Positions 1-64,000 of a stretch of DNA of 64,000 nucleotides are shown one piece after another; the stretch's first letter is position 1, and the number at the start of each line of letters is the position of its first letter. The stretch comes from Treponema socranskii subsp. paredis ATCC 35535. Its GTDB lineage: Bacteria; Spirochaetota; Spirochaetia; Treponematales; Treponemataceae. The stretch lies in the NCBI GenBank assembly GCA_000413015.1, contig KE332515.1, positions 1,632,377 to 1,696,376 of the forward strand, in the 5' to 3' direction. The notes under the pieces are model-generated. The model saw only the letters and a program-made list of their open reading frames with translations, was not told the origin of the DNA and ran no database searches. A program made the translations under genes and the position numbers.

Positions 1-264
1 TTCAACAGTCTCCAAAATTGATATTTTGTTCGACTGTTGAATTTTAAGGAAGGTTTAAATTGAACGTCTGAAATTGCGCCGTTCAATTTAACTTCAAGTT
101 TGCAGGGCAAACCGTTTTCTCTCGAAAACTCGCGGATATACGTGTGCGCCGCTCGAAGCTTCGCGCTTACGCGCTCGTTGCGATGAGTCCGCAGATGCGG
201 CGGTATCGATCGCCGATATCTGAAATCGATACCGCGGGCAATGCTGCCGGCCGGACGAAAGCGA
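1..264. repeat. Non-coding stretch with four inverted repeats
   Basis: I see no gene here. The stretch carries four perfect inverted repeats: 10-bp arms at 1-10/32-41, 12-bp arms at 55-66/80-91, a GTTTGC-AGG-GCAAAC hairpin at 98-112, and 11-bp arms at 200-210/225-235. It lies beyond the stop codon of the minus-strand symporter, so some of these could end its transcript. None has a clean U-tract on the minus strand. The 98-112 hairpin recurs at 61528-61546. Confidence 0.6.
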
Positions 265-1467
265 TCAATCGGCGGTCTTTGCCGCCTTTTTTGCAGTACC
301 GTCGGGATTGTAAAAGATGCCCCGCAAAATCAGCGCAAGGGCGCCGTCGCCGGTTACGTTGCATGCCGTACCGAAGCTGTCCTGCAGCGCAAAAATCGCA
401 ATGAGCAATCCCGTACCGATTTCGTTAAAACCGAGCACGCTGATAACGATACCGAGAGATGCCATAACCGTTCCGCCGGGCACACCGGGTGCTCCTACGG
501 CAAATACACCGAACAGGAATGAAAATAAAACCATCGTTCCGATGGAAGGAACCGAACCGTAGAGCAGCTGGGAAATCGTCATGGCAAAAAAAGTTTCGGT
601 CAAAACCGATCCGCACAAGTGCGTCGTCGCGCCGAGCGGAATGGCAAAGTCGACGATATCCGAAGGTAAAGCGCTCGATTTATGCGCGCAGCGCAAAGCG
701 ACCGGAAGCGTTGCCGCGCTCGACATCGTACCGACTGCCGTAGCGTATGCCGGACCGTAGTGCTTTACGACTTCAAGCGGATTTTTCTTTGAAACCGCTC
801 CGCCGATAAGATAGAGCAGCGTCATCCAAATAAAATGCCCGATCAATACGATGACGATGACTTTTAAGAATACCGGAAGCTGGCGCGTCAAACTGCCGTT
901 GTATGCGAGTTCGGCAAAAGTCGTCGCGATAAAAAACGGCAGCACCGGCACGATAACACGGTTGACGACAGCAAGAACCATTGCCTGTATTTCTTTCAAA
1001 AGTTTTTCAACGGTCGCAGCCTTCGTCCAGATAACCGAAATACCTGCCAAAATCGCGAGCAGCAAAGCTGTCATAACCGGCATAATGGGCTGGATATTCA
1101 ATGCGAATGGAGTTGCCGGCACTTCAAGCAGCGCGGCGGCCTGCGACGGAATGTGCAGAAACGGAATCAGTATATAGCCTGCCACGGTTGAAAATAACGA
1201 CGCGCCGACGGCCGACGCATACGACATAAGCAAAAACGCACCGAGCATCTTTCCTGCGTTTGCTTTCAAATCGCAGATTGCGGGAGCGATAAAACCGAAA
1301 ATAACGAGCGGAACGGCAAAAAAGATGAGCGATCCGAGCAATTTTTTAATCGTTGCGATAATACCCATCACCGAAGCGGGTACGAACAGTCCCAACAATA
1401 CGCCGGCAATAATTCCCAAGCCCAGCTGCGGCAAGAGACCTAATTTAAAACCTTCTTTTTTTTCCAT
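265..1467 (-). CDS. Dicarboxylate/amino acid:cation symporter (DAACS/GltP-type)
   Basis: This is a 400-residue polytopic inner-membrane protein. The C-terminal third carries family marks of Na+/H+-coupled glutamate, aspartate or C4-dicarboxylate symporters: a GAPGVPGG hairpin-loop segment followed by QDSFGTACNVTGDG in the substrate and cation site region. About eight hydrophobic segments plus re-entrant loops are visible, and the length is normal for the family (400-430). It begins at ATG 1467 behind a strong AAGGAGG site. A consensus promoter lies at 1543-1571, giving a leader of about 70 nt. It is transcribed alone, away from the RND gene. Substrate is not decidable from sequence; glutamate/aspartate or serine/threonine (SstT-like) are the options. 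Confidence 0.85.
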   Translation of the reverse strand: MEKKEGFKLGLLPQLGLGIIAGVLLGLFVPASVMGIIATIKKLLGSLIFFAVPLVIFGFIAPAICDLKANAGKMLGAFLLMSYASAVGASLFSTVAGYILIPFLHIPSQAAALLEVPATPFALNIQPIMPVMTALLLAILAGISVIWTKAATVEKLLKEIQAMVLAVVNRVIVPVLPFFIATTFAELAYNGSLTRQLPVFLKVIVIVLIGHFIWMTLLYLIGGAVSKKNPLEVVKHYGPAYATAVGTMSSAATLPVALRCAHKSSALPSDIVDFAIPLGATTHLCGSVLTETFFAMTISQLLYGSVPSIGTMVLFSFLFGVFAVGAPGVPGGTVMASLGIVISVLGFNEIGTGLLIAIFALQDSFGTACNVTGDGALALILRGIFYNPDGTAKKAAKTAD

Positions 1468-1542
1468 AATTTTTAAAATCCTCCTTATTTGCGGCTTCGA
1501 TTCGGCAATACAGTAAAGAATTCCTATTCCGCAATATAAAGC

Positions 1543-1571
1543 AGTATAAATCCGCTTTTTCGGCTTGTCAA
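1543..1571 (-). promoter_or_regulatory. Sigma-70 promoter of the symporter gene
   Basis: On the minus strand, TTGACA (1566-1571) is followed by a 17-nt spacer and TATACT (1543-1548). It points into the symporter gene, leaving a leader of about 70 nt that contains AAGGAGG. Confidence 0.75.
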
Positions 1572-1642
1572 ATTTTTTATGTAAAGCCGTATCTTATAAA
1601 CGGATAAAGTTTTTCCGTTCCGGTCGGCAGATTTTTTTGTTC

Positions 1643-1671
1643 TTGACAAGGCGATACAATTAGCATAAGCT
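1643..1671 (+). promoter_or_regulatory. Candidate promoter upstream of leader element A
   Basis: TTGACA (1643-1648), a 17-nt spacer and a weak -10 TAAGCT (1666-1671). Transcription would begin just before the repeat element at 1684, so the element would be the 5' untranslated leader of the RND exporter gene. The -10 is poor, hence moderate confidence. Confidence 0.45.
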
Positions 1672-1683
1672 AACCGCAAAACA

Positions 1684-2013
1684 GGAGATACGATAAAAAG
1701 CGCCGTCTGAAATATCGCCGTCGCTGGAGTCTAAAGCCGAAAAACGCTGAAGCGTTTTTCTTTTATCGGAGACACTCGCGATTTCTGCGCATTGCTCGAA
1801 ATCGCAGCGTTCTTATCTCGAGTTTGGCGGATGTTTGCATAAGACGTGTATACGTATCGTTCCAATAAAAATCGTCTGAATACAATACACTGTATTTGCA
1901 AACTCGACTATTGAACATGTGCGCGCTCGCGTACGGCTAAAAACTTTTTCGAAAGTTGTACTTTGCTTGAAGCTTCGCTGCAAGTACCTGCAAAAGTTTT
2001 TATGGGAGTTTTT
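1684..2013 (+). repeat. Dispersed leader element, copy A (with insertion)
   Basis: First of three copies of a non-coding element (others 45246-45471 minus, 60691-60915 plus). All begin with GGAG-ATACGATAAAAA-GCGCCGTC-like sequence and end at the Shine-Dalgarno GGAG of the next gene. Copy A carries about 85 extra bases (about 1726-1812) with two hairpins: AAAAACGCT-GA-AGCGTTTTT at 1740-1759 and CGATTTC/GAAATCG at 1779-1785/1798-1804. Near the 3' end AAAAACTTTT pairs with AAAAGTTTTT, enclosing a longer inner stem than the other copies. It fills the 546-bp gap between the symporter and the RND gene. Confidence 0.8.
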
Positions 2014-4404
2014 ATGAAAGTTTTGGAAATAAACAAAGCGTTTCGCAAATTCGGCGAAATCCAAATTAAATTCAGATGGCTTTTTTTAATCGCCATGTTC
2101 ATCATCACGGCAGTCGGATTTTCGGGTTTAAGAAAATTCGTTGCCGAAGATTCGCAGGAAGATTGGTTCGGCGACAAAGAAAAAATCAAACTCGCAACCG
2201 ACCGCTTTGAACAAACATTCGGAAACGAAGACGTCATCACGGTTTTGGTTCAATCAAAAGATATATTCGATTCCGATGTTCTCAACATGATCGACCGGCT
2301 CGGAAACGAAATGCTTGAATCGATTCCGTATGCGCGCGAAGTAACATCCGTAGTTGAAGTATCGGTTATAAAAGGAACGGAAGACGGCATGGAAGTCGTC
2401 ACGCCTTTCAAAAACGGGATCCCCGATACGCACACGGCAGAAGGCAAAGCGGAGATGGATTCCATCAGACAATTTCTCCTGTCTCGCAAAGCGATCGCAA
2501 ACAAACTCGTTTCCGAAGATGCGACCGAAACGTGGGTCATCCTCAACTTGTACGGTTACGGCGAAGAAGACAATAAAGCGCGCACCGGTATGTATAAAGC
2601 CGGCAGAGCGGCGCACAAACTGCTCGACGACCCGAAATGGCAAAGCGACAAATGGAATCTCATCTGTGCGGGAACGCCGTATACCGAATGCGAAGAAAGC
2701 GACGTAATGAGGCGGGAAATGTCCCGCAATATCATAAGCGGCTTTATCGCTATGATCATCTGTTTGATTTTATTCGTCCGGTCGCTGAGAGGACTGATCG
2801 TACCGGTTTTTTCGACCGTCGGCGGTATCTGCGTCGTATTCGGATTTATGGCGTATTTCGGCATCGTCGCCGATCAAAATATGATGAGCATTCCTATTCT
2901 GCTCGGCATGGCGCTGTCGGTCGGTTATTCGATCCACTACATCAATTCATTTAAGCTGCATTTCAGACAGACGGGGCTTCGGAAAGAATCCGTCATCACG
3001 TCGGTTGAAGAAACCGGCTGGCCGCTCTTTTTTACCGCACTCACGACAATCGCTTCGCTCATCTCCTTCGCCTTCGTCGATATCGGACCTCTCAAATGGC
3101 TCGGCGTAACATCTTCGGCGACCGTTTTAGTCGTATTCCTCTATGCGATTATTTTAATTCCCGTTCTGCTTTCGTTCGGTAAAGACAAAAAAGCCGATCG
3201 GAACACGCAGATGCAAAAAGCTACGAAAACCGATCTCGCGTTCGAATCTTTCGGAAAGCATGTGCTCAAACACAGTAAAGCGGTTCTCATTATCGGCTTT
3301 GCAATGGTCATGGTTTTTATACCGGGGATTTTCAAGATCCGCGTAACGCTCGATTATATCGAAATGCTCGGTACAAAGGTTCCGTACATCGCACGATTGG
3401 TAAAACTGCAGGATACGCAGCTCGGTTCCGTGTTTTCGTACAAAATATTAATCGAGTATCCGGACGTCGACGAATTTAAAAAACCTGAACGTATGAAAGC
3501 GCTCGAAGCACTCGAAAATCGGCTCGGCAATTTAAGTTTGACGCGCAAGTCGAACGGTACGCCGCGCGTCCAATCGGTTCTCGATATCGTAAAAGAAACG
3601 AACCTCATGCTCAACGGAGACAACGCGGCATACTATACGATTCCCGATGACGAAGCTTTGTTGACGCAGGAACTTTTTCTCTATGAAAGTTCGGGCGGCA
3701 CAAGACTCTACAATTGGATCAATGCCGATTACAACATGGCATACGTCAACGTCAACCTCGCGACATACGACAGCGACCGAATCGTATCGAACATCGCGGA
3801 TGCCGAAAAAGCGGCCGAAGAACTTTTCCCCGGAGCCGAAGTTTCGGCTATCGGAGCGGTTGCCGAATTTGCGGAAATGAACGGCAAAATCGTAAGAGGT
3901 GAATTAAAATCCTTTGCCGGCTCATTCATCATGATCGCCGCAATGCTCATCCTCGTATTTATGAGTATCCGAACGGGACTCATCGGTATGATCCCGAATA
4001 TAACGCCGGTGATTATTCTCGCCGGCATCATGGGCTATTTCCGCTTCCAGCTCGATATGATGACGATGACCGTCATGCCGATGATACTCGGCATCGCCGT
4101 CGACGACACGATCCACTTCATCAATCACGTTAAATATTATTATGAAGTGCACGGCAATTACCGAGATGCGGTTTTACGTACGTACCTTGAAGTCGGAAAG
4201 ACAATGTGTATGACGACGGTCATCATCTGCGCCATGTTCCTTGTGTTTTCGTTCAGCCTGATGAATGCAACACACCGCGTCGGTATGCTGTCGATTATCG
4301 GTTTGACGACGGCACTCGCTGCCGACTATCTCATGACGCCCGTACTCATCTACGTGACAAAACCTTTCGGAAAAGAATTCGACGAAAAGAAAAATAATAA
4401 TTAA
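2014..4404 (+). CDS. RND/MMPL superfamily exporter
   Basis: A 796-residue inner-membrane transporter with the two-fold RND layout: one N-terminal helix (about residues 20-40), a periplasmic domain (about 45-230), five helices, a second helix-plus-periplasmic domain and a final block of helices ending with GIAVDDTIHFINH. This resembles the hydrophobe/lipid-exporting MMPL and sterol-sensing subgroup rather than drug-efflux AcrB (which is over 1000 residues). Start ATG 2014 is chosen because GGGAG lies 7 nt upstream and the family N-terminus follows; an in-frame ATG at 1963 lies inside the repeat element and has no ribosome site. Substrate unknown. No periplasmic adaptor gene is next to it. Confidence 0.85.
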   Translation: MKVLEINKAFRKFGEIQIKFRWLFLIAMFIITAVGFSGLRKFVAEDSQEDWFGDKEKIKLATDRFEQTFGNEDVITVLVQSKDIFDSDVLNMIDRLGNEMLESIPYAREVTSVVEVSVIKGTEDGMEVVTPFKNGIPDTHTAEGKAEMDSIRQFLLSRKAIANKLVSEDATETWVILNLYGYGEEDNKARTGMYKAGRAAHKLLDDPKWQSDKWNLICAGTPYTECEESDVMRREMSRNIISGFIAMIICLILFVRSLRGLIVPVFSTVGGICVVFGFMAYFGIVADQNMMSIPILLGMALSVGYSIHYINSFKLHFRQTGLRKESVITSVEETGWPLFFTALTTIASLISFAFVDIGPLKWLGVTSSATVLVVFLYAIILIPVLLSFGKDKKADRNTQMQKATKTDLAFESFGKHVLKHSKAVLIIGFAMVMVFIPGIFKIRVTLDYIEMLGTKVPYIARLVKLQDTQLGSVFSYKILIEYPDVDEFKKPERMKALEALENRLGNLSLTRKSNGTPRVQSVLDIVKETNLMLNGDNAAYYTIPDDEALLTQELFLYESSGGTRLYNWINADYNMAYVNVNLATYDSDRIVSNIADAEKAAEELFPGAEVSAIGAVAEFAEMNGKIVRGELKSFAGSFIMIAAMLILVFMSIRTGLIGMIPNITPVIILAGIMGYFRFQLDMMTMTVMPMILGIAVDDTIHFINHVKYYYEVHGNYRDAVLRTYLEVGKTMCMTTVIICAMFLVFSFSLMNATHRVGMLSIIGLTTALAADYLMTPVLIYVTKPFGKEFDEKKNNN

Positions 4405-4412
4405 TAAGGGAT

Positions 4413-4444
4413 GCAAAGGCTCCGCGGTTTTGCGGAGCCTTTGC
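4413..4444 (+). terminator. Strong hairpin after the RND exporter gene
   Basis: GCAAAGGCTCCGC (4413-4425) pairs perfectly with GCGGAGCCTTTGC (4432-4444) across a 6-nt loop. No U-tract follows, so it may act as a transcript-stabilising or weak terminator. Confidence 0.6.
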
Positions 4445-4469
4445 GCGTGAGAAAATCCCAGCAACATAA

Positions 4470-4544
4470 CTTGATATGTTACGTGTCACTTTTTATTTTG
4501 AGGGACAAGATGCATTTCTTGTCGATTATCAGGATTACCATTAA
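4470..4544 (+). pseudogene. Relic of HigB toxin C-terminus
   Basis: Reading in the frame ending at TAA 4542-4544 gives a tail closing with DAFLVDYQDYH, just before the higA start. This matches the conserved end of RelE-fold HigB toxins (consensus around VEIVDYH), which sit directly upstream of higA. In-frame stop TAA at 4467-4469 cuts the frame, and no N-terminal two thirds can be found before the hairpin at 4413-4444. I read it as a HigB toxin gene mostly deleted, leaving an orphan antitoxin. Confidence 0.6.
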
Positions 4545-4552
4545 GGATAACT

Positions 4553-4834
4553 ATGGCTAGAAAACCGACTCATCCGGGCGAAGTATTCTTAAAAGATGTT
4601 CTTGAACCGTTGAGTGTAAGCATCACCGATGCGGCGGAAATGCTTGGGGTTACAAGAAAAACGCTCTCGGAATTTGTAAATGAAAAATCCGCGTTAAGTC
4701 CGGAAATGGCAATCAGGATTGCTAAAGCAACGGCTACAACACCGGAAAGCTGGATGGCAATGCAAATGAAACTTACGTTATGGCTTGCGATGCAAAACGC
4801 GCCGAAAAATGTAAAAGTTGCCTGCTTCGGTTAA
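4553..4834 (+). CDS. higA: HigA-type antitoxin (Xre helix-turn-helix)
   Basis: 93 residues. The start MARKPTHPGEVFL is the family hallmark of HigA addiction-module antitoxins, followed by an Xre-type helix-turn-helix at about residues 22-60 (ITDAAEMLGVTRKTLSEF) and the TPESWMAMQ segment. Such proteins neutralise HigB and repress their own operon. AAGGAT lies 5 nt before the ATG. Its partner toxin survives only as a relic just upstream, so here it may be a stand-alone repressor or a decaying remnant. Its last codons (coding VACFG) lie inside the sequence repeated at 5558 and 6311. Confidence 0.85.
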   Translation: MARKPTHPGEVFLKDVLEPLSVSITDAAEMLGVTRKTLSEFVNEKSALSPEMAIRIAKATATTPESWMAMQMKLTLWLAMQNAPKNVKVACFG

Positions 4835-4854
4835 AGAATTAATATTCCGATTCG

Positions 4855-5148
4855 TTACATCGTTTTTACTATCGGTGTAGGCGTGAGTGTATAACCGATA
4901 GCGTGGAGAATGTTAAACACCGTTGAAAAAGCGGGGTTCGCTTCGGGGGCAAGTGCCTTGTAAAGCCCATCTCTTGTAATGCCCGCTTCCTTTGCCGTCT
5001 TTGTCATTCCCCTTGCTCTTGCCACTGCGTTTATTGCACGGAGTAAATCTTCAGGTGTCCCCTCTTTGGCATTATAATCAAGATAGCCTTTTTGTAATTC
5101 TTCGGTATCAAGATATTCTGCCATATCAAATTCAGTCAATTTTTCCAT
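4855..5148 (-). CDS. Antitoxin of duplicated TA module, copy 1
   Basis: 97 residues, close in sequence to the copy at 5600-5893. It belongs to the small addiction-module antidote proteins paired with HigB/Gp49-like toxins: an N-terminal segment with EYLDTEELQKGYLD, then LLRAINAVARARGM and a helix-turn-helix (TAKEAGITRDGLYKAL). It would bind the toxin and the operator. Its start lies inside the 3' end of the broken toxin gene, so the two were once translationally coupled. Its own toxin is inactive; it could still neutralise the copy-2 toxin. Confidence 0.85.
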   Translation of the reverse strand: MEKLTEFDMAEYLDTEELQKGYLDYNAKEGTPEDLLRAINAVARARGMTKTAKEAGITRDGLYKALAPEANPAFSTVFNILHAIGYTLTPTPIVKTM

Positions 5149-5436
5149 AATCGATACCCCCGGCCATTTTCTTGGCGGTCTTTATATCCTCATCTTGTGT
5201 TGATTTATCACCACCCACAAGAAGTATTACAATCTGCTTTCCATTGTTCGTAAAATAAACTCTGTAGCCTTTTCCTACATCTATCCTCAGCTCAAAAACT
5301 CCACCGCCTACCGTCTATCCCCGAAATTGCCAACTGTCATTCTTGCAATTCTTTGACCTATGGCGAATTTCGCTCTTTCATCACGGAGTTTTTTAAACCA
5401 TTTCTTATATGTTTCTGTCTGTAATACCTTATACAC
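5132..5436 (-). pseudogene. Frameshifted RelE/HigB-type toxin, copy 1
   Basis: Reading from GTG 5436 gives MYKVLQTETYKKWFKKL and so on, parallel to the intact toxin at 5895-6188. At about 5318 the frame breaks: where the intact copy reads GDSKSVGGEVFELR, this copy has lost four bases and hits TAG. The downstream part (VFELRIDVGKGYRVYFTN to KKMAGG) continues in another frame. The promoter survives (TTGACG-17-TACAGT-6 nt-GTG). So the toxin is dead while its antitoxin is intact. A sequencing error is the main alternative. Confidence 0.8.
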
Positions 5437-5599
5437 AATTATACTGTATAGCATGATATACACTTCGTCAACAGTTTTTTCCTAAAAATCGCCCGAAACA
5501 CCAACCTTTTAAGATAAACAGCCGATGAAATAATCAATGAGGTTCCGCAACAGCAAGAAAAGTTGCCTGCTTCGGGTAAGGGATTAATATTCCGATTCG

Positions 5600-5893
5600 T
5601 TACATCGTTTTTGCTATCGGTGTAGGCGTGAGTGTATAACCGATAGCGTGGAGAATGTTCCAAACGGTTGAGAATGTAGGATTTCCGTTCGGAGAAAGTG
5701 CCTTATACAAGCCCTCCCGTGTAATCCCCGCTTCCTTTGCAGTCTCTGTCATTCCTCTCGCTCTTGCCACTGCGTTTATTGCACGGAGCAGTTCCTCTTG
5801 TGTGCCGTCCTTTGCAACAAGTTCAAGGTAGCCTTCTCTTAATTCTTCCGTGTCGAGATATTCAGCAATATCAAATTCCGTAGTTTTCAACAT
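5600..5893 (-). CDS. Antitoxin of duplicated TA module, copy 2
   Basis: 97 residues: the same layout as copy 1, with a leading acidic helix, LLRAINAVARARGM and a helix-turn-helix around TAKEAGITREGLYKAL, ending TLTPTPIAKTM. It starts 1 nt after the stop codon of the toxin at 5895-6188, the toxin-first order usual for this family. Expected role: neutralise the RelE-fold mRNA-cleaving toxin and repress the module. The two copies differ mainly in the middle of the protein, so they may or may not cross-neutralise. Confidence 0.87.
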   Translation of the reverse strand: MLKTTEFDIAEYLDTEELREGYLELVAKDGTQEELLRAINAVARARGMTETAKEAGITREGLYKALSPNGNPTFSTVWNILHAIGYTLTPTPIAKTM

Positions 5894-5894
5894 C

Positions 5895-6188
5895 TTAAAT
5901 CTCCTTAACCATTTTCTTGGCGATCTTTATATCCTCATCCTGTGTAGATTTATCACCGCCTACAAGAAGTATCACGATCTTGTTATTTTTGTTTGTACAG
6001 TAAACACGATAGCCCTTGCCCACATCAATCCTTAGTTCAAACACTTCGCCGCCGACCGACTTTGAGTCTCCGAAATTGCCCTCTTTCATTCTGTCAATCC
6101 GCCTTGCTATCGCTACTTTTGCAACGGCATCTTTCAGTTTTTTAAGCCATTTTGAAAATTCTTCTGTCTGCCTTACTTCATAGTTCAT
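5895..6188 (-). CDS. RelE/ParE-superfamily toxin (HigB/Gp49-like), intact copy
   Basis: 97 residues of the phage Gp49/HigB-type RelE-fold toxin family: an N-terminal helix with EEFSKWLKKLKD, then RIDRMKEGNFGD, the core strand VFELRIDVGKGYRVYCTN and the end LLVGGDKSTQDEDIKIAKKM. Members are ribosome-dependent or free endoribonucleases. Start ATG 6188 has no Shine-Dalgarno; instead a promoter at 6195-6223 puts the transcription start at about the ATG, so the mRNA is probably leaderless. It is co-transcribed with the antitoxin that follows. Confidence 0.87.
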   Translation of the reverse strand: MNYEVRQTEEFSKWLKKLKDAVAKVAIARRIDRMKEGNFGDSKSVGGEVFELRIDVGKGYRVYCTNKNNKIVILLVGGDKSTQDEDIKIAKKMVKEI

Positions 6189-6194
6189 ACTTGT

Positions 6195-6223
6195 ATTGTA
6201 AACTACAGTTCACACTTCGTCAA
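6195..6223 (-). promoter_or_regulatory. Promoter of TA module copy 2 (leaderless)
   Basis: Minus strand: TTGACG (6218-6223), 17-nt spacer, TACAAT (6195-6200), then 6 nt to the toxin ATG. The equivalent promoter of copy 1 is TTGACG-17-TACAGT with 6 nt to GTG 5436. Confidence 0.7.
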
Positions 6224-6353
6224 CAGTTTTTTCCTAAAAATCGCCCGAAACACCAACCCTTTAAGATAAACAGCCGAGGAAATAATCAATGAGATTGCCG
6301 CAACAGCAAGAAAAGTTGCCTGCTTCGGTTAGAGAATTAACGAAAAAATAATA

Positions 6354-6767
6354 CTATTCTTTTTTTGTTACAGCTTTTGCAAAATAATAGTCAAACGACT
6401 TTCCGTTATCCTTTATAACGGCAACTAAAAATTTAAAAGCGTCAGGATCCGGCGTACGATACCAATATATGCCGTATATTTCTCCGTCTTCCAAATCATA
6501 TTCGGACAAAGCGGATCGGCACAGCCATAAATCCTCTTTCGTAAGCTTTAATATATCGGAAACGTCATATTCTCCGTCTAACTCAGCTTTTTGAAATTTT
6601 TCTTTAATTTCTTCAAGATATCGTTCAGCATCGCCCTTCCCTATATACTCGGCTTCCGCATAGCCCTTATACCCTGTTTCCCAATCGGAATAGTATTTAG
6701 CCTCGCCCGCACAAATTACCTGCACCGCGATAAAAAACACAGCAAACACGATACCGACGCGCTTCAT
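6354..6767 (-). CDS. Small secreted protein of unknown function
   Basis: 137 residues: an N-terminal signal peptide (MKRVGIVFAVFFIAVQVICA) followed by an acidic, tyrosine-rich soluble domain (GYKGYAEAEYIGKGDAERYL ... YGIYWYRTPDPDAFKFLVAV). I do not recognise a family. Start ATG 6767 is chosen because GGAGG lies 7 nt upstream; ATG 6773 is too close to it. It lies 63 nt beyond the exporter at 6831 on the same strand and could be the last gene of that operon. In APE clusters a lipoprotein gene follows the exporter, but this protein has no proper lipobox (residue before Cys is Ile). Confidence 0.6.
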   Translation of the reverse strand: MKRVGIVFAVFFIAVQVICAGEAKYYSDWETGYKGYAEAEYIGKGDAERYLEEIKEKFQKAELDGEYDVSDILKLTKEDLWLCRSALSEYDLEDGEIYGIYWYRTPDPDAFKFLVAVIKDNGKSFDYYFAKAVTKKE

Positions 6768-6830
6768 AAGCATGCCTCCGGCGCTTATATACTTTTTATG
6801 CTTCGCCCCGCAGCGAAAAACATCTCCTCC

Positions 6831-9188
6831 CTACAACACCGTACATAAAAACGCGGTTGTCAACCCCAGGAAAATCGACAGCCCCAGCATGTGTACGGGC
6901 ACGAAGGAACTGAGTGCGAGCGCACCGAAAGAAACGGCGGTCGTCAAAAAAGACAGCAAAATCGCAAAGGGTTCGAGCCGCGCGTTCACGGACGTATCGC
7001 TCCGTTTTTCATTTTCGATCATGTAAATGACGTAATCGAGACCGAGTCCGAAAACCAAAATCATACCGGTGATTGAAAAGAATTCGAGCGGTATGCCGCG
7101 CGCTGAAAAAATCGACGCGATGACAAGCACGATGAGCAGCGGGATCGACGCGATTTTCAGCGTATGCTTCCAATTATAAAAAATCTTGAGCACGATAACG
7201 ATGACTACGTATGCGATTGCAAACAGCATCAAAATCGTTTTTGTCAGACGATCCAAATCGCGTCCGATATCTTTGATTTTATTTTCAAAGTAAACATTCG
7301 GATCTTCCGATGCTATGCGTATATATGCATCTTCATCGGTAATCGACATGGGAAGTACGATCGAATAATATCTTCCGTCGATTTTCCCGAGCCACGCGGA
7401 AGATATCGCCTTTTTAAGGTATTCGGGGATATCGTCTTCCGGCGTGACGTATTTTTTACCGTCGGCATCGTAAGACGCTTGCAATTCCGCTGCAAGAGAA
7501 GCATCGTAGCCGAGCATTTCGTATTGAACGGGCGCAAGAGCCAAAAGCTTTCCCGCCGCTTCATGAGATTTCTTTTGCTTTGCCGCAGACGGAATATACT
7601 GCGATGTCGCAACGTAACCGCCGAGCTTTTTGCCTTTATTAATTTCGGTCAGGCGCGCGCACAGCGCTTCTTCCGTTTGGAGCGTTTTTTCAATCGTATC
7701 TCCGGCTATGATAAACCAGCCGGTCGGATTGTAGTTGAGTACTTTATACGAAATGACGGCATCGTCGCGGACACGCCCCTGCGCTTCGTACAATTTATTG
7801 ACATCGTTTTCTATTTTAATATTTTTGCGATTGACGAAAAGCGTCGTAAGAGTCACCGTAAAAACGGCGGCTACCGCAATCCGGCTGATTTTCTTTTTGT
7901 CGTACCAGGCAGGCGCGGAAATCATATTGACAAGAGGAATGACGCGCTTCTCATCGGCCGGCATCGCAAGCAGAGGATACATGCTTACGACGGTTAAAAA
8001 TGCACTGAAAATGCCGGTAAGCGAAAACACCGCCATCTGCTTGAGCAATCCGAAAGGTGCAAATACGAGGATAAGGTAACAAAGTTCGGTAGAGATAAGC
8101 GACAGCAAAAGACCTGTCATCAAGTGACTGCGGATTTCTGCTCCGCTCGTAAGCGTTCGGTTAGCTTTCCAGTGGATAAAAAAATGCAGACTGTAATCGA
8201 TACAGGAGCCGATCAGCGACGTTCCGAACACAAGCGTCAGTATGTGAATTTGAGAGAAGCACATGTATGTCATCGCAAATGCGGCTGCAATCGAAAGCAA
8301 AATCGACACGATGGACAAAACGATTGGCAGCGGATTTTTAAACACGAGCAGCAGCAAAATAATAATACCGAGCAGCGTCACGGTCGAAATGATTGAAATT
8401 TCGTTGCTCGCCGATGTCGAACTTTTGTGGCTGTGAAAGGGCGTACCCGAATACACAAAGCGCACTCCGTCTTTTTCAAGCGGTTCGCAGACTTCATAAA
8501 TCCGCACGACGGCATTCGACTTGCTTGCGAGCGCCGCTCCCTCTTTGCTTAGAATACCCTGAATCATCACGTACCAGACGCTTTCGTATTCCGTCGCGAG
8601 TACGCCGTCTTTCGGTGAAACGGACGTTCCCGAATTTTCAAGCGACGCAAGATAATACTGCAGTATGTATTCGTCGAGCATAAAAGGATCGTCGCCTAGA
8701 TTTTCAAGAGAAGAAAACGTAAAGGCGCCGTAAGCTTTCGCGAGCGCGTTTTCCGCAAAACTTTCCGCGCCGCCCGGAGACGAAAGAGCTGCAACGGCTT
8801 CATCATCAAGCAGATTCCAGCGGTATTCGTGAACGAACTTCGTCACGCCTTCAAGCATCGCCGCATCGGAATAAAGCGATACCGATTTGAAGCCGTCGCT
8901 CGATTCGAGCTCTCCATATACGGTTTCCGCAACGGACTTCGCAGTATTGAAATCTTTGTGCGACACGAGGATAAATACGTTTTGCCCCGTCGTTTCGGTG
9001 AGACGCTCGTCGGCGACTCCCATCGCTTTGCCGATATCCGGCTTGGGCAGCATATTGAAAAGATCGGCGTCAAGGTTTACCCTGCCAGCACGCGCAATGA
9101 TAAAAAGGCACGGAATAAGAATGAGCGCGTGAAAAACGAGCCACGCAAATGCGAAAGTTTTATTTCGCGGTAAAGACGGCTTTTTCAT
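6831..9188 (-). CDS. MMPL-family exporter of the APE-like cluster (ApeM-like)
   Basis: 785-residue inner-membrane RND/MMPL protein. One helix at residues 10-30, a periplasmic domain to about 250, a helix block (VTLLGIIILLLLVFKNPLPIVLS, then GTSLIGSCIDYSLHFFIHW), a second periplasmic domain and a last helix block with GLGLDYVIYMIENE. The length and position after a LolA-like gene match the exporter of aryl-polyene clusters (COG4258), thought to move the lipid from inner membrane to periplasm. Its start overlaps the LolA-like gene by 29 bp, so translation is coupled; AAGGAG lies 11 nt before ATG. Confidence 0.83.
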   Translation of the reverse strand: MKKPSLPRNKTFAFAWLVFHALILIPCLFIIARAGRVNLDADLFNMLPKPDIGKAMGVADERLTETTGQNVFILVSHKDFNTAKSVAETVYGELESSDGFKSVSLYSDAAMLEGVTKFVHEYRWNLLDDEAVAALSSPGGAESFAENALAKAYGAFTFSSLENLGDDPFMLDEYILQYYLASLENSGTSVSPKDGVLATEYESVWYVMIQGILSKEGAALASKSNAVVRIYEVCEPLEKDGVRFVYSGTPFHSHKSSTSASNEISIISTVTLLGIIILLLLVFKNPLPIVLSIVSILLSIAAAFAMTYMCFSQIHILTLVFGTSLIGSCIDYSLHFFIHWKANRTLTSGAEIRSHLMTGLLLSLISTELCYLILVFAPFGLLKQMAVFSLTGIFSAFLTVVSMYPLLAMPADEKRVIPLVNMISAPAWYDKKKISRIAVAAVFTVTLTTLFVNRKNIKIENDVNKLYEAQGRVRDDAVISYKVLNYNPTGWFIIAGDTIEKTLQTEEALCARLTEINKGKKLGGYVATSQYIPSAAKQKKSHEAAGKLLALAPVQYEMLGYDASLAAELQASYDADGKKYVTPEDDIPEYLKKAISSAWLGKIDGRYYSIVLPMSITDEDAYIRIASEDPNVYFENKIKDIGRDLDRLTKTILMLFAIAYVVIVIVLKIFYNWKHTLKIASIPLLIVLVIASIFSARGIPLEFFSITGMILVFGLGLDYVIYMIENEKRSDTSVNARLEPFAILLSFLTTAVSFGALALSSFVPVHMLGLSIFLGLTTAFLCTVL

Positions 9189-9789
9189 CGGCAGAAAGCT
9201 CCTTCGGATATTTTTGATTCGAAAACGTATAAGTGATGGTGTCGCCGCCCGCTTCAGTCATAACGATCGTATCGAATTCCGCTCCGCCGGATGCGCCCGT
9301 TCCGCCGAGTGCGAGCGATTTCATGACGGCGGCAACCGTTTTGTCTTTCGGAGTAAGAACGGCATTCCACTTGTTTCCGTCTGAAGAAAATGCGACGGAA
9401 AAATTTTCATATAATTTTTTTACATTGCCCGAAAAAATCGAAGAGAGCGTCGTCGAAATGCTCGTAAAGATTTGATTGTTCGACGCGTCGATAACGGTTT
9501 TTTTTCCGTCGGGGGTCGTTTGAATAACGCTCGTCAAACCGACGACGAGCGACGACGGAAACGGCTTCAGCGTTTTCCACATAATGCCGTCGAGGCTGAA
9601 TATAAAGGTTCCGCTCGACGTGAGCGAACGGTTCACTTTCGAAATCGTACGCACCTGCGTAAAGTTTCCGGTCGTATTCGGATGGCGCGCAAGATCGGCA
9701 CATACGCTATCGAATGTCGCATCCGCGGCAAAAAGCGGCATCGCCGCAAAAGCAAGAACACATATAAAATTAACAAGTATTTTTTTCAT
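9160..9789 (-). CDS. LolA-like outer-membrane lipoprotein carrier (ApeL-like)
   Basis: 209 residues with a clear signal peptide ending AAMPLFAAD, then a LolA-type half-barrel: TTGNFTQVRTISKVNRSL, GTFIFSLDGIMWKTLKPFPSS. Periplasmic LolA proteins ferry lipoproteins or lipids to the outer membrane; the copy in APE clusters is a dedicated paralogue acting with the MMPL exporter. GGAGG precedes ATG 9789. It sits between the thioesterase and the exporter with tight spacing. Its cargo here is unknown, most likely the acylated product of the operon. Confidence 0.8.
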   Translation of the reverse strand: MKKILVNFICVLAFAAMPLFAADATFDSVCADLARHPNTTGNFTQVRTISKVNRSLTSSGTFIFSLDGIMWKTLKPFPSSLVVGLTSVIQTTPDGKKTVIDASNNQIFTSISTTLSSIFSGNVKKLYENFSVAFSSDGNKWNAVLTPKDKTVAAVMKSLALGGTGASGGAEFDTIVMTEAGGDTITYTFSNQKYPKELSADEKAVFTAK

Positions 9790-9811
9790 ACAATACCTCC
9801 GTAAGCGCCTA

Positions 9812-10246
9812 TCAAACGCCGTTATTTTTTAATAATACTTCAACGCGGGCGATCAATTTTTCGGGACACACGAAACACGTTTCACCCGTTTCTATCTTTA
9901 CCGCCATCTGCGTACTTTCCGCCTTTGTCGCAAGAACGCCGGTTTTCGCATTGTAAATCTCATAGCGTATTTTAAGACGATTTTCGTATTCAATCAATGA
10001 GGCTGTAATGCGCGCTTCATCTCCGAATGCGAGCGATCGCACGTATTTTATATTCAACGAAGTCACCGGAAACGCGTAGCCGTCTTCGACCATCTGCAGA
10101 TAGCCGTAGCCGATTTTATCGAGCAGCGCGCACCTGCCTCGCTCGATGAATTTTACGTAATTTCCGTGCCATGCGACGCGCATCGAATCGACGTCGTAAA
10201 ATTCGACTTTAAATGTCATCTCTTCCGAAATGAGCGAACCGTTCAT
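9812..10246 (-). CDS. Hotdog-fold acyl-ACP/CoA thioesterase (ApeK-like)
   Basis: 144 residues of the 4-hydroxybenzoyl-CoA thioesterase/YbgC type: VEFYDVDSMRVAWHGNYVKFIERGR holds the catalytic Asp region and the HGNYV turn. It should release or edit acyl chains from the two carrier proteins of the operon. ATG 10246 is chosen because it follows the acyltransferase stop by one base with AAGGAAG upstream; an upstream in-frame ATG would lie inside the preceding gene. The neighbourhood matches ApeK of aryl-polyene clusters. Confidence 0.8.
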   Translation of the reverse strand: MNGSLISEEMTFKVEFYDVDSMRVAWHGNYVKFIERGRCALLDKIGYGYLQMVEDGYAFPVTSLNIKYVRSLAFGDEARITASLIEYENRLKIRYEIYNAKTGVLATKAESTQMAVKIETGETCFVCPEKLIARVEVLLKNNGV

Positions 10247-10247
10247 A

Positions 10248-11246
10248 TCATGCTTCCTTGAGATTTTCGTCTTCAACCCAAAAATTAAAAAAATTATACC
10301 ACTGCAGAGGATACATTATGCAATACTTTTCCAGAAGAGCGACGTATTCACGGCATAAACGTTTGATCCGCGTCTCCCGTTCCGCGCGGGGACAATCGAA
10401 TGCTATGTCGGTTTTATGTACGTGCATCGAATAGCGCGGCGTAAGCATGAGCGTTTTTTCGCGGAGAGCAAAGACGAAATACGTCGGCGCTTTTAAAAGC
10501 GCTGCGAGCAAAAACGCGCCGTACGAAAACCGCGCGGATTTACCGAGAAAATTTTCCGTTATCGATCTGTCTACGGTACTGAGAGAAGTGCGGTCGGCGG
10601 CGATGACGACGAGGCCGCCTTCATCGATCCTGTCCATCAAAAGCGAAATCGTTCCGGCATCGATTTCATCCGCATTTATTATATTGAGCTGCACGTGCGG
10701 ATTGATTTTTTTTATCGTGTTGTTGAATTTTTGTGTCGTATTCAAATTCAAAATCGCCGTAACGGGCACATAGTGCGACACGCCGGTGCGGCCGTATTCT
10801 GCAAGACTCCTCAGCATTTCGATATTGCCCAAATGCGAGCCGATAAGCAGCGCGCCTTTTTTTCGATCGAGCTCTTCGATCAGCAATGTAACGTCGTCTT
10901 CGTGAAGCTTGATTTTATTAAAATCGATTTTACCGCACCAGCCTTCGATCTTTTCGACAATGCATAATGCAAACGACACGATGTGTCTATAGATATGAGG
11001 CCGCTTTATGCGATCATCTCTGCCTTCGGTATACCGCAGCAGCCGATTTTGATACGCGCGCGATTCGACTCGGGCACGCTTCGAACACGCAAAATAAAAA
11101 AAAGAAATGGGAAATGCGAGCAAGCCGACAAACCACAGGGGCAGATGCGAAACGAGCCACACAAGGAATACGATCGGGCGGCTGCTCGATACTTCTTCTC
11201 TCTTTTGCGTCCAGTGTTCGTCCGTCCTCTCCGCAAGTTCAGCCAT
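10248..11246 (-). CDS. LpxL/HtrB-like lipid acyltransferase (COG4261-like)
   Basis: 332 residues. One membrane anchor near residues 28-52, then the lysophospholipid/lipid A acyltransferase core with the HX4E catalytic motif in GSHLGNIEML (about residue 138) and the GGLVVIAADRTS block. It would transfer an acyl chain from carrier protein to a lipid or sugar acceptor at the inner membrane. In APE clusters a glycosyltransferase and a predicted acyltransferase appear side by side or fused; here they are two genes overlapping by 8 bp with the glycosyltransferase at 11239-12042. Confidence 0.82.
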   Translation of the reverse strand: MAELAERTDEHWTQKREEVSSSRPIVFLVWLVSHLPLWFVGLLAFPISFFYFACSKRARVESRAYQNRLLRYTEGRDDRIKRPHIYRHIVSFALCIVEKIEGWCGKIDFNKIKLHEDDVTLLIEELDRKKGALLIGSHLGNIEMLRSLAEYGRTGVSHYVPVTAILNLNTTQKFNNTIKKINPHVQLNIINADEIDAGTISLLMDRIDEGGLVVIAADRTSLSTVDRSITENFLGKSARFSYGAFLLAALLKAPTYFVFALREKTLMLTPRYSMHVHKTDIAFDCPRAERETRIKRLCREYVALLEKYCIMYPLQWYNFFNFWVEDENLKEA

Positions 11247-12042
11247 GAGTCCCTCTTCTGCAAATCGCGCGGAACGCCAAAAGCGGCAAGCGCACGATCA
11301 TGCCGAAAAACAATTTCGTAAACGACAGCGATATGCGGATATTGTCGCGCACCATACGGAAATTCGAAATACCGTCTGCGGGGTAAGTTACGCGCACCGG
11401 ATAGGATTTTATACGCACGCCGCTCCATACGAAGTGTACGAGGATGTCCGCGTCGTATCCCATGCGCGCATCGACCCACGCACGGCAGCTGAGCAGGCGG
11501 CAATACGGTTCGACCGGATAGATCCGAAAGCCGCACATGGCGTCGACGATTTCATCGCTCAGAGACACAAAGCGAGCCCAGCGGTTAGAAATCTCTCTGC
11601 CTTTTTTACGGGAAAGCGGCACCGATTCGTCGAATACGGGCGTACCGCAGATGAGGCAAGAAGGATTTTTTTCCGCCGCTTCGATAAAAAAAGAAGCGCG
11701 CGACGCATCATGCTGTCCGTCCGAATCGATTTGAAAGGCGTGCGTCAAACCGAGTTCGCGCGCTTTTAAAACACCGCTCATCATCGCTTTGCCCTTACCG
11801 CCGTTTTTTTTCCGTTCGACAAGTACGGCAAGCGGACACGAATCGACAGCCGCGCGGATCTGCTTTTTATTCGCCTCATCGTTACCGTCGTCCACAACGA
11901 TGATCGGCCGGCCGTATACGGCAAGAGAGCGGATGACGGAGCCGACCGTCGAACCGTGATTGTACACGGGAATGACGAAGCCGAGTTTTATCGCAGCTTT
12001 CTGCGCCGCATCGTTTCGCGACGAGTTTTGCACCGCATCCAT
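11239..12042 (-). CDS. Family 2 glycosyltransferase (ApeJ-like)
   Basis: 267 residues with a GT-A fold: GFVIPVYNHGSTVG at the start, IVVDDGNDEANK for nucleotide binding, NGGKGKAM, and the metal-binding DSDGQHD (about residue 108). It resembles dolichyl-phosphate mannosyltransferase-like GT2 enzymes. Starts 3 nt after the dehydratase stop and overlaps the acyltransferase start, so it is translationally coupled. It would add a sugar to the lipid head group made by this operon. Donor and acceptor cannot be told from sequence. Confidence 0.83.
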   Translation of the reverse strand: MDAVQNSSRNDAAQKAAIKLGFVIPVYNHGSTVGSVIRSLAVYGRPIIVVDDGNDEANKKQIRAAVDSCPLAVLVERKKNGGKGKAMMSGVLKARELGLTHAFQIDSDGQHDASRASFFIEAAEKNPSCLICGTPVFDESVPLSRKKGREISNRWARFVSLSDEIVDAMCGFRIYPVEPYCRLLSCRAWVDARMGYDADILVHFVWSGVRIKSYPVRVTYPADGISNFRMVRDNIRISLSFTKLFFGMIVRLPLLAFRAICRRGTHG

Positions 12043-12045
12043 CGA

Positions 12046-12411
12046 TTACACCGCAGGAACGAAGATTCCCGACGAATACGCTTTATCGGATTTTTTTGCA
12101 TCCCACAGCAAAAAGGACATCGATTTTTTTTCGCGATTGAACTCAAGCTTTAAGCAGACGAGCGTATCGGGTCTGATCGGCGCGGAAAATTTAATGCGTT
12201 TGATTTCCGGCACATAGCGCTCCGTGCCGAAATATTTTTTTGAAAACCGCGTTATAATTTCAAACTGTGCGACGGCGGGAAGCAGTTTGAACTCCGGAAA
12301 ATGCCCGTCGAAAAAATCGCTCGAAGCAGGAATAAAAAATTCTATCTCCGCGGAATCCCCGCTCTGCGAAAGTATCTTTTCATCGACGATATCGTGCAGA
12401 TTTTCACTCAT
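12046..12411 (-). CDS. Hotdog-fold 3-hydroxyacyl-ACP dehydratase (ApeI/FabZ-like)
   Basis: 121 residues; the FabA/FabZ-type motif DGHFPEFKLLPAVAQFEI carries the catalytic His in the GHFP turn. The usual PGV is LPAV here, as often seen in the APE-type ApeI group. Start ATG 12411 has AAGGAGG 10 nt upstream; ATGs at 12420 and 12438 are less well placed. It would dehydrate 3-hydroxyacyl chains on the ACPs, but no ketosynthase or ketoreductase is present in the operon to make its substrate. Confidence 0.8.
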   Translation of the reverse strand: MSENLHDIVDEKILSQSGDSAEIEFFIPASSDFFDGHFPEFKLLPAVAQFEIITRFSKKYFGTERYVPEIKRIKFSAPIRPDTLVCLKLEFNREKKSMSFLLWDAKKSDKAYSSGIFVPAV

Positions 12412-12488
12412 GTTTATCATGCCTCCTTTTTTATGCATACGTCATTGCGCCGTATTCCGTCCGTATGTATCGCAGTTCCGTGCGGTTT

Positions 12489-14516
12489 TTATCGTACGGC
12501 CGCATCCGACGCATCGCGCGCCGCAAACAAAGCTGCTATATCTTCCTTGTGCTTTTTACCCTGCACATCGCACGGAAGAGACGCGACATAGCGCCAGCGT
12601 TTCGGAATGACGACGTTTTCAAAATAATTCATAAGATAATCGTGAAAGAATTTATTAATTGTCAATTTTTTTTCATTTTGAAATTTCCGCTTACCGTCCG
12701 TATTGAGTACGAGCGCCGCCGCAAGATACTGACGCACATCTTCGAGCGCGATGACTTTTACGTCGGAAACGAAGCCGCTCTGTAAAAGCCTGTTTTCGAC
12801 TTCCGTCATCGAAATGCGTTTTTCCTCTATCTTTACGATCGAGTCGGCCCTGCCCTTCATGACGAATCTGCCGTCGGGAAGGAGATCCACCAAATCGGCG
12901 GTCGCAAAACCTTTCGGATCTTTGATATACGGCGAGACGATGACGAGACAACCGTCTTCCCCTTTCCAAATCTTCGCGTTGTCGAAGGGCGTCCACGTAA
13001 GTCCGTCTTTCGTCTGCTGCCGGTACGCGATGCCGCTCGTTTCCGTCGAACCGTACACTTCAAGCGGACAAAAACCGAATACGGCTTCGGTCTTTTCGGC
13101 AAGCTCTTTCGAAACGGCTCCGCCGCTTGTAAAGATAAAGCAATTGTCGAGCGGCAGTTTCCGCTCGGTTTCAACGGCGCGTTTTAAAAATGCGGGTGTC
13201 GCGATGATCATATAAGATTCGTCGGAAAGCGTTTCGAATTCTTCGGGATATTCGATGCGCGTGCGGCGAAACGGAACGCCGTACCCGAACGGAAGCGCGA
13301 TGCCGAATAAAAAACCGTAGATGTGGTGCTGACTCACCGTCGTAACGAGTTTTCGCTTTGCGAATTCCGCGCCCCACTTGGAAAAGACGAACGCGTTGTC
13401 GAGTTCGAATTCGGTCATGCGCTGGCGGACGCCTTTGGGCTTTCCGGTGCTGCCCGACGTGTAGAGCAAAATATCCGTATCGTCCGCAACGATTTTCGGA
13501 AGCGAACGCATATCGTTTTCCGCCGGAAAAGCCGCCTTTTCGACGACATCAGGGATAAAAATCGCACCGGCAATATCGCGATCGGTTAAAAATTCGACGC
13601 CGTCCGTTTTGATTTCCGCGATGAATTCGCTCGTAACGTTTTGCGTCAAAAGCACCGTTTTTTTGCATTGCAAAAGCGCAATGAACGCGCACAGAAAATA
13701 CCAGTAATCTTCGCAGTGGAGAATATATTTTTGAGCCGATTTTTCGGAAATGAATTTTCGAAGCTTTGCGGAATCGGAAAGAAAATCGCGCCACGTTTTA
13801 TACGCGCCGTCCGACCACTTCCGTTCGTAACAGACGATAAAATTGTCGGGGCGGGAATCCGCCGTAAATGTACCGATCGTATGCGCTTCCGGCATTTTTT
13901 TTTGTACCCGCCTTCTGATAAGAAATTCAACCGCAAACATACAGCCCATAAGCGCGTATGAAATGCCGCCGTTGTATACCGACCACACCGTATCGGAACA
14001 AAAAAACGTCGTAAACGCCGAAACGCTTCCGTTGCAGATAAAAAAAATGCACCACGCAAGGGTCACTTTGCGGCAGTACCGCTCTATCGAACTTTCAGCT
14101 GCAGATCCGCGTATCGTTTTATCCTGCAGACATGCAAATCTGAAAATGATGTTCGGCGGCAAAAAAAGCGTGCTGCCGAAAACAACGAGCAGCGTTGCAC
14201 TGATCGCAACCGAATACAGTTTTAAAAATACGGTTCGATTCGTAAAAAAGCAAAACAGACCGGCTGCAAGAAAAAGCGCGGACTGCGCAAGCGGTTTCCA
14301 ATCGAAAGCCCGCTTTCCGTTTTTTACCGTTTCGTTTTCCTTTCCGTCCGCACTCCGCGCCCGTCCCGTCGCGCCCAAAAAAAACGCGAAAGCGAGAGCG
14401 ATAATGCACAGCGATAAAATCCTGACCGGAAGTTTTAATACGACAAGGAAAGTAAAAACAAGGACGGGATAAAGAAACGCGACCGCATAAAACAGAACCT
14501 TAACAAATTTTTTCAT
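12489..14516 (-). CDS. Membrane protein (ApeG-like) fused to AMP-ligase (ApeH-like)
   Basis: 675 residues in two parts. Residues 1-205 hold about six hydrophobic helices and match the COG4648-type membrane protein that is a separate gene in APE clusters. Residues 210-675 form an adenylating ligase: LLYTSGSTGKPKG (about 352), VYGSTETSGI, then the C-terminal GRADSIVKIEEKRIS with the hinge and a catalytic Lys near GKKHKED. It should activate a carboxylic acid with ATP and load an ACP. Start ATG 14516 is preferred because the membrane family begins MKKFVKVL-like; an ATG at 14576 is in frame but precedes a hairpin and T-tract. No clear Shine-Dalgarno at either. Confidence 0.82.
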   Translation of the reverse strand: MKKFVKVLFYAVAFLYPVLVFTFLVVLKLPVRILSLCIIALAFAFFLGATGRARSADGKENETVKNGKRAFDWKPLAQSALFLAAGLFCFFTNRTVFLKLYSVAISATLLVVFGSTLFLPPNIIFRFACLQDKTIRGSAAESSIERYCRKVTLAWCIFFICNGSVSAFTTFFCSDTVWSVYNGGISYALMGCMFAVEFLIRRRVQKKMPEAHTIGTFTADSRPDNFIVCYERKWSDGAYKTWRDFLSDSAKLRKFISEKSAQKYILHCEDYWYFLCAFIALLQCKKTVLLTQNVTSEFIAEIKTDGVEFLTDRDIAGAIFIPDVVEKAAFPAENDMRSLPKIVADDTDILLYTSGSTGKPKGVRQRMTEFELDNAFVFSKWGAEFAKRKLVTTVSQHHIYGFLFGIALPFGYGVPFRRTRIEYPEEFETLSDESYMIIATPAFLKRAVETERKLPLDNCFIFTSGGAVSKELAEKTEAVFGFCPLEVYGSTETSGIAYRQQTKDGLTWTPFDNAKIWKGEDGCLVIVSPYIKDPKGFATADLVDLLPDGRFVMKGRADSIVKIEEKRISMTEVENRLLQSGFVSDVKVIALEDVRQYLAAALVLNTDGKRKFQNEKKLTINKFFHDYLMNYFENVVIPKRWRYVASLPCDVQGKKHKEDIAALFAARDASDAAVR

Positions 14517-14522
14517 CGACAG

Positions 14523-14572
14523 AAAACGGTATCGATTAAAAAAAACGAAGCGGCCTGCCGCAAAAGCCTGCC
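14523..14572 (-). terminator. Possible attenuator hairpin ahead of the ligase gene
   Basis: Minus strand: GCGGC ... GCCGC within a doubled GCGGCAGGC sequence, followed by TTCGTTTTTTTT. It lies between the ACP stop (14588) and the preferred ligase start (14516) and looks like a rho-independent terminator, so it may lower expression of the downstream genes relative to the two ACPs. Confidence 0.4.
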
Positions 14573-14587
14573 GCATTCGTTTTTACG

Positions 14588-14836
14588 TTAAGCCTGCTGC
14601 GTATACGGATACAGCGCGTCGACGACATCCTGCATCGTCTTTACCGTTTTAAAAATCGCGGGATCGACTTTGCCGGGAATGAAATCCTTCATCTTTACGA
14701 TCAAGTCGATCGAATCGATGGAGTCGAGCTCAAGATCGTCGCCGAGCTTTGCCGTCGGAGTGATTTTATCCTCTTCGATTTCAAATTCTTTGGAAAGAAT
14801 CGCTTTCAAGTTGTCGAAAATTTCTTCTTTAGTCAT
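14588..14836 (-). CDS. Acyl carrier protein (ApeF-like)
   Basis: 82 residues; LGDDLELDSIDSIDLIVKMK carries the 4'-phosphopantetheine attachment Ser (S39 of the chosen start). Typical acidic four-helix ACP. ATG 14836 has AGAGGAA just upstream; an earlier ATG at 14866 would begin inside the preceding ACP gene. Ten nt separate it from ACP 14847-15104. Paired dissimilar ACPs at the head of the operon are characteristic of APE-type clusters. Confidence 0.88.
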   Translation of the reverse strand: MTKEEIFDNLKAILSKEFEIEEDKITPTAKLGDDLELDSIDSIDLIVKMKDFIPGKVDPAIFKTVKTMQDVVDALYPYTQQA

Positions 14837-14846
14837 ACAATTCCTC

Positions 14847-15104
14847 TTACGCCTTTTCGGCAGCAATATATTCAGCTAATGCATCGACCGATGCAAAATG
14901 CTTTTTATTATCAGCGCTTTCAGCGGAAAGCTTTACGCCGAATTTCTTTTTCAACGCTACGCCCAATTCAAGAGCATCGATTGAATCAAGCCCCAGCCCC
15001 GTTCCGAAAAGCGGCTCCGCGTCGTCAATATCTTCCGGCTTTATGTCTTCCAGCTGCAACGACGACACAATCACTTCTTTAATCTGTCGTTTTAAATCAT
15101 CCAT
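14847..15104 (-). CDS. Acyl carrier protein (ApeE-like)
   Basis: 85 residues with a GTGLGLDSIDALELGVALKK motif; S41 is the phosphopantetheine site. The GLGLDSIDALEL form is closer to APE/flexirubin cluster ACPs than to the housekeeping fatty-acid ACP (usually GADSLD). First gene of the minus-strand operon running to about 6831. AT-rich upstream DNA holds the probable promoter. Confidence 0.88.
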   Translation of the reverse strand: MDDLKRQIKEVIVSSLQLEDIKPEDIDDAEPLFGTGLGLDSIDALELGVALKKKFGVKLSAESADNKKHFASVDALAEYIAAEKA

Positions 15105-15152
15105 AACAATATTATAACCCGATTATTATAAAATTTGTATAATTATAAACAA

Positions 15153-15181
15153 ACATAGAAAAAAAAGCAACAGAACGTCAA
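15153..15181 (-). promoter_or_regulatory. Weak promoter candidate for the APE-like operon
   Basis: Minus strand: TTGACG (15176-15181) with CTATGT at 17-nt spacing (15153-15158). Several TATAAT words lie closer to the ACP start but have no -35 at the right distance, so the exact site is uncertain. Confidence 0.3.
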
Positions 15182-15290
15182 GACGCGTATCAAAACGAAA
15201 AAACCTGTCTTGAAGCGGGAATACGGTAATAATTGAAATATGAGCGGAAGTCCGGCTGCCGGCACCGCCGCGCCTGCAGCCGAAATCTTG

Positions 15291-15584
15291 TTATTTTGTG
15301 TGGTCTTGGATTTTATCTTTTTCTTTTTTTATCTTCGTATCGAGCGTATCCATAAGTTTGTTGAGGCCGGCATCGAAACTGTAATCTTTGCTTGTTACGT
15401 GTCCCTGTGTTCCCCAACGGAAATTGAACGTCGCATCGAATGAATACTCTTTATCGTATTTTACCCGCAAAGTAAAATCGATGATCAAATCTTCGGCATA
15501 GGCGATGCGCTTTAACTTTGTTTCGATCTTGTCCGACTGTTTTTTTTCAAACTCGAAACCGACTGCCAATACGTTTTTTGTCAT
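15291..15584 (-). CDS. hpf: HPF/RaiA-like ribosome hibernation factor
   Basis: 97 residues. The order FEFEKKQSDKIETKLKRIAY, LIIDFTLRVKYDKEYSFDATF, DYSFDAGLNKLMDTLDTKIK, KEKDKIQDH follows the alpha-beta layout of the ribosome-hibernation promoting factor/YfiA family, ending in its typical KxKEKxxDH. Short form, lacking the C-terminal dimerisation domain of long HPF. Start ATG 15584 has GAGGAGGG upstream; the longer in-frame reading upstream is non-coding leader. Expressed from the promoter at 15654-15682. Similarity is moderate, so the family call is likely but not certain. Confidence 0.65.
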   Translation of the reverse strand: MTKNVLAVGFEFEKKQSDKIETKLKRIAYAEDLIIDFTLRVKYDKEYSFDATFNFRWGTQGHVTSKDYSFDAGLNKLMDTLDTKIKKEKDKIQDHTK

Positions 15585-15653
15585 GCAGCCCTCCTCTGTA
15601 CGTGTGTTCGGTACGCCTGAAACACAGGCCGCGGCGATCGAGCCGCCGTCTAT

Positions 15654-15682
15654 AGTATACAGCGGAATGTGCAAAAAAGCAA
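15654..15682 (-). promoter_or_regulatory. Promoter of the HPF-like gene
   Basis: Minus strand: TTGCTT (15677-15682), 17-nt spacer, TATACT (15654-15659). The leader of about 65 nt includes a GC-rich hairpin with CGGCG/CGCCG arms. Confidence 0.6.
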
Positions 15683-15760
15683 AATAAAAATAAGCGCGCA
15701 ATTTGAGGGCTGTACCTATAAATCTCCGTTATAAAAATACTGCCGCGCATATACGGCGTA

Positions 15761-16192
15761 TCAGTGCCGAACGCGGTATATGCGCTTTTCGGAAGTTTTT
15801 TTCACTTCCGCATCCGAATTCGTCTCTCCGTCCGAAGCGACGGTGAGAATCAAATCCGTAATCGATTCGCGGGTGTTGACGGGGAGTTTTTCAAGGGCAT
15901 CGATAATGCGTTCGTACCGGCGATAGCGCGCGGCTTCGTTTTTCGGCAAGGAATTTTTTACTTCGAGAATACGTCCGCTTTTCGATTGCACCGCATCGCG
16001 CATAAGCGATTCTATCGGCTCGTTCAAAGCCGATGCTATTTTATATGCCGTTCCGACGGACGGCTGTCCTTCTCCTTTATTTTTTCCGTTTGTAATCGTC
16101 GAATACGGCACATCCGAAAGCGCGGCAAGCGTTTTTAAATTGATTCCTCTATAATTGATTATCCGGTAAACATTTTTCCAGAATACGTGCAT
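15761..16192 (-). CDS. Xre-family transcriptional regulator
   Basis: 143 residues: an N-terminal Xre/Cro helix-turn-helix (residues 5-62; NLKTLAALSDVPYSTITNG, then PSVGTAYKIASALNEPIESL) and a C-terminal helical segment of unknown role with RYRRYERIIDALEKLP. Stands alone between the HPF-like gene and the divergent oxidoreductase. Target not evident; the 260-bp divergent region to 16453 is a candidate. I see no good Shine-Dalgarno before ATG 16192. Confidence 0.75.
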   Translation of the reverse strand: MHVFWKNVYRIINYRGINLKTLAALSDVPYSTITNGKNKGEGQPSVGTAYKIASALNEPIESLMRDAVQSKSGRILEVKNSLPKNEAARYRRYERIIDALEKLPVNTRESITDLILTVASDGETNSDAEVKKTSEKRIYRVRH

Positions 16193-16452
16193 ACCACAGG
16201 TTTACCACAAAAGATATGGCCGCACGAATTTATTTACCGCATTGCGTCATAATAACGGTATAAAGTTTTATATACGATCAAAATCGATTTGCGAATTATC
16301 GGAAAATACATATCCCGCGTTCAAAGCGCGATTTTTATACAATATTAAAAAGCGAACATAAGTTTCCGATACGGCAGCCCGTATTTCCTCACGTAAAAAT
16401 CTAACCGAAACGCAGCCTTGCTCCTCCTTCTTTTTGTCGATATACTCGTTTT
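16193..16452. promoter_or_regulatory. Divergent intergenic region with leaderless promoter (plus)
   Basis: 260 bp between the Xre regulator and the oxidoreductase. On the plus strand TTGCTC (16418-16423), 17-nt spacer, TATACT (16441-16446) leaves only 6 nt to ATG 16453, with no Shine-Dalgarno. The remainder is AT-rich with no gene that I can see. Confidence 0.65.
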
Positions 16453-18009
16453 ATGAAAAAGCGATCCGTTGTTGTTATCGGCGCGGGCATCGCAGGGCTT
16501 TCGGCGGCCGTTTATCTGCAACGGTCGGGATTCGACGTAACGATTTATGAGCAGCATACGATTCCCGGAGGTCTTTCGACAAGCTGGTCGCGCAAAGGGT
16601 ATCTTTTCGAAGGGGGCATGCACTGGCTCACCGGTTCATCCGAAAAACTCGTACTGAACCGTGTGTGGAAAGAAACCGGCGCGCTCAAAGAAAACAATCC
16701 CGTCCGTTACCGTGAGCCGCTGTATACGCTCATCGACGAAAAAACGGAAATCCGTCTCTACCGCAATATCGATAAAATGCGTAAAGAATTTATCGAAGCC
16801 GCGCCCGAAGACCGTAAAGCGATCGATGCGCTCTGCCGCGACATCAAAACGTTTTTGCCGGTACACTTCGTCCTGCGCGACATACCGTGGATAAAAACAA
16901 AATCTCCCACCATTCCGACACTGAAAGAATTGCTTCCCATGGCGCCCGCCGCGATTCCCGCGCTTTACCTCAGAAACGTATCATACGACGACTATCTCTC
17001 CCGATTTAAAAACAAAAAACTGCGCGCTTTGCTGCATTCCGTCATAGGTACGAGATTCAACGCGCTGTCGCTTGTCTATACGCTTGCATCGTTCGCCTCA
17101 GGCGACTGCGGATACCCCGAAGGCGGCTCGCTACGTCTCGCACAAAACATCGCCGATACGTTCACTTCGCTCGGAGGAAAAATCGTATACCGTACGAAAG
17201 TGCTCGGCATCGTAACGGAGGGGCAGAGAATTTCAGGAGTTAAAATCGCGCGGCCGAAATCCGGCGCATTGCCCTATACGGCGGACGGTTTCGATCACTC
17301 GGCGGAAATCTCCCAAACGGATATTGTTAAATCGGATTTTGTCATTGCCGCTTTCGACACGAGACGCGCAGTCGATTCGCTTTTTGCAAAACCGCTTGAA
17401 GAGCGATGGGCGAAGCAGATGCGCAAAATCGTAACGACCGAACAAGATATGTTTATCGCCCTCGGCATAAAAGCAGATTTATCGAACAGACCGGCCGGCC
17501 CCGTACTTCTGCTCGACGAACCCTTGGAAGCGGCGGGTTTGCGCTTTACGGAAATCCGCTTGAACAATTACGCGGGCCATGCGAATCATGCGCCCGATGG
17601 CTGTACCGCACTCACCTGCCTTTTGCTCGGCGGGAGTTACGATTGGTGGAAAGCTCGAAAAGCCGACGGCACATACCGGCAATGCAAAAAAGAAATTATC
17701 GATAAATTTATTAAAATAATCGAAAGTCGTTTTCCCGAAACGAAGGACGCGATCGAAGTGACCGATATGGCCACGCCTTTGACCTACGAACGCTATACGG
17801 CGAGCTTTGAAGGCAGTTGGATGAGCGTGTGGAAACCCGGAGATCCGATGTTCATATTGCCTGCAAAATCCAAGACGGTACGGGGTCTCTACTTTGCAAG
17901 CGAGCGTTCGATGATGCCCGGAGGCCTTATAATCGCGGGATGGGCGGGCAGACGCGCGGCGCAGACAATCTGCAAAGATTCGCGTACCGAATTTATCGCG
18001 CACGATTGA
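16453..18009 (+). CDS. CrtI/phytoene desaturase-like FAD/NAD(P) oxidoreductase
   Basis: 518 residues. The N-terminal Rossmann motif VVVIGAGIAGLSAAVYLQRSG and YEQHTIPGGLS bind FAD; YPEGGSLRLAQNIADTF and a C-terminal GLYFASERSMMPGGLIIAGWAGR complete the carotenoid-desaturase/retinol-saturase fold. Soluble or membrane-associated. Members act on polyene or unsaturated lipids or have unknown substrates. It is divergent from the APE-like operon but near it, so a role in that lipid is possible yet unproven. The mRNA appears leaderless. Length is normal for the family. Confidence 0.8.
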   Translation: MKKRSVVVIGAGIAGLSAAVYLQRSGFDVTIYEQHTIPGGLSTSWSRKGYLFEGGMHWLTGSSEKLVLNRVWKETGALKENNPVRYREPLYTLIDEKTEIRLYRNIDKMRKEFIEAAPEDRKAIDALCRDIKTFLPVHFVLRDIPWIKTKSPTIPTLKELLPMAPAAIPALYLRNVSYDDYLSRFKNKKLRALLHSVIGTRFNALSLVYTLASFASGDCGYPEGGSLRLAQNIADTFTSLGGKIVYRTKVLGIVTEGQRISGVKIARPKSGALPYTADGFDHSAEISQTDIVKSDFVIAAFDTRRAVDSLFAKPLEERWAKQMRKIVTTEQDMFIALGIKADLSNRPAGPVLLLDEPLEAAGLRFTEIRLNNYAGHANHAPDGCTALTCLLLGGSYDWWKARKADGTYRQCKKEIIDKFIKIIESRFPETKDAIEVTDMATPLTYERYTASFEGSWMSVWKPGDPMFILPAKSKTVRGLYFASERSMMPGGLIIAGWAGRRAAQTICKDSRTEFIAHD

Positions 18010-18084
18010 AAAAACCGGCGATATATTTTTTGAACTCGACAGTGATTTGCACGAACGGGATGCGATACGACGGCATAGTGCGAA

Positions 18085-18113
18085 TTGAATAAATCAATAT
18101 GATGTTTTATAAT
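18085..18113 (+). promoter_or_regulatory. Promoter of pheT
   Basis: TTGAAT (18085-18090), 17-nt spacer, TATAAT (18108-18113). The short leader holds GAGGATAG before ATG 18140. Confidence 0.75.
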
Positions 18114-18139
18114 AACCGCCGATAAATGCGAGGATAGAA

Positions 18140-19888
18140 ATGCCTAAAATCGAAGTCAATGAAAAAAGTTTTTTTACTTTACTCGGAAAAAAATACGATT
18201 ACGATACGCTTGAAAAAAAATTGCCCTGCGCAAAAGCCGAACTCGACGAAAGACCCGATGCGTCGAAGTCAGAAGATGAACGCGTTATTAAAATCGAACT
18301 CAACGATACGAATCGTCCCGACTTGTGGTCGACGGTCGGCATCGCGCGGCAGATCGCCCTGCACGACGGCGCAAAATATGCGGATTATCAAAAGTTCATG
18401 TCGGCCCCCGATGCTATAAAAGATCCGGAAAACCGCATCGTCACCGTGGACGCCGAACTGCAGCATATCCGTCCGTACATCGTCGCCTTTGTGATTTCCG
18501 GAAAAGCGATCGACGATGCGATGCTGAAAGACATCATCCAAACGCAGGAAAAACTCGCGTGGAATTTCGGACGCAAGCGGAAGACGATTTCGATGGGCGT
18601 GTACCGTGTTTCCGACATCGCATTTCCCGTGCATTATAAAGCCGTCGATCCGGATGCAACGTCTTTTGTGCCGCTGCAGTGCACAGAGCCGATAACGTGC
18701 CGGGAAATTTTGAGCGAACATCCGAAAGGAAAAGAATACGGTTGGATTTTAAAAGATTTTAATAAATTTCCGCTGCTCGTCGACGACAAGGGCGAAATCA
18801 TGTCGATGGCGCCGATCATCAACAGTGCGACGCTCGGCGCGGTACAAGTCGGAGACAGGGGCTTAATGGTCGAGCTTACCGGCGACGATATGGAAAGTCT
18901 TATGCTTGCGGCGAACATCGTCGCGTGCGATTTTTTCGAAAGCGGCTATGAAATTCTTCCGATGCGCGTCGAATATCCTTACGAAACGAAATTCGGCAAA
19001 ACGGTCGTATGTCCGTATTATTTTCAAGTTCCGACAAAAGCTTATCTTTCACATATCAATAAAATGCTCGGCTCGTCGTTTACGGCGGACGAAGTCTGCG
19101 CCGCGCTCTACCGCATGGGCGATAAAGCGACTGCAAAAAAAATAACGATCGACGGAAAAGACGACGAAGAGTTTACGCTCTTTCCGCCGCCCTACCGCAA
19201 CGATTTTTTACACGAAGCCGATGTGATCGAAGATGTAATGATCGGGTGCGATATCGCTTCGTTCGAACCGCAAAGCCCGAGCGATTTTACGATCGGCAGA
19301 CTTTTACCGATAACGCAGTTCAGCCGTAAAGCAAAAACGCTTATGGTCGGACTCGGCTATCAGGAGATGATTTTCAACTATGTCGGAAGCCGCCGCGATT
19401 ACATCGACAATATGCTCATCGACGAATCGAGCGTCATCGAAATCGCAAATCCGATGAGCGAAAATTATCAATTTATCAGACCGGAGATAATCTCTTCTCT
19501 GCTCCGCGCGGAAAGCAAATCGGCGAACGCACAGTTTCCGCACAAGATTTTCGAAATCGGCAAAGTCGCCTATCTCTGCGGCGAAGAAAATACCGGCACG
19601 CGCACACGCCAACACTTGGGCTTTTTAACGGCGGCGTCAAATGCAAACTTCAACGACGCGGCAAGCGAAGTCGCAGCGCTCCTGTATTTTCTAGACCATA
19701 CATATGAAGTAAAAGAGAGCGCCGACCCGCGCTTTATCGCCGGCCGCCAAGCCGCTGTCATCGTAGGCGGCAAAGAAGTCGGTGTTTTCGGCGAAGTCAA
19801 TCCGCAAGTGCTTGAAAACTGGGCTGTTACGGTGCCCTGTGTCGCAGGCGAAATCGATTTGGAAGCGCTGATGCGGAGCGACGTATAA
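18140..19888 (+). CDS. pheT: Phenylalanine--tRNA ligase beta subunit, archaeal/eukaryotic type
   Basis: 582 residues, the short archaeal/eukaryotic-type beta subunit found in spirochaetes rather than the roughly 800-residue bacterial form. Features: IELNDTNRPDLWSTVGIARQI near residue 50, a B3/B4 editing domain (about 90-290), the B5 domain and a degenerate class II core with FPPPYRNDFLHEADVIEDV and the end GVFGEVNPQVLENWAV. It charges tRNA-Phe together with PheS, but pheS is not adjacent. Single gene with its own consensus promoter. Confidence 0.93.
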   Translation: MPKIEVNEKSFFTLLGKKYDYDTLEKKLPCAKAELDERPDASKSEDERVIKIELNDTNRPDLWSTVGIARQIALHDGAKYADYQKFMSAPDAIKDPENRIVTVDAELQHIRPYIVAFVISGKAIDDAMLKDIIQTQEKLAWNFGRKRKTISMGVYRVSDIAFPVHYKAVDPDATSFVPLQCTEPITCREILSEHPKGKEYGWILKDFNKFPLLVDDKGEIMSMAPIINSATLGAVQVGDRGLMVELTGDDMESLMLAANIVACDFFESGYEILPMRVEYPYETKFGKTVVCPYYFQVPTKAYLSHINKMLGSSFTADEVCAALYRMGDKATAKKITIDGKDDEEFTLFPPPYRNDFLHEADVIEDVMIGCDIASFEPQSPSDFTIGRLLPITQFSRKAKTLMVGLGYQEMIFNYVGSRRDYIDNMLIDESSVIEIANPMSENYQFIRPEIISSLLRAESKSANAQFPHKIFEIGKVAYLCGEENTGTRTRQHLGFLTAASNANFNDAASEVAALLYFLDHTYEVKESADPRFIAGRQAAVIVGGKEVGVFGEVNPQVLENWAVTVPCVAGEIDLEALMRSDV

Positions 19889-19914
19889 CGAAGAGTGCCG
19901 TCCGCTCACTGAAA

Positions 19915-19929
19915 CCGGCGTTCGGCCGG
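19915..19929 (+). repeat. CCGGC hairpin downstream of pheT
   Basis: CCGGC-GTTCG-GCCGG stem-loop 26 nt after the pheT stop, without a U-tract. The same 5-bp stem recurs between tctC and tctB at 21099-21113. Confidence 0.4.
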
Positions 19930-19988
19930 AGTTGTGTCCCCGAATCGGACTGACGGATTTTTAAAATTCGTACGCAACTCAAAAAAAA

Positions 19989-20017
19989 TTGACAAAGCTC
20001 AAAGTTCGACATATAAT
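19989..20017 (+). promoter_or_regulatory. Consensus promoter of tctCBA
   Basis: TTGACA (19989-19994), 17-nt spacer, TATAAT (20012-20017): a perfect sigma-70 consensus, about 70 nt upstream of tctC. Confidence 0.85.
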
Positions 20018-20093
20018 GAATAATTATATCAATGACGTGTACTGCCGTACACGCGAATCATTATATTTTCAATTAAAATTTATGGAGGACAGT

Positions 20094-21068
20094 ATGAAAA
20101 CAAGAAAAAAAATTGCGGCGGGAATCATCGCCGCAAGCGTTTTGATTTCTTCCGCTTTTGCAAAAAAGGGAGGAAAGTCTGCGGATTATCCGAAAAAAGG
20201 CATTACGGTAATCTGTCCGTGGGGCGCCGGCGGCGGTACGGATGCGATTTTGCGCGCGCTGTGTTCGACTGCGGAAAAGTACCTCGGTACGACGATCACC
20301 GTCGAAAATAAAACGGGCGGCGCGGGCGCTATCGGTCATGCTGCAATCAAAAACGCGAGACCGGACGGATATACGGTGGGTATGATAACGTTCGAATTGA
20401 ATTCGCTGCCGCAGCAGGGTTTGATCGATTTCACGTATGCCGATTTCGATCCTCTTATCCGCGTCAACGCCGATGCTGCGACGCTTACCGTCGGCAAAAA
20501 CGAACCGTACAATACCGTGCAGGAATTCGTCAACTACTGCAAAGCGCATCCCGGTGAAGTTTCCATCGGAAACTCGGCGCCCGGATCCGTGTGGCACATC
20601 GGTGCGGGATTGCTTGCCGATCAGGCCGGTATCAAAGTCAAACATATTCCGTTCGAAGGCGCGGCAGGTGCGGTTACGGCAGTAGCGGGCGGACACATTC
20701 AGGCGGTTACGGTATCGCTTGCGGAAGTCAAATCCCAATACGATGCGGGCAATGTAAAAGTGCTCGGCATTATGGCGGCAAAGCGCCCCGAAGCGTACCC
20801 CAATGTCAAAACGTTCAAAGAACAGGGATACAATATCGAATATGCGACATGGCGCGGACTTGCATTGCCGAAAGGCGTCGATCCGGCAATCAAAGCAAAA
20901 TTGGTAGAAGCGTTTACAAAAGCGGAAAACGATCCTGCGTTTATCGCGACCGCAAAAAATCTCAACCAAACGCTCGCATATCAAAATCCCCAAGACTTCG
21001 CCGCTTTCTTAAAAAGCAACTATGAAGCGGTTACGAAGACGATGAAATCCATCGGTCTGATCGACTAG
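20094..21068 (+). CDS. tctC: Tripartite tricarboxylate transporter substrate-binding protein
   Basis: 324 residues: signal peptide MKTRKKIAAGIIAASVLISSAFA, then the Bug/TctC fold with ITVICPWGAGGGTDAILRAL, TGGAGAIGHAAIKNARPDGYT and SIGNSAPGSVWH. A periplasmic binding protein for citrate-like carboxylates; Bug proteins bind diverse organic acids. ATG 20094 is preceded by GGAGG; earlier in-frame starts lie in the promoter. First gene of tctC-tctB-tctA. A hairpin after it may favour higher expression than the membrane parts. Confidence 0.9.
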   Translation: MKTRKKIAAGIIAASVLISSAFAKKGGKSADYPKKGITVICPWGAGGGTDAILRALCSTAEKYLGTTITVENKTGGAGAIGHAAIKNARPDGYTVGMITFELNSLPQQGLIDFTYADFDPLIRVNADAATLTVGKNEPYNTVQEFVNYCKAHPGEVSIGNSAPGSVWHIGAGLLADQAGIKVKHIPFEGAAGAVTAVAGGHIQAVTVSLAEVKSQYDAGNVKVLGIMAAKRPEAYPNVKTFKEQGYNIEYATWRGLALPKGVDPAIKAKLVEAFTKAENDPAFIATAKNLNQTLAYQNPQDFAAFLKSNYEAVTKTMKSIGLID

Positions 21069-21094
21069 TCATACAAAAGTTCAACCGTTAAAAA

Positions 21095-21118
21095 TCGGCC
21101 GGCGTTCCGCCGGTCGGT
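21095..21118 (+). terminator. Intercistronic hairpin between tctC and tctB
   Basis: CGGCCGGC-GTTCC-GCCGGTCG stem-loop followed by a short T-rich run. Probably a partial terminator or mRNA-stabilising hairpin that gives the binding protein more transcript than the permease genes. Confidence 0.5.
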
Positions 21119-21164
21119 TTCCATTTTATAATAAAGCGGTACAGTTCAATCCGCTGAGGTTCTT

Positions 21165-21635
21165 GTGAAAAAAGCCAATATCATATCGGCGGTTATCGGC
21201 ATGATCGTTTCGGCAGCCGCATTCGGATATACCCTTACTTTCAAACAGTTCAAAAACGTACCTGTAGGACCGGAGTTTTTTCCGCGCGTACTGGCCATAG
21301 CACTTTTTATATTCTGTGTGCTTTTATTATTAACAAATTTAAAAACTTCCGAATCGAATAAAAAATCGGCTCCGACGATGAGTTTGAAAAACCGCGGCAT
21401 GCAAAAAGCGCTCGCGGGACTCGCAATCGTCGTCATATATGCGCTGCTGTGGGAAGTCCTCGGCTTTTTAATAATCACGCCGATTGCAATATTTTTAATG
21501 ACGCTGCTGCTCGGAAAAAAGGAGTATATAAAGATGATCATCATTGCGATCGGAGCGACGGCAATCGTCTTTCTCGCATTTAAATATCTGCTGGGCATTC
21601 AGATGCCGCTCGGCTTTATGGAAGAGCTGTTTTAA
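21165..21635 (+). CDS. tctB: Tripartite tricarboxylate transporter small membrane subunit
   Basis: 156 residues with about four transmembrane helices (residues 5-25, 42-60, 80-115, 125-140) and the TctB signature VGPEFFPRVLAIALF near the N-terminus. Partner of TctA in Na+-coupled carboxylate uptake. Uses a GTG start at 21165 with GAGG upstream. Ends 12 nt before tctA. Confidence 0.88.
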   Translation: MKKANIISAVIGMIVSAAAFGYTLTFKQFKNVPVGPEFFPRVLAIALFIFCVLLLLTNLKTSESNKKSAPTMSLKNRGMQKALAGLAIVVIYALLWEVLGFLIITPIAIFLMTLLLGKKEYIKMIIIAIGATAIVFLAFKYLLGIQMPLGFMEELF

Positions 21636-21647
21636 AGGAGTCGAAGT

Positions 21648-23198
21648 ATGGATTTCGGATTAATTGCGTCCAGTTTCGGACAAGTGTTTACGCCTTCCAC
21701 GCTGCTCTATACGCTTATCGGAGCGACGGGCGGTATTCTCATCGGTGCCATTCCGGGCTTAACGGCGACGATGGGTATCGCGCTGCTCATCCCGTTTACC
21801 TACGGTCTCGATTTTATTCCGGGAGTTGCGATGCTGCTCGGTATATTTTGTGGCGGTATGTACGGAGGTTCCATAGCGGCGATCCTCATCCACACTCCGG
21901 GTACGCCCGCAGCGGCGGCAACGGTACTCGACGGATACCCGATGGGGCAAAAAGGAGAACCCGGCCGCGCGTTGACGATCGCTTTGTTTTCCTCTTTCAG
22001 CGGAGGAATCATCGGCGCCCTCGTCATGACTTTTTTGTCGCCGCTCATTTCAAAGATGGCGCTGAAATTCGGACCTGCGGAATTCTTTGCGCTTGCGATG
22101 TTCGGTCTGTCGGTCATCATTTCCATTTCCGGAAAATCGCTCATCAAAGGGCTCATCACCGCAGCTTTCGGACTTTTAATCGGAACCGTCGGTATGGACA
22201 AAACCTGTGCTTACTTGCGTTTTTTTAAACTGCAGGGCTTTTACGACGGCATTCCGTTTATTCCGGCGCTCATCGGTTTATTTGCAATCAGCGAAGTCAT
22301 TGCAAACTTCGAAAATCTGCTGCAAAGCACACAGGAAAATAAAACGCGCGTAAAAACGGCAACCGCATCGAATCCCGTTTTGCGCTATTTAAAATCCGTT
22401 ATCAGAAATATTTTACCCGAAAAGCGCGACGTAAAAACGATTTTGCCGCACATCTTCAAAGGCAGTCTTATCGGTACTTTTATCGGCGCGATCCCCGGAG
22501 CGGGCGGCGATATCGCGGCATTCGTTTCATACAGCGAAGCAAAACGCAGCAGCAAGCATCCCGAACTTTTCGGTCACGGCGCACCGGAAGGAATTGCCGC
22601 AGCCGAATCCGCAAACAACGGATGTTCAGGAGGTGCGATGATCCCGATGCTTTCGCTGGGCGTTCCCGGCGACTCGAACACGGCAGTACTCATGGGCGCT
22701 TTTATCATGCACGGTTTCCAACCCGGTCCGATGATGTTCGTCGAGCACCTCAATATCGTATACGCGGTATTCGGTGCAATGCTTGCGGCAAATCTGGCGT
22801 TCCTCATCGTAGGTATGCTCGGCGTCAATATTTTTTCGAAAATCATTTCGGTTGAAAAATATTTTTTAATTCCGTGCATACTCGTGCTGTCGCTCGTAGG
22901 TGCATACGCGATCAACCAAAGCATGTTCGACGTATATTTTGCAATCGTTATGGGCGTTATCGGATACCTTTTGCAAAAATACGATTTCCCGCTTTCACCG
23001 ATTTTGCTTGCGCTTATTTTAGGACCGATGAGCGAATCGAATATTAGGCGCTACATGCAGATTGTCGACGGAAAATTCACTACGATTTTTTCCCGCCCCA
23101 TCTGTATCGTATTTTTCCTGCTTGCGCTCGTTTCGCTTATTACCGCATTTTACAATCAGCGGAAAATCGCGCGAAGGGAAGCGGAAAAATCCGAATAA
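21648..23198 (+). CDS. tctA: Tripartite tricarboxylate transporter large permease
   Basis: 516 residues, about 11-12 helices. Conserved TctA blocks are clear: LIGAIPGLTATMGIALLIPFTYG at the N-terminus, GMYGGSIAAILIHTPGTPAA, and in the second half GAIPGAGGDIAAFVSY and LSLGVPGDSNTAVLMGA. AAGGAG precedes ATG 21648. Completes the TctCBA system; the likely substrates are tri- or dicarboxylates. No two-component regulator (TctDE) is nearby. Confidence 0.92.
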   Translation: MDFGLIASSFGQVFTPSTLLYTLIGATGGILIGAIPGLTATMGIALLIPFTYGLDFIPGVAMLLGIFCGGMYGGSIAAILIHTPGTPAAAATVLDGYPMGQKGEPGRALTIALFSSFSGGIIGALVMTFLSPLISKMALKFGPAEFFALAMFGLSVIISISGKSLIKGLITAAFGLLIGTVGMDKTCAYLRFFKLQGFYDGIPFIPALIGLFAISEVIANFENLLQSTQENKTRVKTATASNPVLRYLKSVIRNILPEKRDVKTILPHIFKGSLIGTFIGAIPGAGGDIAAFVSYSEAKRSSKHPELFGHGAPEGIAAAESANNGCSGGAMIPMLSLGVPGDSNTAVLMGAFIMHGFQPGPMMFVEHLNIVYAVFGAMLAANLAFLIVGMLGVNIFSKIISVEKYFLIPCILVLSLVGAYAINQSMFDVYFAIVMGVIGYLLQKYDFPLSPILLALILGPMSESNIRRYMQIVDGKFTTIFSRPICIVFFLLALVSLITAFYNQRKIARREAEKSE

Positions 23199-23213
23199 CC
23201 GCTGCGGACATTC

Positions 23214-23233
23214 GGCTGCGATCCTGCAGCCGC
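23214..23233 (+). repeat. Small hairpin after tctA
   Basis: CGGCTGC-GATCCT-GCAGCCG stem-loop immediately upstream of the strong terminator at 23238. Confidence 0.4.
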
Positions 23234-23237
23234 TGCA

Positions 23238-23271
23238 AAAAAAACTGCCGGCGCATACCGGCAGTTTTTTT
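23238..23271. terminator. Bidirectional rho-independent terminator
   Basis: AAAAAACTGCCGG, 6-nt loop CGCATA, CCGGCAGTTTTTT. The U-tract on both strands lets it end tctA transcripts and, on the minus strand, transcripts from efp. Confidence 0.9.
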
Positions 23272-23342
23272 ATTCGTTTGCAATATAAAAATTAATAATT
23301 AACAATCCGATTCGGAAGAATTACCGCAAAGGTGTTGCACGG

Positions 23343-23912
23343 TCAGTCTTTCGCACGCTCGACAAAAGAGCCGTCGCGCGTATCGATAACGATGCGTTCG
23401 CCTTCGTTGCAAAAAAGCGGAACGTTCACTTCGATACCCGTATCGACCGTCGCAGGCTTAAACGTTTTACCGCTCGTGTTGCCTTTTACGCCCGGCTCGC
23501 AGTACGTGATCGTACGGGTAACGTTGACGGGAAGTTTGACGCCGACCGGCTTTCCTTCATAAAAAGTGATGGATATATCGATATCGTCGTCGGGAGAAAG
23601 ATAGCCCGCATTGTCGCCCAAATCTTCTTTTGTCATTTCGAGCTGCTCGTAGGTTTCCTGATCCATAAACACGTACGTGTCGCCTTCGATATAGGAAAGC
23701 TTCATCGTTTTTTCATCGAGATCGACTTCGTCGAATTTTTCGCCCGCATCGAGACCGAGATCCTGCGTCTGTCCCGTAACGATATTTTTTACGCGCAGTT
23801 TTGTGACCATACCGCCGCGGCCCGATTTTTGACCGAGCATACGCTGTACCATAAGCGGATTGTTTTCATACATAAACGCAGAACCGACTTTGATTTCCGA
23901 TGTTGTAACCAT
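23343..23912 (-). CDS. efp: Elongation factor P with Arg32
   Basis: 189 residues in three beta-barrel domains: KOW-like domain I, then GQTQDLGL and an OB domain ending GNTSGKTFKPATVDTGIEVNVP and NEGERIVIDTRDGSF. EF-P relieves ribosome stalling at polyproline. The domain I tip reads KSGRGGMVTK and places Arg at residue 32, the position rhamnosylated by EarP, instead of the lysine used by EpmA/YmoA systems. It follows earP by 54 bp on the same strand. AAGG lies upstream of ATG. Confidence 0.95.
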   Translation of the reverse strand: MVTTSEIKVGSAFMYENNPLMVQRMLGQKSGRGGMVTKLRVKNIVTGQTQDLGLDAGEKFDEVDLDEKTMKLSYIEGDTYVFMDQETYEQLEMTKEDLGDNAGYLSPDDDIDISITFYEGKPVGVKLPVNVTRTITYCEPGVKGNTSGKTFKPATVDTGIEVNVPLFCNEGERIVIDTRDGSFVERAKD

Positions 23913-23966
23913 ATTTCTACCTTCTATAAATTAATAAGATTTGACAAAATTGAAAAGTGTATATGA

Positions 23967-25097
23967 TTATAATGCAAAATGCCGCAAATAATCAAGCAGG
24001 CTTCGGGCAAAGTCGCCGTTTGCAATAAGCGTGGATGCAAATGCGGTAAAATATTTTTTTATCCGATCGGAAGCTTCCAAAAAGGCAAGGAGCGCTTTTT
24101 CCGTATCGCAAAAAGCCGTGCCGGAAGCATTGTACGATTTCCACGCATTTTCGACGATCGCAAAATCGTCATGCGGAAAAAAAACTTTTATGCGCTGCAA
24201 AAGCGCTTCGACTTTTACGCGCTGATAATCGTCTTCCTGAGGGTAGGCCTGCCACACAAAGGGAATGCCCGAAAGGCACGAACGCGAAAGCGAATCTTCC
24301 CCGCGTATAAAAAGCGCGTCCATAGTATAAAGCAGATCATCCCATTCGCTTTGGGCTAAAAACGGAAGCCGTTCCGCAGCAAAATACGCACTCGAATCCG
24401 CGTACGCTTTTATAAACGCACTCTGTCCCTGCCCCGCAGCCGCGTACGCGCAAAGCTTAAAGCGCTCGTCCGACTTTCGCTTTTCCGCTTCAAATGCACA
24501 AAGGGCACGAACGACGGGTGCGTAATCCCGGTCATAGCCGAATATCAAAACCGAAAATTCATCGGGATTTTTTTTTGCCGTCACGCAAGCGGACTTCCGG
24601 TCGAGGATGATCCCTCCCGTCTTTGAAGTAAAGCCCGGCATAAAATTGACTTTTTGTACGCGCGACGAGCGCGTAAGCGATTTGAGGCAGTGAAATTCTT
24701 CGGCATAATCTTCGGCCGTAAGGTAGTCGATATTGACGACGTGAACGACTGCGGTATTTTTTTTATCGAATAAAAGCGCTTCAAGCCATTCGGGATAGGG
24801 GCATTGAAAACACTGCAAAACGATTTTCGGCATCGCTTCCGAAAAAGAAGCTGTACATACATCCGCCGCGTTCCAATCGAAAACCGTCCAATTTCCGTAC
24901 TGCTGCACAGCCGCATGAGAATCGATTCCGGGCGCAAGCAAAGCGAAAGACGCAAGGTTATCGATGACGAATCGAATGCGTACGCTGCCGTCGAGCGCCG
25001 AAAGAGCGCGCGCCAAACGATATGCAAATCCGACGTCGCCGTAGTTATCGACGACTTTGCAGAGAATTGCGATATCGAGCGGGCGCGTTTTATCCAT
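23967..25097 (-). CDS. earP: EF-P arginine rhamnosyltransferase EarP
   Basis: 376 residues, GT-B-like inverting glycosyltransferase. The N-terminal ILCKVVDNYGDVGFAYRLAR carries the paired Asp residues D17 and D21 of the family; the C-terminal donor-site block LFIRGEDSLSRSCLSGIPFVWQAYPQ has the RGEDS motif. EarP moves rhamnose from dTDP-beta-L-rhamnose to EF-P Arg32. ATG 25097 is taken; a GTG directly before it is an alternative. No clear Shine-Dalgarno; it lies 45 nt after the phnD-like stop. Confidence 0.9.
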   Translation of the reverse strand: MDKTRPLDIAILCKVVDNYGDVGFAYRLARALSALDGSVRIRFVIDNLASFALLAPGIDSHAAVQQYGNWTVFDWNAADVCTASFSEAMPKIVLQCFQCPYPEWLEALLFDKKNTAVVHVVNIDYLTAEDYAEEFHCLKSLTRSSRVQKVNFMPGFTSKTGGIILDRKSACVTAKKNPDEFSVLIFGYDRDYAPVVRALCAFEAEKRKSDERFKLCAYAAAGQGQSAFIKAYADSSAYFAAERLPFLAQSEWDDLLYTMDALFIRGEDSLSRSCLSGIPFVWQAYPQEDDYQRVKVEALLQRIKVFFPHDDFAIVENAWKSYNASGTAFCDTEKALLAFLEASDRIKKYFTAFASTLIANGDFARSLLDYLRHFAL

Positions 25098-25142
25098 CAC
25101 AAGTGCGCAGCGATGTACGATGTCATCGCTGCCTTGCCTTTT

Positions 25143-26126
25143 TTATTCGCCGAGCAGCTCGGCAACTTTTTGGCTGCCTTCGCGGATATCGCGGAGAATC
25201 TTAAAATCTTTTACATAATCGACGGCGATAAAGCGGTCGTCTTCAGGCCACGTCTCTTTGAGCTTCGAACCTTCCCAATTATACGAAAGGAATGCGTCGC
25301 GGACGGCATCGCGGAGAGAGGGTTTAAGCCGATACGAAACGCCCCACGCGGTCGGCGGGAAAATTTCCGACTGATATACGACTTTTCCCCAAGTTTTAAT
25401 ATCGGGCACTCTTTTGCCGGCGATCATGCGCTGCATGACCGTATCCGCAATCGCACCGGCATCGTAGTCGTGATTGTATACGCCGGTGATCGAGTTATCG
25501 TGTTTGCCGGAAAAGGAGACGAGGTAATCTTTATTCGGCAGAAGTTTGAAATTCTGATACAAAATCGCGCGCGGCGCACTGTATCCCGAATTCGAACTTT
25601 CCGAAACGAATGCAACGTTTTTGCCTTTCAGATCGCCGATTTTATTGATGCCGGAACCGTTATATGTGACGATAGCCATGCGGTATCCGACAAAACCGTT
25701 TGCCGTTCCCATGACGGCGAGAGGAACAAATCCGCCGGTATTCACCGCATCCTGCACCGTACCTGCAGCGAAACCGGATACGTGAAGGCGGCCGGCGCGC
25801 ATCGCTTCGATCTGCGTCGCATAATTCGTAACCGCAAACCATTTGACTTTTTTGCCGGTTTTTTGCGAAAGATACTTTTGAAAATCGACGAATACTTCTT
25901 CGTATACGGCGGGATCTTCGACGGGTGCATAGGCAAAGATCAGCGTATCGGGATCTTCCCACTGAGAGGGATCTTCCGGAGTATCGGCAATCATGTCGCC
26001 GTTTTTATCGACGTACATCGAATCGAGTTCTCCGTACCTGTCTCCGCTCTTTTCCTGCGAGCCGAGCGCCGACGCGAACGAAACGCAGATACCGGCGACT
26101 ATAAAAGCGGTTATTATTTTTTTCAT
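25143..26126 (-). CDS. phnD: Phosphonate/phosphite ABC transporter binding protein (PhnD-like)
   Basis: 327 residues: signal peptide MKKIITAFIVAGICVSFASA, then a PhnD-type periplasmic binding protein: PVEDPAVYEEVFVDFQKYLS, TNYATQIEAMRAGRLHVSGFA, GKNVAFVSESSNSGYSAPR and WGVSYRLKPSLRDAVRDAF. Start ATG 26126 has GGAGG upstream. Last transport gene after two permeases and an ATPase. Substrate could be phosphonate, phosphite or another small phospho-compound; no C-P lyase genes are in the window. Confidence 0.88.
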   Translation of the reverse strand: MKKIITAFIVAGICVSFASALGSQEKSGDRYGELDSMYVDKNGDMIADTPEDPSQWEDPDTLIFAYAPVEDPAVYEEVFVDFQKYLSQKTGKKVKWFAVTNYATQIEAMRAGRLHVSGFAAGTVQDAVNTGGFVPLAVMGTANGFVGYRMAIVTYNGSGINKIGDLKGKNVAFVSESSNSGYSAPRAILYQNFKLLPNKDYLVSFSGKHDNSITGVYNHDYDAGAIADTVMQRMIAGKRVPDIKTWGKVVYQSEIFPPTAWGVSYRLKPSLRDAVRDAFLSYNWEGSKLKETWPEDDRFIAVDYVKDFKILRDIREGSQKVAELLGE

Positions 26127-26164
26127 TTTATACCTCCTACAGTAATGAAAAACAAATTGATCCG

Positions 26165-26980
26165 TCACGAAATGGCTTTTCGTATTTTAACGGAAACCCA
26201 TTCCGCCGCTATAACGGTGATAAATATTATTATTAAAATAGAAAGCACTCGATTCCACGCCAATTTATTGATTGCGGAATTCATCAAAAGCCCTATACCG
26301 CCTCCGCCGACGATACCGATGATCGTCGATTCACGGATATTGTTTTCCCAGCGATAGATCGAAGTACCGATAAACGGCGGCATTATCTGCGGCAGATAAC
26401 CGTAAAAAAACACCTGCATTTTAGACGCTCCGGTTGCGGTAACCGCTTCGATCGGTTCCGGATCGATTTCCTCGATCGCTTCGTATGTCAATTTTGAAAC
26501 CATGCCGAGCGAACGGATTGCAATCGCGAGGATACTCGCCAAAAGTCCCGGCCCTATCACTTGCACGAGGATGAGTGCCCAAATCATACTGTTGACGGAA
26601 CGAGAGGCGACGATAATGCACAGCACGGCAAAACGCACCGCTTTGTTCGGCGACGTATTTTTCGCTGCAAGAAAACCGAGAAAGAACGAAAGGATGACCG
26701 CGATGCCGGTACCGAATATCGAAATCGTAATCGTATCCCACAGTGCCGGGAGGATTTTTCCGAAATAGCGGACATCCGGCGGAAACATACGCGAAAAGAA
26801 ATCTTTGATTTGCTTCGGCGCGTCGAACACGAAGCCCCACGTCGTATGTTTGCCGACATAGGTACATGAGACCGCTAAAATCGCAAGCGCCAAAACCCAA
26901 TAGCCTGCAGCTATGAACCGCTCTTGGGCGGTTTTCGGTTTCCAGATTCTGTTATTCTGTATATCACGGGAAAACGGCAT
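26165..26980 (-). CDS. phnE: Phosphonate ABC transporter permease (PhnE-like, second)
   Basis: 271 residues with six helices and the inner-membrane permease EAA-type loop (EPIEAVTATGASKMQVFFYGYLPQ). It begins at ATG 26980, where TGATG shares bases with the stop of the preceding permease, so translation is coupled. A long in-frame extension upstream is the shadow of that gene. With 26980-27783 it forms a heterodimeric channel. Confidence 0.88.
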   Translation of the reverse strand: MPFSRDIQNNRIWKPKTAQERFIAAGYWVLALAILAVSCTYVGKHTTWGFVFDAPKQIKDFFSRMFPPDVRYFGKILPALWDTITISIFGTGIAVILSFFLGFLAAKNTSPNKAVRFAVLCIIVASRSVNSMIWALILVQVIGPGLLASILAIAIRSLGMVSKLTYEAIEEIDPEPIEAVTATGASKMQVFFYGYLPQIMPPFIGTSIYRWENNIRESTIIGIVGGGGIGLLMNSAINKLAWNRVLSILIIIFITVIAAEWVSVKIRKAIS

Positions 26981-27783
26981 CAGACAATCCTCCTTCGGAT
27001 AGCGCTCGAAATGTATTCGGTGATCAAAACCAAAATAATAATGACGAGTAAAATCGCACCGGCCGTATTGAAATCGTAGCGCCCCATCGCGGTGTCGAGC
27101 ACCGCTCCGATGCCGCCCGCACCGACAATGCCTATAACGGTCGACTGACGGAAACTGATGTCCGCACGATAGATCGACAAACCGATAAAACGCGTCGACA
27201 CTTGCGGCCATACTCCGTACACAACGGTTTGCAGCCAGTTGGCTCCCGTTGCGCGAACCGCTTCAAGCTGTTCCGTATTTATATTTTCGATATCTTCCGC
27301 AAGCAGTTTTCCGATAAAACCGATGCTGTTTATCATCAGCGTGAGTACTCCGGCGAAAGGACCGTACCCGTACATAATGACGAACAAAATGGACAGGACG
27401 ACGACATGAAGCGCACGAATTATCATCAACAAGATGCGGCAAATGACATACACCCATTTAGGCACGAGATTGCGCGACGCACCGAGGGCGAGCGGGACGG
27501 CAAGGAACATGCTGAAAAACGACGCAGCCGCCGTCATCGCAAGGCTTTCAAGCGTCCCTTCGATAATATATTTTCCGCGCGATATAAAATCGGGATGAAA
27601 AAAACCGGAAAACAATTTACCGATCCTGCCCGCACCCATCGCGATGCGACGAGGATCCACTTTTATATCTTTACCCGCGAAGATCAAATACGCGATCACT
27701 AAAATCCAAACACCGTAACGCAAGACGGCGTTGGCTATCATCGGCTTTTTTCTCCACACCGTTTTGGAAAGCTCTCCGCTCAT
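26980..27783 (-). CDS. phnE: Phosphonate ABC transporter permease (PhnE-like, first)
   Basis: 267 residues, six helices; EAA-type loop [24 protein letters not shown] and [22 protein letters not shown]. Paired with the second PhnE. Overlaps the end of phnC by 4 bp. PhnE duplicated in tandem, giving a two-gene permease, is common in this transporter class. Confidence 0.88.
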
Positions 27784-28604
27784 TCGTTGCCTCCGAGTGA
27801 AAATATATCCGCGTCGTCTCCCGTATCCGCAGCTTCCGTTTCTTTATTTTTTTTCGTGATATTCCAATCTTCTTCGCCGTAGATCATATTCAAAACGGAA
27901 ACGTCGATTTTATCGCTCGTACCGTCGAACACGATCTTTCCCGCCTGCAAACCGACGATGCGTTCGCAAAACTGACGGGCAAGGATGACATCGTGAATAT
28001 TAATGATACACGAAATATTTTGTTCCTTTACGAGACTGAGGATCAGGCGCATGACTTGCCGCGAAGTTTTAGGATCGAGACTCGCCGTCGGTTCATCGAC
28101 CAAAAGCAGATCGGGTTTTTGAATAAGCGCACGTGCAATGCCGACGCGCTGGCGCTGACCGCCCGAAAGCTGATCGGCTCTGCTGTCGACATATTCGCCG
28201 AGACCGACGCGGTCGAGCAGATCGAATGCCGTCTGTATGGTAGCCGGAGGAAAACGGCGGAGCGCGCTCGCCCAAAAACCGGTGTAGCCGAGCTGTCCCG
28301 ACAAAACGTTTTCCATAACGGTCAGTCTGTCGACGAGGGCATACTCTTGAAATATCATGCCGATTTTTCTTCTCGCAAAACGAAGATCGCGTCCGTTGAG
28401 CGAACAGATATTTTTTCCGTTGACAACAATCTCGCCGGATGTCGGCTCGATCAATCTGTTGATGCAGCGGATAAGCGTACTCTTTCCCGCGCCCGACGGC
28501 CCGATAAGCGCAAGCACTTCATTGTCCCGTACCGAAAGCGAAACGTCTTTAAGCGCTTCCTGCCCCGACGGATATCGTTTTACCAAATTTTTAATTTCAA
28601 TCAT
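27780..28604 (-). CDS. phnC: Phosphonate ABC transporter ATP-binding protein
   Basis: 274 residues: Walker [11 protein letters not shown]-loop [18 protein letters not shown], signature [15 protein letters not shown], Walker [14 protein letters not shown]-loop NIHDV. Typical PhnC length plus a short acidic tail. Starts inside the last codons of the upstream phosphomutase gene (4-bp overlap). AGGAG upstream of ATG. Confidence 0.92.
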
Positions 28605-30094
28605 ACATCGCTCCTGTGTAATTTTTTTTGCGCCGCTTCGTTTATCGCCGCAACGGCTGATTGCAATTCATCGGCATCGGAAGACGTCACCATCCAGCGA
28701 GCAACGCCTTTTTCGCTTTGGCTCGCGCGCTGTGCGATCCAGCACCACTTATCTCCGTCCCAATCGCGTTTTAACAATGTCGTGCCGAGCGGAGAACCGT
28801 CTTCAAGCGTTTTAAGCGGCACGTATCCTCTTTCCGTAAAAAAATTTTCGGTTGCACAAAGCGCATCGTCCCTGTCTTTTTCATCCGCATAGGTATAGCC
28901 CCATTCGCGTTCGCGAAGCACGCTGTTTTGACGGGCGACGAGCGCATCGAATTCCGTTTTTGCGTTTTTCCAGCGTTTCAAAAACAGCAGACAGAAAAGC
29001 AGCGTACTTTCCATCGGAACCGTGTTTTCGCCGTTCGGAAAATTCAAATAATAATGCGCGGTCTCTTCAACGGCGGCGATCGCTTTTTTTTGCAGCAAAA
29101 TATCTTTTATCTGCGAATGTCCGTTCGGAACGAGCAGAGGATTGTTGCCGCCGCTTTTCAGTTCCGCGTGAACGACGGGAGACGCTTTCGAGTCGATTCC
29201 GATACGCGCTTCTCCCGTATGCGGCACGATCGACGTAAGCACGGAAGACAAAAAAGTCATAATCACTGAAGGCGAAATCTCCGTACCGTCGCCGCTTCTC
29301 GTATCGACGCGGTCGCCGTCGCCGTCGAATAAAAAGCAAAAATCGACCGACGAGGGATGCGCGCGCAGGTAGTCGAGCGTACCTTTGATATTATCTTTAA
29401 TAATGGGGTTCGGCGCGCCGCTCGGAAAATTGCCGTCGGGAACGACGTTTCGCGGAACGCATGAAATGCCCGCATAGCGGAAGGCCCGCATCACTTCGCT
29501 TCCCGCACTGCCCGATAAAAAATCGGCGACGACGGATATACCGGAAAGTTCGTCTTTTCCGATCCGTGCCAAATCCAAACAGGCGCGCACGTATGCGTCG
29601 CCGTCATCGATGACCGTAACGCTGCCGCCCTCTTTTGCGGAAACGGTTTTTCCTTTTAAAAACGCATCGCGGACGGCTACAAGTCCGCCCTCAGGTCCGA
29701 CGTTTTCCGCGATAGGTCTCACGTTCGGTCCGACCGTTTTTTGTCCGGTATAATTTTTCGGATTATGAGACGCCGTATACATGATCCCCGCACAGTTCGG
29801 GCGCTGCATACAGCTGAAATAAAACTGACACGTCGAAACGGGCAGCACGTTCGTATACACGCGAAATCCCAAGCCTGAAAAAGTCTCGATCGCGAGCTGT
29901 AAAAAGTGCTCGCCTTTTTTGCGCGTATCCCGGCACAAAACGATTTCGTCGGTACCGAGGCATTCTCTGAAATACCACGCCTGTGCATTGTACAGACGGG
30001 CTGCCGTTTCATCGCTCAGCTGTTCGGCATCGATTCTGATATCGAAGGCGTGAAACAGTTCATGCGCGATTTTTTCAAGTGCATTGTCGGCCAT
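28601..30094 (-). CDS. Phosphohexomutase (phosphomannomutase/phosphoglucomutase family)
   Basis: 497 residues of the alpha-D-phosphohexomutase superfamily: active-site phosphoserine loop [13 protein letters not shown], metal loop [10 protein letters not shown], sugar-binding loop [13 protein letters not shown]. Interconverts hexose 1- and 6-phosphates, substrate probably mannose or glucose phosphate. GGAGATAAT before ATG. Overlapping phnC, it heads an apparent operon with the phosphonate transporter, earP and efp; the reason for this linkage is unclear. Confidence 0.85.
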
Positions 30095-30095
30095 A

Positions 30096-30197
30096 TTATC
30101 TCCAATAAAAGTTTTTGCAGAGATTCCAAATCTGCGGTTGTTTTTTTATTAAATTAATAAATTATTAATATTTAATTTTAAACGCGATTAATAATTA
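30096..30197 (-). other. Leader with partial element-like 3' end
   Basis: Non-coding gap before the phosphomutase. The minus strand reads CTGCAAAAACTTTTATTGGAG just before ATG, close to the 3' end of the dispersed leader element (CTGCAAAAGTTTTTATAGGAG), preceded by a small GCAGA/TCTGC stem. The rest is AT-rich with TTAATAATT words. Confidence 0.4.
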
Positions 30198-31337
30198 TTA
30201 TTTTCCGGCGGTATTGAATTTAATAAACAATACGTCGCCGTCCTGCACGACGTAATCTTTTCCTTCAATACGGTATTTTCCGGCTTCTTTGATCTTCGCT
30301 TCAGAACCGTAGGTACGCAAGTCGTCGATCGAATACGCTTCGGCTTTGATAAAACCTTTTTCAAAATCCGTATGTATGACGCCCGCCGCTTTCGGAGCGG
30401 TGTCTCCTGCGCGGATCGTCCATGCGTGACAGTCGTCGCTTCCCGCAGTAAAAAAAGTGCGCAGCCCCATGAGTTTATACGCCGTCCGCGCAAGATTTGC
30501 AAGAGCCGATTCTTTAAGGCCGGCGGCTTCCATAAATTCCTTACGATCGTTTTCGTCTTTGATTTCCGCCAAATCGGATTCGAACTTTCCGCAGATGACG
30601 ACGGTCTCCGCGTTTTCTTCGGCGGCGATTTTTTTTACCGCTTCAACGTAGTCGTTCGTACCCGCAGCGATCGCGTCTTCGGCGACGTTGCAGACGTAAA
30701 ACGTCGGCTTCATCGTAAGCAAAAACATATCGCTCACGGCCGCCTTTTCTTCCGGCGTCAGCCGGGCACGCCGCGCGCATTTTCCCGCTTCAAGCAGCGG
30801 TTTGATTTTCGCAACCGCACTCGTCCAATGCACGTATTTTTTTTCTTCCTCTTTTCCGAGCGCGCGGCTCGCCTTCGTCACTTTTTCCTGCCGCTTTCTT
30901 ATCGTATCCAAGTCGGCAAATGCGAGCTCCATATCGATCGTTTCGATATCGCCTTTCGGGTCGATCGGCACGACGGTATTCGCATTTTCGCGGACGTGCA
31001 TGATATCGGCATCGTCAAAGCAGCGCACGACGTGGGCGATACACGCCGTCTCCCGGATATTCGCCAAAAATTGATTGCCGAGGCCCTCGCCCTGAGCCGC
31101 ACCTTTAATAAGACCCGCGATATCGACGATTTTTACCGACGTCGGCGTAATCTTTTTCGGCTCGAAGACGCTTGCGAGAAATGCGAGGCGCTCGTCCGGT
31201 AAATCGACAATGCCGACGTTGGGATCTATCGTACAAAACGGAAAATTTTCCGCAGCGGCGGGAGCTGCCGTCAGCGCCGTAAAGATCGTAGACTTGCCGA
31301 CATTCGGCAGCCCGACGATTCCGCAATCAAGTGACAT
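30198..31337 (-). CDS. ychF: Redox-regulated ATPase YchF
   Basis: 379 residues of the Obg-like YchF/OLA1 type: G1 GLPNVGKST, G3-like VDIAGLIKGAAQGEGLGNQFL, the NVAE variant of the NKxD motif that favours ATP over GTP, a coiled coil and a C-terminal TGS domain (residues 290-379). Associates with ribosomes and stress response. ATG 31337 follows GGAGG; an upstream in-frame ATG is in the leader. Confidence 0.95.
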   Translation of the reverse strand: MSLDCGIVGLPNVGKSTIFTALTAAPAAAENFPFCTIDPNVGIVDLPDERLAFLASVFEPKKITPTSVKIVDIAGLIKGAAQGEGLGNQFLANIRETACIAHVVRCFDDADIMHVRENANTVVPIDPKGDIETIDMELAFADLDTIRKRQEKVTKASRALGKEEEKKYVHWTSAVAKIKPLLEAGKCARRARLTPEEKAAVSDMFLLTMKPTFYVCNVAEDAIAAGTNDYVEAVKKIAAEENAETVVICGKFESDLAEIKDENDRKEFMEAAGLKESALANLARTAYKLMGLRTFFTAGSDDCHAWTIRAGDTAPKAAGVIHTDFEKGFIKAEAYSIDDLRTYGSEAKIKEAGKYRIEGKDYVVQDGDVLFIKFNTAGK

Positions 31338-31388
31338 GATTCCTCCGTAAAAATATGCAAAGAAATTGCACTGTAAAATCAAGTGTTC

Positions 31389-31417
31389 AGTATATATGAT
31401 TTGCCGGCGCTGAACAA
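31389..31417 (-). promoter_or_regulatory. Promoter candidate for ychF
   Basis: Minus strand: TTGTTC (31412-31417), 17-nt spacer, TATACT (31389-31394). Confidence 0.5.
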
Positions 31418-31531
31418 GGCAAAAACCCTTTATCTCAAAGACAAATAAATCGATCTATCTCCGACCTGAGGGTATCGGGTAGTCTTTTTTATTTACGGAT
31501 CATATCGTTTCGAACAATTATCAGGGTATCG

Positions 31532-33535
31532 TCAGCTTTGCGTTTTTGCGCGCTCGGCGTTTTCGGCGGCCGCCTCCCACTCTTCTCCGAGCAAGGTAAG
31601 ACGCGCTTCCGTATCCGCGAGGCGCGTTTGCACGACGCGCGATTTTTCTCCCGATGCGTACACTTCGGGCTTTGCAAGTTCGTTTTCACATTCGGCCTTT
31701 TGCGCCTCGAGCGCGGCGATTTCCGCTTCGAGCCGTTCGACTTCGCGTTCGAGTTTGCGTTGCTCGGCTTTTCGCTTTTTCGATTCTTCCCACGAAAGCT
31801 GTCCTCCCGCAAGTACATCGTTCGTACCGGAAAGATTTCCGCTCACTCCCGATCCGGCAGCACGAGAGACGGATTGCCCTTTTACGTCGGCCGAAGATGA
31901 AAAAGGCATACCCGCAACCCTTCCGTTTTTTTCCGCTTCGATGCGCTCAAGGTAATACGCATAATCGCCCGGAAAAATGCGGAAGCGTCCCGCTTCGAGA
32001 GCGAGCACGCGCGTCGAAAGCCCTTCGATAAAACCGCGGTCATGGCTCACGAATACGACGGTACCGCCGAAATCTTTGAGCGCCTGCATGAGCACGTCTT
32101 TCGAATGCATATCGAGGTGATTCGTCGGTTCGTCGAGTACGAGAAAATTGACCGGCTCGAGCAAAAGCTTTAAGAGTGCGATGCGGTTTTTCTCGCCGCC
32201 CGAGAGCACGTCGAGGCTTTTAAATACATCGTCTCCGCGAAACAAAAACGCGCCGAGCATGTCGCGCACTTTCGGAACCATTTCAAGCGGAGAGACACTT
32301 TCGATATAATCGATGATGCTTTCGCTGCCGGAGATTTCTTCCGAACTGTCCTGCGAAAAATAGCCCGTGCGTACGCCGCTCCCGAATACGAGCTCGCCCG
32401 AAAAAGAAGTATCTTCCCCCGCGATGATCCGGAGGAGTGTCGATTTGCCCGCTCCGTTATGCCCCGCGACCACGAGCCGTTCCCCGTTTTCGATCGTCAC
32501 GTCGAGCTTGTCGAGCACATTGTGTTCTCCGTCATAGCTTTTCGTCACGCCGTTTATGCGGAGCACGACCTTTCCCGCATGAGGCGCGGGCGGAAAAGTA
32601 AAGCGGATTTTCTTCATCGATTCGGGAATCTCGATGCGCTGTATTTTATCGAGCTGCTTTTGCCGCTCCTGCGCTTGAGATGCCTTCGTCGCTTTTGCGC
32701 CGAAGCGCCTGATAAATTCTTCGAGATGACGGATTTCCTTTTGCTGCTGTTCATAAGAGGCGATGAGCGTTTTCAATTCCGTTTTACGCACCGATTCGTA
32801 GTGCGTAAAGTTTCCCGGATAGCGTTTGAGCTCTCCGCCGAAAAGTTCGTACACATCGGTAACGCTGACATCGAGAAAATAGCGGTCATGACTGACAAGC
32901 AAAAATCCGCCTCTGAACGACTGTAAAAACCGCTCGAGCCAAGTACGCGCTTCTATGTCGAGGTAATTCGTCGGCTCGTCGAGGAGGAGTATGTCGGGAT
33001 TTTGCATGAGGACTTTTGCAAGTGCAATGCGCATCTGCCAGCCGCCCGAAAAGGCTTCAGTCCGTTTGGCAAAATCTTCGCGCGAAAAACCGAGCCCCGA
33101 AAGCACCGCTTCCGCCTGCGCCCGTCTTCTGTGCCAGCCGCTTTCGTCGAGCGCGGCAATGAGAGAAGCTTGACGCTCGGCAAGGTCGCCTGCGTTCTCC
33201 GGGTGCAGCGAAAGCTCATCGCCTATCCGATCGATTTCCGCCTGCATATCGTAGCCGAATTGAAATGCGGTATCCGCTTCTTCAAGCAGTGTGCGTCCCG
33301 CGTGCGTAAGCCCCGACTGCGGCAAGTAGCCGATGCGCGCATCCTTTTGCACGACTCTCGTTCCGCTGTCGCAGGGAATGAGACCGGCCATCACTTTGAT
33401 GAGCGTCGATTTCCCTTCCCCGTTCGCTCCCGTAAGAGCGGCTTTGGTGCCCGACTGCAGATTGATCGAAACGTTTTTCAATATGTCGCGGTCGCCGAAC
33501 GCGAGCGATACTTTTGAAAACTGAACGAAAGCCAT
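31532..33535 (-). CDS. ABC-F family ATPase (Uup/YheS-like)
   Basis: 667 residues with two ATPase domains: Walker A1 GANGEGKST, signature FSGGWQMRIALAK, ILLLDEPTNYLD; second Walker A GHNGAGKST, LSGGEKNRIALLK, FLVLDEPTNHLD. Between them the P-site/ARE linker (AKATKASQAQERQKQLDKI), and a C-terminal coiled coil (about residues 595-660). No membrane segment: ABC-F proteins act on the ribosome, as translation factors or antibiotic protection. ATG 33535 lies 11 nt after the upstream lipoprotein gene; a GTG at 33544 is possible. Confidence 0.9.
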   Translation of the reverse strand: MAFVQFSKVSLAFGDRDILKNVSINLQSGTKAALTGANGEGKSTLIKVMAGLIPCDSGTRVVQKDARIGYLPQSGLTHAGRTLLEEADTAFQFGYDMQAEIDRIGDELSLHPENAGDLAERQASLIAALDESGWHRRRAQAEAVLSGLGFSREDFAKRTEAFSGGWQMRIALAKVLMQNPDILLLDEPTNYLDIEARTWLERFLQSFRGGFLLVSHDRYFLDVSVTDVYELFGGELKRYPGNFTHYESVRKTELKTLIASYEQQQKEIRHLEEFIRRFGAKATKASQAQERQKQLDKIQRIEIPESMKKIRFTFPPAPHAGKVVLRINGVTKSYDGEHNVLDKLDVTIENGERLVVAGHNGAGKSTLLRIIAGEDTSFSGELVFGSGVRTGYFSQDSSEEISGSESIIDYIESVSPLEMVPKVRDMLGAFLFRGDDVFKSLDVLSGGEKNRIALLKLLLEPVNFLVLDEPTNHLDMHSKDVLMQALKDFGGTVVFVSHDRGFIEGLSTRVLALEAGRFRIFPGDYAYYLERIEAEKNGRVAGMPFSSSADVKGQSVSRAAGSGVSGNLSGTNDVLAGGQLSWEESKKRKAEQRKLEREVERLEAEIAALEAQKAECENELAKPEVYASGEKSRVVQTRLADTEARLTLLGEEWEAAAENAERAKTQS

Positions 33536-33546
33536 GACAAGCACTG

Positions 33547-34860
33547 CTAATTTTTTTCAAAAAAGATGACGAGCGGACTTGCTCCCCGCCGCACAAGGGT
33601 ATTGCCTTCGAAGCGCGCTTCGGCCGCATCCTCAAGGCGTATGCCGTTCGCTTCGATTTTATACAAAAAATTCACTTTAGCTTTCATGCCTTCAAATGAA
33701 AACGAAAGCACACCGTCGTACTGCGGCGAAAGCAATTCGTCGATAAAATAATCGATCCCGACCGTACCGCCGCCCTTCGCGCTTTCGGCGATGAGAGACG
33801 GAACGAGCCTGCGGTTACCCCGCCACGTAAAGGAGCCGTCGCGTTTGAGCGAAAGCTGTCCGTATGCGGCGCTTTTAAAATTCGGTCCCGCCGCTGCGAT
33901 GCGGACATATTCGGTGCCGCGCCGCTCTTTTTCTTCGGCAACGAGAGCGGCTATATCGACATCGTCTCCGAGTGCGATAAAATTATAATCGCGCGGTCTG
34001 CCCGCATCGTCGGCGCAGGTGACGGCGATATAATTGTCCCTAACGGAAACCTTTACGGGTGTATCGGTAAACGTATATTCACCGTCGGCGGTTTTCGTCG
34101 CCGCTCCGTATTCCCACGAACCGTAGCGTTCGGGAAGATTCAGCGACACTTTTTGATTTTCGGCATCGACCGTAAAGCAATAAGCTGCATTCATGCGAAT
34201 CGGATCGATTCTCTTTTCGCGTATCATCGATCGATAATAATCGGGATACCATATCGTCCCGGCGAGCTTTTCAAAAGCATCGTCTTTTTCTTCTTCTCCG
34301 CTCCTCGCACCCGGCGCGGCTTCTCCTCCCTTTTGCATTTCGAAGAGTTCGAGGTTATATGAAAAACACCAGCCCTGCGTACCGCTCGACGTCAAAACGC
34401 GAAGCCAATTTCCTTCAAGCGCATCGGATCCGGTCATGACCGCCTGCCCCTCTCCCTTATATAAAATCTTAATAATTTCACCTTTTCTGAGACGGTACAC
34501 TTGTCTTGCAGTGTTAACCGGTTCCGCTCTGATCGGAAGCCCGTCGAGCTTTACCGATGCATAGCGGTGAAGGAATTCCGCATATCGGAGTTTTATTTTT
34601 TTCGTTTCACGGCGGGAAGCGGGCGTCGTAATCTGCCACAGCGGAATATCGAAACGATCTTTTGAATCGGGCGCAGATACGGCATAGGTATGAGAAATAT
34701 TTGAACGGATATACACGGGAAGGATATCGCCGTCGCGGAGATCTCTCTCGGGGATATCCCAAAGCAGCATGCCGTATCCCATAAAGCGGGAACAGGACGC
34801 GAGCGCAAACGAAATCGCGCAGATCGCAATCAAACCGTATTTTTTCGTCAAACAAATCAT
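33547..34860 (-). CDS. SH3-like lipoprotein
   Basis: 437 residues. The N-terminus MICLTKKYGLIAICAISFALASCS is a lipoprotein signal peptide with lipobox LASC. Residues near 100-175 resemble a bacterial SH3-like (SH3_3) fold: LPIRAEPVNTARQVYRLRKG. The rest is a beta-rich region without a clear family. Start ATG 34860 is chosen since a TGC-TATGCT extended -10 lies 7 nt upstream, making the mRNA leaderless; no Shine-Dalgarno exists. Anchored in periplasmic face or outer membrane; function unknown. Confidence 0.7.
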   Translation of the reverse strand: MICLTKKYGLIAICAISFALASCSRFMGYGMLLWDIPERDLRDGDILPVYIRSNISHTYAVSAPDSKDRFDIPLWQITTPASRRETKKIKLRYAEFLHRYASVKLDGLPIRAEPVNTARQVYRLRKGEIIKILYKGEGQAVMTGSDALEGNWLRVLTSSGTQGWCFSYNLELFEMQKGGEAAPGARSGEEEKDDAFEKLAGTIWYPDYYRSMIREKRIDPIRMNAAYCFTVDAENQKVSLNLPERYGSWEYGAATKTADGEYTFTDTPVKVSVRDNYIAVTCADDAGRPRDYNFIALGDDVDIAALVAEEKERRGTEYVRIAAAGPNFKSAAYGQLSLKRDGSFTWRGNRRLVPSLIAESAKGGGTVGIDYFIDELLSPQYDGVLSFSFEGMKAKVNFLYKIEANGIRLEDAAEARFEGNTLVRRGASPLVIFFEKN

Positions 34861-34942
34861 AGAATACAGCATAGCACAGCACGGTAAAAAAGTCATCGGT
34901 AAAAGACAATGCTTTTACGCACGGATTTTCAGCATTCGATTT

Positions 34943-35467
34943 TTATACCATGCCGCGCTTTAATTGCGGGCAGCATTCGAATATCGCTTTCAATACGGCA
35001 TCCCGTTCACCCTCGTCGGCATAGGTGATGCGTTTCATCCCTTTTCCGCGGACTTCCAATTCCGCGATACACTCTCCCCGTATTTCGCCCGTCTCGGAAC
35101 CTTTTTTTGCGCCGGAGATATCCTTAAACAAAATGATTTCACCTTCCGTTACGATGCCGTTTTCATATACGCCCGACGAACGCAGCGTCGAAGCTTCGCG
35201 AACGGCGATTTCCGTTGCGAGCAATGCGACGGCGCAGAGCATCCACTTAAAATAAAATCGCAGATCGACGAAGGCGCTGAAAAGCATGATAAAGGGAGCG
35301 CACACGATGATGCCGGCAGAAAATTTGGCGGGGCGCGGCCGAGCCGAAAACACGCATTTTCCCGCACGCTTTAAAATCGATTTTTTCCGAAGAAAAATCG
35401 TTAAAACGAGCAGTGCATACAAAACCGCCGAGGCGGCGTACACGGCTTTCGTTATCGTTGTGTCCAT
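34943..35467 (-). CDS. Membrane protein of unknown function
   Basis: 174 residues. Helix at about 10-28, then KRAGKCVF loop, then helices around 52-95; the last 75 residues look like a cytosolic beta domain (VYENGIVTEGEIILFKDISG ... KRITYADEGERDAVLKAIF). It resembles PH-like membrane proteins but I cannot place it. ATG 35467 has GGAGG 12 nt upstream and follows the Nudix gene by 2 nt, so it is the third member of a run with the ECF module. Confidence 0.55.
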   Translation of the reverse strand: MDTTITKAVYAASAVLYALLVLTIFLRKKSILKRAGKCVFSARPRPAKFSAGIIVCAPFIMLFSAFVDLRFYFKWMLCAVALLATEIAVREASTLRSSGVYENGIVTEGEIILFKDISGAKKGSETGEIRGECIAELEVRGKGMKRITYADEGERDAVLKAIFECCPQLKRGMV

Positions 35468-35469
35468 TT

Positions 35470-36030
35470 TTATCGACGCCTCCTTTTGAGCCACACGCCG
35501 AGCGCACGGCGCGAATTTTCAAATGCAAGCGGAACGGCGGCAAGCTCGGCATCGTTCCAAATCCGCACAGACGCAAAGCTTTCGACTTCGCTTTTTTGCG
35601 CACGGAGATTTTTTATCAACGCGTCGATCGTTTCAATGCCGCGCGGAAGGGATGCACGATAAAACACGTCGCAGGTTTTATACAAAATGCGTTTATATTC
35701 GTACGTGTTCGGAAACGAACACAGGAATTGCACGCGCCGTATTTCCAAACCGGCTTCTTCCCTGCATTCGCGAAAAGCCGCTTCGTCGGCGCTTTCGTCC
35801 GGATCGATAAAACCGCCGGGCAGCGCGAAAAATCCCCTGCGCGGTTCTTTTGCCCTTTTTTCAAGCAGTACGTTCCCTTCCCCGTCGGCGACGATAACGC
35901 ACACGGCTGCGGCGACGTTGTGATACAGCATAAAATCGCAGTCGGGACAAAACCATTTTTTATTGTCGGCAAAATCGATATTTTTTCCGCCGCACATGGG
36001 GCACAAATTAAAATTATTGTTGCAGTTCAT
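35470..36030 (-). CDS. Nudix hydrolase with zinc ribbon
   Basis: 186 residues. N-terminal CPMCGG ... CPDCD zinc ribbon, then Nudix box GGFIDPDESADEAAFRECREEAG with all catalytic acidic residues present. NudC/ADP-ribose pyrophosphatase-like; it hydrolyses a nucleoside diphosphate linked to another group. ATG 36030 overlaps the ECF protein's stop (ATGA), giving translational coupling. Specific substrate unknown. Confidence 0.85.
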   Translation of the reverse strand: MNCNNNFNLCPMCGGKNIDFADNKKWFCPDCDFMLYHNVAAAVCVIVADGEGNVLLEKRAKEPRRGFFALPGGFIDPDESADEAAFRECREEAGLEIRRVQFLCSFPNTYEYKRILYKTCDVFYRASLPRGIETIDALIKNLRAQKSEVESFASVRIWNDAELAAVPLAFENSRRALGVWLKRRRR

Positions 36031-38351
36031 GAAAAACACCTTTCGGTCAGCGCATCCGCGAGCGCTTCCGATCTCCGTATCGTCTGCAGGACAAGCGGCA
36101 CGAAAAGCGGAATGAGCGAACGCACGCGTCCGAAAAACCCTTTCGCATCTCTGAGCCCGCCGCGGATGAGCTGCGTTTTAATAATTTCGGACGCTTCGTC
36201 CAAAAGCAGGGGCATAAAGCGAAAAACGATTTCGGTTATTATGATAAGGTATCGCACGGGAATATGAAACACGGCAAGCGGTTTTAACAAAACCGAAAGA
36301 CCGTCGACGATATCGTATTCCGGCGTCGTGTATGAAAACGAAAGTATGCACGCGATCGCTCCTTCGGTACGGATAAGCGTCGTAAGACAAAGCAAAAGCT
36401 TCGACGGCGTAACGGTAAAATATCGATAAGCAAGGAAGATCCGTTCGCCTTCAAGCGGCGGATAAAAAATCATCTGAAAGATGCAAAAAAACAGCAAGAG
36501 CGGAATCGTCTTTACGAGCGATAAAAAAAGGCGCCGCTTCGGATACTTTGCCAAAAACGCGTAGATGAGCGAAAGCAAAAACATACATGCGCATAACGAA
36601 AGCGGTCGGACGGCAAGAGAGGCGGTAAAGAGCGCGATAAAGACGATGAATTTTACTGCCGGCGGAAGCTTCGCTGCTATGCCGCCGTTTTTTTTGAAGT
36701 TCCCCGTATTCGCCGAAGCCGCGCGGATCGAATTTAATAATTTCGCTCCTTCAAGCGGCGGCTGTACCGTATCGGGAAGCGTATGCCGTTTCATCTGCGC
36801 GTCGAAGCCTGCGGCATCATCAGCACTGGATTTTCCCTTTTTAATAATTTTACCGCCCTTCGATGAAACCGCATCGCTTCGAACGAAAAAAAGCTCGCCG
36901 TCCCGAACGGATATCTCTTCGTCGGCAAAATCCGCTTCGTCCGGGCGGTGCGTGCTGAACAGCACCGTATGTCCCGAAACGGCCAGCGCACGAAGGAGCG
37001 CCATCGTCTTTGCACGGGAAGGTCCGTCGAGCCCCGCAGTCGGTTCGTCGAAGAGCAGCACGGGAGCGTCGAGCGCGATGATACCGGCAACGGCAAGCCG
37101 CCGTTTTTCGCCGCCCGAAAGTTCGGCCGTCTGCCGCTCGGCGTATTCTGCGTACGGGATGCCTGCTTCATCCATCGAGCGCTTTACGAGCGAAACGAGC
37201 GTTTTTCCCCGAACACCGCGGTTTCTAGGCCCGAAAGCGACGTCGTCTGCAGCAAAGCGTTCGAAAAGGGCGGCGTCGCTGTTTTGCCGGCACAAAGCGG
37301 GACGGGAATCGCAGCGGATTTCACCGTAAGACGGAGCAAGCAGCCCCGCCGCCATTTCAAGCAGCGTCGATTTACCGCTGCCCGAAACGCCGGTGAGTGC
37401 GGTGAGCGTCCCTTTTGCAAGCAAAAAATTAATATTGTTAAAAATCACGTTTTCGCCGTAGGAAAATCCGATATTGCAAAAGGCAAGAGAGGATTCGATT
37501 TTTTTTATGGTATGTGCCGCATTTGTTTCCCCTTCGGCATCGCACACAATAGTCCGACACGCGGCTTCTTTTAGCGATGATGCATTTACCGCTTCGGCAT
37601 CGGGCATATTCGACACGGCGGAAAATTTCATCGCACTTTTATTATTCTTTTTAAAAACGGAGTTTATGATTTTTTCTCCCGTAATGCGTTCACACAGTTC
37701 GGTGTCATTAAAAAAATCATCCGTCGTTCCCGAATATACGACCTTCCCCTTTTCCATCGCGATGACATCCTGCGCTTTTCGGATCGCATCCATATCATGC
37801 GTGATGTGGACGACCGTACGCCCCTTTCGAACCCAGTACGAAAGAAAGGCAAAGATATCGTTTCGCGAATCGGGGTCGAGCATAGAAAGCGCTTCATCGA
37901 GTATGATCACGTCCGGATCGATTGCGATGATACCGGCGAGCGCTTCTTTTTGCGTTTGCCCGAGAGACAGCGTCACGGACGGCGAAGAGGCTTTGTGAAG
38001 CAAACCGACGACGGTAAGCGATTCGATCGTGCGGAGCTCGACTTCATCGGGCGGAAGGGCGATGTTTTGCGGGCCGAAAGCCGTATCGCGGAAAACGACG
38101 CTGCAGATGATTTGATCTTTCGGCGATTGAAACACGAGAGCCGATCGGACGCCGCTTGCATACGAAACTTCGCCGCTCTCGGCGTCGAGGAGACCGCACA
38201 AAATCCGCGCGAGCGTACTCTTTCCGCTTCCGTTCAATCCGACAACGGCCGTGTACGAACCGCGCTCGAGCGAAAATTCGACGTCGCTGACGGCCGGCAT
38301 ATTTTGCTGCGGATAAGTGTAGCTTACGTGATCGACGGAAAGAACTCGCAT
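36027..38351 (-). CDS. Single-chain ECF transporter energizing module (A-A'-T fusion)
   Basis: 774 residues joining three normally separate subunits: ATPase 1 (about 1-270; Walker A GLNGSGKST, signature reduced to LSLGQTQKE, Walker B VIILDEALSMLD), ATPase 2 (about 300-545; GVSGSGKST, LSGGEKRRLAVAG, LLFDEPTAGLD) and the EcfT membrane subunit (about 590-774; RGGLRDAKG and EALADALTERCF). It powers vitamin or metal uptake with an S component, but none is adjacent. The mRNA is probably leaderless (promoter 38359-38387). Confidence 0.87.
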   Translation of the reverse strand: MRVLSVDHVSYTYPQQNMPAVSDVEFSLERGSYTAVVGLNGSGKSTLARILCGLLDAESGEVSYASGVRSALVFQSPKDQIICSVVFRDTAFGPQNIALPPDEVELRTIESLTVVGLLHKASSPSVTLSLGQTQKEALAGIIAIDPDVIILDEALSMLDPDSRNDIFAFLSYWVRKGRTVVHITHDMDAIRKAQDVIAMEKGKVVYSGTTDDFFNDTELCERITGEKIINSVFKKNNKSAMKFSAVSNMPDAEAVNASSLKEAACRTIVCDAEGETNAAHTIKKIESSLAFCNIGFSYGENVIFNNINFLLAKGTLTALTGVSGSGKSTLLEMAAGLLAPSYGEIRCDSRPALCRQNSDAALFERFAADDVAFGPRNRGVRGKTLVSLVKRSMDEAGIPYAEYAERQTAELSGGEKRRLAVAGIIALDAPVLLFDEPTAGLDGPSRAKTMALLRALAVSGHTVLFSTHRPDEADFADEEISVRDGELFFVRSDAVSSKGGKIIKKGKSSADDAAGFDAQMKRHTLPDTVQPPLEGAKLLNSIRAASANTGNFKKNGGIAAKLPPAVKFIVFIALFTASLAVRPLSLCACMFLLSLIYAFLAKYPKRRLFLSLVKTIPLLLFFCIFQMIFYPPLEGERIFLAYRYFTVTPSKLLLCLTTLIRTEGAIACILSFSYTTPEYDIVDGLSVLLKPLAVFHIPVRYLIIITEIVFRFMPLLLDEASEIIKTQLIRGGLRDAKGFFGRVRSLIPLFVPLVLQTIRRSEALADALTERCFS

Positions 38352-38358
38352 CGCATTT

Positions 38359-38387
38359 ATCATATCCGAAACGGCGGAAAAAGCCAA
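38359..38387 (-). promoter_or_regulatory. Leaderless promoter of the ECF gene
   Basis: Minus strand: TTGGCT (38382-38387), 17-nt spacer, TATGAT (38359-38364), 7 nt to ATG 38351, no Shine-Dalgarno. Confidence 0.6.
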
Positions 38388-38481
38388 TTCGCACATTTGA
38401 CGCGCACGGCATTTTTTTGCACGTTTACCGATTGCACATATGCCGGTTCGTATCTTGCCGAACACGCATTCGGTGCGGCAT

Positions 38482-38510
38482 TTGACTGTCAGGCACATTC
38501 GCGGTATTGT
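38482..38510 (+). promoter_or_regulatory. Leaderless promoter of the flavodoxin gene
   Basis: TTGACT (38482-38487), 17-nt spacer, TATTGT (38505-38510), 7 nt to ATG 38518, no Shine-Dalgarno. Confidence 0.6.
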
Positions 38511-38517
38511 TATCGTT

Positions 38518-39003
38518 ATGGAAAATACCGCAATCGTATATTATTCGCTCGACGGAAATACCGACTATATAGCCCGGCGCATCGCGGAAAAAACGGGCGC
38601 AAAACTCGTACGGCTCAAAACGAAAAGAGCATACCCGCGTAAAGGGTTCAAAAAATTTTTTATCGGAGGACGCGACGCGCTCTTCGGCGCAGAGCCCGAA
38701 TTGAAAGCGCCGCTCCCCGATCTCGCGCCGGACCGCAACATCGTCATCGGCACACCCGTTTGGGCAAGCCGTCCCGCTCCGGCAATGAATACTTTTTTGC
38801 GGCGCGCAAAGATTGACGGAAAACACATCGCGCTCTTTGCGTGTTCGGGCGGAGGACAAGCGGAAACCTGTTTCGATAAAATGCAAGTGCTCCTCGCCGG
38901 TAATGAGATTCTCTGCCGGGCATCTTTTATAAATCCCGCATTCAAAAGAGGAAAAACGGTCGACGATGCGATCGACGAAATCGTATCCGCTTTGTCCGAT
39001 TGA
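38518..39003 (+). CDS. Flavodoxin-family protein
   Basis: 161 residues; FMN-binding TSxDGNTxxxA pattern as YYSLDGNTDYIARRIAE, then GTPVWASRPAPAMNTFL and FACSGGGQAETCFD. Small soluble FMN protein, either an electron carrier or NAD(P)H:acceptor reductase subunit. ATG 38518 is chosen because the promoter -10 lies 7 nt upstream. Divergent from the ECF module. Confidence 0.83.
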   Translation: MENTAIVYYSLDGNTDYIARRIAEKTGAKLVRLKTKRAYPRKGFKKFFIGGRDALFGAEPELKAPLPDLAPDRNIVIGTPVWASRPAPAMNTFLRRAKIDGKHIALFACSGGGQAETCFDKMQVLLAGNEILCRASFINPAFKRGKTVDDAIDEIVSALSD

Positions 39004-39095
39004 AGTTTTAAGCACACACGGAAAACTACCGCATAAAAAAGCGGATACGGTTTATATAGAGAGGACAATAATCGGTAAAAAAACGGTTGCCCGCC

Positions 39096-40448
39096 TTACC
39101 GCTCCGCAAGCGGTTTGATTTTCGTGCGGTATACTTTCACCATAAAAAAGCACGAGAGACCTAACGACATGACTTCCGCTATCGGAAAAGCAAGCCATAC
39201 ATCGTCGATATTGCGGGCGAGCGACAAAAGATAGGCGGCCGGCAAAAGCACGAGGAGCTGACGCGCAAAAGAAACGAACATGCTGTACATCGCCGAGCTG
39301 AATGCCTGAAACACGGACGACAGCGAAATCGCGACGGCAGCGCCGACAAAGCTCGACGCGATAATGCGCATCGCGGGCACTCCGATCGCAAGCATAGCAT
39401 CGGACGCTTGAAAAAGTTTCAGCAGCTGCACAGGAAAGACTTCGAAAATAAGCGTACCGAAAGCCATAATGCCGACGGCAAAAAGTGTGCCGTTTTTGAT
39501 TGTCTGCATGATACGCTTTTTGTGTTCCGCTCCGTAGTTGTACGCGATGATCGGAACGATGCCGTTATTCAAGCCGAAAACCGGCATAAAGATAAAGCTG
39601 TTCAGTTTAAAGTACACGCCGTATACCGCGATCGCCGTCGATGAAAACGAACCGAGAATGAGATTCAAAAAATACGTCGTAACCGACGTAATCGAATTGA
39701 GCAGGATCGACGGTACGCCCACTTTATAAATTTGCTTTATAACGAGCGCGTCGGGACGAAAACGCGACAAGCGAAATTGAATCTCTTTATTGATTTTTAC
39801 ATTGAAGATAAACGACAGGCACATACTGAGCCACTGTCCTATAACGGTTGCAAGCGCCGCCCCGGTCATACCCATACGAGGAAAGGGGCCGATGCCGAAA
39901 ATAAGCAGAGGATCGAGGATGATATTCGTGAGCGCTCCCGCCGTCTGCGAATACATCGTAAAAACCGTACGTCCCGTTCCCTGCAAAAGACGGTCAAGCA
40001 TGATTGCGGAAAACATACCGAAAGAACCGAGCACGACGACGTTCAAATACTCCATGCCGAAATCGATAATTTCAAGGTTGTCCGTCTGGCTTGCAAGATA
40101 AGGATGCATGCAAAAAAGGCCGATAACAAAAAAAACGATAAAACTGCATACGGCGAGAAAGAGTCCGTTTTCCGCAGCGGCATTTACTTCGTCCTGTTTT
40201 TTTTGTCCGAGCCGCATCGAGAGGAGTGCGTTTACACCGACCGCCGTTCCGACGCCGACGGAAATCATAAGCCCCTGAACGGGAAAAGCAAGCGATACCG
40301 CCGTGAGCGCGTTTTCGTTTATCTGCGCAACGAACACGCTGTCGACGATATTGTAGAGCGCCTGCACAAACATCGAAAACATCATCGGAAGCGACATATT
40401 CAAGATAAGCTTGGTCACGGGCATCGTGCCCATTTTATTTTCCTGCAT
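39096..40448 (-). CDS. MATE-family multidrug/cation exporter
   Basis: 450 residues with 12 helices in two six-helix halves. The N-terminus MQENKMGTMPVTKLILNMSLPMMFSMFVQ is typical of the DinF/NorM-like MATE subgroup and helps fix the start at 40448. Na+- or H+-driven antiport of cationic compounds. A consensus promoter (40456-40484) ends 7 nt before the ATG, so the mRNA is likely leaderless. Confidence 0.88.
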   Translation of the reverse strand: MQENKMGTMPVTKLILNMSLPMMFSMFVQALYNIVDSVFVAQINENALTAVSLAFPVQGLMISVGVGTAVGVNALLSMRLGQKKQDEVNAAAENGLFLAVCSFIVFFVIGLFCMHPYLASQTDNLEIIDFGMEYLNVVVLGSFGMFSAIMLDRLLQGTGRTVFTMYSQTAGALTNIILDPLLIFGIGPFPRMGMTGAALATVIGQWLSMCLSFIFNVKINKEIQFRLSRFRPDALVIKQIYKVGVPSILLNSITSVTTYFLNLILGSFSSTAIAVYGVYFKLNSFIFMPVFGLNNGIVPIIAYNYGAEHKKRIMQTIKNGTLFAVGIMAFGTLIFEVFPVQLLKLFQASDAMLAIGVPAMRIIASSFVGAAVAISLSSVFQAFSSAMYSMFVSFARQLLVLLPAAYLLSLARNIDDVWLAFPIAEVMSLGLSCFFMVKVYRTKIKPLAER

Positions 40449-40455
40449 CTCTATG

Positions 40456-40484
40456 AGTGTATAGAGAATATATATTTCTGTCAA
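40456..40484 (-). promoter_or_regulatory. Leaderless promoter of the MATE gene
   Basis: Minus strand: TTGACA (40479-40484), 17-nt spacer, TACACT (40456-40461), 7 nt to ATG 40448. Confidence 0.7.
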
Positions 40485-40577
40485 ATCGATTGTTAACAAA
40501 GGCTTGCAGCGCGGCGATATTGTTTTTAATAATATCAATAATTTTTTTATGAGACGCCGTTCGCTCGAAATCATACG

Positions 40578-40607
40578 TTGATTGCGCGTACGAATCCGTG
40601 TTATGAT
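40578..40607 (+). promoter_or_regulatory. Promoter of the small lipoprotein gene
   Basis: TTGATT (40578-40583), 18-nt spacer and an extended -10 TGT-TATGAT (40602-40607). ATG 40623 follows with GGAGG. Confidence 0.6.
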
Positions 40608-40622
40608 GATACGGAGGCCGGC

Positions 40623-40811
40623 ATGATTATTAAAAAAATCGTTTTATTAATTTCGATATTGTATATTTGTATGTCCGCTTTTTTGCCTATATCATGCACG
40701 GCGAAATCGTCGGAAAAAACCGCGCAGGAAGCGGCGGATGCCCTCGCCATGCCTTTCGCACCGATCGATTTCGACAAAGCAGAAAGCGAGGGAATGCAGC
40801 AAAAAGAATGA
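40623..40811 (+). CDS. Small lipoprotein of unknown function
   Basis: 62 residues: MIIKKIVLLISILYICMSAF is a signal peptide with lipobox LPISC, then a short polar tail (TAKSSEKTAQEAADALA). GGAGG sits just ahead of ATG 40623. Divergent from the MATE gene and followed by the kinase gene on the other strand. No known family; could be a Braun-type or entericidin-like envelope peptide. Confidence 0.65.
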   Translation: MIIKKIVLLISILYICMSAFLPISCTAKSSEKTAQEAADALAMPFAPIDFDKAESEGMQQKE

Positions 40812-40903
40812 CACCCCTATGTTTCCGGCGGAAAAGGTCAATTAACCGTATCTTCTATTTTCGCTTAAAACGGCCGGAAGCCTGTACTTCTCTTTTTCGT
40901 CCG

Positions 40904-41824
40904 TCACTTTTTCAGCGCGAGCGTACACCTTTCAACTTCATCGAATGTCGGAATCGAAGGAGCCGCTCCCTTCCGCGATACCGCGATCGACGACGCTTTC
41001 GACGCATACTCCAAAGATTTTTCGACCGGCATACCGAGTGCGCGGCACACGATAAAATAGCCGGTAAAAGTATCGCCTGCAGCCGTAGTATCTACGACAG
41101 GTACGTCATAGATGCCGTGTCTATACGTACCGCTCGCATCTTTGTAAGCGACGCCGTTTTTTCCGAGCGTGAGCACGACCGATGCTTTGCTGAACTTTTC
41201 CGTCACGGCGCGAAGCAGCTCGTCTCCGTCTCCGACGGGCACACAGGCGATATCGGCGGCTTCCACTTCGTTTACGAGAAAGCAGTCGACAAAACCGAGC
41301 GGCAAATCGAGTATGCTTTTTTCGAACGGCGACGGATTAAAAAAAATCTTCAATCCTCGCTCATGCGCTTTTTCGATAATATAATCGAGCATATTGATTT
41401 CATTTTGTAAAACGATAAAATCGCCTTTTGAAAAATGAGCGAGAACGCCGTCGACAAAATCCTTCGTGTGCATTTTGTTCGTTCCCGGATAATAGACGAT
41501 GCTGTTCTGCCCCGATGCGTCCACTTGGATAAACGTGTGTCCGGAAGGCGCATCGTATTCGCCGAGCAGCGACGTGTTGACGTTCATATCGATGAGCGCT
41601 TGTTTTAATAGCGCGCCGTCGTCTTTCCCGATTCCGCCCGCGATATAGATTTCGATACCGGATGCTTTGCCGAGCGCGCGGGAAAGCGCCGCAGTCTGAT
41701 TCAATCCTTTTCCGCCGGGAAATATATCGCGCCTCTCTGCAGTAAGGGTCTCGCCCGGACGCACGAAGTGCGGAACGGTATATACGTAATCGATATTCAA
41801 CGAACCGAAATTAACAATTTTCAT
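40904..41824 (-). CDS. PfkB-family sugar kinase (ribokinase-like)
   Basis: 306 residues: GSLNIDYVY at the N-terminus, GGKGLNQTAALSRALG, and the C-terminal DTTAAGDTFTGYFI with the catalytic Asp, a pattern also in E. coli ribokinase. Transfers phosphate from ATP to ribose or a similar sugar. ATG 41824 has GGAGG. Last gene of the nucleoside-salvage run; it may phosphorylate ribose freed by the nucleoside hydrolase at 45472. Confidence 0.85.
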   Translation of the reverse strand: MKIVNFGSLNIDYVYTVPHFVRPGETLTAERRDIFPGGKGLNQTAALSRALGKASGIEIYIAGGIGKDDGALLKQALIDMNVNTSLLGEYDAPSGHTFIQVDASGQNSIVYYPGTNKMHTKDFVDGVLAHFSKGDFIVLQNEINMLDYIIEKAHERGLKIFFNPSPFEKSILDLPLGFVDCFLVNEVEAADIACVPVGDGDELLRAVTEKFSKASVVLTLGKNGVAYKDASGTYRHGIYDVPVVDTTAAGDTFTGYFIVCRALGMPVEKSLEYASKASSIAVSRKGAAPSIPTFDEVERCTLALKK

Positions 41825-41871
41825 ATTTCCTCCAAAAACCGATAAGTTTTTTTGCGGCACATCCGACATAT

Positions 41872-43740
41872 CTATCGTTCGGCGTCTTCCTTGTGTATCA
41901 CAAAATGTTCGAGCGTCGCCCGATCGACAAGCGAAGGTACGACGCCTATCCGAGTCGTTGAAAAACCCGCCGCGTATATCGCATAATACAGCGCATCCTG
42001 TAAGCTCTTATGCTCCGATAAAAAAACGGCGAGCGCTGCGATAAAAGCATCGGCGGCACCGGTCGTATCGACAGGGGCGAAAACGGCGGCGGCAGGAAAG
42101 CGGCGCTCATATTGCCCTGTTCTGACATAGCATCCTTCCCGTCCAAGCGTCACGATAACCGTTTTTACACCCTTTGTCAAAAACCATGCCGCTTTTTCTT
42201 CCAGTGATCCTTCGCAAGGACAAAGCCTGTTCAATTCTTTTCGATTCGGAATAAAATAATCCAAATCCCGAAAAAGTTCTTCATCGATTTCTTTTACGGC
42301 CGACGGCTTCAGCATAAGCGCAACCTTATGCTTTTTCGCCGTATTGACGACCGCACGCACGGCATCCGTCGGTATTTCCGTTTGCAAAAGACAAAAGACC
42401 GCATCCTCAAAAAGGCTTTCGCCGTTCGCTATCGTCTCCGCCGTAACGGATTCGTTCGCCCCTCCGTATAAAACGATACCGCTTTCTCCGTCTTCCTGCA
42501 CGTGAATATACGCTTTGCCGGTAGGTCTTTCCGCATCGACGCGGATCGCCGACGTGTCGATACCGTTTTCGTGGAGCACGTTTAAAATCATATCTCCGTC
42601 AAAATCGCGGCCGACACTGCCGATAAGCGATACGTTCGCACCGAGTTTTGCAGCTCCTACCGCCTGATTAATCCCCTTGCCACCCGGCACAATCGAAACG
42701 TTCGAAGCCGAAATGCTTTCTCCCGTTTGCGGATAATTTTTTACGGCAAGCAGTATATCCGTGTTGATGCTGCCGGCAACGATGAGCCGCTTTTTTTGCA
42801 GCGGAAAAGGCAAATCGATGCTCCCGCTATGATTGCAGACATAAGGGTCGCGGTATACGGCAAACGTATTTTTTCTCTTTTCGATTTTATTTATCAAACA
42901 AGCGCATGCGAACGCGCCGAAATTCGAAAGCGAAATCGGAACGGCGGATAAATACGGAAACGATTTGATATGCTCGGCATCGTCGATGCACAGCACCGAT
43001 ATATCGTGAGGTATACGGAACTTATGCAATTTTGCGTACTCATATACCGACAGCGCCGAATCCCATGAACAGCAGATAAAGGCGGAAGTGCCGTAAACCG
43101 CCGTCGCCTCCTGCAGCCCCTCGCAATCGATGTATGAACAATGTCCGTCGAAGCAGCACCGCTTAACTCCGCGCCGCATTACGTATTCACGTTCATCGTT
43201 TGCATCATACACACAGTGTATTTTTTTATGTCCCGATGCAATCAGGATATTCGCCGCCTCATATCCCGCTTTTTCATAATCGTAAAAAATACCTATTTCG
43301 GAATCTTCACTGCCCAATACCATAAAAGGCATTCCGTTTTTTCGCATAAGGGCAGATTGATTGTCCGCGTCGTCCGAAACCGGTTCCCATAAAACGGCGT
43401 CGACTCCGTTTTTGCATAATGACGCGATGTGCTTTCGTTCGCTTTCCGCCGAAACGGAAAGACACAGCTGCACTTGGTAGCCCTGCTTTTCCGCTTCACG
43501 CAAAAAACCGTTTTGAAACGAATAACAATTTTTTTTATCCGATAAAACGAGTCCCAGTAAAAAGTTTTTCGAACCCGCATTTTTTTTAATAAAATCATAC
43601 GGTTTATATCGATATTCTTTAACAATTTTCAGAACTCGTTCGCGCGTTTCGTCTCTTATACCTTTGTCTTTTCCGTTAATAATTTTAGAAACGGTTGAAA
43701 CCGAAACGTTCGCGAGAGCGGCAATATCGCTAATCGTCAA
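41872..43740 (-). CDS. LacI-type regulator fused to a PfkB sugar kinase
   Basis: 622 residues: LacI helix-turn-helix (1-50; ISDIAALANVSVSTVSKIING), periplasmic-binding-protein-like sensor (about 58-315), then a complete PfkB domain (about 320-615; GSINTDILLAVKNYPQTGE, PGGKGINQAVGAAKLG, DTTGAADAFIAALAVF). The kinase anion-hole reads GAAD instead of GAGD. Start TTG 43740 has GAGG six nt upstream and no in-frame ATG fits better. It could couple sugar sensing and phosphorylation to gene control. No operator was proven. Confidence 0.85.
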   Translation of the reverse strand: MTISDIAALANVSVSTVSKIINGKDKGIRDETRERVLKIVKEYRYKPYDFIKKNAGSKNFLLGLVLSDKKNCYSFQNGFLREAEKQGYQVQLCLSVSAESERKHIASLCKNGVDAVLWEPVSDDADNQSALMRKNGMPFMVLGSEDSEIGIFYDYEKAGYEAANILIASGHKKIHCVYDANDEREYVMRRGVKRCCFDGHCSYIDCEGLQEATAVYGTSAFICCSWDSALSVYEYAKLHKFRIPHDISVLCIDDAEHIKSFPYLSAVPISLSNFGAFACACLINKIEKRKNTFAVYRDPYVCNHSGSIDLPFPLQKKRLIVAGSINTDILLAVKNYPQTGESISASNVSIVPGGKGINQAVGAAKLGANVSLIGSVGRDFDGDMILNVLHENGIDTSAIRVDAERPTGKAYIHVQEDGESGIVLYGGANESVTAETIANGESLFEDAVFCLLQTEIPTDAVRAVVNTAKKHKVALMLKPSAVKEIDEELFRDLDYFIPNRKELNRLCPCEGSLEEKAAWFLTKGVKTVIVTLGREGCYVRTGQYERRFPAAAVFAPVDTTGAADAFIAALAVFLSEHKSLQDALYYAIYAAGFSTTRIGVVPSLVDRATLEHFVIHKEDAER

Positions 43741-43779
43741 AAAAACCTCACAGCCGTTTATAATGTATCGGCATATTGC

Positions 43780-43813
43780 GGATCGGACGGCCCGTATACC
43801 GACCGTCCGATCC
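43780..43813 (-). promoter_or_regulatory. Perfect inverted repeat between the carrier and regulator genes
   Basis: GGATCGGACGG (43780-43790) and CCGTCCGATCC (43803-43813), 12-nt loop, no U-tract. It lies between the DcuC-like stop and the TTG start of the LacI fusion; a hairpin or an operator. Confidence 0.5.
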
Positions 43814-43823
43814 CTTCGTCATT

Positions 43824-45245
43824 TTATTTTAAGAATACGATCATGGAAAGTATAAACATAAATACGGTTCCCGCAATCATCGGAACGGAAGTCCGCTTTA
43901 CGATTTCAAACGGCGTTTTCTTTACGCTTCCGGCAACGATGATAACGACCGCGGACACGGGTGAAACAGCACGCAGCAAATTGCCTCCGAGTCCGAGCGG
44001 AATGCTGAGCGCCAACACGTTGATACCCGCAGCGGCGGCGAGCGGTACCATAAGCGGCACCATTGCATAAAACAAAGCCGTACCGCTTCCGCTCAGCAAA
44101 ACGATGAGCGCGGTCAGGAAAAGCAATATCAAAGGCAAAGCGAAACCCGTCCCCGAGCCTCCGATTCCCGTCATTAAATTCTGCAAATGCGTCATAATGC
44201 CGATCGATTTTAAACCGACGACGAAAACGCTTGCAGCGACAAGCAGAACGACAACGGGAATAACGCCGCCCATTCCTTTGAAAAAGTGTTCCGTACCTTC
44301 GAGCGCTTTTTTCGCGCTTTTATTTCTGATGATTTCGCATACGACGGCGATAATGAAGGAACACAAGGTCGCGATTTCAACGGTCAATTTAATTTTGATC
44401 GAAAAAGCGATATCGAGGACAAATATGACAATTAAAAAAATGATCGGCAGCAAGGGAAGCAAACCGTAGACCGCCGTAAACAAGGGACCGTGTTTTGCTT
44501 CGCTCGTTTCCTTTTGTACGATTGTTTCATCCGCAGCGATGCCGCCGGATTTTTTGTCCATAATTTTTTGCCAAAAGAAATGAACGACAGCCATTACCAA
44601 AAGCGTGGGCACCGATACGAGCGCGTGATATTTGAAAACATAATCCGACACCGTCAAACCTGCGTATTGGGCGGTATTGGCAAGCTCCGCGGCTATAGCG
44701 ACGTTATCGCCTCCAAGCGGAGTCGGCATAACCGTCGCCGTCGTTGCTATAACGGCCGCCGCCGTCAGCACGCTCATCCCCGATTCAAGCAAAACGGGCA
44801 GCAGCGTCGCCAGTAAAATAATCGCCAAATTCGATGCGCTCGGAATAACGAGCGACAAAAAATTTCCGATTAAAAAAACGAGCGGCACGAGCACATACAC
44901 CGACTTTATTTTTTTTACGGGTTTCAGCAATATCGAAACGGTTACTTTATTCGCTTCGATATGCGACATATACGCCGAATAGCCGCCCAAAATCAGAATA
45001 ATAAATCCTGCCGATGAAAGCGTCGATTTGAATTGCGCTATAATTATTTCAAGCGGATCCAAAAAAGCAAGTCCCGTGCTTGAAAAATTTTTGAACGCAA
45101 GAGGTTTGCCCATGAGCAAAGCGGCATACATCAGTATCACGCCCAATAAAAAAAGCGATATTTTAACATCCATCTTTTTTATGAGAAGATACACGAGAAG
45201 AGCAAAGGCGGCGATCGCCAAGCCGTACATTAAAAACACATCCAT
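43824..45245 (-). CDS. DcuC-family carrier
   Basis: 473 residues, about 12 helices; SLVIPSASNLAIILLATLLPVL, TPLGGDNVAIAAEL, and near the end LGGNLLRAVSPVSAVVIIVAG are typical of the DcuC/C4-dicarboxylate exchanger family. Its place between a nucleoside hydrolase and sugar kinases hints at a nucleoside or sugar substrate. The start is at the end of repeat element copy B, whose GGGAG provides the ribosome site. Substrate untested. Confidence 0.8.
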   Translation of the reverse strand: MDVFLMYGLAIAAFALLVYLLIKKMDVKISLFLLGVILMYAALLMGKPLAFKNFSSTGLAFLDPLEIIIAQFKSTLSSAGFIILILGGYSAYMSHIEANKVTVSILLKPVKKIKSVYVLVPLVFLIGNFLSLVIPSASNLAIILLATLLPVLLESGMSVLTAAAVIATTATVMPTPLGGDNVAIAAELANTAQYAGLTVSDYVFKYHALVSVPTLLVMAVVHFFWQKIMDKKSGGIAADETIVQKETSEAKHGPLFTAVYGLLPLLPIIFLIVIFVLDIAFSIKIKLTVEIATLCSFIIAVVCEIIRNKSAKKALEGTEHFFKGMGGVIPVVVLLVAASVFVVGLKSIGIMTHLQNLMTGIGGSGTGFALPLILLFLTALIVLLSGSGTALFYAMVPLMVPLAAAAGINVLALSIPLGLGGNLLRAVSPVSAVVIIVAGSVKKTPFEIVKRTSVPMIAGTVFMFILSMIVFLK

Positions 45246-45471
45246 AGTTTTCTCCCATAAAAACTTTTGCAGGAAATATCAATTTCCGAAAAAGTTTTTA
45301 GCCGTGCGCGTATGCGCACACGTTCAATAGTCGAGTTTGCAAAATAAAGCGTATCGTATTCATGCGACTTTTATCGAAACGACACATATACACGTCTTTT
45401 GCAAACATCCGTGCAAACTCGAGATAAAAAGCGTCGGCGATATTTCAGACGGCGCTTTTTATCGTATCTCC
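45246..45471 (-). repeat. Dispersed leader element, copy B
   Basis: 226 bp on the minus strand, filling exactly the gap between the TAA stop of the nucleoside hydrolase (45472) and the carrier gene; the element starts right after the stop with GGAGATACGATAAAAA. The 3' part has outer arms AAAAACTTTT (45290-45299 read on the minus strand) and AAAAGTTTTT (45259-45268), enclosing GGAAAT-TGAT-ATTTCC (45272-45287). The GTGCGC-ATAC-GCGCAC hairpin is also present. No promoter separates the two genes, so here the element is intercistronic. Confidence 0.85.
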
Positions 45472-46389
45472 TTATATACATTTCGCCAAAGAATCCGTAA
45501 ACCACGTTCGGAATGCCGCGGGATCTATATCCGTACAAACCGTCGCATTCGCATCTTTATGCAGATATCCTTTCAAGTCGACGACAGAACAACCTGAGGT
45601 CAAGCTTCCCGCCAATTCGATATCGACAAATGCCTCGGCGGTTTTGAACATATCCGGACGCAACACGTATGCGATCGCACATGCATCGTACATACGCAAA
45701 CCGGTTGCAAAAGTACCGCTCCTGTATTTTTTAAAGAGCGCATGCACCATCTCTCCCGTCTTGCCCATCGCAAGCAGCTTTTCGGTGTTCTCCGGCAAAA
45801 CCGTCGCCTGCCAGCCGATATCCAAACCGACCATAGCGATCGGAAGTCCCGCGTCAAAAACTATTTTCGCCGCATGCGGATCGGTTGCAAAATTGAATTC
45901 CGACATAACGCCTTTGTTTCCGCGCGTGAGCGAACCGCCCATAACGACCAGACGCGAAATATGCGTTTTCACTTCGGGATAGAGAGAAAATAACAGGGCG
46001 ACATTCGTCAGCGGTCCGATAGCGACGAGGGTGATTTTATCTTCCGCCATGATAACTTCGCGCATCTTTTCAACCGCATGCTTTTCGGACAACAGAGACA
46101 TATCCGGCTCCGGAAAATCGAAACCGTCCATACCGCTTTTTCCGTGAACATTCGACGCATCGGCAAACTCCGCAATGAGCGGCTTTACCGCACCCTTCGC
46201 TACCGGCGTCTTTTTGCCCCAAAACGTTACGAGCTTTAAAGCGTTTGTCGTAACTTTTTCCAGCGAAACGTTTCCTGCGACGGTCGAAATAAGTTTGACG
46301 TCGAGTGCATCGCTGAACAGCGCGATTCCCAACGCAACCGCATCGTCGATTCCGGGATCCGTATCGATAATGATTTTTTCTTTAGCCAT
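45472..46389 (-). CDS. Nucleoside hydrolase (IUNH family)
   Basis: 305 residues; DTDPGIDDAVALGIAL binds Ca2+, then VHGKSGMDGFDFPEP and a C-terminal D in ATVCTDIDPAAF. Cleaves purine or pyrimidine ribonucleosides to base plus ribose. Second ATG (46389) is preferred as start: TGA of the acetyltransferase overlaps it and GGAGG lies 4 nt upstream. It heads the catabolic run with the carrier and kinases. Confidence 0.9.
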   Translation of the reverse strand: MAKEKIIIDTDPGIDDAVALGIALFSDALDVKLISTVAGNVSLEKVTTNALKLVTFWGKKTPVAKGAVKPLIAEFADASNVHGKSGMDGFDFPEPDMSLLSEKHAVEKMREVIMAEDKITLVAIGPLTNVALLFSLYPEVKTHISRLVVMGGSLTRGNKGVMSEFNFATDPHAAKIVFDAGLPIAMVGLDIGWQATVLPENTEKLLAMGKTGEMVHALFKKYRSGTFATGLRMYDACAIAYVLRPDMFKTAEAFVDIELAGSLTSGCSVVDLKGYLHKDANATVCTDIDPAAFRTWFTDSLAKCI

Positions 46390-46823
46390 CATGCCTCCTG
46401 TGTAGATTTTCCCGTTTTAATATACTGTACCATGCCGCTTCCGAATTTTTCATTCGGGCGCACAATAAAGCCGTATTTTTCATAAAACGATTCCCGTCCG
46501 GGAGTGGACATCAGCCCGACATACGCATCGTCGGCACACACGGTTTTGATATGGCGCATGATATCTTCCATAATCAAATCGCCTATTCCTCTGCCTTGAT
46601 AGACGGGATCGACAACGACATCCTTTATAAAAAACGCAATCCTGTTATCGCCGACAACTCGCGCCATACCGACGGCATTTTCGTCATCTTTTGCAACGAC
46701 GGAATAACACGTTTTTTTCAAAGCTTCGGCAACATCTTCACTTCGATAATAAACGAAACCTGCTTTTTCGCGCAGCGATATAAAAATCGGAACCGTCAAT
46801 CCGTTTTTTTCAAGATATATCAT
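46389..46823 (-). CDS. GNAT-family acetyltransferase
   Basis: 144 residues. The VVDPVYQGRGIGDLIMEDIM acetyl-CoA loop and YEKYGFIVRPNEKFG end mark the GNAT fold; residues 30-60 are the variable acceptor side. Acceptor unknown. It overlaps the nucleoside hydrolase by 1 nt in the same operon, so may act on a related metabolite or only be co-expressed. AAGAAG is a weak ribosome site before ATG 46823. Confidence 0.82.
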   Translation of the reverse strand: MIYLEKNGLTVPIFISLREKAGFVYYRSEDVAEALKKTCYSVVAKDDENAVGMARVVGDNRIAFFIKDVVVDPVYQGRGIGDLIMEDIMRHIKTVCADDAYVGLMSTPGRESFYEKYGFIVRPNEKFGSGMVQYIKTGKSTQEA

Positions 46824-47119
46824 AATTATTTCTTCTTGTTATGGAAGCCGTCGTCTCGACTCGGGAAAACGGTTTCTGAAAACATTTTCCCTACTTTCTT
46901 TCAGCATACACCCGAAATCCGTATCTGTCAAATATATTCGGATCGAATTTCGGCGTATTTTTACGATCCTGAAATCGTATTTTTTGATACGATTTTCCTT
47001 ATCTCAATAATCTTTATGTTGACGGCCGGAGTTTTTTTTATTATTTTAAATGGAGTTAGCTTTGTGCAATTTTTTTCGGGATTGCACAAAAATCAAACGT
47101 TTTTTAATACGAGGTTTAT
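46824..47119. promoter_or_regulatory. Divergent region: dps promoter and palindromic operator-like site
   Basis: 296 bp with no gene. Plus strand: TTGACG (47019-47024), 17-nt spacer, TATTTT (47042-47047). Just downstream TTTGTGCAAT (47061-47070) and ATTGCACAAA (47081-47090) form a perfect 10-bp inverted repeat with a 10-nt spacer, lying in the dps leader. It could be a repressor operator or a hairpin. The dps ribosome site GAGG follows. Confidence 0.6.
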
Positions 47120-47560
47120 ATGACAAAGGAATTGGAATCGAAATTAAATCTGTATCTTGCAAATCAAATGATCGATTATGTCAAAAAACATAATCTCCAT
47201 TGGAACTTAAAGGGTCCCCAGTTTTTTACCCTTCATGCAAAACTTGAAGAGCTGTATGACGAAGCGAACGACATCCTCGATGAAGTTGCCGAACGCATTC
47301 TCGCACTCGGCGGCAATCCCGTTTCGAACATGAAAGAAGCGCTCGCAATGGCGACGATCAAAGAACTCGGTGACGGTCCGAAATCCGCCGACGAAACGAT
47401 CCGCGCGCTCGTTTCCGACACCGATTATTGGATCAAAGATTCGAAAGAAATTGCCGAAATCGCGGACAAAGAGGGCGACAGCGTTACCAACGATATGTTC
47501 AACGGCTACACGAAAGCATATCAAAAATTGGCGTGGATGCTGAAAGCGTATAACGGCTGA
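47120..47560 (+). CDS. dps: Dps-family ferritin-like protein
   Basis: 146 residues, four-helix ferritin-like. The Dps ferroxidase region KHNLHWNLKGPQFFTLHAKLEELYDEANDILDEVAERI has the His/Asp/Glu metal ligands between subunits; it is a homologue of the treponemal TpF1 antigen type. Dps stores iron oxidised with peroxide and protects DNA. GAGG before ATG, terminator after it. Its leader holds the palindrome at 47061-47090. Confidence 0.9.
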   Translation: MTKELESKLNLYLANQMIDYVKKHNLHWNLKGPQFFTLHAKLEELYDEANDILDEVAERILALGGNPVSNMKEALAMATIKELGDGPKSADETIRALVSDTDYWIKDSKEIAEIADKEGDSVTNDMFNGYTKAYQKLAWMLKAYNG

Positions 47561-47597
47561 CAAAGGTCTTTTCCGTACGAATGCGGAGGCTATAAAA

Positions 47598-47638
47598 ACG
47601 CGGCTGCCGCTTTTTAAAGCGGTACCGCGTTTTTTTTT
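47598..47638 (+). terminator. Rho-independent terminator of dps
   Basis: ACGCGG-CTG-CCGCT, loop TTTTAA, AGCGG-TA-CCGCGT and a T8 tract. Confidence 0.9.
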
Positions 47639-47655
47639 CGCGTGATTGCGCGGCC

Positions 47656-48114
47656 TTATTTTTTGAAATTATCCAGCACGCCGAACATACCCGTAAGCGA
47701 TGCGCTTTCAATCTCGTGACCGGAAAGCGCCTTTTTGAGCACTTGTACGTCGCTGCCTGCGGGAAGATCGATCACGGCATCGAGCGCATAAAGATAAAAG
47801 ATATAGCGGTGCGTACCGAACGGCGGCTGCGGCCCGTTATAACCGCTCGTACCCCAGCTCGTTTTGCCTTCGACGGCGCACGCGGGAATCTCCCCTTCTC
47901 CTATCGCCGCCGTTTCGGGAGGGATATTCCACAGCGTCCAATGATAAAAACCTCCCGCCATCGGTGCATCCGGATCGTGCATGATAAGGGCAAGACTCTT
48001 TGCGCCGCCGGGCACTCCTTCGATTTTCAGCGGGGGAATGCGGTTCGCACCCATTTTTGCAAATTCTTTCGGCAATTTTTCACCGTCGGCAAATGCCGTA
48101 CTTGTCAATTTCAT
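47656..48114 (-). CDS. YbhB/YbcL-type PEBP-like protein
   Basis: 152 residues of the phosphatidylethanolamine-binding-protein fold: KSLALIMHDPDAPMAGGFYHWTLWNIP contains the conserved DPDAP and HW signatures, and SGYNGPQPPFGTHRYIF the ligand loop. Cytosolic by sequence. Function in bacteria unknown. GGAGG lies before ATG 48114. Lies between dps and a divergent flavodoxin. Confidence 0.88.
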   Translation of the reverse strand: MKLTSTAFADGEKLPKEFAKMGANRIPPLKIEGVPGGAKSLALIMHDPDAPMAGGFYHWTLWNIPPETAAIGEGEIPACAVEGKTSWGTSGYNGPQPPFGTHRYIFYLYALDAVIDLPAGSDVQVLKKALSGHEIESASLTGMFGVLDNFKK

Positions 48115-48167
48115 AACGCGGCCTCCCGACTTTCATTGTATCGCAAGAACACGGAAAGTCAACACGC

Positions 48168-48196
48168 TTGTACAACACGCCGATAGTCGATATCTT
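48168..48196 (+). promoter_or_regulatory. Promoter candidate for the secreted flavodoxin
   Basis: TTGTAC (48168-48173), 17-nt spacer, TATCTT (48191-48196); leader of about 60 nt with GGGAG before ATG 48261. Confidence 0.45.
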
Positions 48197-48260
48197 TTAC
48201 ACATTATTATCCCTGCACCGGAACGGAATCGATGCATGGCATCGTATTCGGGAGTACCGT

Positions 48261-48860
48261 ATGAATAAAATAAAAATCATTGCCGTTTTGGTTTTCGTTT
48301 TCGCGGCGGTCGGCGTACAAGCCAAGCCGAAAGAACGCAAATCGCTCGTCGTCTATTTTTCCCGCGCGGATGAAAATGCCAAAGTCGGCTACGTAACCGA
48401 AGGCAATACGGCCATCGTTGCAAAACTCATCGCTGAAAAAATGAACGCCGACATATTCGAAATCGTACCGGAAAAACCCTATCCCGCCGATTATAAAAGC
48501 TGCATCGCATACGTAAAAGAAGAACAAAAAAACAAAGCGCGCCCCGCATATACGGGTACCGCGGATGTTTCTCCGTACGATACGATTTTTATCGGTTATC
48601 CGATTTGGTGGGGCGACTTGCCGCCGGTCGTGTACACATTTATAGAAAAAAACGATATGAACGGAAAAACGATCGTTCCGTTTTGTACGCATGAAGGAAG
48701 CGGTATGAGCGGAACCGCCGGCGTATTCCGCCGTATGTTTAAACGCTCGAAGATAACCAACGGCATTTCGATACTCGGACATACGGCACAACACGACAGA
48801 CACAAAGCGGATATCGCGGTGACGACTCAGCTCAAATTGATGCTGCGCTTTATCCCGTAA
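48261..48860 (+). CDS. Exported flavodoxin-family protein
   Basis: 199 residues: signal peptide MNKIKIIAVLVFVFAAVGVQA, then a flavodoxin fold: VVYFSRADENAKVGYVTEGNTAIVAKLIAE, FIGYPIWWGDLPPVVYTF, PFCTHEGSGMSGTAGVF. FMN binding expected; the exported location is less common than cytosolic flavodoxins. GGGAG upstream of ATG 48261. Followed by rfbA after 220 bp on the same strand. Confidence 0.82.
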   Translation: MNKIKIIAVLVFVFAAVGVQAKPKERKSLVVYFSRADENAKVGYVTEGNTAIVAKLIAEKMNADIFEIVPEKPYPADYKSCIAYVKEEQKNKARPAYTGTADVSPYDTIFIGYPIWWGDLPPVVYTFIEKNDMNGKTIVPFCTHEGSGMSGTAGVFRRMFKRSKITNGISILGHTAQHDRHKADIAVTTQLKLMLRFIP

Positions 48861-49080
48861 ATTATTAATTTTTTTCCCGAACAAGGCGATATAAAATCCT
48901 GAGCGGATGCAAACCTTTCCGCACGCGGGGCGTTGCGGGGGCACGAGCGAAAAAGATCCGCCCCCGCTTGAAAGGGGTCGGGTGAAGAGCGGAGCTCTGA
49001 ACCGAGGGGAAAGGCTTTTCCCCTCAAAAAAAATAATATCGTTGCATATTTACTCCCCATGTGATATATTTTTTTTAATT
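48861..49080 (+). promoter_or_regulatory. rfbA promoter region (near-leaderless)
   Basis: 220 bp without a gene. Starts with TTATTAATTTTTTT after the flavodoxin stop and holds GAGGGGAAA/TTTCCCCTC stem-loop (49004-49025). The rfbA promoter is TTGCAT (49042-49047), 17-nt spacer, TATATT (49065-49070), only 10 nt before ATG 49081, with no Shine-Dalgarno. Confidence 0.6.
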
Positions 49081-49953
49081 ATGAAAGGTATCATTCTTGC
49101 AGGCGGGTCGGGTACGCGCCTCTATCCGATTACGAAAGCCGTTTCAAAACAGATTTTGCCGCTCTACGACAAACCGATGATTTATTATCCCTTGTCGGTA
49201 CTCATGCTTTCGAAAATCCGCGAAGTTTTAATAATTTCAACGCCGCGCGATCTGCCGGTCTTTGAAGAACTGCTCGGAGACGGAAAGCGGCTCGGCATGC
49301 GTTTCGAATACGCGGTACAGGATAAACCTCGCGGACTTGCGGATGCCTTTATCGTTGGAAAAAATTTTATTAAAAACGATACGGTTGCTCTGGTACTCGG
49401 CGACAATGTTTTTTACGGACAGGGTTTTTCGCGCAATCTTTCAAACGCGGTTGAACGAGTCGAAACAAAAGGCGGCGCGGTCATTTTCGGTTATTATGTC
49501 AAAGATCCGAGCGCGTACGGCGTCGTCGAATTCGATAAAAACGGCAAAGTGATCGGTATCGAAGAAAAGCCCGCTCGTCCGAAAAGCAATTATGCCGTTC
49601 CGGGTTTGTATTTTTACGATAACGACGTCGTAGATATCGCGTCGAACGTAAAGCCTTCGGCGCGCGGGGAAATCGAAATAACATCGGTAAACAACGCATA
49701 CCTCGAACGCGCCGCTTTGTCGGTCGAACTGCTCGGACGCGGCATGGCGTGGCTCGATACCGGCACATACAACGATTTGCTCGAAGCGGGCAACTTTATC
49801 GCGACGATCGAAAGGCGACAGGGCTTGTACGTGTCGTGCATCGAAGAGATCGCATACCGGAACGGTTGGATTTCACGGGATGATTTGTTAAAACTCGCGG
49901 ACGGCTACAAAACGGATTACGGAAGATATCTCGAATACATCGCAAGCTTGTGA
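49081..49953 (+). CDS. rfbA: Glucose-1-phosphate thymidylyltransferase
   Basis: 290 residues: [22 protein letters not shown] signature loop, [24 protein letters not shown] and [15 protein letters not shown] are all RmlA marks. Makes dTDP-glucose, the first step to dTDP-L-rhamnose. Start 49081 is the family N-terminus; the mRNA would have almost no leader. Followed by rfbC after a gap of about 100 bp with AT-rich repeats. Confidence 0.93.
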
Positions 49954-50057
49954 TGAAGCCTGTACGCACGGCCCGGGTGCTGAAAAACATGCACTCATTT
50001 TTTCGGTCATGCGCTTCGTGCGATACGAATTAGTAATTATTAATTTTGGAGTGTGCG

Positions 50058-50657
50058 GTGTCATTCGCGTTTAATCAATGTTCGATTGACGGAGTCCCTA
50101 TTGCGGGACTGTTTGAAATAGTGCCGAAAGTATTCGGAGATGCGCGCGGTTATTTTTTCGAATCCTACAGTGAGCGCAACTTTGCCGCGGCGGGGATCGA
50201 TGCGCGCTTTGTACAGGACAATCAGTCGCGATCGGCAAAAGGCGTTTTGCGCGGTCTGCATTTTCAAACGAAACATCCGCAGGGGAAACTCGTACGCGTC
50301 ATATCGGGCAGCGTGTACGATGTCGCAGTCGATTTACGAAACGATTCTCCGACTTTCGGAAAATATTACGGAGTGGTACTCGACGGAGAAAAGCAAAATC
50401 AATTTTACATTCCGAAAGGCTTCGCGCACGGCTTTTATGTGCTGAGCGACGACGCGGTTTTCGCATACAAGTGCACCGATTTTTACGACCCTTCGGGCGA
50501 AGGCGGCATCATGTGGAACGATGCGACGATCGGAATCGATTGGGAGCGCGCTGCGCCGGACGTGACGCCGCTCCTTTCGGAAAAAGATAAAAAACATCCC
50601 TCATTCGATAAAAATACACGCTATTTTTCAAAGGACGGTATATGGCTCGGAAATTAA
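50058..50657 (+). CDS. rfbC: dTDP-4-dehydrorhamnose 3,5-epimerase
   Basis: 199 residues of RmlC: RGYFFESYSERNFAAAG, the catalytic region GVLRGLHFQTKHPQGKLVRV with His, and IPKGFAHGFYVLSDDAVF. GTG 50058 with GGAG seven nt upstream; a TTG at 50046 is also in frame. Overlaps rfbB by 16 bp, so coupled. Confidence 0.92.
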   Translation: MSFAFNQCSIDGVPIAGLFEIVPKVFGDARGYFFESYSERNFAAAGIDARFVQDNQSRSAKGVLRGLHFQTKHPQGKLVRVISGSVYDVAVDLRNDSPTFGKYYGVVLDGEKQNQFYIPKGFAHGFYVLSDDAVFAYKCTDFYDPSGEGGIMWNDATIGIDWERAAPDVTPLLSEKDKKHPSFDKNTRYFSKDGIWLGN

Positions 50658-51733
50658 CGAACATCATGGTCACCGGCGGCGCCGGTTTTATCGGCTGCAA
50701 TTTTATCCGCTTTTTGCTCGGAAGCGAAAGCGGCTTTGACGGGCGCGTCGTCAACGTCGATTGCCTCTCCTACGCGGGCAACCTCGAAAGCCTTGCCGAC
50801 ATCGAAACCGAGTACGGCTCGTCGCGCTATTTTTTTGAAAAAGCCGACATCTGCGACAGGACGGAAATCGAACGTATTTTAAAACAGTACGATATCGATA
50901 CGATCGTACACTTTGCGGCGGAAAGTCACGTCGACCGTTCCATTTTGGGGCCGGAAACGTTTATAAAAACGAACGTTATGGGAACCTTTACGCTGCTCGA
51001 CGCCACGCGCAATTTTTGGCAAAGACCGGACGGTTCGATGCGCGAAGACGTGCTCTTTCACCACATAAGCACCGACGAAGTGTACGGCTCGCTCGGTGCG
51101 ACGGGAGCTTTTTCCGAAACGACGCCCTACGATCCGCGCTCTCCGTATTCGGCGAGCAAGGCGTCGAGCGATCACATCGCGTCGGCATACAGCCACACGT
51201 ACGGTTTACCGCTTACGCTTTCGAACTGCTCGAATAATTACGGACCCTATCAGTTTCCCGAAAAACTCATCCCCCTCATGATCGCAAATATCCGTGACGG
51301 AAAGGAACTTCCGGTATACGGCGAGGGCACGAACGTGCGCGATTGGATTTACGTCGAAGATCATAACCGCGCGGTGTACCTCATTTTGCAAAAAGGCGAG
51401 GCCGGGCAAAAATACAATATCGGCGGAGAAAACGAACTGCAAAATATCGAACTGCTGCGAAAACTCATCGAGCTTACGGCGGGCGAACTGCATAAAGACG
51501 TCGCCGACGTTGAAAAGACGATCGTCCATGTAAAAGACCGCCCCGGACACGACCTCCGCTACGCGATCGACTGCACGAAAATCAAAACCGAACTCGGCTG
51601 GCAGCGCAAAGTTTCGTTCGATGAAGGACTTCACCGTACGGTGTCGTGGTATCTTTCGCATCGGGATTGGGTCGATCATATCCTTTCCGGCGAATATAAA
51701 ACGTGGATTGCGGAAAATTACGCGAAGCGGTGA
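50642..51733 (+). CDS. rfbB: dTDP-glucose 4,6-dehydratase
   Basis: 363 residues: Rossmann VTGGAGFIGCNFIRF, catalytic YSASKASSDH (YxxxK), STDEVYGSLG and NNYGPYQFPEKLIP typify RmlB. NAD-dependent conversion of dTDP-glucose. ATG lies inside the last codons of rfbC. rmlD is not found here; other routes from the same intermediate (for example other deoxyhexoses) are possible. Confidence 0.94.
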   Translation: MARKLTNIMVTGGAGFIGCNFIRFLLGSESGFDGRVVNVDCLSYAGNLESLADIETEYGSSRYFFEKADICDRTEIERILKQYDIDTIVHFAAESHVDRSILGPETFIKTNVMGTFTLLDATRNFWQRPDGSMREDVLFHHISTDEVYGSLGATGAFSETTPYDPRSPYSASKASSDHIASAYSHTYGLPLTLSNCSNNYGPYQFPEKLIPLMIANIRDGKELPVYGEGTNVRDWIYVEDHNRAVYLILQKGEAGQKYNIGGENELQNIELLRKLIELTAGELHKDVADVEKTIVHVKDRPGHDLRYAIDCTKIKTELGWQRKVSFDEGLHRTVSWYLSHRDWVDHILSGEYKTWIAENYAKR

Positions 51734-51844
51734 GAAAAAAATATAAAGCTGCTGAATAAAAAATATATTTTCGCATGTCAATAGTTTTCGCATTGTCAAT
51801 TTTATTTTTTTGCAGATAATTTTATTTTATCGTTATTAAATTTC

Positions 51845-51872
51845 TTGACAAAATGGGGGGGGGTAATATAGT
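51845..51872 (+). promoter_or_regulatory. Phase-variable promoter with G9 spacer tract
   Basis: TTGACA (51845-51850) and TATAGT (51867-51872) are separated by 16 nt that contain nine consecutive G (51855-51863). One added G would give the optimal 17-nt spacer. Slipped-strand change of the G count should alter expression of the gene at 51912. Confidence 0.75.
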
Positions 51873-51911
51873 AGAAAATATTAAAAGTATAACACAAGGA
51901 GGCTATAGGAA

Positions 51912-52559
51912 ATGAAAAAACTCTGTGCGGTTTCGGCAATGCTCTTGTTTGTGTTGCCGTTTTGTTTTGCGCAAAACTTTTTGCCGAAAGGGACGTATCG
52001 TTCTCCGTTTGAAAACGGTATGTCCGCAATAAGCAAAGGCGGAGGCATAAGAGGACAGCGTTTTCTTACGCCGATCATCGGATATGAAAATTATGTTGTT
52101 CCTGGTGAAAGTAATACAAATGCGGCGTTATTGGGCTTGGATTTTATGTACCGCAGAAATTCGGGCTTTACCGTTTGGTTCAACAACGCTCTCATTTTAG
52201 GGAATGCTATTTATACGACTCGCAAATATACATATTTTCCCTATTATTCAAGTTACTATTATCAAGATGGCGGTTTCGTATCCGGCTGGGCGGGCGAGTT
52301 CCTTTTAGGATATTCGAAAACGGCAAGGAATCACCAATTCGATTTCGGAGCGGGACTGCAAACGGCATTCGGATTCGGAGATGCACTTTTAGCCGAATTC
52401 GCCGCGTTCGCATTTCGATTCGATTATGCGTGTTTTTTCAACGGCAAAGTCGGAATAACGGCCTGCATTACGGACGGATTGGGATACGGAATGGTAGGAA
52501 ATTTGCCGGGCTTTATAAACGCTTTCAGCATAAAACTCGGACCCGTTTTTAAATTATAA
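51912..52559 (+). CDS. Putative outer-membrane beta-barrel protein
   Basis: 215 residues: signal peptide MKKLCAVSAMLLFVLPFCFA, then alternating hydrophobic/aromatic strands (FTVWFNNALILGN, GWAGEFLLGYSKT, FDFGAGLQTAFGFG) as in a small beta-barrel, ending in a phenylalanine-rich strand (AFSIKLGPVFKL). I do not recognise a family. AGGAGG before ATG. The promoter's G9 tract supports a surface-exposed, phase-variable role. Confidence 0.65.
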   Translation: MKKLCAVSAMLLFVLPFCFAQNFLPKGTYRSPFENGMSAISKGGGIRGQRFLTPIIGYENYVVPGESNTNAALLGLDFMYRRNSGFTVWFNNALILGNAIYTTRKYTYFPYYSSYYYQDGGFVSGWAGEFLLGYSKTARNHQFDFGAGLQTAFGFGDALLAEFAAFAFRFDYACFFNGKVGITACITDGLGYGMVGNLPGFINAFSIKLGPVFKL

Positions 52560-52584
52560 TCAATTTATTTTGAGGAGCATTAAT

Positions 52585-53052
52585 ATGAAAAAATTTTTCA
52601 GTCTTTTTTCGGCGGCGGCAACGATATTGATTTTGGCATCCTGTTCAAGCATTCCGCCTTCCGTAAGTGAAATAAACAGAATGCGGCACAACGAACCGGT
52701 AATGCCGGAAATTCCTTATGAAGCATATACGGCAGTCGGCCGCGTAAGCGGAGAAGGAAGCGTTTCAAACGTACGGACATCGACCGGTTTATTTGAGGGT
52801 GATACCGGAAATTACGGCAGCCTGGATAATTTCGACGCCATCTACCTTAATATCAACGAAAAAACGGTAATCGCTCCGCCGACGCCTTTCGACGCGGCGC
52901 TTGCCAATGCGGTATACAAAATGGTCGAACGCGCCGACGAACTTCAAGCCGATGCGGTTATTTTCGTACGTACAAAAACGAAGATCACCGATGACAAGGG
53001 CAAGCGAACGGTTTCCGTTCAAATAAGCGGTTTGGCGGTAAAATTAAAGTAA
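52585..53052 (+). CDS. Lipoprotein of unknown function
   Basis: 155 residues with lipoprotein signal MKKFFSLFSAAATILILASC (LASC lipobox). The mature part is mixed alpha/beta, with AVGRVSGEGSVSN and ELQADAVIFVRTKTK, faintly like the heavy-metal/YbjQ-type fold. Start ATG 52585 follows GAGGAG. It is 25 nt after the barrel gene and probably co-transcribed with it under the G9 promoter. Confidence 0.65.
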   Translation: MKKFFSLFSAAATILILASCSSIPPSVSEINRMRHNEPVMPEIPYEAYTAVGRVSGEGSVSNVRTSTGLFEGDTGNYGSLDNFDAIYLNINEKTVIAPPTPFDAALANAVYKMVERADELQADAVIFVRTKTKITDDKGKRTVSVQISGLAVKLK

Positions 53053-53130
53053 CATCGAAAGCGGGACTGTTCAACCGACTCGTTTTCGAATCGGCACGTC
53101 CCCTTCGATTCGGCACGAAAATCCGCCCAA

Positions 53131-53160
53131 AGCCGCTCGAAAGCGTTTTTTCGGCTGCTT
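53131..53160 (+). terminator. Weak terminator-like hairpin
   Basis: CGCT-CGAA-AGCG followed by TTTTTT, 80 bp after the lipoprotein gene, nested in AGCCG/CGGCT arms. Short stem; low strength. Confidence 0.35.
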
Positions 53161-53200
53161 TTTGTACCGATTTTTATTTTTGATTTATTGAATAATCACC

Positions 53201-53229
53201 TTGATTTATAGTCGGTAATCCTGTATACT
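53201..53229 (+). promoter_or_regulatory. Promoter of the 76-residue protein gene
   Basis: TTGATT (53201-53206), 17-nt spacer, TATACT (53224-53229); leader of about 28 nt. Confidence 0.65.
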
Positions 53230-53263
53230 TAACATATATATTTTACATTGGGGTAAAGAGAGT

Positions 53264-53494
53264 ATGAGTGATATTTATATCAATTATAACGGAAAATCGG
53301 GATTCAGCAGAGCGGCTGCCAAAAGCGCGCTTGCCGGTACGGCGATAAGCTATGCGGATTTTAAAGGAGTCAGCGGCGATATAAAACCGGGCAGCGATGT
53401 CGCATACGGCATCACAATGAGCGACGGAGACGTACAGGATTTTATCGCAAACTACGAAGTGGATTCGATTTTTACCGACGCAGAAAAAGGCTGA
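53264..53494 (+). CDS. Small cytosolic protein of unknown function
   Basis: 76 residues without signal peptide or helix-rich membrane segment. The sequence has a repetitive feel (DFKGVSGDIKPGSD) and an acidic C-terminus. AAGAGAG precedes the ATG. Promoter before it and terminator after it mark a monocistronic unit. Family not recognised. Confidence 0.55.
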   Translation: MSDIYINYNGKSGFSRAAAKSALAGTAISYADFKGVSGDIKPGSDVAYGITMSDGDVQDFIANYEVDSIFTDAEKG

Positions 53495-53552
53495 TTATTC
53501 TTTCGAAACGTACATCACAGACCGTTTTATTCTGCAATTGATTCGCAGTAAA

Positions 53553-53585
53553 AACTTCGTTCCGCAAGGGACGGAGTTTTTTTTT
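53553..53585 (+). terminator. Rho-independent terminator
   Basis: AACTTCGTTCC, loop GCAA, GGGACGGAGTT, then a run of about ten T. It separates the small gene from purH, which starts only 26 nt later; so purH depends on readthrough or on a promoter I could not see. Confidence 0.75.
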
Positions 53586-53610
53586 ACCGCTGTCAGGAGA
53601 ATTATTAATT

Positions 53611-54783
53611 ATGACGGAATTACTTCTTAAATACGGATGCAACCCGAATCAAAAACCTTCCCGCGTATTTATGGAAAAAGGAAAGCTGCCGTTTGCAGTT
53701 TTAAACGGAATGCCGGGCTATATCAATCTTCTCGACGCGCTGAACGGATGGCAGCTTGTTAAAGAGCTGCGTGCCGTAAGCGGCATAAGCGCAGCAGCTT
53801 CGTTTAAGCACGTATCGCCCGCGGGAGCCGCCGTCGGTTTGCCGCTTTCCGATACGCTCAAGCGCATATATTTTACGGGAGATGTCGAACTTTCGCCGCT
53901 CGCTTCCGCCTATGCCCGTGCACGCGGCGCCGACCGTATGTCGTCGTTCGGCGATTTTATCGCACTGTCCGATCCTTGCGACGAAGCGACGGCTCGCCTC
54001 ATCGCAAAAGAAGTGTCCGACGGCGTTATCGCGCCCGGCTACGACGGCACCGCACTCGATATTTTAAAATCAAAAAAAAAAGGCGCATACGTCGTACTTC
54101 AAATAGACGGCTCATACGTTCCCGAAGAAATCGAACGGAAACAAGTGTTCGGCATTACGTTCGAACAGGGACGAAACAATGCAGTCATCGACTCGTCGTG
54201 TTTGAAAAATATCGTAACGAAAAACAAAACGCTTTCCGATACCGACAGATTAAATTTATTAATTTCGCTCATCGTGCTGAAGTACACGCAGTCGAACAGC
54301 GTCGCCTTTGTCAAAGACGGACAGGCGATCGGAGTCGGTGCGGGACAGCAGTCGAGAGTTCACTGCACGCGTCTCGCTGCAAGCAAAGCGGATACATGGT
54401 GGCTCCGCCGGTCGCCCCAAGCACTCGCCCTTGAATTCCGCGATGATATAAAGAGAGCCGAACGCGACAATGCGATCGACGTATACGTCGGAAACGAATC
54501 CTGCGACATACTCGCGGACGGTGCGTGGCAAAAAGTATTCAAAACGAAGCCGCCCGTTTTTACGGAAGAAGAAAAGCGCGCATGGATTTCGAAAAATACC
54601 GGCGTCGCCGTCGGAAGCGATGCGTTTTTTCCGTTCGGCGACAACATCGAGCGTGCACATAAAAGCGGAGCTTCCGTCGTTGCCGAACCCGGCGGTTCGA
54701 TCCGCGACGATGACGTCATACGCACATGCGACGCATACGGTATGGTTATGGCCTTTACCGGTATGCGCCTTTTTCACCACTGA
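53611..54783 (+). CDS. purH: AICAR formyltransferase (PurH C-terminal domain only)
   Basis: 390 residues with the formyltransferase half of PurH: LKYGCNPNQKPSRVF, SFKHVSPAGAAVGLPL (with the catalytic Lys-His), LKYTQSNSVAFVKDGQAIGVGAGQQSR and AEPGGSIRDDDVI. It lacks the N-terminal IMP cyclohydrolase (MGS-like) domain of the standard ~520-residue bifunctional enzyme, so cyclohydrolase must be elsewhere. AGGAG precedes ATG. Confidence 0.88.
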   Translation: MTELLLKYGCNPNQKPSRVFMEKGKLPFAVLNGMPGYINLLDALNGWQLVKELRAVSGISAAASFKHVSPAGAAVGLPLSDTLKRIYFTGDVELSPLASAYARARGADRMSSFGDFIALSDPCDEATARLIAKEVSDGVIAPGYDGTALDILKSKKKGAYVVLQIDGSYVPEEIERKQVFGITFEQGRNNAVIDSSCLKNIVTKNKTLSDTDRLNLLISLIVLKYTQSNSVAFVKDGQAIGVGAGQQSRVHCTRLAASKADTWWLRRSPQALALEFRDDIKRAERDNAIDVYVGNESCDILADGAWQKVFKTKPPVFTEEEKRAWISKNTGVAVGSDAFFPFGDNIERAHKSGASVVAEPGGSIRDDDVIRTCDAYGMVMAFTGMRLFHH

Positions 54784-54880
54784 GCGATGTGCCGCGTGCA
54801 ATGCACCTTTTTTTCCGATTGAGCGCGCGCGGCATTTTGCGGATCATGCAGGGTGAGTGCTTTTTCAAGGCGTCGCACTT

Positions 54881-55558
54881 TCAGCGCTTCGCACCCCATT
54901 GAGCGTAGTAGTCATCGAGCGATTTTTTGATGTCGTCGGTGATGATCGTTTTATCACCGTGCGTGTAAAGCGCGTCGATAACGTCGTCCATCGAAACGAT
55001 CGCGCGGGCGGGAAAACCGTAGGATGCACTTATTTCGTCGAGCGCGCTTTTGTCCGTCGTAAGACCCTTTTCCATTCTGTTTATCGACACGACCAAACCG
55101 ATGATTTTCGCTTTTTCGCTCTGCGCTTTGATGATCGGATACGTTTCTTCGATCGATTTGCCGCTCGTCGTTACGTCTTCGATTATTAAAACTCTGTCGC
55201 CGTCTGAAATTTTTCCGCCGAGCAAAATGCCCGCTTCTCCATGGTCTTTCGCTTCTTTACGGTTCGACGAATAGCGTACTGCTTTGCCGTACAATTCGTC
55301 ATAAGCTATCGCCGTTGCGACGCCGAGCGGGATACCCTTGTACGCAGGTCCGAAAAGCACATCGAAATCGTCGCCGAAATTGTCATGAATCGCCTTTGCA
55401 TAAAATTTGCCGAGCTGTAAAAGCTGAGAGCCCGTCACGTATGCGCCCGCGTTGATAAAAAACGGTGAATGCCGCCCGCTTTTGAGCGTAAACGATCCGA
55501 ACGCGAGTGCGCCGCACGAAACCATAAAATCGATAAACTCTTTTTGATAATCGGTCAT
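54881..55558 (-). CDS. pyrE: Orotate phosphoribosyltransferase
   Basis: 225 residues. The PRPP loop VLIIEDVTTSGKSIEETYP, GPAYKGIPLGVATAIAYDEL and LKSGRHSPFFINAG are diagnostic of PyrE: joins orotate to PRPP in pyrimidine synthesis. ATG 55558 overlaps the stop codon of the Rpn-family gene (ATGA), so its translation is linked to that gene. Confidence 0.93.
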   Translation of the reverse strand: MTDYQKEFIDFMVSCGALAFGSFTLKSGRHSPFFINAGAYVTGSQLLQLGKFYAKAIHDNFGDDFDVLFGPAYKGIPLGVATAIAYDELYGKAVRYSSNRKEAKDHGEAGILLGGKISDGDRVLIIEDVTTSGKSIEETYPIIKAQSEKAKIIGLVVSINRMEKGLTTDKSALDEISASYGFPARAIVSMDDVIDALYTHGDKTIITDDIKKSLDDYYAQWGAKR

Positions 55559-56373
55559 AGCGATTCCGACTTCGGCTGCAGTTTTTCCACTTCTTTTTGT
55601 GCGAGTCCGGTTGCCTTTGCGATATTTTCAATCGACAACCCCATATCAATTAAGTTCTTTGCCGTTTCGAGCCTCGCTTGATATGAGCCTTCGGAGATAC
55701 CTTCTTGTTTGCCTTCAAGAATTCCTACACGCCGAGCGTCCGCTTCAAATGCACTCATTATCATATATTCGCGCCTCCTTTTGTCGTTTTGTTTTACCTC
55801 GTTTACTTTGTTTTCAAGTTCGATAATAAAATCACTGTTACTTTTCTTCCCATTCATATACTCTAAAAACGCTCGAAGTTCCGGTTTCTGCGTTTTTGCT
55901 GCTGCCCTGCTGTTAAGTATAACCTTTGTTATCCCGTCGGGCAACAGTATTTTATCGTTTTCTGTACAGGTTGTTTTAAACGTATAGACGGGAAGCCCCG
56001 CGTTCACGTAATCGAACGTACAAAAGAAGATGATAAAGGTATCGGGCAGGTTATCGTAATCCCAACCTTTATTCAGCGTACCTACGTCGATCGCCGATTG
56101 GTAATAGCGTAATCGTTTTGCTAAGTTCTTTTGATCGGTCGTTTGCATTTCGATGTCATATAATTTTCCTCTTTCATCTCCCGCCCAAATATCGAGCCGT
56201 ATACCTTTACTCGATCCCCGTTCAAAAGTCGTTTGATAAGACACTTCCGTTATGGTACCGACGGAATCCTCAAGGACAAAGTTCAGCAGTTTTTTGCACA
56301 GAACGGCGTCTTGCATGACGGCGCAAAACATATAATCGTCGGCGATGGTTAATGCATCAAAACTTTTTCGCAT
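55555..56373 (-). CDS. Rpn-family PD-(D/E)XK nuclease/transposase-like protein
   Basis: 272 residues: the PD-(D/E)XK-type fold GIRLDIWAGDERGKLYDIEMQTTDQKNLAKRLRYYQS has the D...E.Q catalytic pattern of Rpn (RpnA-like, formerly DUF4351/transposase_31) proteins; the C-terminus (GIKEGISEGSYQ-like repeats and GLSIENIAKATGLAQ) is typical. Rpn proteins are DNA endonucleases linked to recombination. Many such copies occur in Treponema. ATG 56373 is favoured over 56388. Coupled to pyrE. Confidence 0.8.
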   Translation of the reverse strand: MRKSFDALTIADDYMFCAVMQDAVLCKKLLNFVLEDSVGTITEVSYQTTFERGSSKGIRLDIWAGDERGKLYDIEMQTTDQKNLAKRLRYYQSAIDVGTLNKGWDYDNLPDTFIIFFCTFDYVNAGLPVYTFKTTCTENDKILLPDGITKVILNSRAAAKTQKPELRAFLEYMNGKKSNSDFIIELENKVNEVKQNDKRRREYMIMSAFEADARRVGILEGKQEGISEGSYQARLETAKNLIDMGLSIENIAKATGLAQKEVEKLQPKSESL

Positions 56374-56554
56374 AAAATACCCCCGCATATATAATCGTAA
56401 AAAAGTTTGACTTTCGGAGTTTTTCGAGATGCCCTAATATGCGGTATGTCGGATTTACAGTGCGGTCGGCGGGTTTTGTACACTGCCGCAGATGCATGCA
56501 TTGCATTGACAATAAGTTTTTATTGTGTTTTTCTCTGCGACTAGGAGGAAAACA

Positions 56555-57568
56555 ATGTATCACGGACGGTTTAAAAACAGCCATTACGAAGCGGGCTATC
56601 GGTACGGCGATCTCTTGTACAAACACGGAAAAGCGATTCGTGAAAACGATACGTTTATCGTAACGCGGGAACGGAAAGAATTCGCCGATGCGTGCCTTCC
56701 CATATATAAAAAATATTATCCCGAAGTGCTGGATGAAATCAAAGGGCTTGCTGACGGGCAGCGCAGTCCGCACGAAGATTTTTATACGTTTTTGCTGAGT
56801 ATGTACTGCTTTGAATTTTCCAATCGGTGCACGTGTTTTGCCTTTAAGGATGACGAACATATCGTATTTGCGCGGAACAGCGATTTCCTTGTAAAACTGG
56901 AAAAGCTGTATATGAACTGTCTGTATGCGCTCGACGGTACGTATGCGTTTAACGGAAACACGACCGCGTTTATCGAAATGGAAGACGGGATCAACGAATA
57001 CGGTTTAGCTGCGGGTCTGACTTTTGTATATCCCGTCATAAAAAATGCGGGATTGAATTCGGGTATACTGGTACGCTATATACTCGAAAAATGCAAAACG
57101 ACGGAAGAAGCGATCGCATGCATACGGGCTTTACCGATCGCATCTCAGCAGACGATTTCCGTCATCGATAATACCGGAGCGATGGCAGTCATCGAATGCA
57201 ATTGCCGCCGAATCGAAATCATTCGGCCGACTGCCGGCGATAATTTTATTGTAGCAACGAACGGTTTTCATTCCGGAAAAATGAAACTGTACGAAAAGCA
57301 CGGTATCGACGATTGGAGATCGGATGAGCGCTATGAAGTTGCCCGTACGGCGCTGAAAGAAAACCGGCGCTGTTTTTCAATCGAATTGGCGAAATCGATT
57401 TTAAAAGGACGCTTCGGATTTATGTGCCGGTACGACAGGAAAACAGGAGCCGATACCGTTTGGTCGGTAGTATACGACGTCAAACACAAAAAGATATATC
57501 GTGCGGAAGGGAATCCCGGCAGAAAGCGATTCAAAGAAGATGCACGATTTGGATTTATTAATTATTAA
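56555..57568 (+). CDS. C45-like acyl-transferase/peptidase (IAT family)
   Basis: 337 residues of the Ntn-hydrolase C45 family: N-terminal helix GLADGQRSPHEDFYT, nucleophile region NRCTCFAFKDDEHIVFARNSDF (self-processing at the Cys), and EYGLAAGLTFVYPV and AMAVIECNCRRIEII. Family members deacylate or transfer acyl groups (isopenicillin N acyltransferase-like). No signal peptide. AGGAGG before ATG. Stop codon is supplied by a TTAATTATTAATT motif. Confidence 0.78.
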   Translation: MYHGRFKNSHYEAGYRYGDLLYKHGKAIRENDTFIVTRERKEFADACLPIYKKYYPEVLDEIKGLADGQRSPHEDFYTFLLSMYCFEFSNRCTCFAFKDDEHIVFARNSDFLVKLEKLYMNCLYALDGTYAFNGNTTAFIEMEDGINEYGLAAGLTFVYPVIKNAGLNSGILVRYILEKCKTTEEAIACIRALPIASQQTISVIDNTGAMAVIECNCRRIEIIRPTAGDNFIVATNGFHSGKMKLYEKHGIDDWRSDERYEVARTALKENRRCFSIELAKSILKGRFGFMCRYDRKTGADTVWSVVYDVKHKKIYRAEGNPGRKRFKEDARFGFINY

Positions 57569-57660
57569 TTGCACCGCACAACTTCAATTTATTAACCAAA
57601 TCGACAACCGCGGTTTATTAATCACTCTGCACGATTGCGATTTATTAATTACACCGCGCT
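57553..57660. repeat. Four imperfect direct repeats of TTTATTAAT type
   Basis: Words TTTATTAATTA, TTTATTAACCA, TTTATTAATCA, TTTATTAATTA spaced about 30 bp, each followed by a CACCGC/CGCGG-like GC patch. Lies between two convergent genes (C45 hydrolase and holA). May be a terminator-like or recombination-prone zone. Confidence 0.5.
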
Positions 57661-58662
57661 TTCATACGCGGCACAGGACGCGCCTTTTTTGACGACCGTT
57701 TCGTAGATGACGCGCTGCAAAAGAACGTCTTCGAAAAGCGCACCGCTCGAGCGGATTTCCATGTCGGCGCTTGCGATGCCGGCAAGGATCGCCGCGGTCT
57801 GTCCCGCCGTCCAAATCGAAGAAGCGCGGCTGTACTGCGCTTTCGCTTTTTTGCTCGAAAAGCCGTGCGTCTTTAACGTAAAATCGTCGCTTTGCCCCGA
57901 CGATGCGAGCGCGTGCCACAGCGCAAGTCGGCGGAAACATGAAGCGAGCCCCGCGAGTATCATCACCGGAGAAGAATCTTTTGAAAGACGGATTTTTTGC
58001 AGTACGTCGAGAGAAAGTTCGAGCCTTCGCGATGCGCTTTCACTCGAAGCCATCGCCGCAAAGAGCGTAAAGGCGCTTTCGGCTCTGTTGTGCGAAAGCA
58101 CCGCTTCGACATCTTGAGGCGTGATTTCGTGCGATTTCGGAAAGAGTAAAAAAAATCGCGAACATTCGGAACGGAGCGCCTGCGTATTGTTTTCGATCAT
58201 GTCGAGAATATCTTCGGCGGCTTCTTCGCCGATGCGGTATCCGTTTTTTCGGAAAAAGTTTATGAGCCACGGTACTTTCCGGTCTTCGAACATTTCCCAA
58301 AATATTTTTTTATGCGCGGAAGGAACAAGTTTTTCGAGCTTTGCGTCGACGGCTATTTCATCCGATACGAGGATAAGCGCGCTCGTCCCTTCCCCTGCCG
58401 TCTTTGCCCATGCGGATATCGCGCCGACGTCTTCCTTTTTTTTAATCGATTCCGCGGAACGCACGACGACGCACGATGCGTTTGTAAAGAGAGAGCCGCT
58501 TTGCAAAATAGTCAATATTTCCGAAACGGGCGTTTCGTTCGCATAAAAAAGATATTCGTCGAGTTCTCCGTGCGCTTTCCGCATTGCCTCTTTTACGGCG
58601 GAAACAGCGTCGTTCCGTTCGCCGAATTCGGGTCCGGTGTAAAGGTAGATCGGTGTATCCAT
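57649..58662 (-). CDS. holA: DNA polymerase III delta subunit
   Basis: 337 residues; clamp-loader delta: IYLYTGPEFGERNDAVSAVK, Walker-like N-terminal AAA+ fold without active motif, SCFRRLALWHALASSG and SSKKAKAQYSRAS in the C-terminal helical domain. Opens the beta clamp. Last gene after lexA (1 nt gap). Weak ribosome site, translation likely coupled. Confidence 0.82.
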   Translation of the reverse strand: MDTPIYLYTGPEFGERNDAVSAVKEAMRKAHGELDEYLFYANETPVSEILTILQSGSLFTNASCVVVRSAESIKKKEDVGAISAWAKTAGEGTSALILVSDEIAVDAKLEKLVPSAHKKIFWEMFEDRKVPWLINFFRKNGYRIGEEAAEDILDMIENNTQALRSECSRFFLLFPKSHEITPQDVEAVLSHNRAESAFTLFAAMASSESASRRLELSLDVLQKIRLSKDSSPVMILAGLASCFRRLALWHALASSGQSDDFTLKTHGFSSKKAKAQYSRASSIWTAGQTAAILAGIASADMEIRSSGALFEDVLLQRVIYETVVKKGASCAAYESAV

Positions 58663-58663
58663 A

Positions 58664-59275
58664 TCAATAAGTGCGGACGATATTCGACAAAATGCCGACG
58701 ACGCGGACGTCCTGACTGTAGATCGCTTTGAATGCGGGATTTTCCGGCTGCAATCGGATGCGGTTTTTTTCTTTGTAATACCGTTTTAAAGTGATCGCTT
58801 CATCGATGACGGCGACGACGATTTGTCCGTTTTCCGCAACCGACGTCTGCTCGACGACCGCCAAATCGCCTTCGAGGATGCCCGCGTCGATCATGCTCTG
58901 CCCGCGCACGCGAAGCGCAAAATAACGCTTTCCCGGATGCACAAAGGGTTCGGTCAAATTGACGTAGCCGTCAAGATTTTCCGCTGCGAAAAGCGGCTTA
59001 CCCGCGGCAACGGTTCCGAGGAGCGGCACTTTGTCGATGTAGGGACGCGAACCTTTGGGCTCGCCGTCGGTAAGTACGCGAATCGATCGCGAACGTTTTT
59101 GGCACAGCGATAAAAATCCCTTGCGCTGCAACGCGGCTATATGATCCTGCACTGCCCGAAGCGATATGCCGAAGTTATCGCTTATTTCCCGCACGGTAGG
59201 CGGATACGCATTTTCTTCGGCAAAATCGGATATAAACGCCAAAACCTGTCTTTGTCTGTCGGTGATTTCCTTCAT
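58664..59275 (-). CDS. lexA: LexA SOS repressor
   Basis: 203 residues: winged helix-turn-helix (residues 6-62; YPPTVREISDNFGISLRAVQDHIAAL), autocleavage site Ala91-Gly92 (TVAAGKP), catalytic Ser127 (GQSM) and Lys164. Represses DNA-damage genes until RecA triggers cleavage. T. pallidum lacks lexA, so its presence marks a larger-genome relative. ATG 59275 follows the HPr stop by 1 nt. Confidence 0.93.
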   Translation of the reverse strand: MKEITDRQRQVLAFISDFAEENAYPPTVREISDNFGISLRAVQDHIAALQRKGFLSLCQKRSRSIRVLTDGEPKGSRPYIDKVPLLGTVAAGKPLFAAENLDGYVNLTEPFVHPGKRYFALRVRGQSMIDAGILEGDLAVVEQTSVAENGQIVVAVIDEAITLKRYYKEKNRIRLQPENPAFKAIYSQDVRVVGILSNIVRTY

Positions 59276-59276
59276 G

Positions 59277-59543
59277 CTATTCTTCCGCAAATTTCGAATC
59301 GAAGAGCGCTTCTATCGCCTGCACCGCTTCCCTTTCGTCGGAGCCGTCCGCTTTCAGCGTGATGCTCGTATTATAGCCCGCCGCCATCGTGATGACGCCC
59401 ATAATCGATTTCGCATTCACTTCCGTGTCGCCGACTATAAGCGTGAGCTCACAGTTGAATTTATTCGCAGTCTGCGCGATGAGCGCGGCGGGCCGCGCGT
59501 GAATGCCCGCACGGTTTTTTACGATCAGCGTCTTTTCAAGCAT
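59277..59543 (-). CDS. ptsH: HPr phosphocarrier protein
   Basis: 88 residues; His15 (GIHARPA) and Ser46 (AKSIMGV) are both present, so it can be phosphorylated by enzyme I and by HprK. In Treponema it serves mainly regulatory phosphorelay as PTS sugar enzymes are missing. AGGATG is the ribosome site before ATG 59543. Between hprK and lexA. Confidence 0.93.
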   Translation of the reverse strand: MLEKTLIVKNRAGIHARPAALIAQTANKFNCELTLIVGDTEVNAKSIMGVITMAAGYNTSITLKADGSDEREAVQAIEALFDSKFAEE

Positions 59544-59576
59544 ATCACCATCCTTCCGTAAAATCAAAATTAATAA

Positions 59577-60566
59577 TTAATAAGAATCGTCGCTGCTGTT
59601 GTAGGCAGCCTGCGCTTCTCCCGTTTCGATCCATTTAAGCACGTTTTGATTGAAGTCGCGCGCGGAATTGTATCCCATGCGCTTTAAGCGTTCGTTCATC
59701 GCCGCCGCTTCGATGATGATCGGCAGATTTCGCCCCGGCCGCACCGGTATTTCGAGAACGGGTATTTTAACGCCGAGGATATCCATATATTTTTGATCCG
59801 TACCGAGACGGTCGTACACTTTATCGGGATCCCAATCTTCGAGCGCAACGACGAGCTGTACTTCTTTTTGATCGCGGATGGCGCCGACGCCGTAGAGCTG
59901 CGATACGTTGATGATGCCCAGCCCCCGTATTTCCATGTGGTGGCTGATAAATCGATTTGCGCCCTGCCCGAGCAGGATATTGCCGTTGACGCACCGAAGT
60001 TCGATGATATCGTCCGCAACGAGGCGGTGACTCCGTTCAATGAGTTCGAGCGCGGTTTCGCTTTTGCCGACACCCGAGTGTCCGACGAGCAGGATGCCGA
60101 TGCCGTACACTTCGACGAGAACACCGTGCATCGTTTTTTTCGGTGCAAAAGTATTCGATAAAACGCGGATGAGACGGCTTGAAAATTCGGTCGATTCGAG
60201 CGAGGTCTGCAAAATGGGACAAAAGGCTTCTTCCGCTATCGAAAGAAAATCATCCGGCGGCTGTATGTCGTACGAAAAAACGCAGCAGGGAATATCGTAT
60301 TCGAAAATCGCTTTCAGCGATGCAAGATTGTGTTCCGAGTGGAGTTTTTGCAAGTATGCGCTTTCACCGCGGCCGAAAAGCTGTACGCGCTGATAAGCGA
60401 AGGATTCGTAAAAGCCGGCAAGCGCAAGCCCCGGACGGTTGATATCGGGCACCGTAAGCGCCCGAGGCAAACCGCGCCGACCCGCGATACACGTCAAATA
60501 CAGCGCATCGTGCCCGGGCAAATCCAGTTCAAGCAAATCAAGAACGGTGAATTTTTTATCAGCCAT
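59577..60566 (-). CDS. hprK: HPr kinase/phosphorylase
   Basis: 329 residues: Walker A GHSGVGKSE (around 150), catalytic region SHRLVADDIIELRCV and the HprK signature EIRGLGIINVSQLYGVGAI. Phosphorylates HPr Ser46. Start ATG 60566 has no Shine-Dalgarno; promoter -10 TATAGT lies 6 nt away, so leaderless. First gene of hprK-ptsH-lexA-holA. Its stop lies in a TTATTAATTATTAATT stretch. Confidence 0.94.
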   Translation of the reverse strand: MADKKFTVLDLLELDLPGHDALYLTCIAGRRGLPRALTVPDINRPGLALAGFYESFAYQRVQLFGRGESAYLQKLHSEHNLASLKAIFEYDIPCCVFSYDIQPPDDFLSIAEEAFCPILQTSLESTEFSSRLIRVLSNTFAPKKTMHGVLVEVYGIGILLVGHSGVGKSETALELIERSHRLVADDIIELRCVNGNILLGQGANRFISHHMEIRGLGIINVSQLYGVGAIRDQKEVQLVVALEDWDPDKVYDRLGTDQKYMDILGVKIPVLEIPVRPGRNLPIIIEAAAMNERLKRMGYNSARDFNQNVLKWIETGEAQAAYNSSDDSY

Positions 60567-60572
60567 AATTAT

Positions 60573-60601
60573 ACTATACACATATATCGATGGAAACGCA
60601 A
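60573..60601 (-). promoter_or_regulatory. Leaderless promoter of hprK
   Basis: Minus strand: TTGCGT (60596-60601), 17-nt spacer, TATAGT (60573-60578), 6 nt to ATG 60566. Confidence 0.7.
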
Positions 60602-60635
60602 GATTAAAAACGGCATGCCGCGGACAAAAAACTTA

Positions 60636-60664
60636 TTGACAGCAAACATATCGGAATATACCAT
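60636..60664 (+). promoter_or_regulatory. Promoter upstream of leader element C
   Basis: TTGACA (60636-60641), 17-nt spacer, TACCAT (60659-60664). Transcription would begin near 60671, so element C forms the whole leader of the gene at 60916. Confidence 0.65.
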
Positions 60665-60690
60665 ACGAGTATCTTGCAAAAGTTTTTATA

Positions 60691-60915
60691 GGAGGTACGA
60701 TAAAAAACGCCGTCTGAAATATCGCCGTCGCTTTTTATCTCGAGTTTGCATGGATGTTTGCAGAAGACGTGTATATGTGTCGTTTCGATAAAAATCGCAT
60801 GAATACGATACGCTTTATTTTGCAAACTCGACCATTGAACGTGTGCGCATACGCGCACGGCTAAAAACTTTTTCGGAAGTTGCAACTTCCTGCAAAAGTT
60901 TTTATAGGAGTAAAT
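60691..60915 (+). repeat. Dispersed leader element, copy C
   Basis: 225 bp from GGAGGTACGATAAAAAACG to the GGAG ribosome site of the gene at 60916. A stray 3' end (TTGCAAAAGTTTTTATAGGAG, 60674-60694) lies directly before it. Stems: TCGAGTTTGCA pairs with TGCAAACTCGA further on, GTGCGC-ATAC-GCGCAC at 60843-60858, outer arms AAAAACTTTT (60863-60872)/AAAAGTTTTT (60894-60903) around the 16-bp palindrome GGAAGTTGCAACTTCC (60875-60890). Confidence 0.85.
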
Positions 60916-61479
60916 ATGAGCGACATAATCCGATTGGGTATTACCGGTATTCTAATATCGTTTATTTTCTTTTTGATGAAGCGGAGCAAGAAAAAAGACT
61001 TGGACACAAACACCGACAGGAGATTAAAATTGCCGACCTATGTTCTCTTCATCGGTCTTATAGATTTTCTGCTGTTTTTCGGATTCGCTTTATTTTCAAA
61101 CCTCTTCCCGAACGGAACGGAGTCGGCAGCTACGACTATACTGTTTTCAATTTTTGCATTGCTCGGAATCTTTCTCGTATATATGTATTTTGTCGAAAAC
61201 TATACATACGATGAAAACGTTATAATATACAGGAAAATAAATTTAAAAAAAATAACAATAGAATGGAACTCGATTGTCGATATAAAGTATTCGTCCGCGA
61301 TGCAATGGTTTATCATAAAATGCAGCGACGGTACAAAAGGATATTTTTCGGTAATGCTGAAAGGGATGAAACCTTTTGCCGAAACGATTTTACAAAAGGT
61401 TGCCGCGGGAAAAACGGATTCCAAAACGCGCGAAACGCTTATCTCTCTGAAAAACGGAAGCGTCGTGGGAAGCTTTTGA
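60916..61479 (+). CDS. Membrane protein of unknown function with PH-like tail
   Basis: 187 residues: three helices (about 4-21, 41-62, 72-95), then a cytosolic beta domain YTYDENVIIYRKINLKKITIEW resembling bacterial PH-like domains. ATG 60916 follows element C and its GGAG. Second gene of the window that uses this element with a promoter just upstream. Family not recognised. Confidence 0.6.
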   Translation: MSDIIRLGITGILISFIFFLMKRSKKKDLDTNTDRRLKLPTYVLFIGLIDFLLFFGFALFSNLFPNGTESAATTILFSIFALLGIFLVYMYFVENYTYDENVIIYRKINLKKITIEWNSIVDIKYSSAMQWFIIKCSDGTKGYFSVMLKGMKPFAETILQKVAAGKTDSKTRETLISLKNGSVVGSF

Positions 61480-61527
61480 TTTTACAACGGGATAAAAATT
61501 CGGATCTCCTGCCGGCACATGCGCGGC

Positions 61528-61546
61528 GGGTTTGCAGGGCAAACCC
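61528..61546. repeat. GGGTTTGC-AGG-GCAAACCC hairpin
   Basis: Perfect 8-bp stem with a 3-nt AGG loop in the 84-bp gap between two convergent genes; same core hairpin (GTTTGC-AGG-GCAAAC) as at 98-112. Could be a shared terminator-like repeat. Confidence 0.55.
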
Positions 61547-61563
61547 ACCTTTCGCTCTATCAA

Positions 61564-63483
61564 TTATTTTTTCATTTTCCGCCACAACGTCGAGCGGTTG
61601 ATGCCGAGTATGCGGCAGGTTTCCGAAACCGAATTGCCGGTCTTTGCAAAAACTTCTCTGATATACCGATCTTCCGCTTCTTTAAGCGACACGTTTTTTT
61701 CACCGAAAGAAAGCGGATCCGCACCCGCTTTTCCGACCGTATCGATTTTCGATTGCGGGTACTTGCCGTAAAACGGATCGGGAAGTCCCGCGCACAAATC
61801 TTCTTCTTTTATAAAATCGCCGTCGCCGATGATAACGGCTCTCTCTATCATACCCTGCAGTTCGCGCACGTTTCCTTCGTACACATAACGCTTTAAAAAC
61901 GAAAGCGCTTCACGGGTAAATCCCGCAAATCGTTTCGCATAGCATCCGTTATATTTCCGTAAAAAAGATTCCGCCAAAACGGGAATATCTTCCGCACGTT
62001 CGTTCAGCGGAGGAATATACAGACGCAGCGTATTCAATCGATATAATAAATCCTTGCGGAATTTTCCGTCCGCTACGAGTTCGTGCAGATTTTTATTCGT
62101 CGCACAGATGAGCCTCACATCGAGCGGAATATTCGCATCCCCTCCGATGCGCATCACTTCGCGTTCCTGCACCACACGTAAAAGGCGCCCCTGCAATTCG
62201 AGCGGCAGCTCTCCGATTTCGTCGAGAAAAAGAGTACCCGTATGCGCCATTTCAAAGACGCCTTCTTTTCCGCCCCTGACACCGCCGGTAAACGCGCCTT
62301 CCGCATATCCGAAGAGCATACTTTCAATAAGCGCGGGCGGAAGGGCGGCACAGCTGACCGCAACGAAGGGCGCAAGCCGGCGTTTGCTTCCGTTATGAAT
62401 GCTCTGCGCGAACAATTCTTTTCCGACGCCCGATTCGCCTTCGATCAAAACGGCGGAATCGTAATTGCAGATTTTTTGAGCGATCGCGATGCAATCGCCC
62501 ATGACGCGGCTTTTATAAATTATCGTCGCAAACGAATACTTTGCCGTAAGCCGCTTTTGCACGAGCTTTTGCCGTATCTTTTTTTCGCGGTTCTGTACGG
62601 CGGTGATATCCTGAAATACCGCGATTGAACCGTGCTTTTTCCCGCCCGACCGTATCGGATAATTGCTGATTTCGATTTTCGACGAACCGATTTGCCGCAG
62701 CTCGTCGGAAAGCGGCACATCGGCTGCAATCTCCCGGATAACGGCACCGTACCGATCGAGTACGCCGAGCGGCATATCCGACAAATCTTTTTGCTCCAAA
62801 CCGAAAATGCGGCAAGCGGGCGCATTGACCGCAACGATCCTGTTGTTTTCGTCGGTCGCAAGAACGCCGTCGTGAACGGAATCCATAAGCGTGCGGTAAC
62901 GGTCGATAAGCTCTTCTTCCCGTTCGATCGCCTGCAGTATCCGCTCGGCTTCATCGAACGCATCTTCGAGCGATTGCTCTCCGCTTTCAAGCAAAAAACA
63001 CGTATAGCCGAGAGCGCTGCCGGTACGGCACGTGACCGCATCTCCGACAATCACCTTTGCGCCGGAATCGACGCATTCTTTTATTTTATCTTCAACCGAA
63101 TCATTATTGTTTTTCAGTTCCGCTCTGATAACATGCTTTCCCAATTCTTTCAGCAGTTCATAGCCGTTCATACTGTTCGCATAGCCTACGACTCCGATAA
63201 CATCGTCGATATTTTGCAGCGCTCTGATCGTCGCCGCAAAATCGATCGGACTCGTTTTTATTTCAATGACGGGAACGGGTGAAACGTATTGAATGAGAGA
63301 ATACGTTCCTCCCCTGCTGATAAGAATTTTCGCACCGTTTTTCAGGGCATCCGAAGCCGCGATGAGACCTGCGGACAAATCGCCGAACACTGCAGCGATA
63401 TTTGTATAACGCCTTTTTTCAATAACATGTTTCGCATCCGAAAGCATTTTTTCATACGGCGCAATCAATACGATATCGCTCAT
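61564..63483 (-). CDS. Sigma-54-dependent activator with PrpR-type sensor
   Basis: 639 residues: N-terminal PrpR_N-like domain (about 1-185), PAS domain (about 195-300; RTLMDSVHDGVLATDENNRIV), AAA+ domain (about 320-560; GESGVGKELFAQSIH, EGAFTGGVRGGKEG, TLFLDEIGELP) and Fis-type helix-turn-helix at the end (SETCRILGINRSTLWRKMKK). The sigma-54 contact loop reads GAFTGG, not GAFTGA. ATG 63483; an extended -10 TGATATACT lies 8 nt upstream, no Shine-Dalgarno. Target genes unknown. Confidence 0.87.
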   Translation of the reverse strand: MSDIVLIAPYEKMLSDAKHVIEKRRYTNIAAVFGDLSAGLIAASDALKNGAKILISRGGTYSLIQYVSPVPVIEIKTSPIDFAATIRALQNIDDVIGVVGYANSMNGYELLKELGKHVIRAELKNNNDSVEDKIKECVDSGAKVIVGDAVTCRTGSALGYTCFLLESGEQSLEDAFDEAERILQAIEREEELIDRYRTLMDSVHDGVLATDENNRIVAVNAPACRIFGLEQKDLSDMPLGVLDRYGAVIREIAADVPLSDELRQIGSSKIEISNYPIRSGGKKHGSIAVFQDITAVQNREKKIRQKLVQKRLTAKYSFATIIYKSRVMGDCIAIAQKICNYDSAVLIEGESGVGKELFAQSIHNGSKRRLAPFVAVSCAALPPALIESMLFGYAEGAFTGGVRGGKEGVFEMAHTGTLFLDEIGELPLELQGRLLRVVQEREVMRIGGDANIPLDVRLICATNKNLHELVADGKFRKDLLYRLNTLRLYIPPLNERAEDIPVLAESFLRKYNGCYAKRFAGFTREALSFLKRYVYEGNVRELQGMIERAVIIGDGDFIKEEDLCAGLPDPFYGKYPQSKIDTVGKAGADPLSFGEKNVSLKEAEDRYIREVFAKTGNSVSETCRILGINRSTLWRKMKK

Positions 63484-63490
63484 ACATACA

Positions 63491-63499
63491 AGTATATCA
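63491..63499 (-). promoter_or_regulatory. Extended -10 promoter of the sigma-54 activator
   Basis: Minus strand TGA-TATACT (TATACT at 63491-63496), 8 nt to ATG 63483; no good -35. Confidence 0.45.
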
Positions 63500-63561
63500 C
63501 GTATTTGCTCTTTCGTTTCCGTTTTACTATATTTTATAAGTAGGCATATAAGGATTGCGAT

Positions 63562-64000
63562 ATGGAAAAAATCAAACAAAAATTTTTAACGGGCGAACGC
63601 GCGCTCTTTCAAGCGCATGACATGAAAATCATCGATACGATTTTTGCCGACGGCGAGTCGCCGCTGAAGCACGCGTCGGATATAGAACTTGAAGGCTGTA
63701 TGTTCAAATGGAAATACCCGCTGTGGTACGGTAAAAATATCGCCGTAAAAAACTGCACGTGGTTTGAAACGGGACGTGCGGGCGTATGGTACACGGATAA
63801 TGTCACGGTCGAAGACAGCGTCATCGAAGCGCCGAAAAATTTCCGCAGATGCCGAAACGTACGCCTCGTAAATGCGGACTTTCCGAATGCGGCGGAAACT
63901 TTTTGGTCGTGTGACGGCGCCGTATTTGAAAACGTCAGCGCAAAGGGCGACTACTTTGCGATGAACAGCCGAAATATGAAAATCGACAATCTCATTCTTG
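63562..64000 (+). CDS. DUF3737-like beta-helix protein, truncated by window end
   Basis: The open frame runs from ATG 63562 off the window end (146 codons seen). Repeating short strands such as ELEGCMFKWKYPLWYGKNIAVKNC, FETGRAGVWYTDNVTVEDSVIEAPKNF, SKDVRLVN-like turns suggest a right-handed beta-helix, and the GLKHASDIELEGC-like start recalls the DUF3737 family. AAGG lies 8 nt before the ATG. Function unknown; cytosolic by sequence. Confidence 0.65.
   Translation, partial: MEKIKQKFLTGERALFQAHDMKIIDTIFADGESPLKHASDIELEGCMFKWKYPLWYGKNIAVKNCTWFETGRAGVWYTDNVTVEDSVIEAPKNFRRCRNVRLVNADFPNAAETFWSCDGAVFENVSAKGDYFAMNSRNMKIDNLIL

Follow-up and report, generated by a model that had tools for sequence, protein, structure and literature searches.

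A hairpin at the 3' end of a probable TD-1-related mobile element at Shine-Dalgarno sites in Treponema

The hairpin at 45259-45299 of the window (the whole 64,000-nucleotide stretch of DNA analyzed) is very probably P3, the last hairpin at the 3' end of a MITE-like element that is mobile but non-autonomous, occurs in oral Treponema bacteria, is related to Rfam TD-1, and targets and regenerates Shine-Dalgarno sites. We place the probability of this reading at roughly 0.85. The case rests on flanking repeats, on defined boundaries, on relatives that carry a single target word at the uninterrupted site, on a fixed orientation, on a recent burst in one genome, and on covariation in the hairpins.

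Copies of the element in the window

We located the hairpin sequence AAAAACTTTTGCAGGAAATATCAATTTCCGAAAAAGTTTTT at 45259-45299, where an earlier note on this DNA had described it together with two sister copies. The sister at 60863-60903 was recovered by a pattern that gave 0 matches in shuffled sequence, with 0 expected. Read in gene sense, which is the minus strand for copy B and the plus strand for copies A and C, P3 (AAAAACTTTTTCGGAARTTG..ACTTCCTGCAAAAGTTTTT) is only the 3' end of a dispersed element of about 212-317 nt with four hairpins in the order GTAC-P0-P1-P2-P3-AT(R). The features in the window are as follows.

45256-45467, minus strand: copy B of the element, 212 nt, 5' ATAC-P0 ... 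P3-ATG 3'
45259-45299, minus strand: hairpin P3 of copy B (pattern match, covariation)
45252-45255, minus strand: GGAG, gene-side repeat of copy B, the Shine-Dalgarno 6 nt before the ATG of 43824-45245
45468-45471, minus strand: GGAG, upstream repeat of copy B, abutting the stop codon of gene 45472-46392
43824-45245, minus strand: gene downstream of copy B, a 473-aa membrane protein
60695-60906, plus strand: copy C of the element, 212 nt, GTAC-P0 ... P3-ATA
60863-60903, plus strand: hairpin P3 of copy C (pattern match, covariation)
60691-60694, plus strand: GGAG, upstream repeat of copy C
60907-60910, plus strand: GGAG, gene-side repeat of copy C, the Shine-Dalgarno of the gene starting at 60916
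60916-61479, plus strand: gene downstream of copy C, 187 aa
1688-2004, plus strand: copy A of the element, 317 nt, with an extra module in P0 and an apparently exchanged P3 apex (1939-2001)
1684-1687, plus strand: GGAG, upstream repeat of copy A; the T. socranskii orthologue (L231) has a single GGAG
2005-2008, plus strand: GGAG, gene-side repeat of copy A, the Shine-Dalgarno of the gene starting at 2014

Searching the window's genome (G000) with the element region recovered at least 30 copies with flanks. These measure 204-353 nt from P0 to P3, and nearly all end in the P3 hairpin. The boundaries of copy B were set using uninterrupted sites and 11 near-identical copies from a second genome, G042. 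The element is short, repeated and without coding sequence of its own, and its terminal inverted repeats are poor, with only about ATAAAAA common to both ends in inverted form. ARAGORN found no match in the window, and promoter and terminator scans of copies B and C gave nothing inside the element above shuffles.

Covariation and modular change in the hairpins

The earlier note had claimed a compensatory G-C to A-T swap in the inner stem, and this is a genuine double change. In gene sense, copy B reads GGAAAT/ATTTCC and copy C reads GGAAGT/ACTTCC, with 60875-60879 pairing with 60886-60890 in copy C. Copy A retains the outer arms and carries the longer GTACTT...AAGTAC apex at 1939-2001 that the note had also reported. 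The outer-arm pattern matched 20 times genome-wide, and the reversed control matched once. We aligned 27 distinct 41-nt P3 hairpins from several Treponema genomes and counted compensatory pairs, as the note had proposed. Within the inner 6-bp stem, four pairs showed double changes (26 cells), with a single one-sided change and three broken, unpaired cells; the one-sided stem breaks that would have spoken against a conserved fold were not seen in these further copies. Shuffling predicted 7.2 double-change cells, and sliding the partner strand by 1-3 columns gave 0-7. The outer arms are nearly invariant among the 27 hairpins and so carry little information on structure; four of the 27 lack pairing at C6-G36 in these arms. 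P0, like P3, shows covariation.

These counts bear on the idea that the hairpins are chance palindromes under no selection for pairing. The outer arms, which are simple A/T runs that barely vary, would suit that idea. The absence of shuffle matches and the 26 double-change cells refute it, and we give it practically no weight. The hairpins are kept paired by selection on the fold, which may act as RNA, as DNA or as both.

The note had read the pattern as a conserved RNA fold and not a conserved protein. It was right that a fold is conserved and not a protein. Length changes and modules break any common reading frame of the element. The specific appeal to RNA is only partly supported, because an RNA fold and a DNA hairpin needed for transposition cannot be told apart by covariation alone. 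Both strands of the element folded better than shuffles because the hairpins are near-palindromic. Gene-sense pairs whose commonest form is Watson-Crick contained G.T 70 times and A.C 28 times, a count in which some bias remains because the structure used as reference was derived from a single gene-sense copy. The G.T excess favours the gene-sense strand as the folded strand, and not RNA as such. The note's account was also incomplete, lacking the Shine-Dalgarno target, its duplication and the relationship to TD-1. The compensatory change is real, and in all likelihood its wider explanation lies in the mobile, TD-1-related element, which inserts at Shine-Dalgarno sites and restores them.

Filled orthologous sites carry versions of the element that differ from one another by entire hairpin modules. 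At L043, the G000 copy has a longer P2 and an additional block of about 105 nt in P0, neither of which occurs in the two relatives. The G000 copy at L034 has additional blocks in P0 and in the loop of P3, and these are missing from Treponema sp. Marseille-Q4130. The longer P3 stem of copy A looks like one such module exchange. Comparing the L034 and L043 sites of G000 with L242, L232 and L235, we also observed that elements at orthologous sites gained the same modules, in combinations that differ between copies; P0 takes up about 105 nt, the P3 loop about 60 nt and the P2 loop about 36 nt.

Insertion at Shine-Dalgarno sites

We used the joined flanks of G000 sites to find uninterrupted orthologous sites in relatives. 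DNA identity between the window's genome and either T. socranskii or Marseille-Q4130 is about 90% at shared loci. Empty alleles contain one GGAG or AGAG, filled alleles contain two, and the native sequence continues on both sides. Such pairs were found at L018 (hslU), L033 (argB), L024, L042, L023, L027 and L037, the last being copy A with the T. socranskii allele L231. At L018, the empty allele GGTAGAGGAGGCATAAACGCATG corresponds to the filled allele GGTAGAGGAG / GTACGATAAA..TTTTTATG / GGAGGCATAAACGCATG; at L033, GAAAGAGAGGAAGCTATG corresponds to GAAAGAGAG / GTACG..TTTTTATA / AGAGGAAGTTATG; and at L042, GTTAAGGAGTTGTTACG corresponds to GTTAAGGAG / TTACGATAAA..TTTTTATG / GGAGTTGTTACG. L022 and L019 agree on one side only, their flanks having diverged or mutated. 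At L019, G000 and T. socranskii have the element and Marseille-Q4130 has the empty site; at L024, G000 and Marseille-Q4130 have the element and T. socranskii has the empty site. These opposite patterns among three close species call for recombination, for loss, perhaps precise, or for more than one insertion into a given Shine-Dalgarno.

The target duplication is best read as 4 bp long, and the duplicated word is the Shine-Dalgarno itself. A fifth base also agrees at L018, L033, L024, L023, L027 and L042, and in only 3 of the 11 G042 copies. In a hand-curated table of left and right 4-mers, the right 4-mer was the same variant in 5 of the 7 sites where the left was not GGAG; right-hand variants occurred at 7 of 59 other sites (Fisher p 0.0015). 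Counting against the mobile-element reading, the two 4-mers differ at L019, L034, L039, L044, L096, L101, L108 and L126. A position-by-position permutation of left and right repeats gave weak signals only, and this test is under-powered because GGAG is near-invariant on both sides.

We examined about 90 copies. They lie sense to the gene, with the 3' end adjoining a Shine-Dalgarno GGAG 4-10 nt before a start codon. Nearly every copy ends ..GTTTTTAT-N-GGAG followed by the start codon at that distance, the exceptions being tandem copies and a few false matches. The downstream genes, named from their N-terminal sequences, number about 90, include tpiA-, hslU-, ftsY-, obg-, murD- and pyrH-like genes, and have no common function or pathway. 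Copies at L095, L101, L108, L126, L203 and L205 precede paralogous genes (MAKHNRRYKDSVFVDFF.. and ML.AEYDYDVDIAVQR..), which we take to be of the Rpn/PD-(D/E)XK type, and have a common variant 3' end, TTTTTTGAGAGG; at these loci the leader and gene may have been duplicated together. A remnant in T. putidum (L278:680-735) retains hairpin P0 only, between a GGAG and the AGGAGG before a start codon, and is perhaps a deletion derivative.

When named genomes were scanned for the exact pattern, copies turned up in T. socranskii, T. parvum, T. putidum, T. vincentii and Treponema sp. Marseille-Q4130; those few of the remaining matches that we read proved to be unrelated chance hits. Among 98 same-genus genomes, clear copies occurred only in G000, G042 and G049, with six weak partial matches besides. 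A scan of viral contigs gave four matches, all by chance. G042 contains exactly 11 detected copies that are identical at 200-205 of 205 positions (98-100%) and have unrelated flanks, which is a recent burst. All 11 are GGAG-flanked, in sense and upstream of a start codon. A crude gene call classed about 23 of the window's 90 intergenic RGAG sites as Shine-Dalgarnos, and at that rate the chance of 11 of 11 is about 4e-7. Chance placement in intergenic GGAG therefore fails for the G042 copies and for the rest. Selection could add to the Shine-Dalgarno-only pattern.

These distributions weigh on a quite different explanation, in which the repeat is a vertically inherited cis-regulatory leader RNA kept gene by gene and multiplied through gene duplication. 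The constant sense placement in 5' leaders, the conserved fold with compensatory changes, the Rfam typing of TD-1 as Cis-reg, and sites common to three species (such as L030/L127/L145) all fit such an RNA. As the sole explanation, it is refuted by clean empty sites in close relatives, and both the near-identical G042 copies with unrelated flanks and the roughly 90 genes without a common pathway speak against it. We consider it improbable as a replacement for the mobile-element reading, and mobility leaves room for regulation at some of the sites.

Under the mobile-element reading, a putative trans-acting transposase would insert the element, always the same way round, into the 4-nt core of the Shine-Dalgarno just ahead of a start codon. 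The core is mostly GGAG, more rarely AGAG or GAAG, and the insertion would leave one copy of it on either side. Such a 4-bp duplication, at a target that is asymmetric, suggests a transposase that makes staggered cuts and tells the two element ends apart. Since it is the Shine-Dalgarno core that is duplicated, the gene retains one at its normal distance from the start, as can be read directly from filled sites, and would gain a structured 5' leader of about 212 nt if the copy is transcribed with it. This would explain why insertions upstream of essential genes are tolerated, and the leader may affect expression; copies before essential-looking genes point to continued translation. The hairpins most likely serve as ends recognized by the transposase, as a leader that does not bury the regenerated Shine-Dalgarno, or as both. 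We think it probable, with somewhat less confidence than in the mobile element itself, that this is a mobile family targeting the ribosome-binding site, in which the core is duplicated, the gene stays translatable and every insertion becomes a structured mRNA leader; recognition may extend beyond the DNA word GGAG, for example to an mRNA or ribosome context.

We considered two other routes of movement. One is a single-stranded DNA element of the IS200/IS605 or REP/RAYT type, in which an HUH (Y1) transposase recognizes subterminal hairpins, the left GGAG is the target or cleavage tetranucleotide, and the right GGAG is part of the element. Hairpins near both ends, an asymmetric tetranucleotide target, fixed orientation and weak inverted repeats agree with this route, and left and right cleavage sites are identical in some elements of these kinds. 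It is an unlikely route: Y1_Tnp is absent from G000, G042 (despite its burst), G049, G099, G100, G101 and G102, with one partial match in G098, and the right 4-mer follows the native variant (AGAG, GAAG) in the 5 of 7 variant sites above, as target duplication predicts. The other route is an RNA-mediated element integrating at the Shine-Dalgarno in sense through a reverse transcriptase. This would accommodate the strict sense orientation in mRNA leaders and the surplus of G.T relative to A.C among gene-sense pairs; RVT_1 genes are absent from G000, G042, G098, G099, G100 and G102, however, and a GGAG target alone already fixes orientation, making this route very unlikely.

A non-exhaustive search for an autonomous partner of the mobile element, covering unpaired ends and two IS loci, found none with the same ends, which counts against that reading. 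We fetched four unpaired 3' ends in G000 and found no transposase-carrying element between these ends (reading frames were listed for L197 only). An IS with a DDE_Tnp_1 gene (L278/L280) was rejected as the partner, having unrelated ends (CACGGAAATCAA). DDE_Tnp_1 also matched at G000:C1:1476858-1480704, where one of two reading frames holds a stop codon. The rve domain is absent from G000 and present in G042.

Comparison with TD-1 and other interspersed repeats

We compared the element to the Rfam family TD-1 (RF03155, clan CL00124). Both have the order P1-P2-P3, a P3 core TTCGGAAATTGATATTTCCTGCAAAA, a 3' end ..UUUUUAUaGGA and a position in 5' leaders. Alignments from cmscan span the whole TD-1 model (1-120), with P1, P2 and P3 in order, the conserved P3 and the 3' GGA. 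Window-type copies score 32.9-60 bits, below the gathering score of 64.5, and Rfam at gathering level gave no match in the window. T. putidum copies score 105.8-134.1 bits and one T. vincentii copy scores 66.1, all passing 64.5, and the T. putidum TD-1 copies are GGAG-flanked in the same way. Relative to the 120-nt TD-1 model, the element adds the 5' terminal hairpin P0 and GTAC, and the window's species group adds about 70 nt inside P1 and optional apical modules. TD-2 (RF03162, same clan) matches the opposite strand of T. putidum TD-1 P2-P1-P0 above gathering and ends in P0-GUAC. Having read the alignments, we dropped the proposal that TD-2 is nothing more than TD-1 in antisense. Stand-alone TD-2 copies (L152:6115-6211, L089:4802-4900 and L100:6288-6392) have a similar hairpin order with other hairpin sequences, and the two inspected, at L152 and L089, lie outside any Shine-Dalgarno.

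The Rfam output for TD-1 gives neither mobility nor a target. The TD motifs were reportedly described in a 2010 paper, whose main text names neither TD-1 nor Treponema, and the literature we searched contained nothing joining Treponema TD-1 to transposition. The structured RNA is already known from Rfam; within that literature, its mobility and its target appear to be new. If so, a catalogued "cis-regulatory RNA" becomes a jumping element, which would explain its copies before unrelated genes and serve as a warning that a 5' leader position and covariation are no proof of regulation. Targeting and regenerating the Shine-Dalgarno would be a neat strategy for a parasite of a gene-dense genome. 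Filled and empty alleles of one gene offer natural experiments on structured leaders and translation.

Other bacteria carry repeats with related properties. The pneumococcal BOX, RUP and SPRITE repeats are short, structured, non-coding and modular; BOX and RUP were reported with inverted repeats and target duplications, and all three are over-represented between convergent genes (PMC3049150). The Treponema element differs in being confined to Shine-Dalgarno sites in one orientation. REP/RAYT and IS200/IS605-derived elements resemble it in having terminal hairpins beside a conserved tetranucleotide. Unlike them, the Treponema element has direct 4-bp target repeats and occurs in carriers without a Y1 transposase.

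Follow-up and report, generated by a model that had tools for sequence, protein, structure and literature searches.

Among the closest described counterparts of the element reported here are the MITE-like bacterial repeats bcr1 of the Bacillus cereus group, RUP and BOX of pneumococcus, NEMIS, and ERIC (PMC3049150, PMC2267715, PMC3733652). Like these repeats, and as expected of a MITE, the element is short (under about 500 bp), non-coding, palindromic, dispersed, and mostly intergenic; several of the known families also show flanking duplications, and the modular composition is shared with BOX. A target-site duplication is revealed by flank comparison and by locus L033 (see below). Unlike the known repeats, it has no long terminal inverted repeats, and none in common with an autonomous insertion sequence; no donor transposase is known, and its target is a ribosome-binding site. 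The REP and BIME sequences, which are moved by RAYT (TnpA-REP), are likewise hairpin DNA of high copy number and have a short conserved tract at the hairpin foot. In contrast to them, our element comprises four hairpins in approximately 140-380 bp and is flanked by a covarying duplication. A further point of reference is given by two Rfam families in clan CL00124, TD-1 (RF03155) and TD-2 (RF03162), labelled 'Cis-reg' and 'sRNA', respectively. The feature under study is very probably a mobile, hairpin-ended, MITE-like DNA element that targets Shine-Dalgarno (SD) sequences, and is best classed as an SD-targeting variant of the MITE-like dispersed repeats.

Three copies, A, B and C, are located in the window, i.e., the whole 64-kb stretch of DNA analyzed here. 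A sequence-only reading had described them as highly alike, which is confirmed by sequence and alignment and by the genome search (94% identity between B and C). It had also placed an SD at the right end of each copy; this was borne out for all three, and a purine-rich, SD-like tract is present at their left ends as well. Element limits were set by comparing all copies, and flank boundaries were placed by hand. The features are listed below in window coordinates.

1689-2003, + strand: copy A, 315 nt; P1 contains an optional module of 84 nt, and the tip of P4 is extended (sequence and alignment)
1684-1687 and 2004-2008, + strand: flanks of copy A, GGAG on the left and GGGAG on the right
2014-4404, + strand: gene downstream of copy A, MMPL/RND family transporter (PF03176, E 1.6e-30)
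45257-45466, - strand: copy B, 210 nt (sequence and alignment)
45468-45471 and 45252-45256, - strand: flanks of copy B, GGAG and GGGAG, respectively
43824-45245, - strand: gene downstream of copy B, DcuC-family C4-dicarboxylate carrier (PF03606, E 1.3e-65; NCBIfam DcuC_1 above cut-off)
60636-60664, + strand: promoter-like hexamers TTGACA-17-TACCAT upstream of copy C, a consensus match only
60672-60690, + strand: probable remnant of an older copy, TTGCAAAAGTTTTTAT, matching the element's right end directly
60691-60695, + strand: SD-like tract GGAGG left of copy C, interpreted as the left-hand repeat of the target-site duplication (sequence and flank comparison of all copies)
60696-60905, + strand: copy C, 210 nt (sequence, alignment, and Rfam matches)
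60699-60739, 60740-60831, 60843-60858 and 60862-60904, + strand: hairpins P1, P2, P3 and P4 of copy C, respectively
60906-60910, + strand: SD AGGAG right of copy C, which serves the downstream gene and is the right copy of the duplication; 5 nt spacer to the ATG at 60916
60916-61479, + strand: gene downstream of copy C, a 187-aa protein, apparently a membrane protein

The start of copy C had been read as 60672, which also takes in about 17 nt that resemble the right end of an older copy. Judging from the sequence, copy C probably inserted into the SD of this older copy, whose right end remains at 60672-60690. The left flanks of loci L005, L012, and L013 are similar to this remnant-bearing flank. 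A promoter had been proposed just upstream of C and probably of A; a promoter-like consensus match lies directly upstream of C, while a scan of the + strand revealed none for A. The 187-aa protein downstream of copy C has no match in Pfam and NCBIfam. The optional P1 module of copy A, which many copies share, includes a terminator-like hairpin at 1739-1760 (GAAAAACGCTGAAGCGTTTTTC followed by TTTTAT), and copies with this module might attenuate transcription into the gene.

The four hairpins follow each other in the order P1 to P4. The leftmost hairpin is P1 (GATAAAAAGCG...CGCTTTTTATC). Most copies have a long P2 (CGAGTTTGC...GCAAACTCG), which in some is cut back to a short hairpin; P3 reads GTGCGC...GCGCAC, and P4 (AAAAACTTTT...AAAAGTTTTT) is immediately followed by AT and the SD. 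Extra modules can be taken up by P1 (84 nt), P3 (38 nt), and P4 (two kinds), which accounts for the element lengths of about 145-380 nt. The two element ends have only about 7 bp (ATAAAAA) in common. Copies scoring best against TD-1 constitute a second, sister subfamily of approximately 137 nt, GGAAGG-TTTAAACGAGCC...GCATTTTAA-GGAAGG, which follows the same four-hairpin plan with other stem sequences.

When the genome (2.74 Mb, two contigs) was searched at the DNA level, 97 matching pieces were recovered at approximately 45 dispersed places, among them tandem or nested copies. An SD-like purine tract, in most cases AGGAGG, lies before each left end that was found. All 32 curated complete copies of the window's subfamily are bordered by such tracts on both sides, the right one lying a few bases 5' of the start codon of an open reading frame, compared with at most 9 of 36 copies before a start codon in the sister subfamily. 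Complete right ends terminate in a GGAG-like tract before a start codon; exceptions are given by a few tandem copies that abut the next copy (L013/L020, L035, copy C of the window, L005, and L012). The downstream genes are diverse. They include the triosephosphate isomerase gene tpiA and leuD, coding for LeuD, and, by inspection, genes for ArgB-, FtsY-, ClpX-, and UxaC-like proteins, flagellar-like proteins, and lipoproteins. The earlier impression that all of them encode membrane proteins stemmed from a sample of three and fails genome-wide. Dozens of genes in these treponemes, probably some essential ones among them, have leaders of 200-400 nt which are insertions. At the contig ends, identical copies were found (L016/L024 and L073/L074 on contigs C1 and C2), which are probably not true duplicates but arise from contig overlap.

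A mobile translation-start cassette had been one of the two options offered by the sequence-only reading, and it is supported by the dispersed copies, the SD duplications, empty sites, and copies that inserted in tandem, into the SD at the right end of another copy. Within individual copies, the left flank matches the right one, in the window's SD subfamily (permutation P = 0.0009) as well as in the sister subfamily, where none of 20000 permutations reached the observed matching. Paired flanks comprise GGCCGG/GGCCGG at L067, located within an arm of a hairpin resembling a terminator, GAGGAGGC (L057), GGAATG (L066), and AGAGG (L019). The duplication is less sharply defined in the SD subfamily than in its sister; both flanks of the SD subfamily resemble SDs.

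Empty sites are found in related species. The gene pair at the copy B locus is also found in T. lecithinolyticum, where the orthologous site is empty (TGTATATAAGGAG...ATGGATG); this site reads TGTATATAAGGAGTGGAGAGGTAAGATTATGGATG as compared with TGTATATAAGGAGA-[element]-GGGAGAAAACTATGGATG in the window. In about 55 congeners, tpiA and leuD are mostly preceded by a plain SD without the element. A TD-1 hit at the tpiA SD was identified in G011, and similar hairpin-bearing leaders were recognized by eye at tpiA in G007 and at leuD in G006, where Rfam gave no hit. Seventeen copies of the SD subfamily were compared in four other species; all of them are located at start codons, and most are 86-93% identical. 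The complete copies read in these species also have the SD of an open reading frame at their right end. Three of the 17 precede genes common to this genome, all three in its closest relative, G131.

A further case within this genome is L033 (500-650). Here, the element interrupts a gene of the rpn family (T_den_put_tspse), ...AAAAGCAGAGAGG-[element]-GAGAGGTGATGAATATG..., and is bordered by a 6-bp duplication, GAGAGG-[element]-GAGAGG, whereas the paralogue at L144 (2406-2798) is uninterrupted and reads AAAAGCAGGGAGGTTATGAACATG. Since Rpn genes in E. coli also encode a small C-terminal protein that starts internally (PMC10327210), the insertion site at L033 is probably the internal SD of a nested small protein, which would fit the target preference of the element.

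Only 13 of the 54 GGAGG tracts in the window (24%) lie at gene starts, and thus the SD location of the copies is not a matter of chance. It could be the outcome of selection alone, with insertion into any GGAGG-like tract and loss of those insertions that hit genes. Outside called genes, 13 of 18 GGAGG tracts and 7 of 8 AGGAGG tracts in the window are located at gene starts, such that a preference for GGAGG-like tracts combined with the loss of in-gene insertions would put most copies at SDs. The location of the GGAAGG-targeting sister subfamily, which is mostly elsewhere, points in the same direction. However, the 32 of 32 copies at SDs exceed an expectation of 72% (0.72^32, about 3e-5), while they are not far from one of 88% (0.014), and this strictness leaves room for some further SD preference. 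Whether selection suffices by itself appears to us evenly balanced, and this reading does not compete with the best explanation but belongs to it.

We envisage mobility at the DNA level, brought about by a trans-acting enzyme that recognizes the hairpins, with a near-neutral effect on translation. The element would insert into a purine-rich tract and duplicate about 5-6 bp of its target, and in the window's subfamily, the targets would be GGAGG-like tracts, in practice SD sequences. After insertion, the old SD would remain at the left end, and an equivalent one would lie right behind P4, only a few bases from the start codon. With its SD duplicated, the host gene would retain a functional ribosome-binding site and stay translatable, and the insertion would be tolerated. 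The palindromic ends are probable recognition sites of the trans-acting enzyme. Tentatively, and as the less probable side of the matter, transposition could even be specialized for SDs, carried out by an enzyme outside the characterized families that cuts and duplicates GGAGG-like tracts at a hairpin-ended element. Each insertion would then create the next landing site, and the sister subfamilies would have evolved different target tracts, GGAGG as opposed to GGAAGG or GGAACG. The element would represent a clear example of survival by landing in, and restoring, a ribosome-binding site.

A single-strand HUH transposase of the IS200/IS605 or RAYT type would explain the palindromic subterminal hairpins and the short conserved tract at both ends in a different way, as GGAG and GGAAGG would be cleavage tetranucleotides as in REP rather than duplicated target, and REP-type repeats are a known kind (PMC3733652). 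We consider this unlikely. The Y1 (HUH) transposase domain PF01797 has no match in the own genome, which has the highest copy number; in this respect, the element differs from REP and BIME. Furthermore, unusual tracts match between left and right within a copy (GGCCGG, GAGAGG, GGACG, GAATG), as predicted for a duplication. Two DDE_Tnp_1 genes are present in the genome, and their terminal repeats are unlike the ends of the element; they lie close together (L180 and L181, contig C1 about 1476858-1480704), and one has an in-frame stop. Neither an autonomous partner nor a larger version with the element's ends was seen at the left-only and right-only genomic hits that were read, phage and plasmid collections gave no match to the element, and a literature search for Treponema MITEs or SD-targeting repeats found nothing relevant. 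Rpn-family genes, a family named after putative transposases of T. denticola, were considered as the mobilizing enzyme and found no support, the rpn copy at L033 being an insertion target.

The second option of the sequence-only reading was a cis-acting RNA, i.e., a leader that acts as a riboswitch or thermosensor or binds a protein, with its last hairpin regulating how accessible the SD is. The conserved four-hairpin fold with its covariation, the position of the SD directly after P4, and the typing of TD-1 as cis-regulatory by Rfam are in agreement with it, and the RNA fold of copy C is more stable than that of shuffled sequences (z = -3.3). Nevertheless, we regard a cis-regulatory RNA as very unlikely. 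The downstream genes are functionally unrelated, most copies of the sister subfamily do not precede a start codon, and most orthologous genes of the relatives are devoid of the element. The idea that the hairpin next to the GGAG opens or closes the ribosome site finds no support in P4, which leaves the SD unpaired, and no conserved alternative pairing of the SD was recognized by eye.

Covariation over many copies had been named as a check. It is strong in P1 and P4, with changes on both sides in 14 of 23 pairs (19-copy alignment), but shows no strand preference as expected of an RNA. Under selection at the RNA level, G-U pairs would be tolerated on the transcribed strand, and A-C pairs would not. 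In P1 and P4, however, mismatches amount to 25 G-T versus 31 A-C, to 15 versus 12 without the inner, less certain P1 pairs, and to approximately 11 versus 10 in the independent 19-copy alignment. A small control with tRNA stems gave 7 G-T and no A-C (Fisher P about 0.01 against 25:31). Because both mismatches are equally common, the fold is not selected as the RNA of one strand. The palindromes look conserved without strand preference, as DNA recognition sites would be, although some RNA role after insertion could be contained in the strong stem conservation. Counting G-T versus A-C is a cheap test that is applicable to other orphan RNA motifs.

At gathering thresholds, no Rfam family passes in the window, and ten further loci have no TD-1 match. 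In a permissive search, copy C matches TD-1 at 60733-60909 (+ strand) with 49.9 bits (E 2.3e-07; gathering score 64.5), and this match spans the full model from 1 to 120 and ends in AUAGGA at the SD. The TD-2 match of copy C (60695-60827, - strand, 21.7 bits) is below the cut-off of 48.7 bits. TD-1 thus covers P2 through the right SD of the window element, while TD-2 covers the reverse strand of P1 and P2. Judged by score, the window copies are sub-threshold relatives of TD-1 rather than members by the Rfam cut-off, and they differ from both families in that they form an SD-targeting subfamily with a longer P2 and optional modules. The genome contains 64 TD-1 hits, four of them above 64.5 bits and all four in the sister subfamily, and 38 TD-2 hits, with one copy outside the window passing (56.5 bits). 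An overlap with a TD-1 hit was seen for 23 of the TD-2 hits, in every case in antisense and in 22 at an offset of 33-37 nt; the remaining ones that were read correspond to shortened or divergent copies of this element. The eight overlapping hits from other species of the genus are all antisense, too, which adds up to 31 of 31. Because the overlaps are exclusively antisense, TD-1 and TD-2 appear to capture one mobile DNA element on its two strands, in contrast to their labels as cis-regulatory RNA and sRNA. The original description of the two families, which share one Rfam clan, may already note their relation. If our interpretation is true, a single mobile DNA element accounts for two catalogued structured-RNA families, one for each strand, and repeat families can be mistaken for candidate riboswitches.

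Spread by reverse transcription, as of a degenerate intron or retroelement, is least credible, since neither a reverse transcriptase (PF00078, RVT_1) in the genome nor an Rfam intron match was found and the strand-symmetric pairing changes speak against a structurally selected RNA intermediate, even though catalytic RNAs have comparable peripheral hairpin modules, structured and optional, and target-primed reverse transcription is one way to generate target duplications.

Other repeats were encountered along with the TD-1-like copies. At L037 (about 100-200) and L041 (about 660-780), a different repeat (GACTTAATCTTAAACTCGACAGGCTGTC...), which looks like a further hairpin repeat family, accompanies or interrupts them. 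Three TD-1 copies (L047, L059, and L151) share one larger repeated context, GGAACGCGAGGCAGCGG...CTGACCGAG-[TD-1]-...AATGGCAAGC, which suggests a composite repeat. In other genera of the order (G042, G045, G047, and G048), TD-1 gave no hits and TD-2 did, some of them above threshold; the element family may be wider than TD-1 implies.
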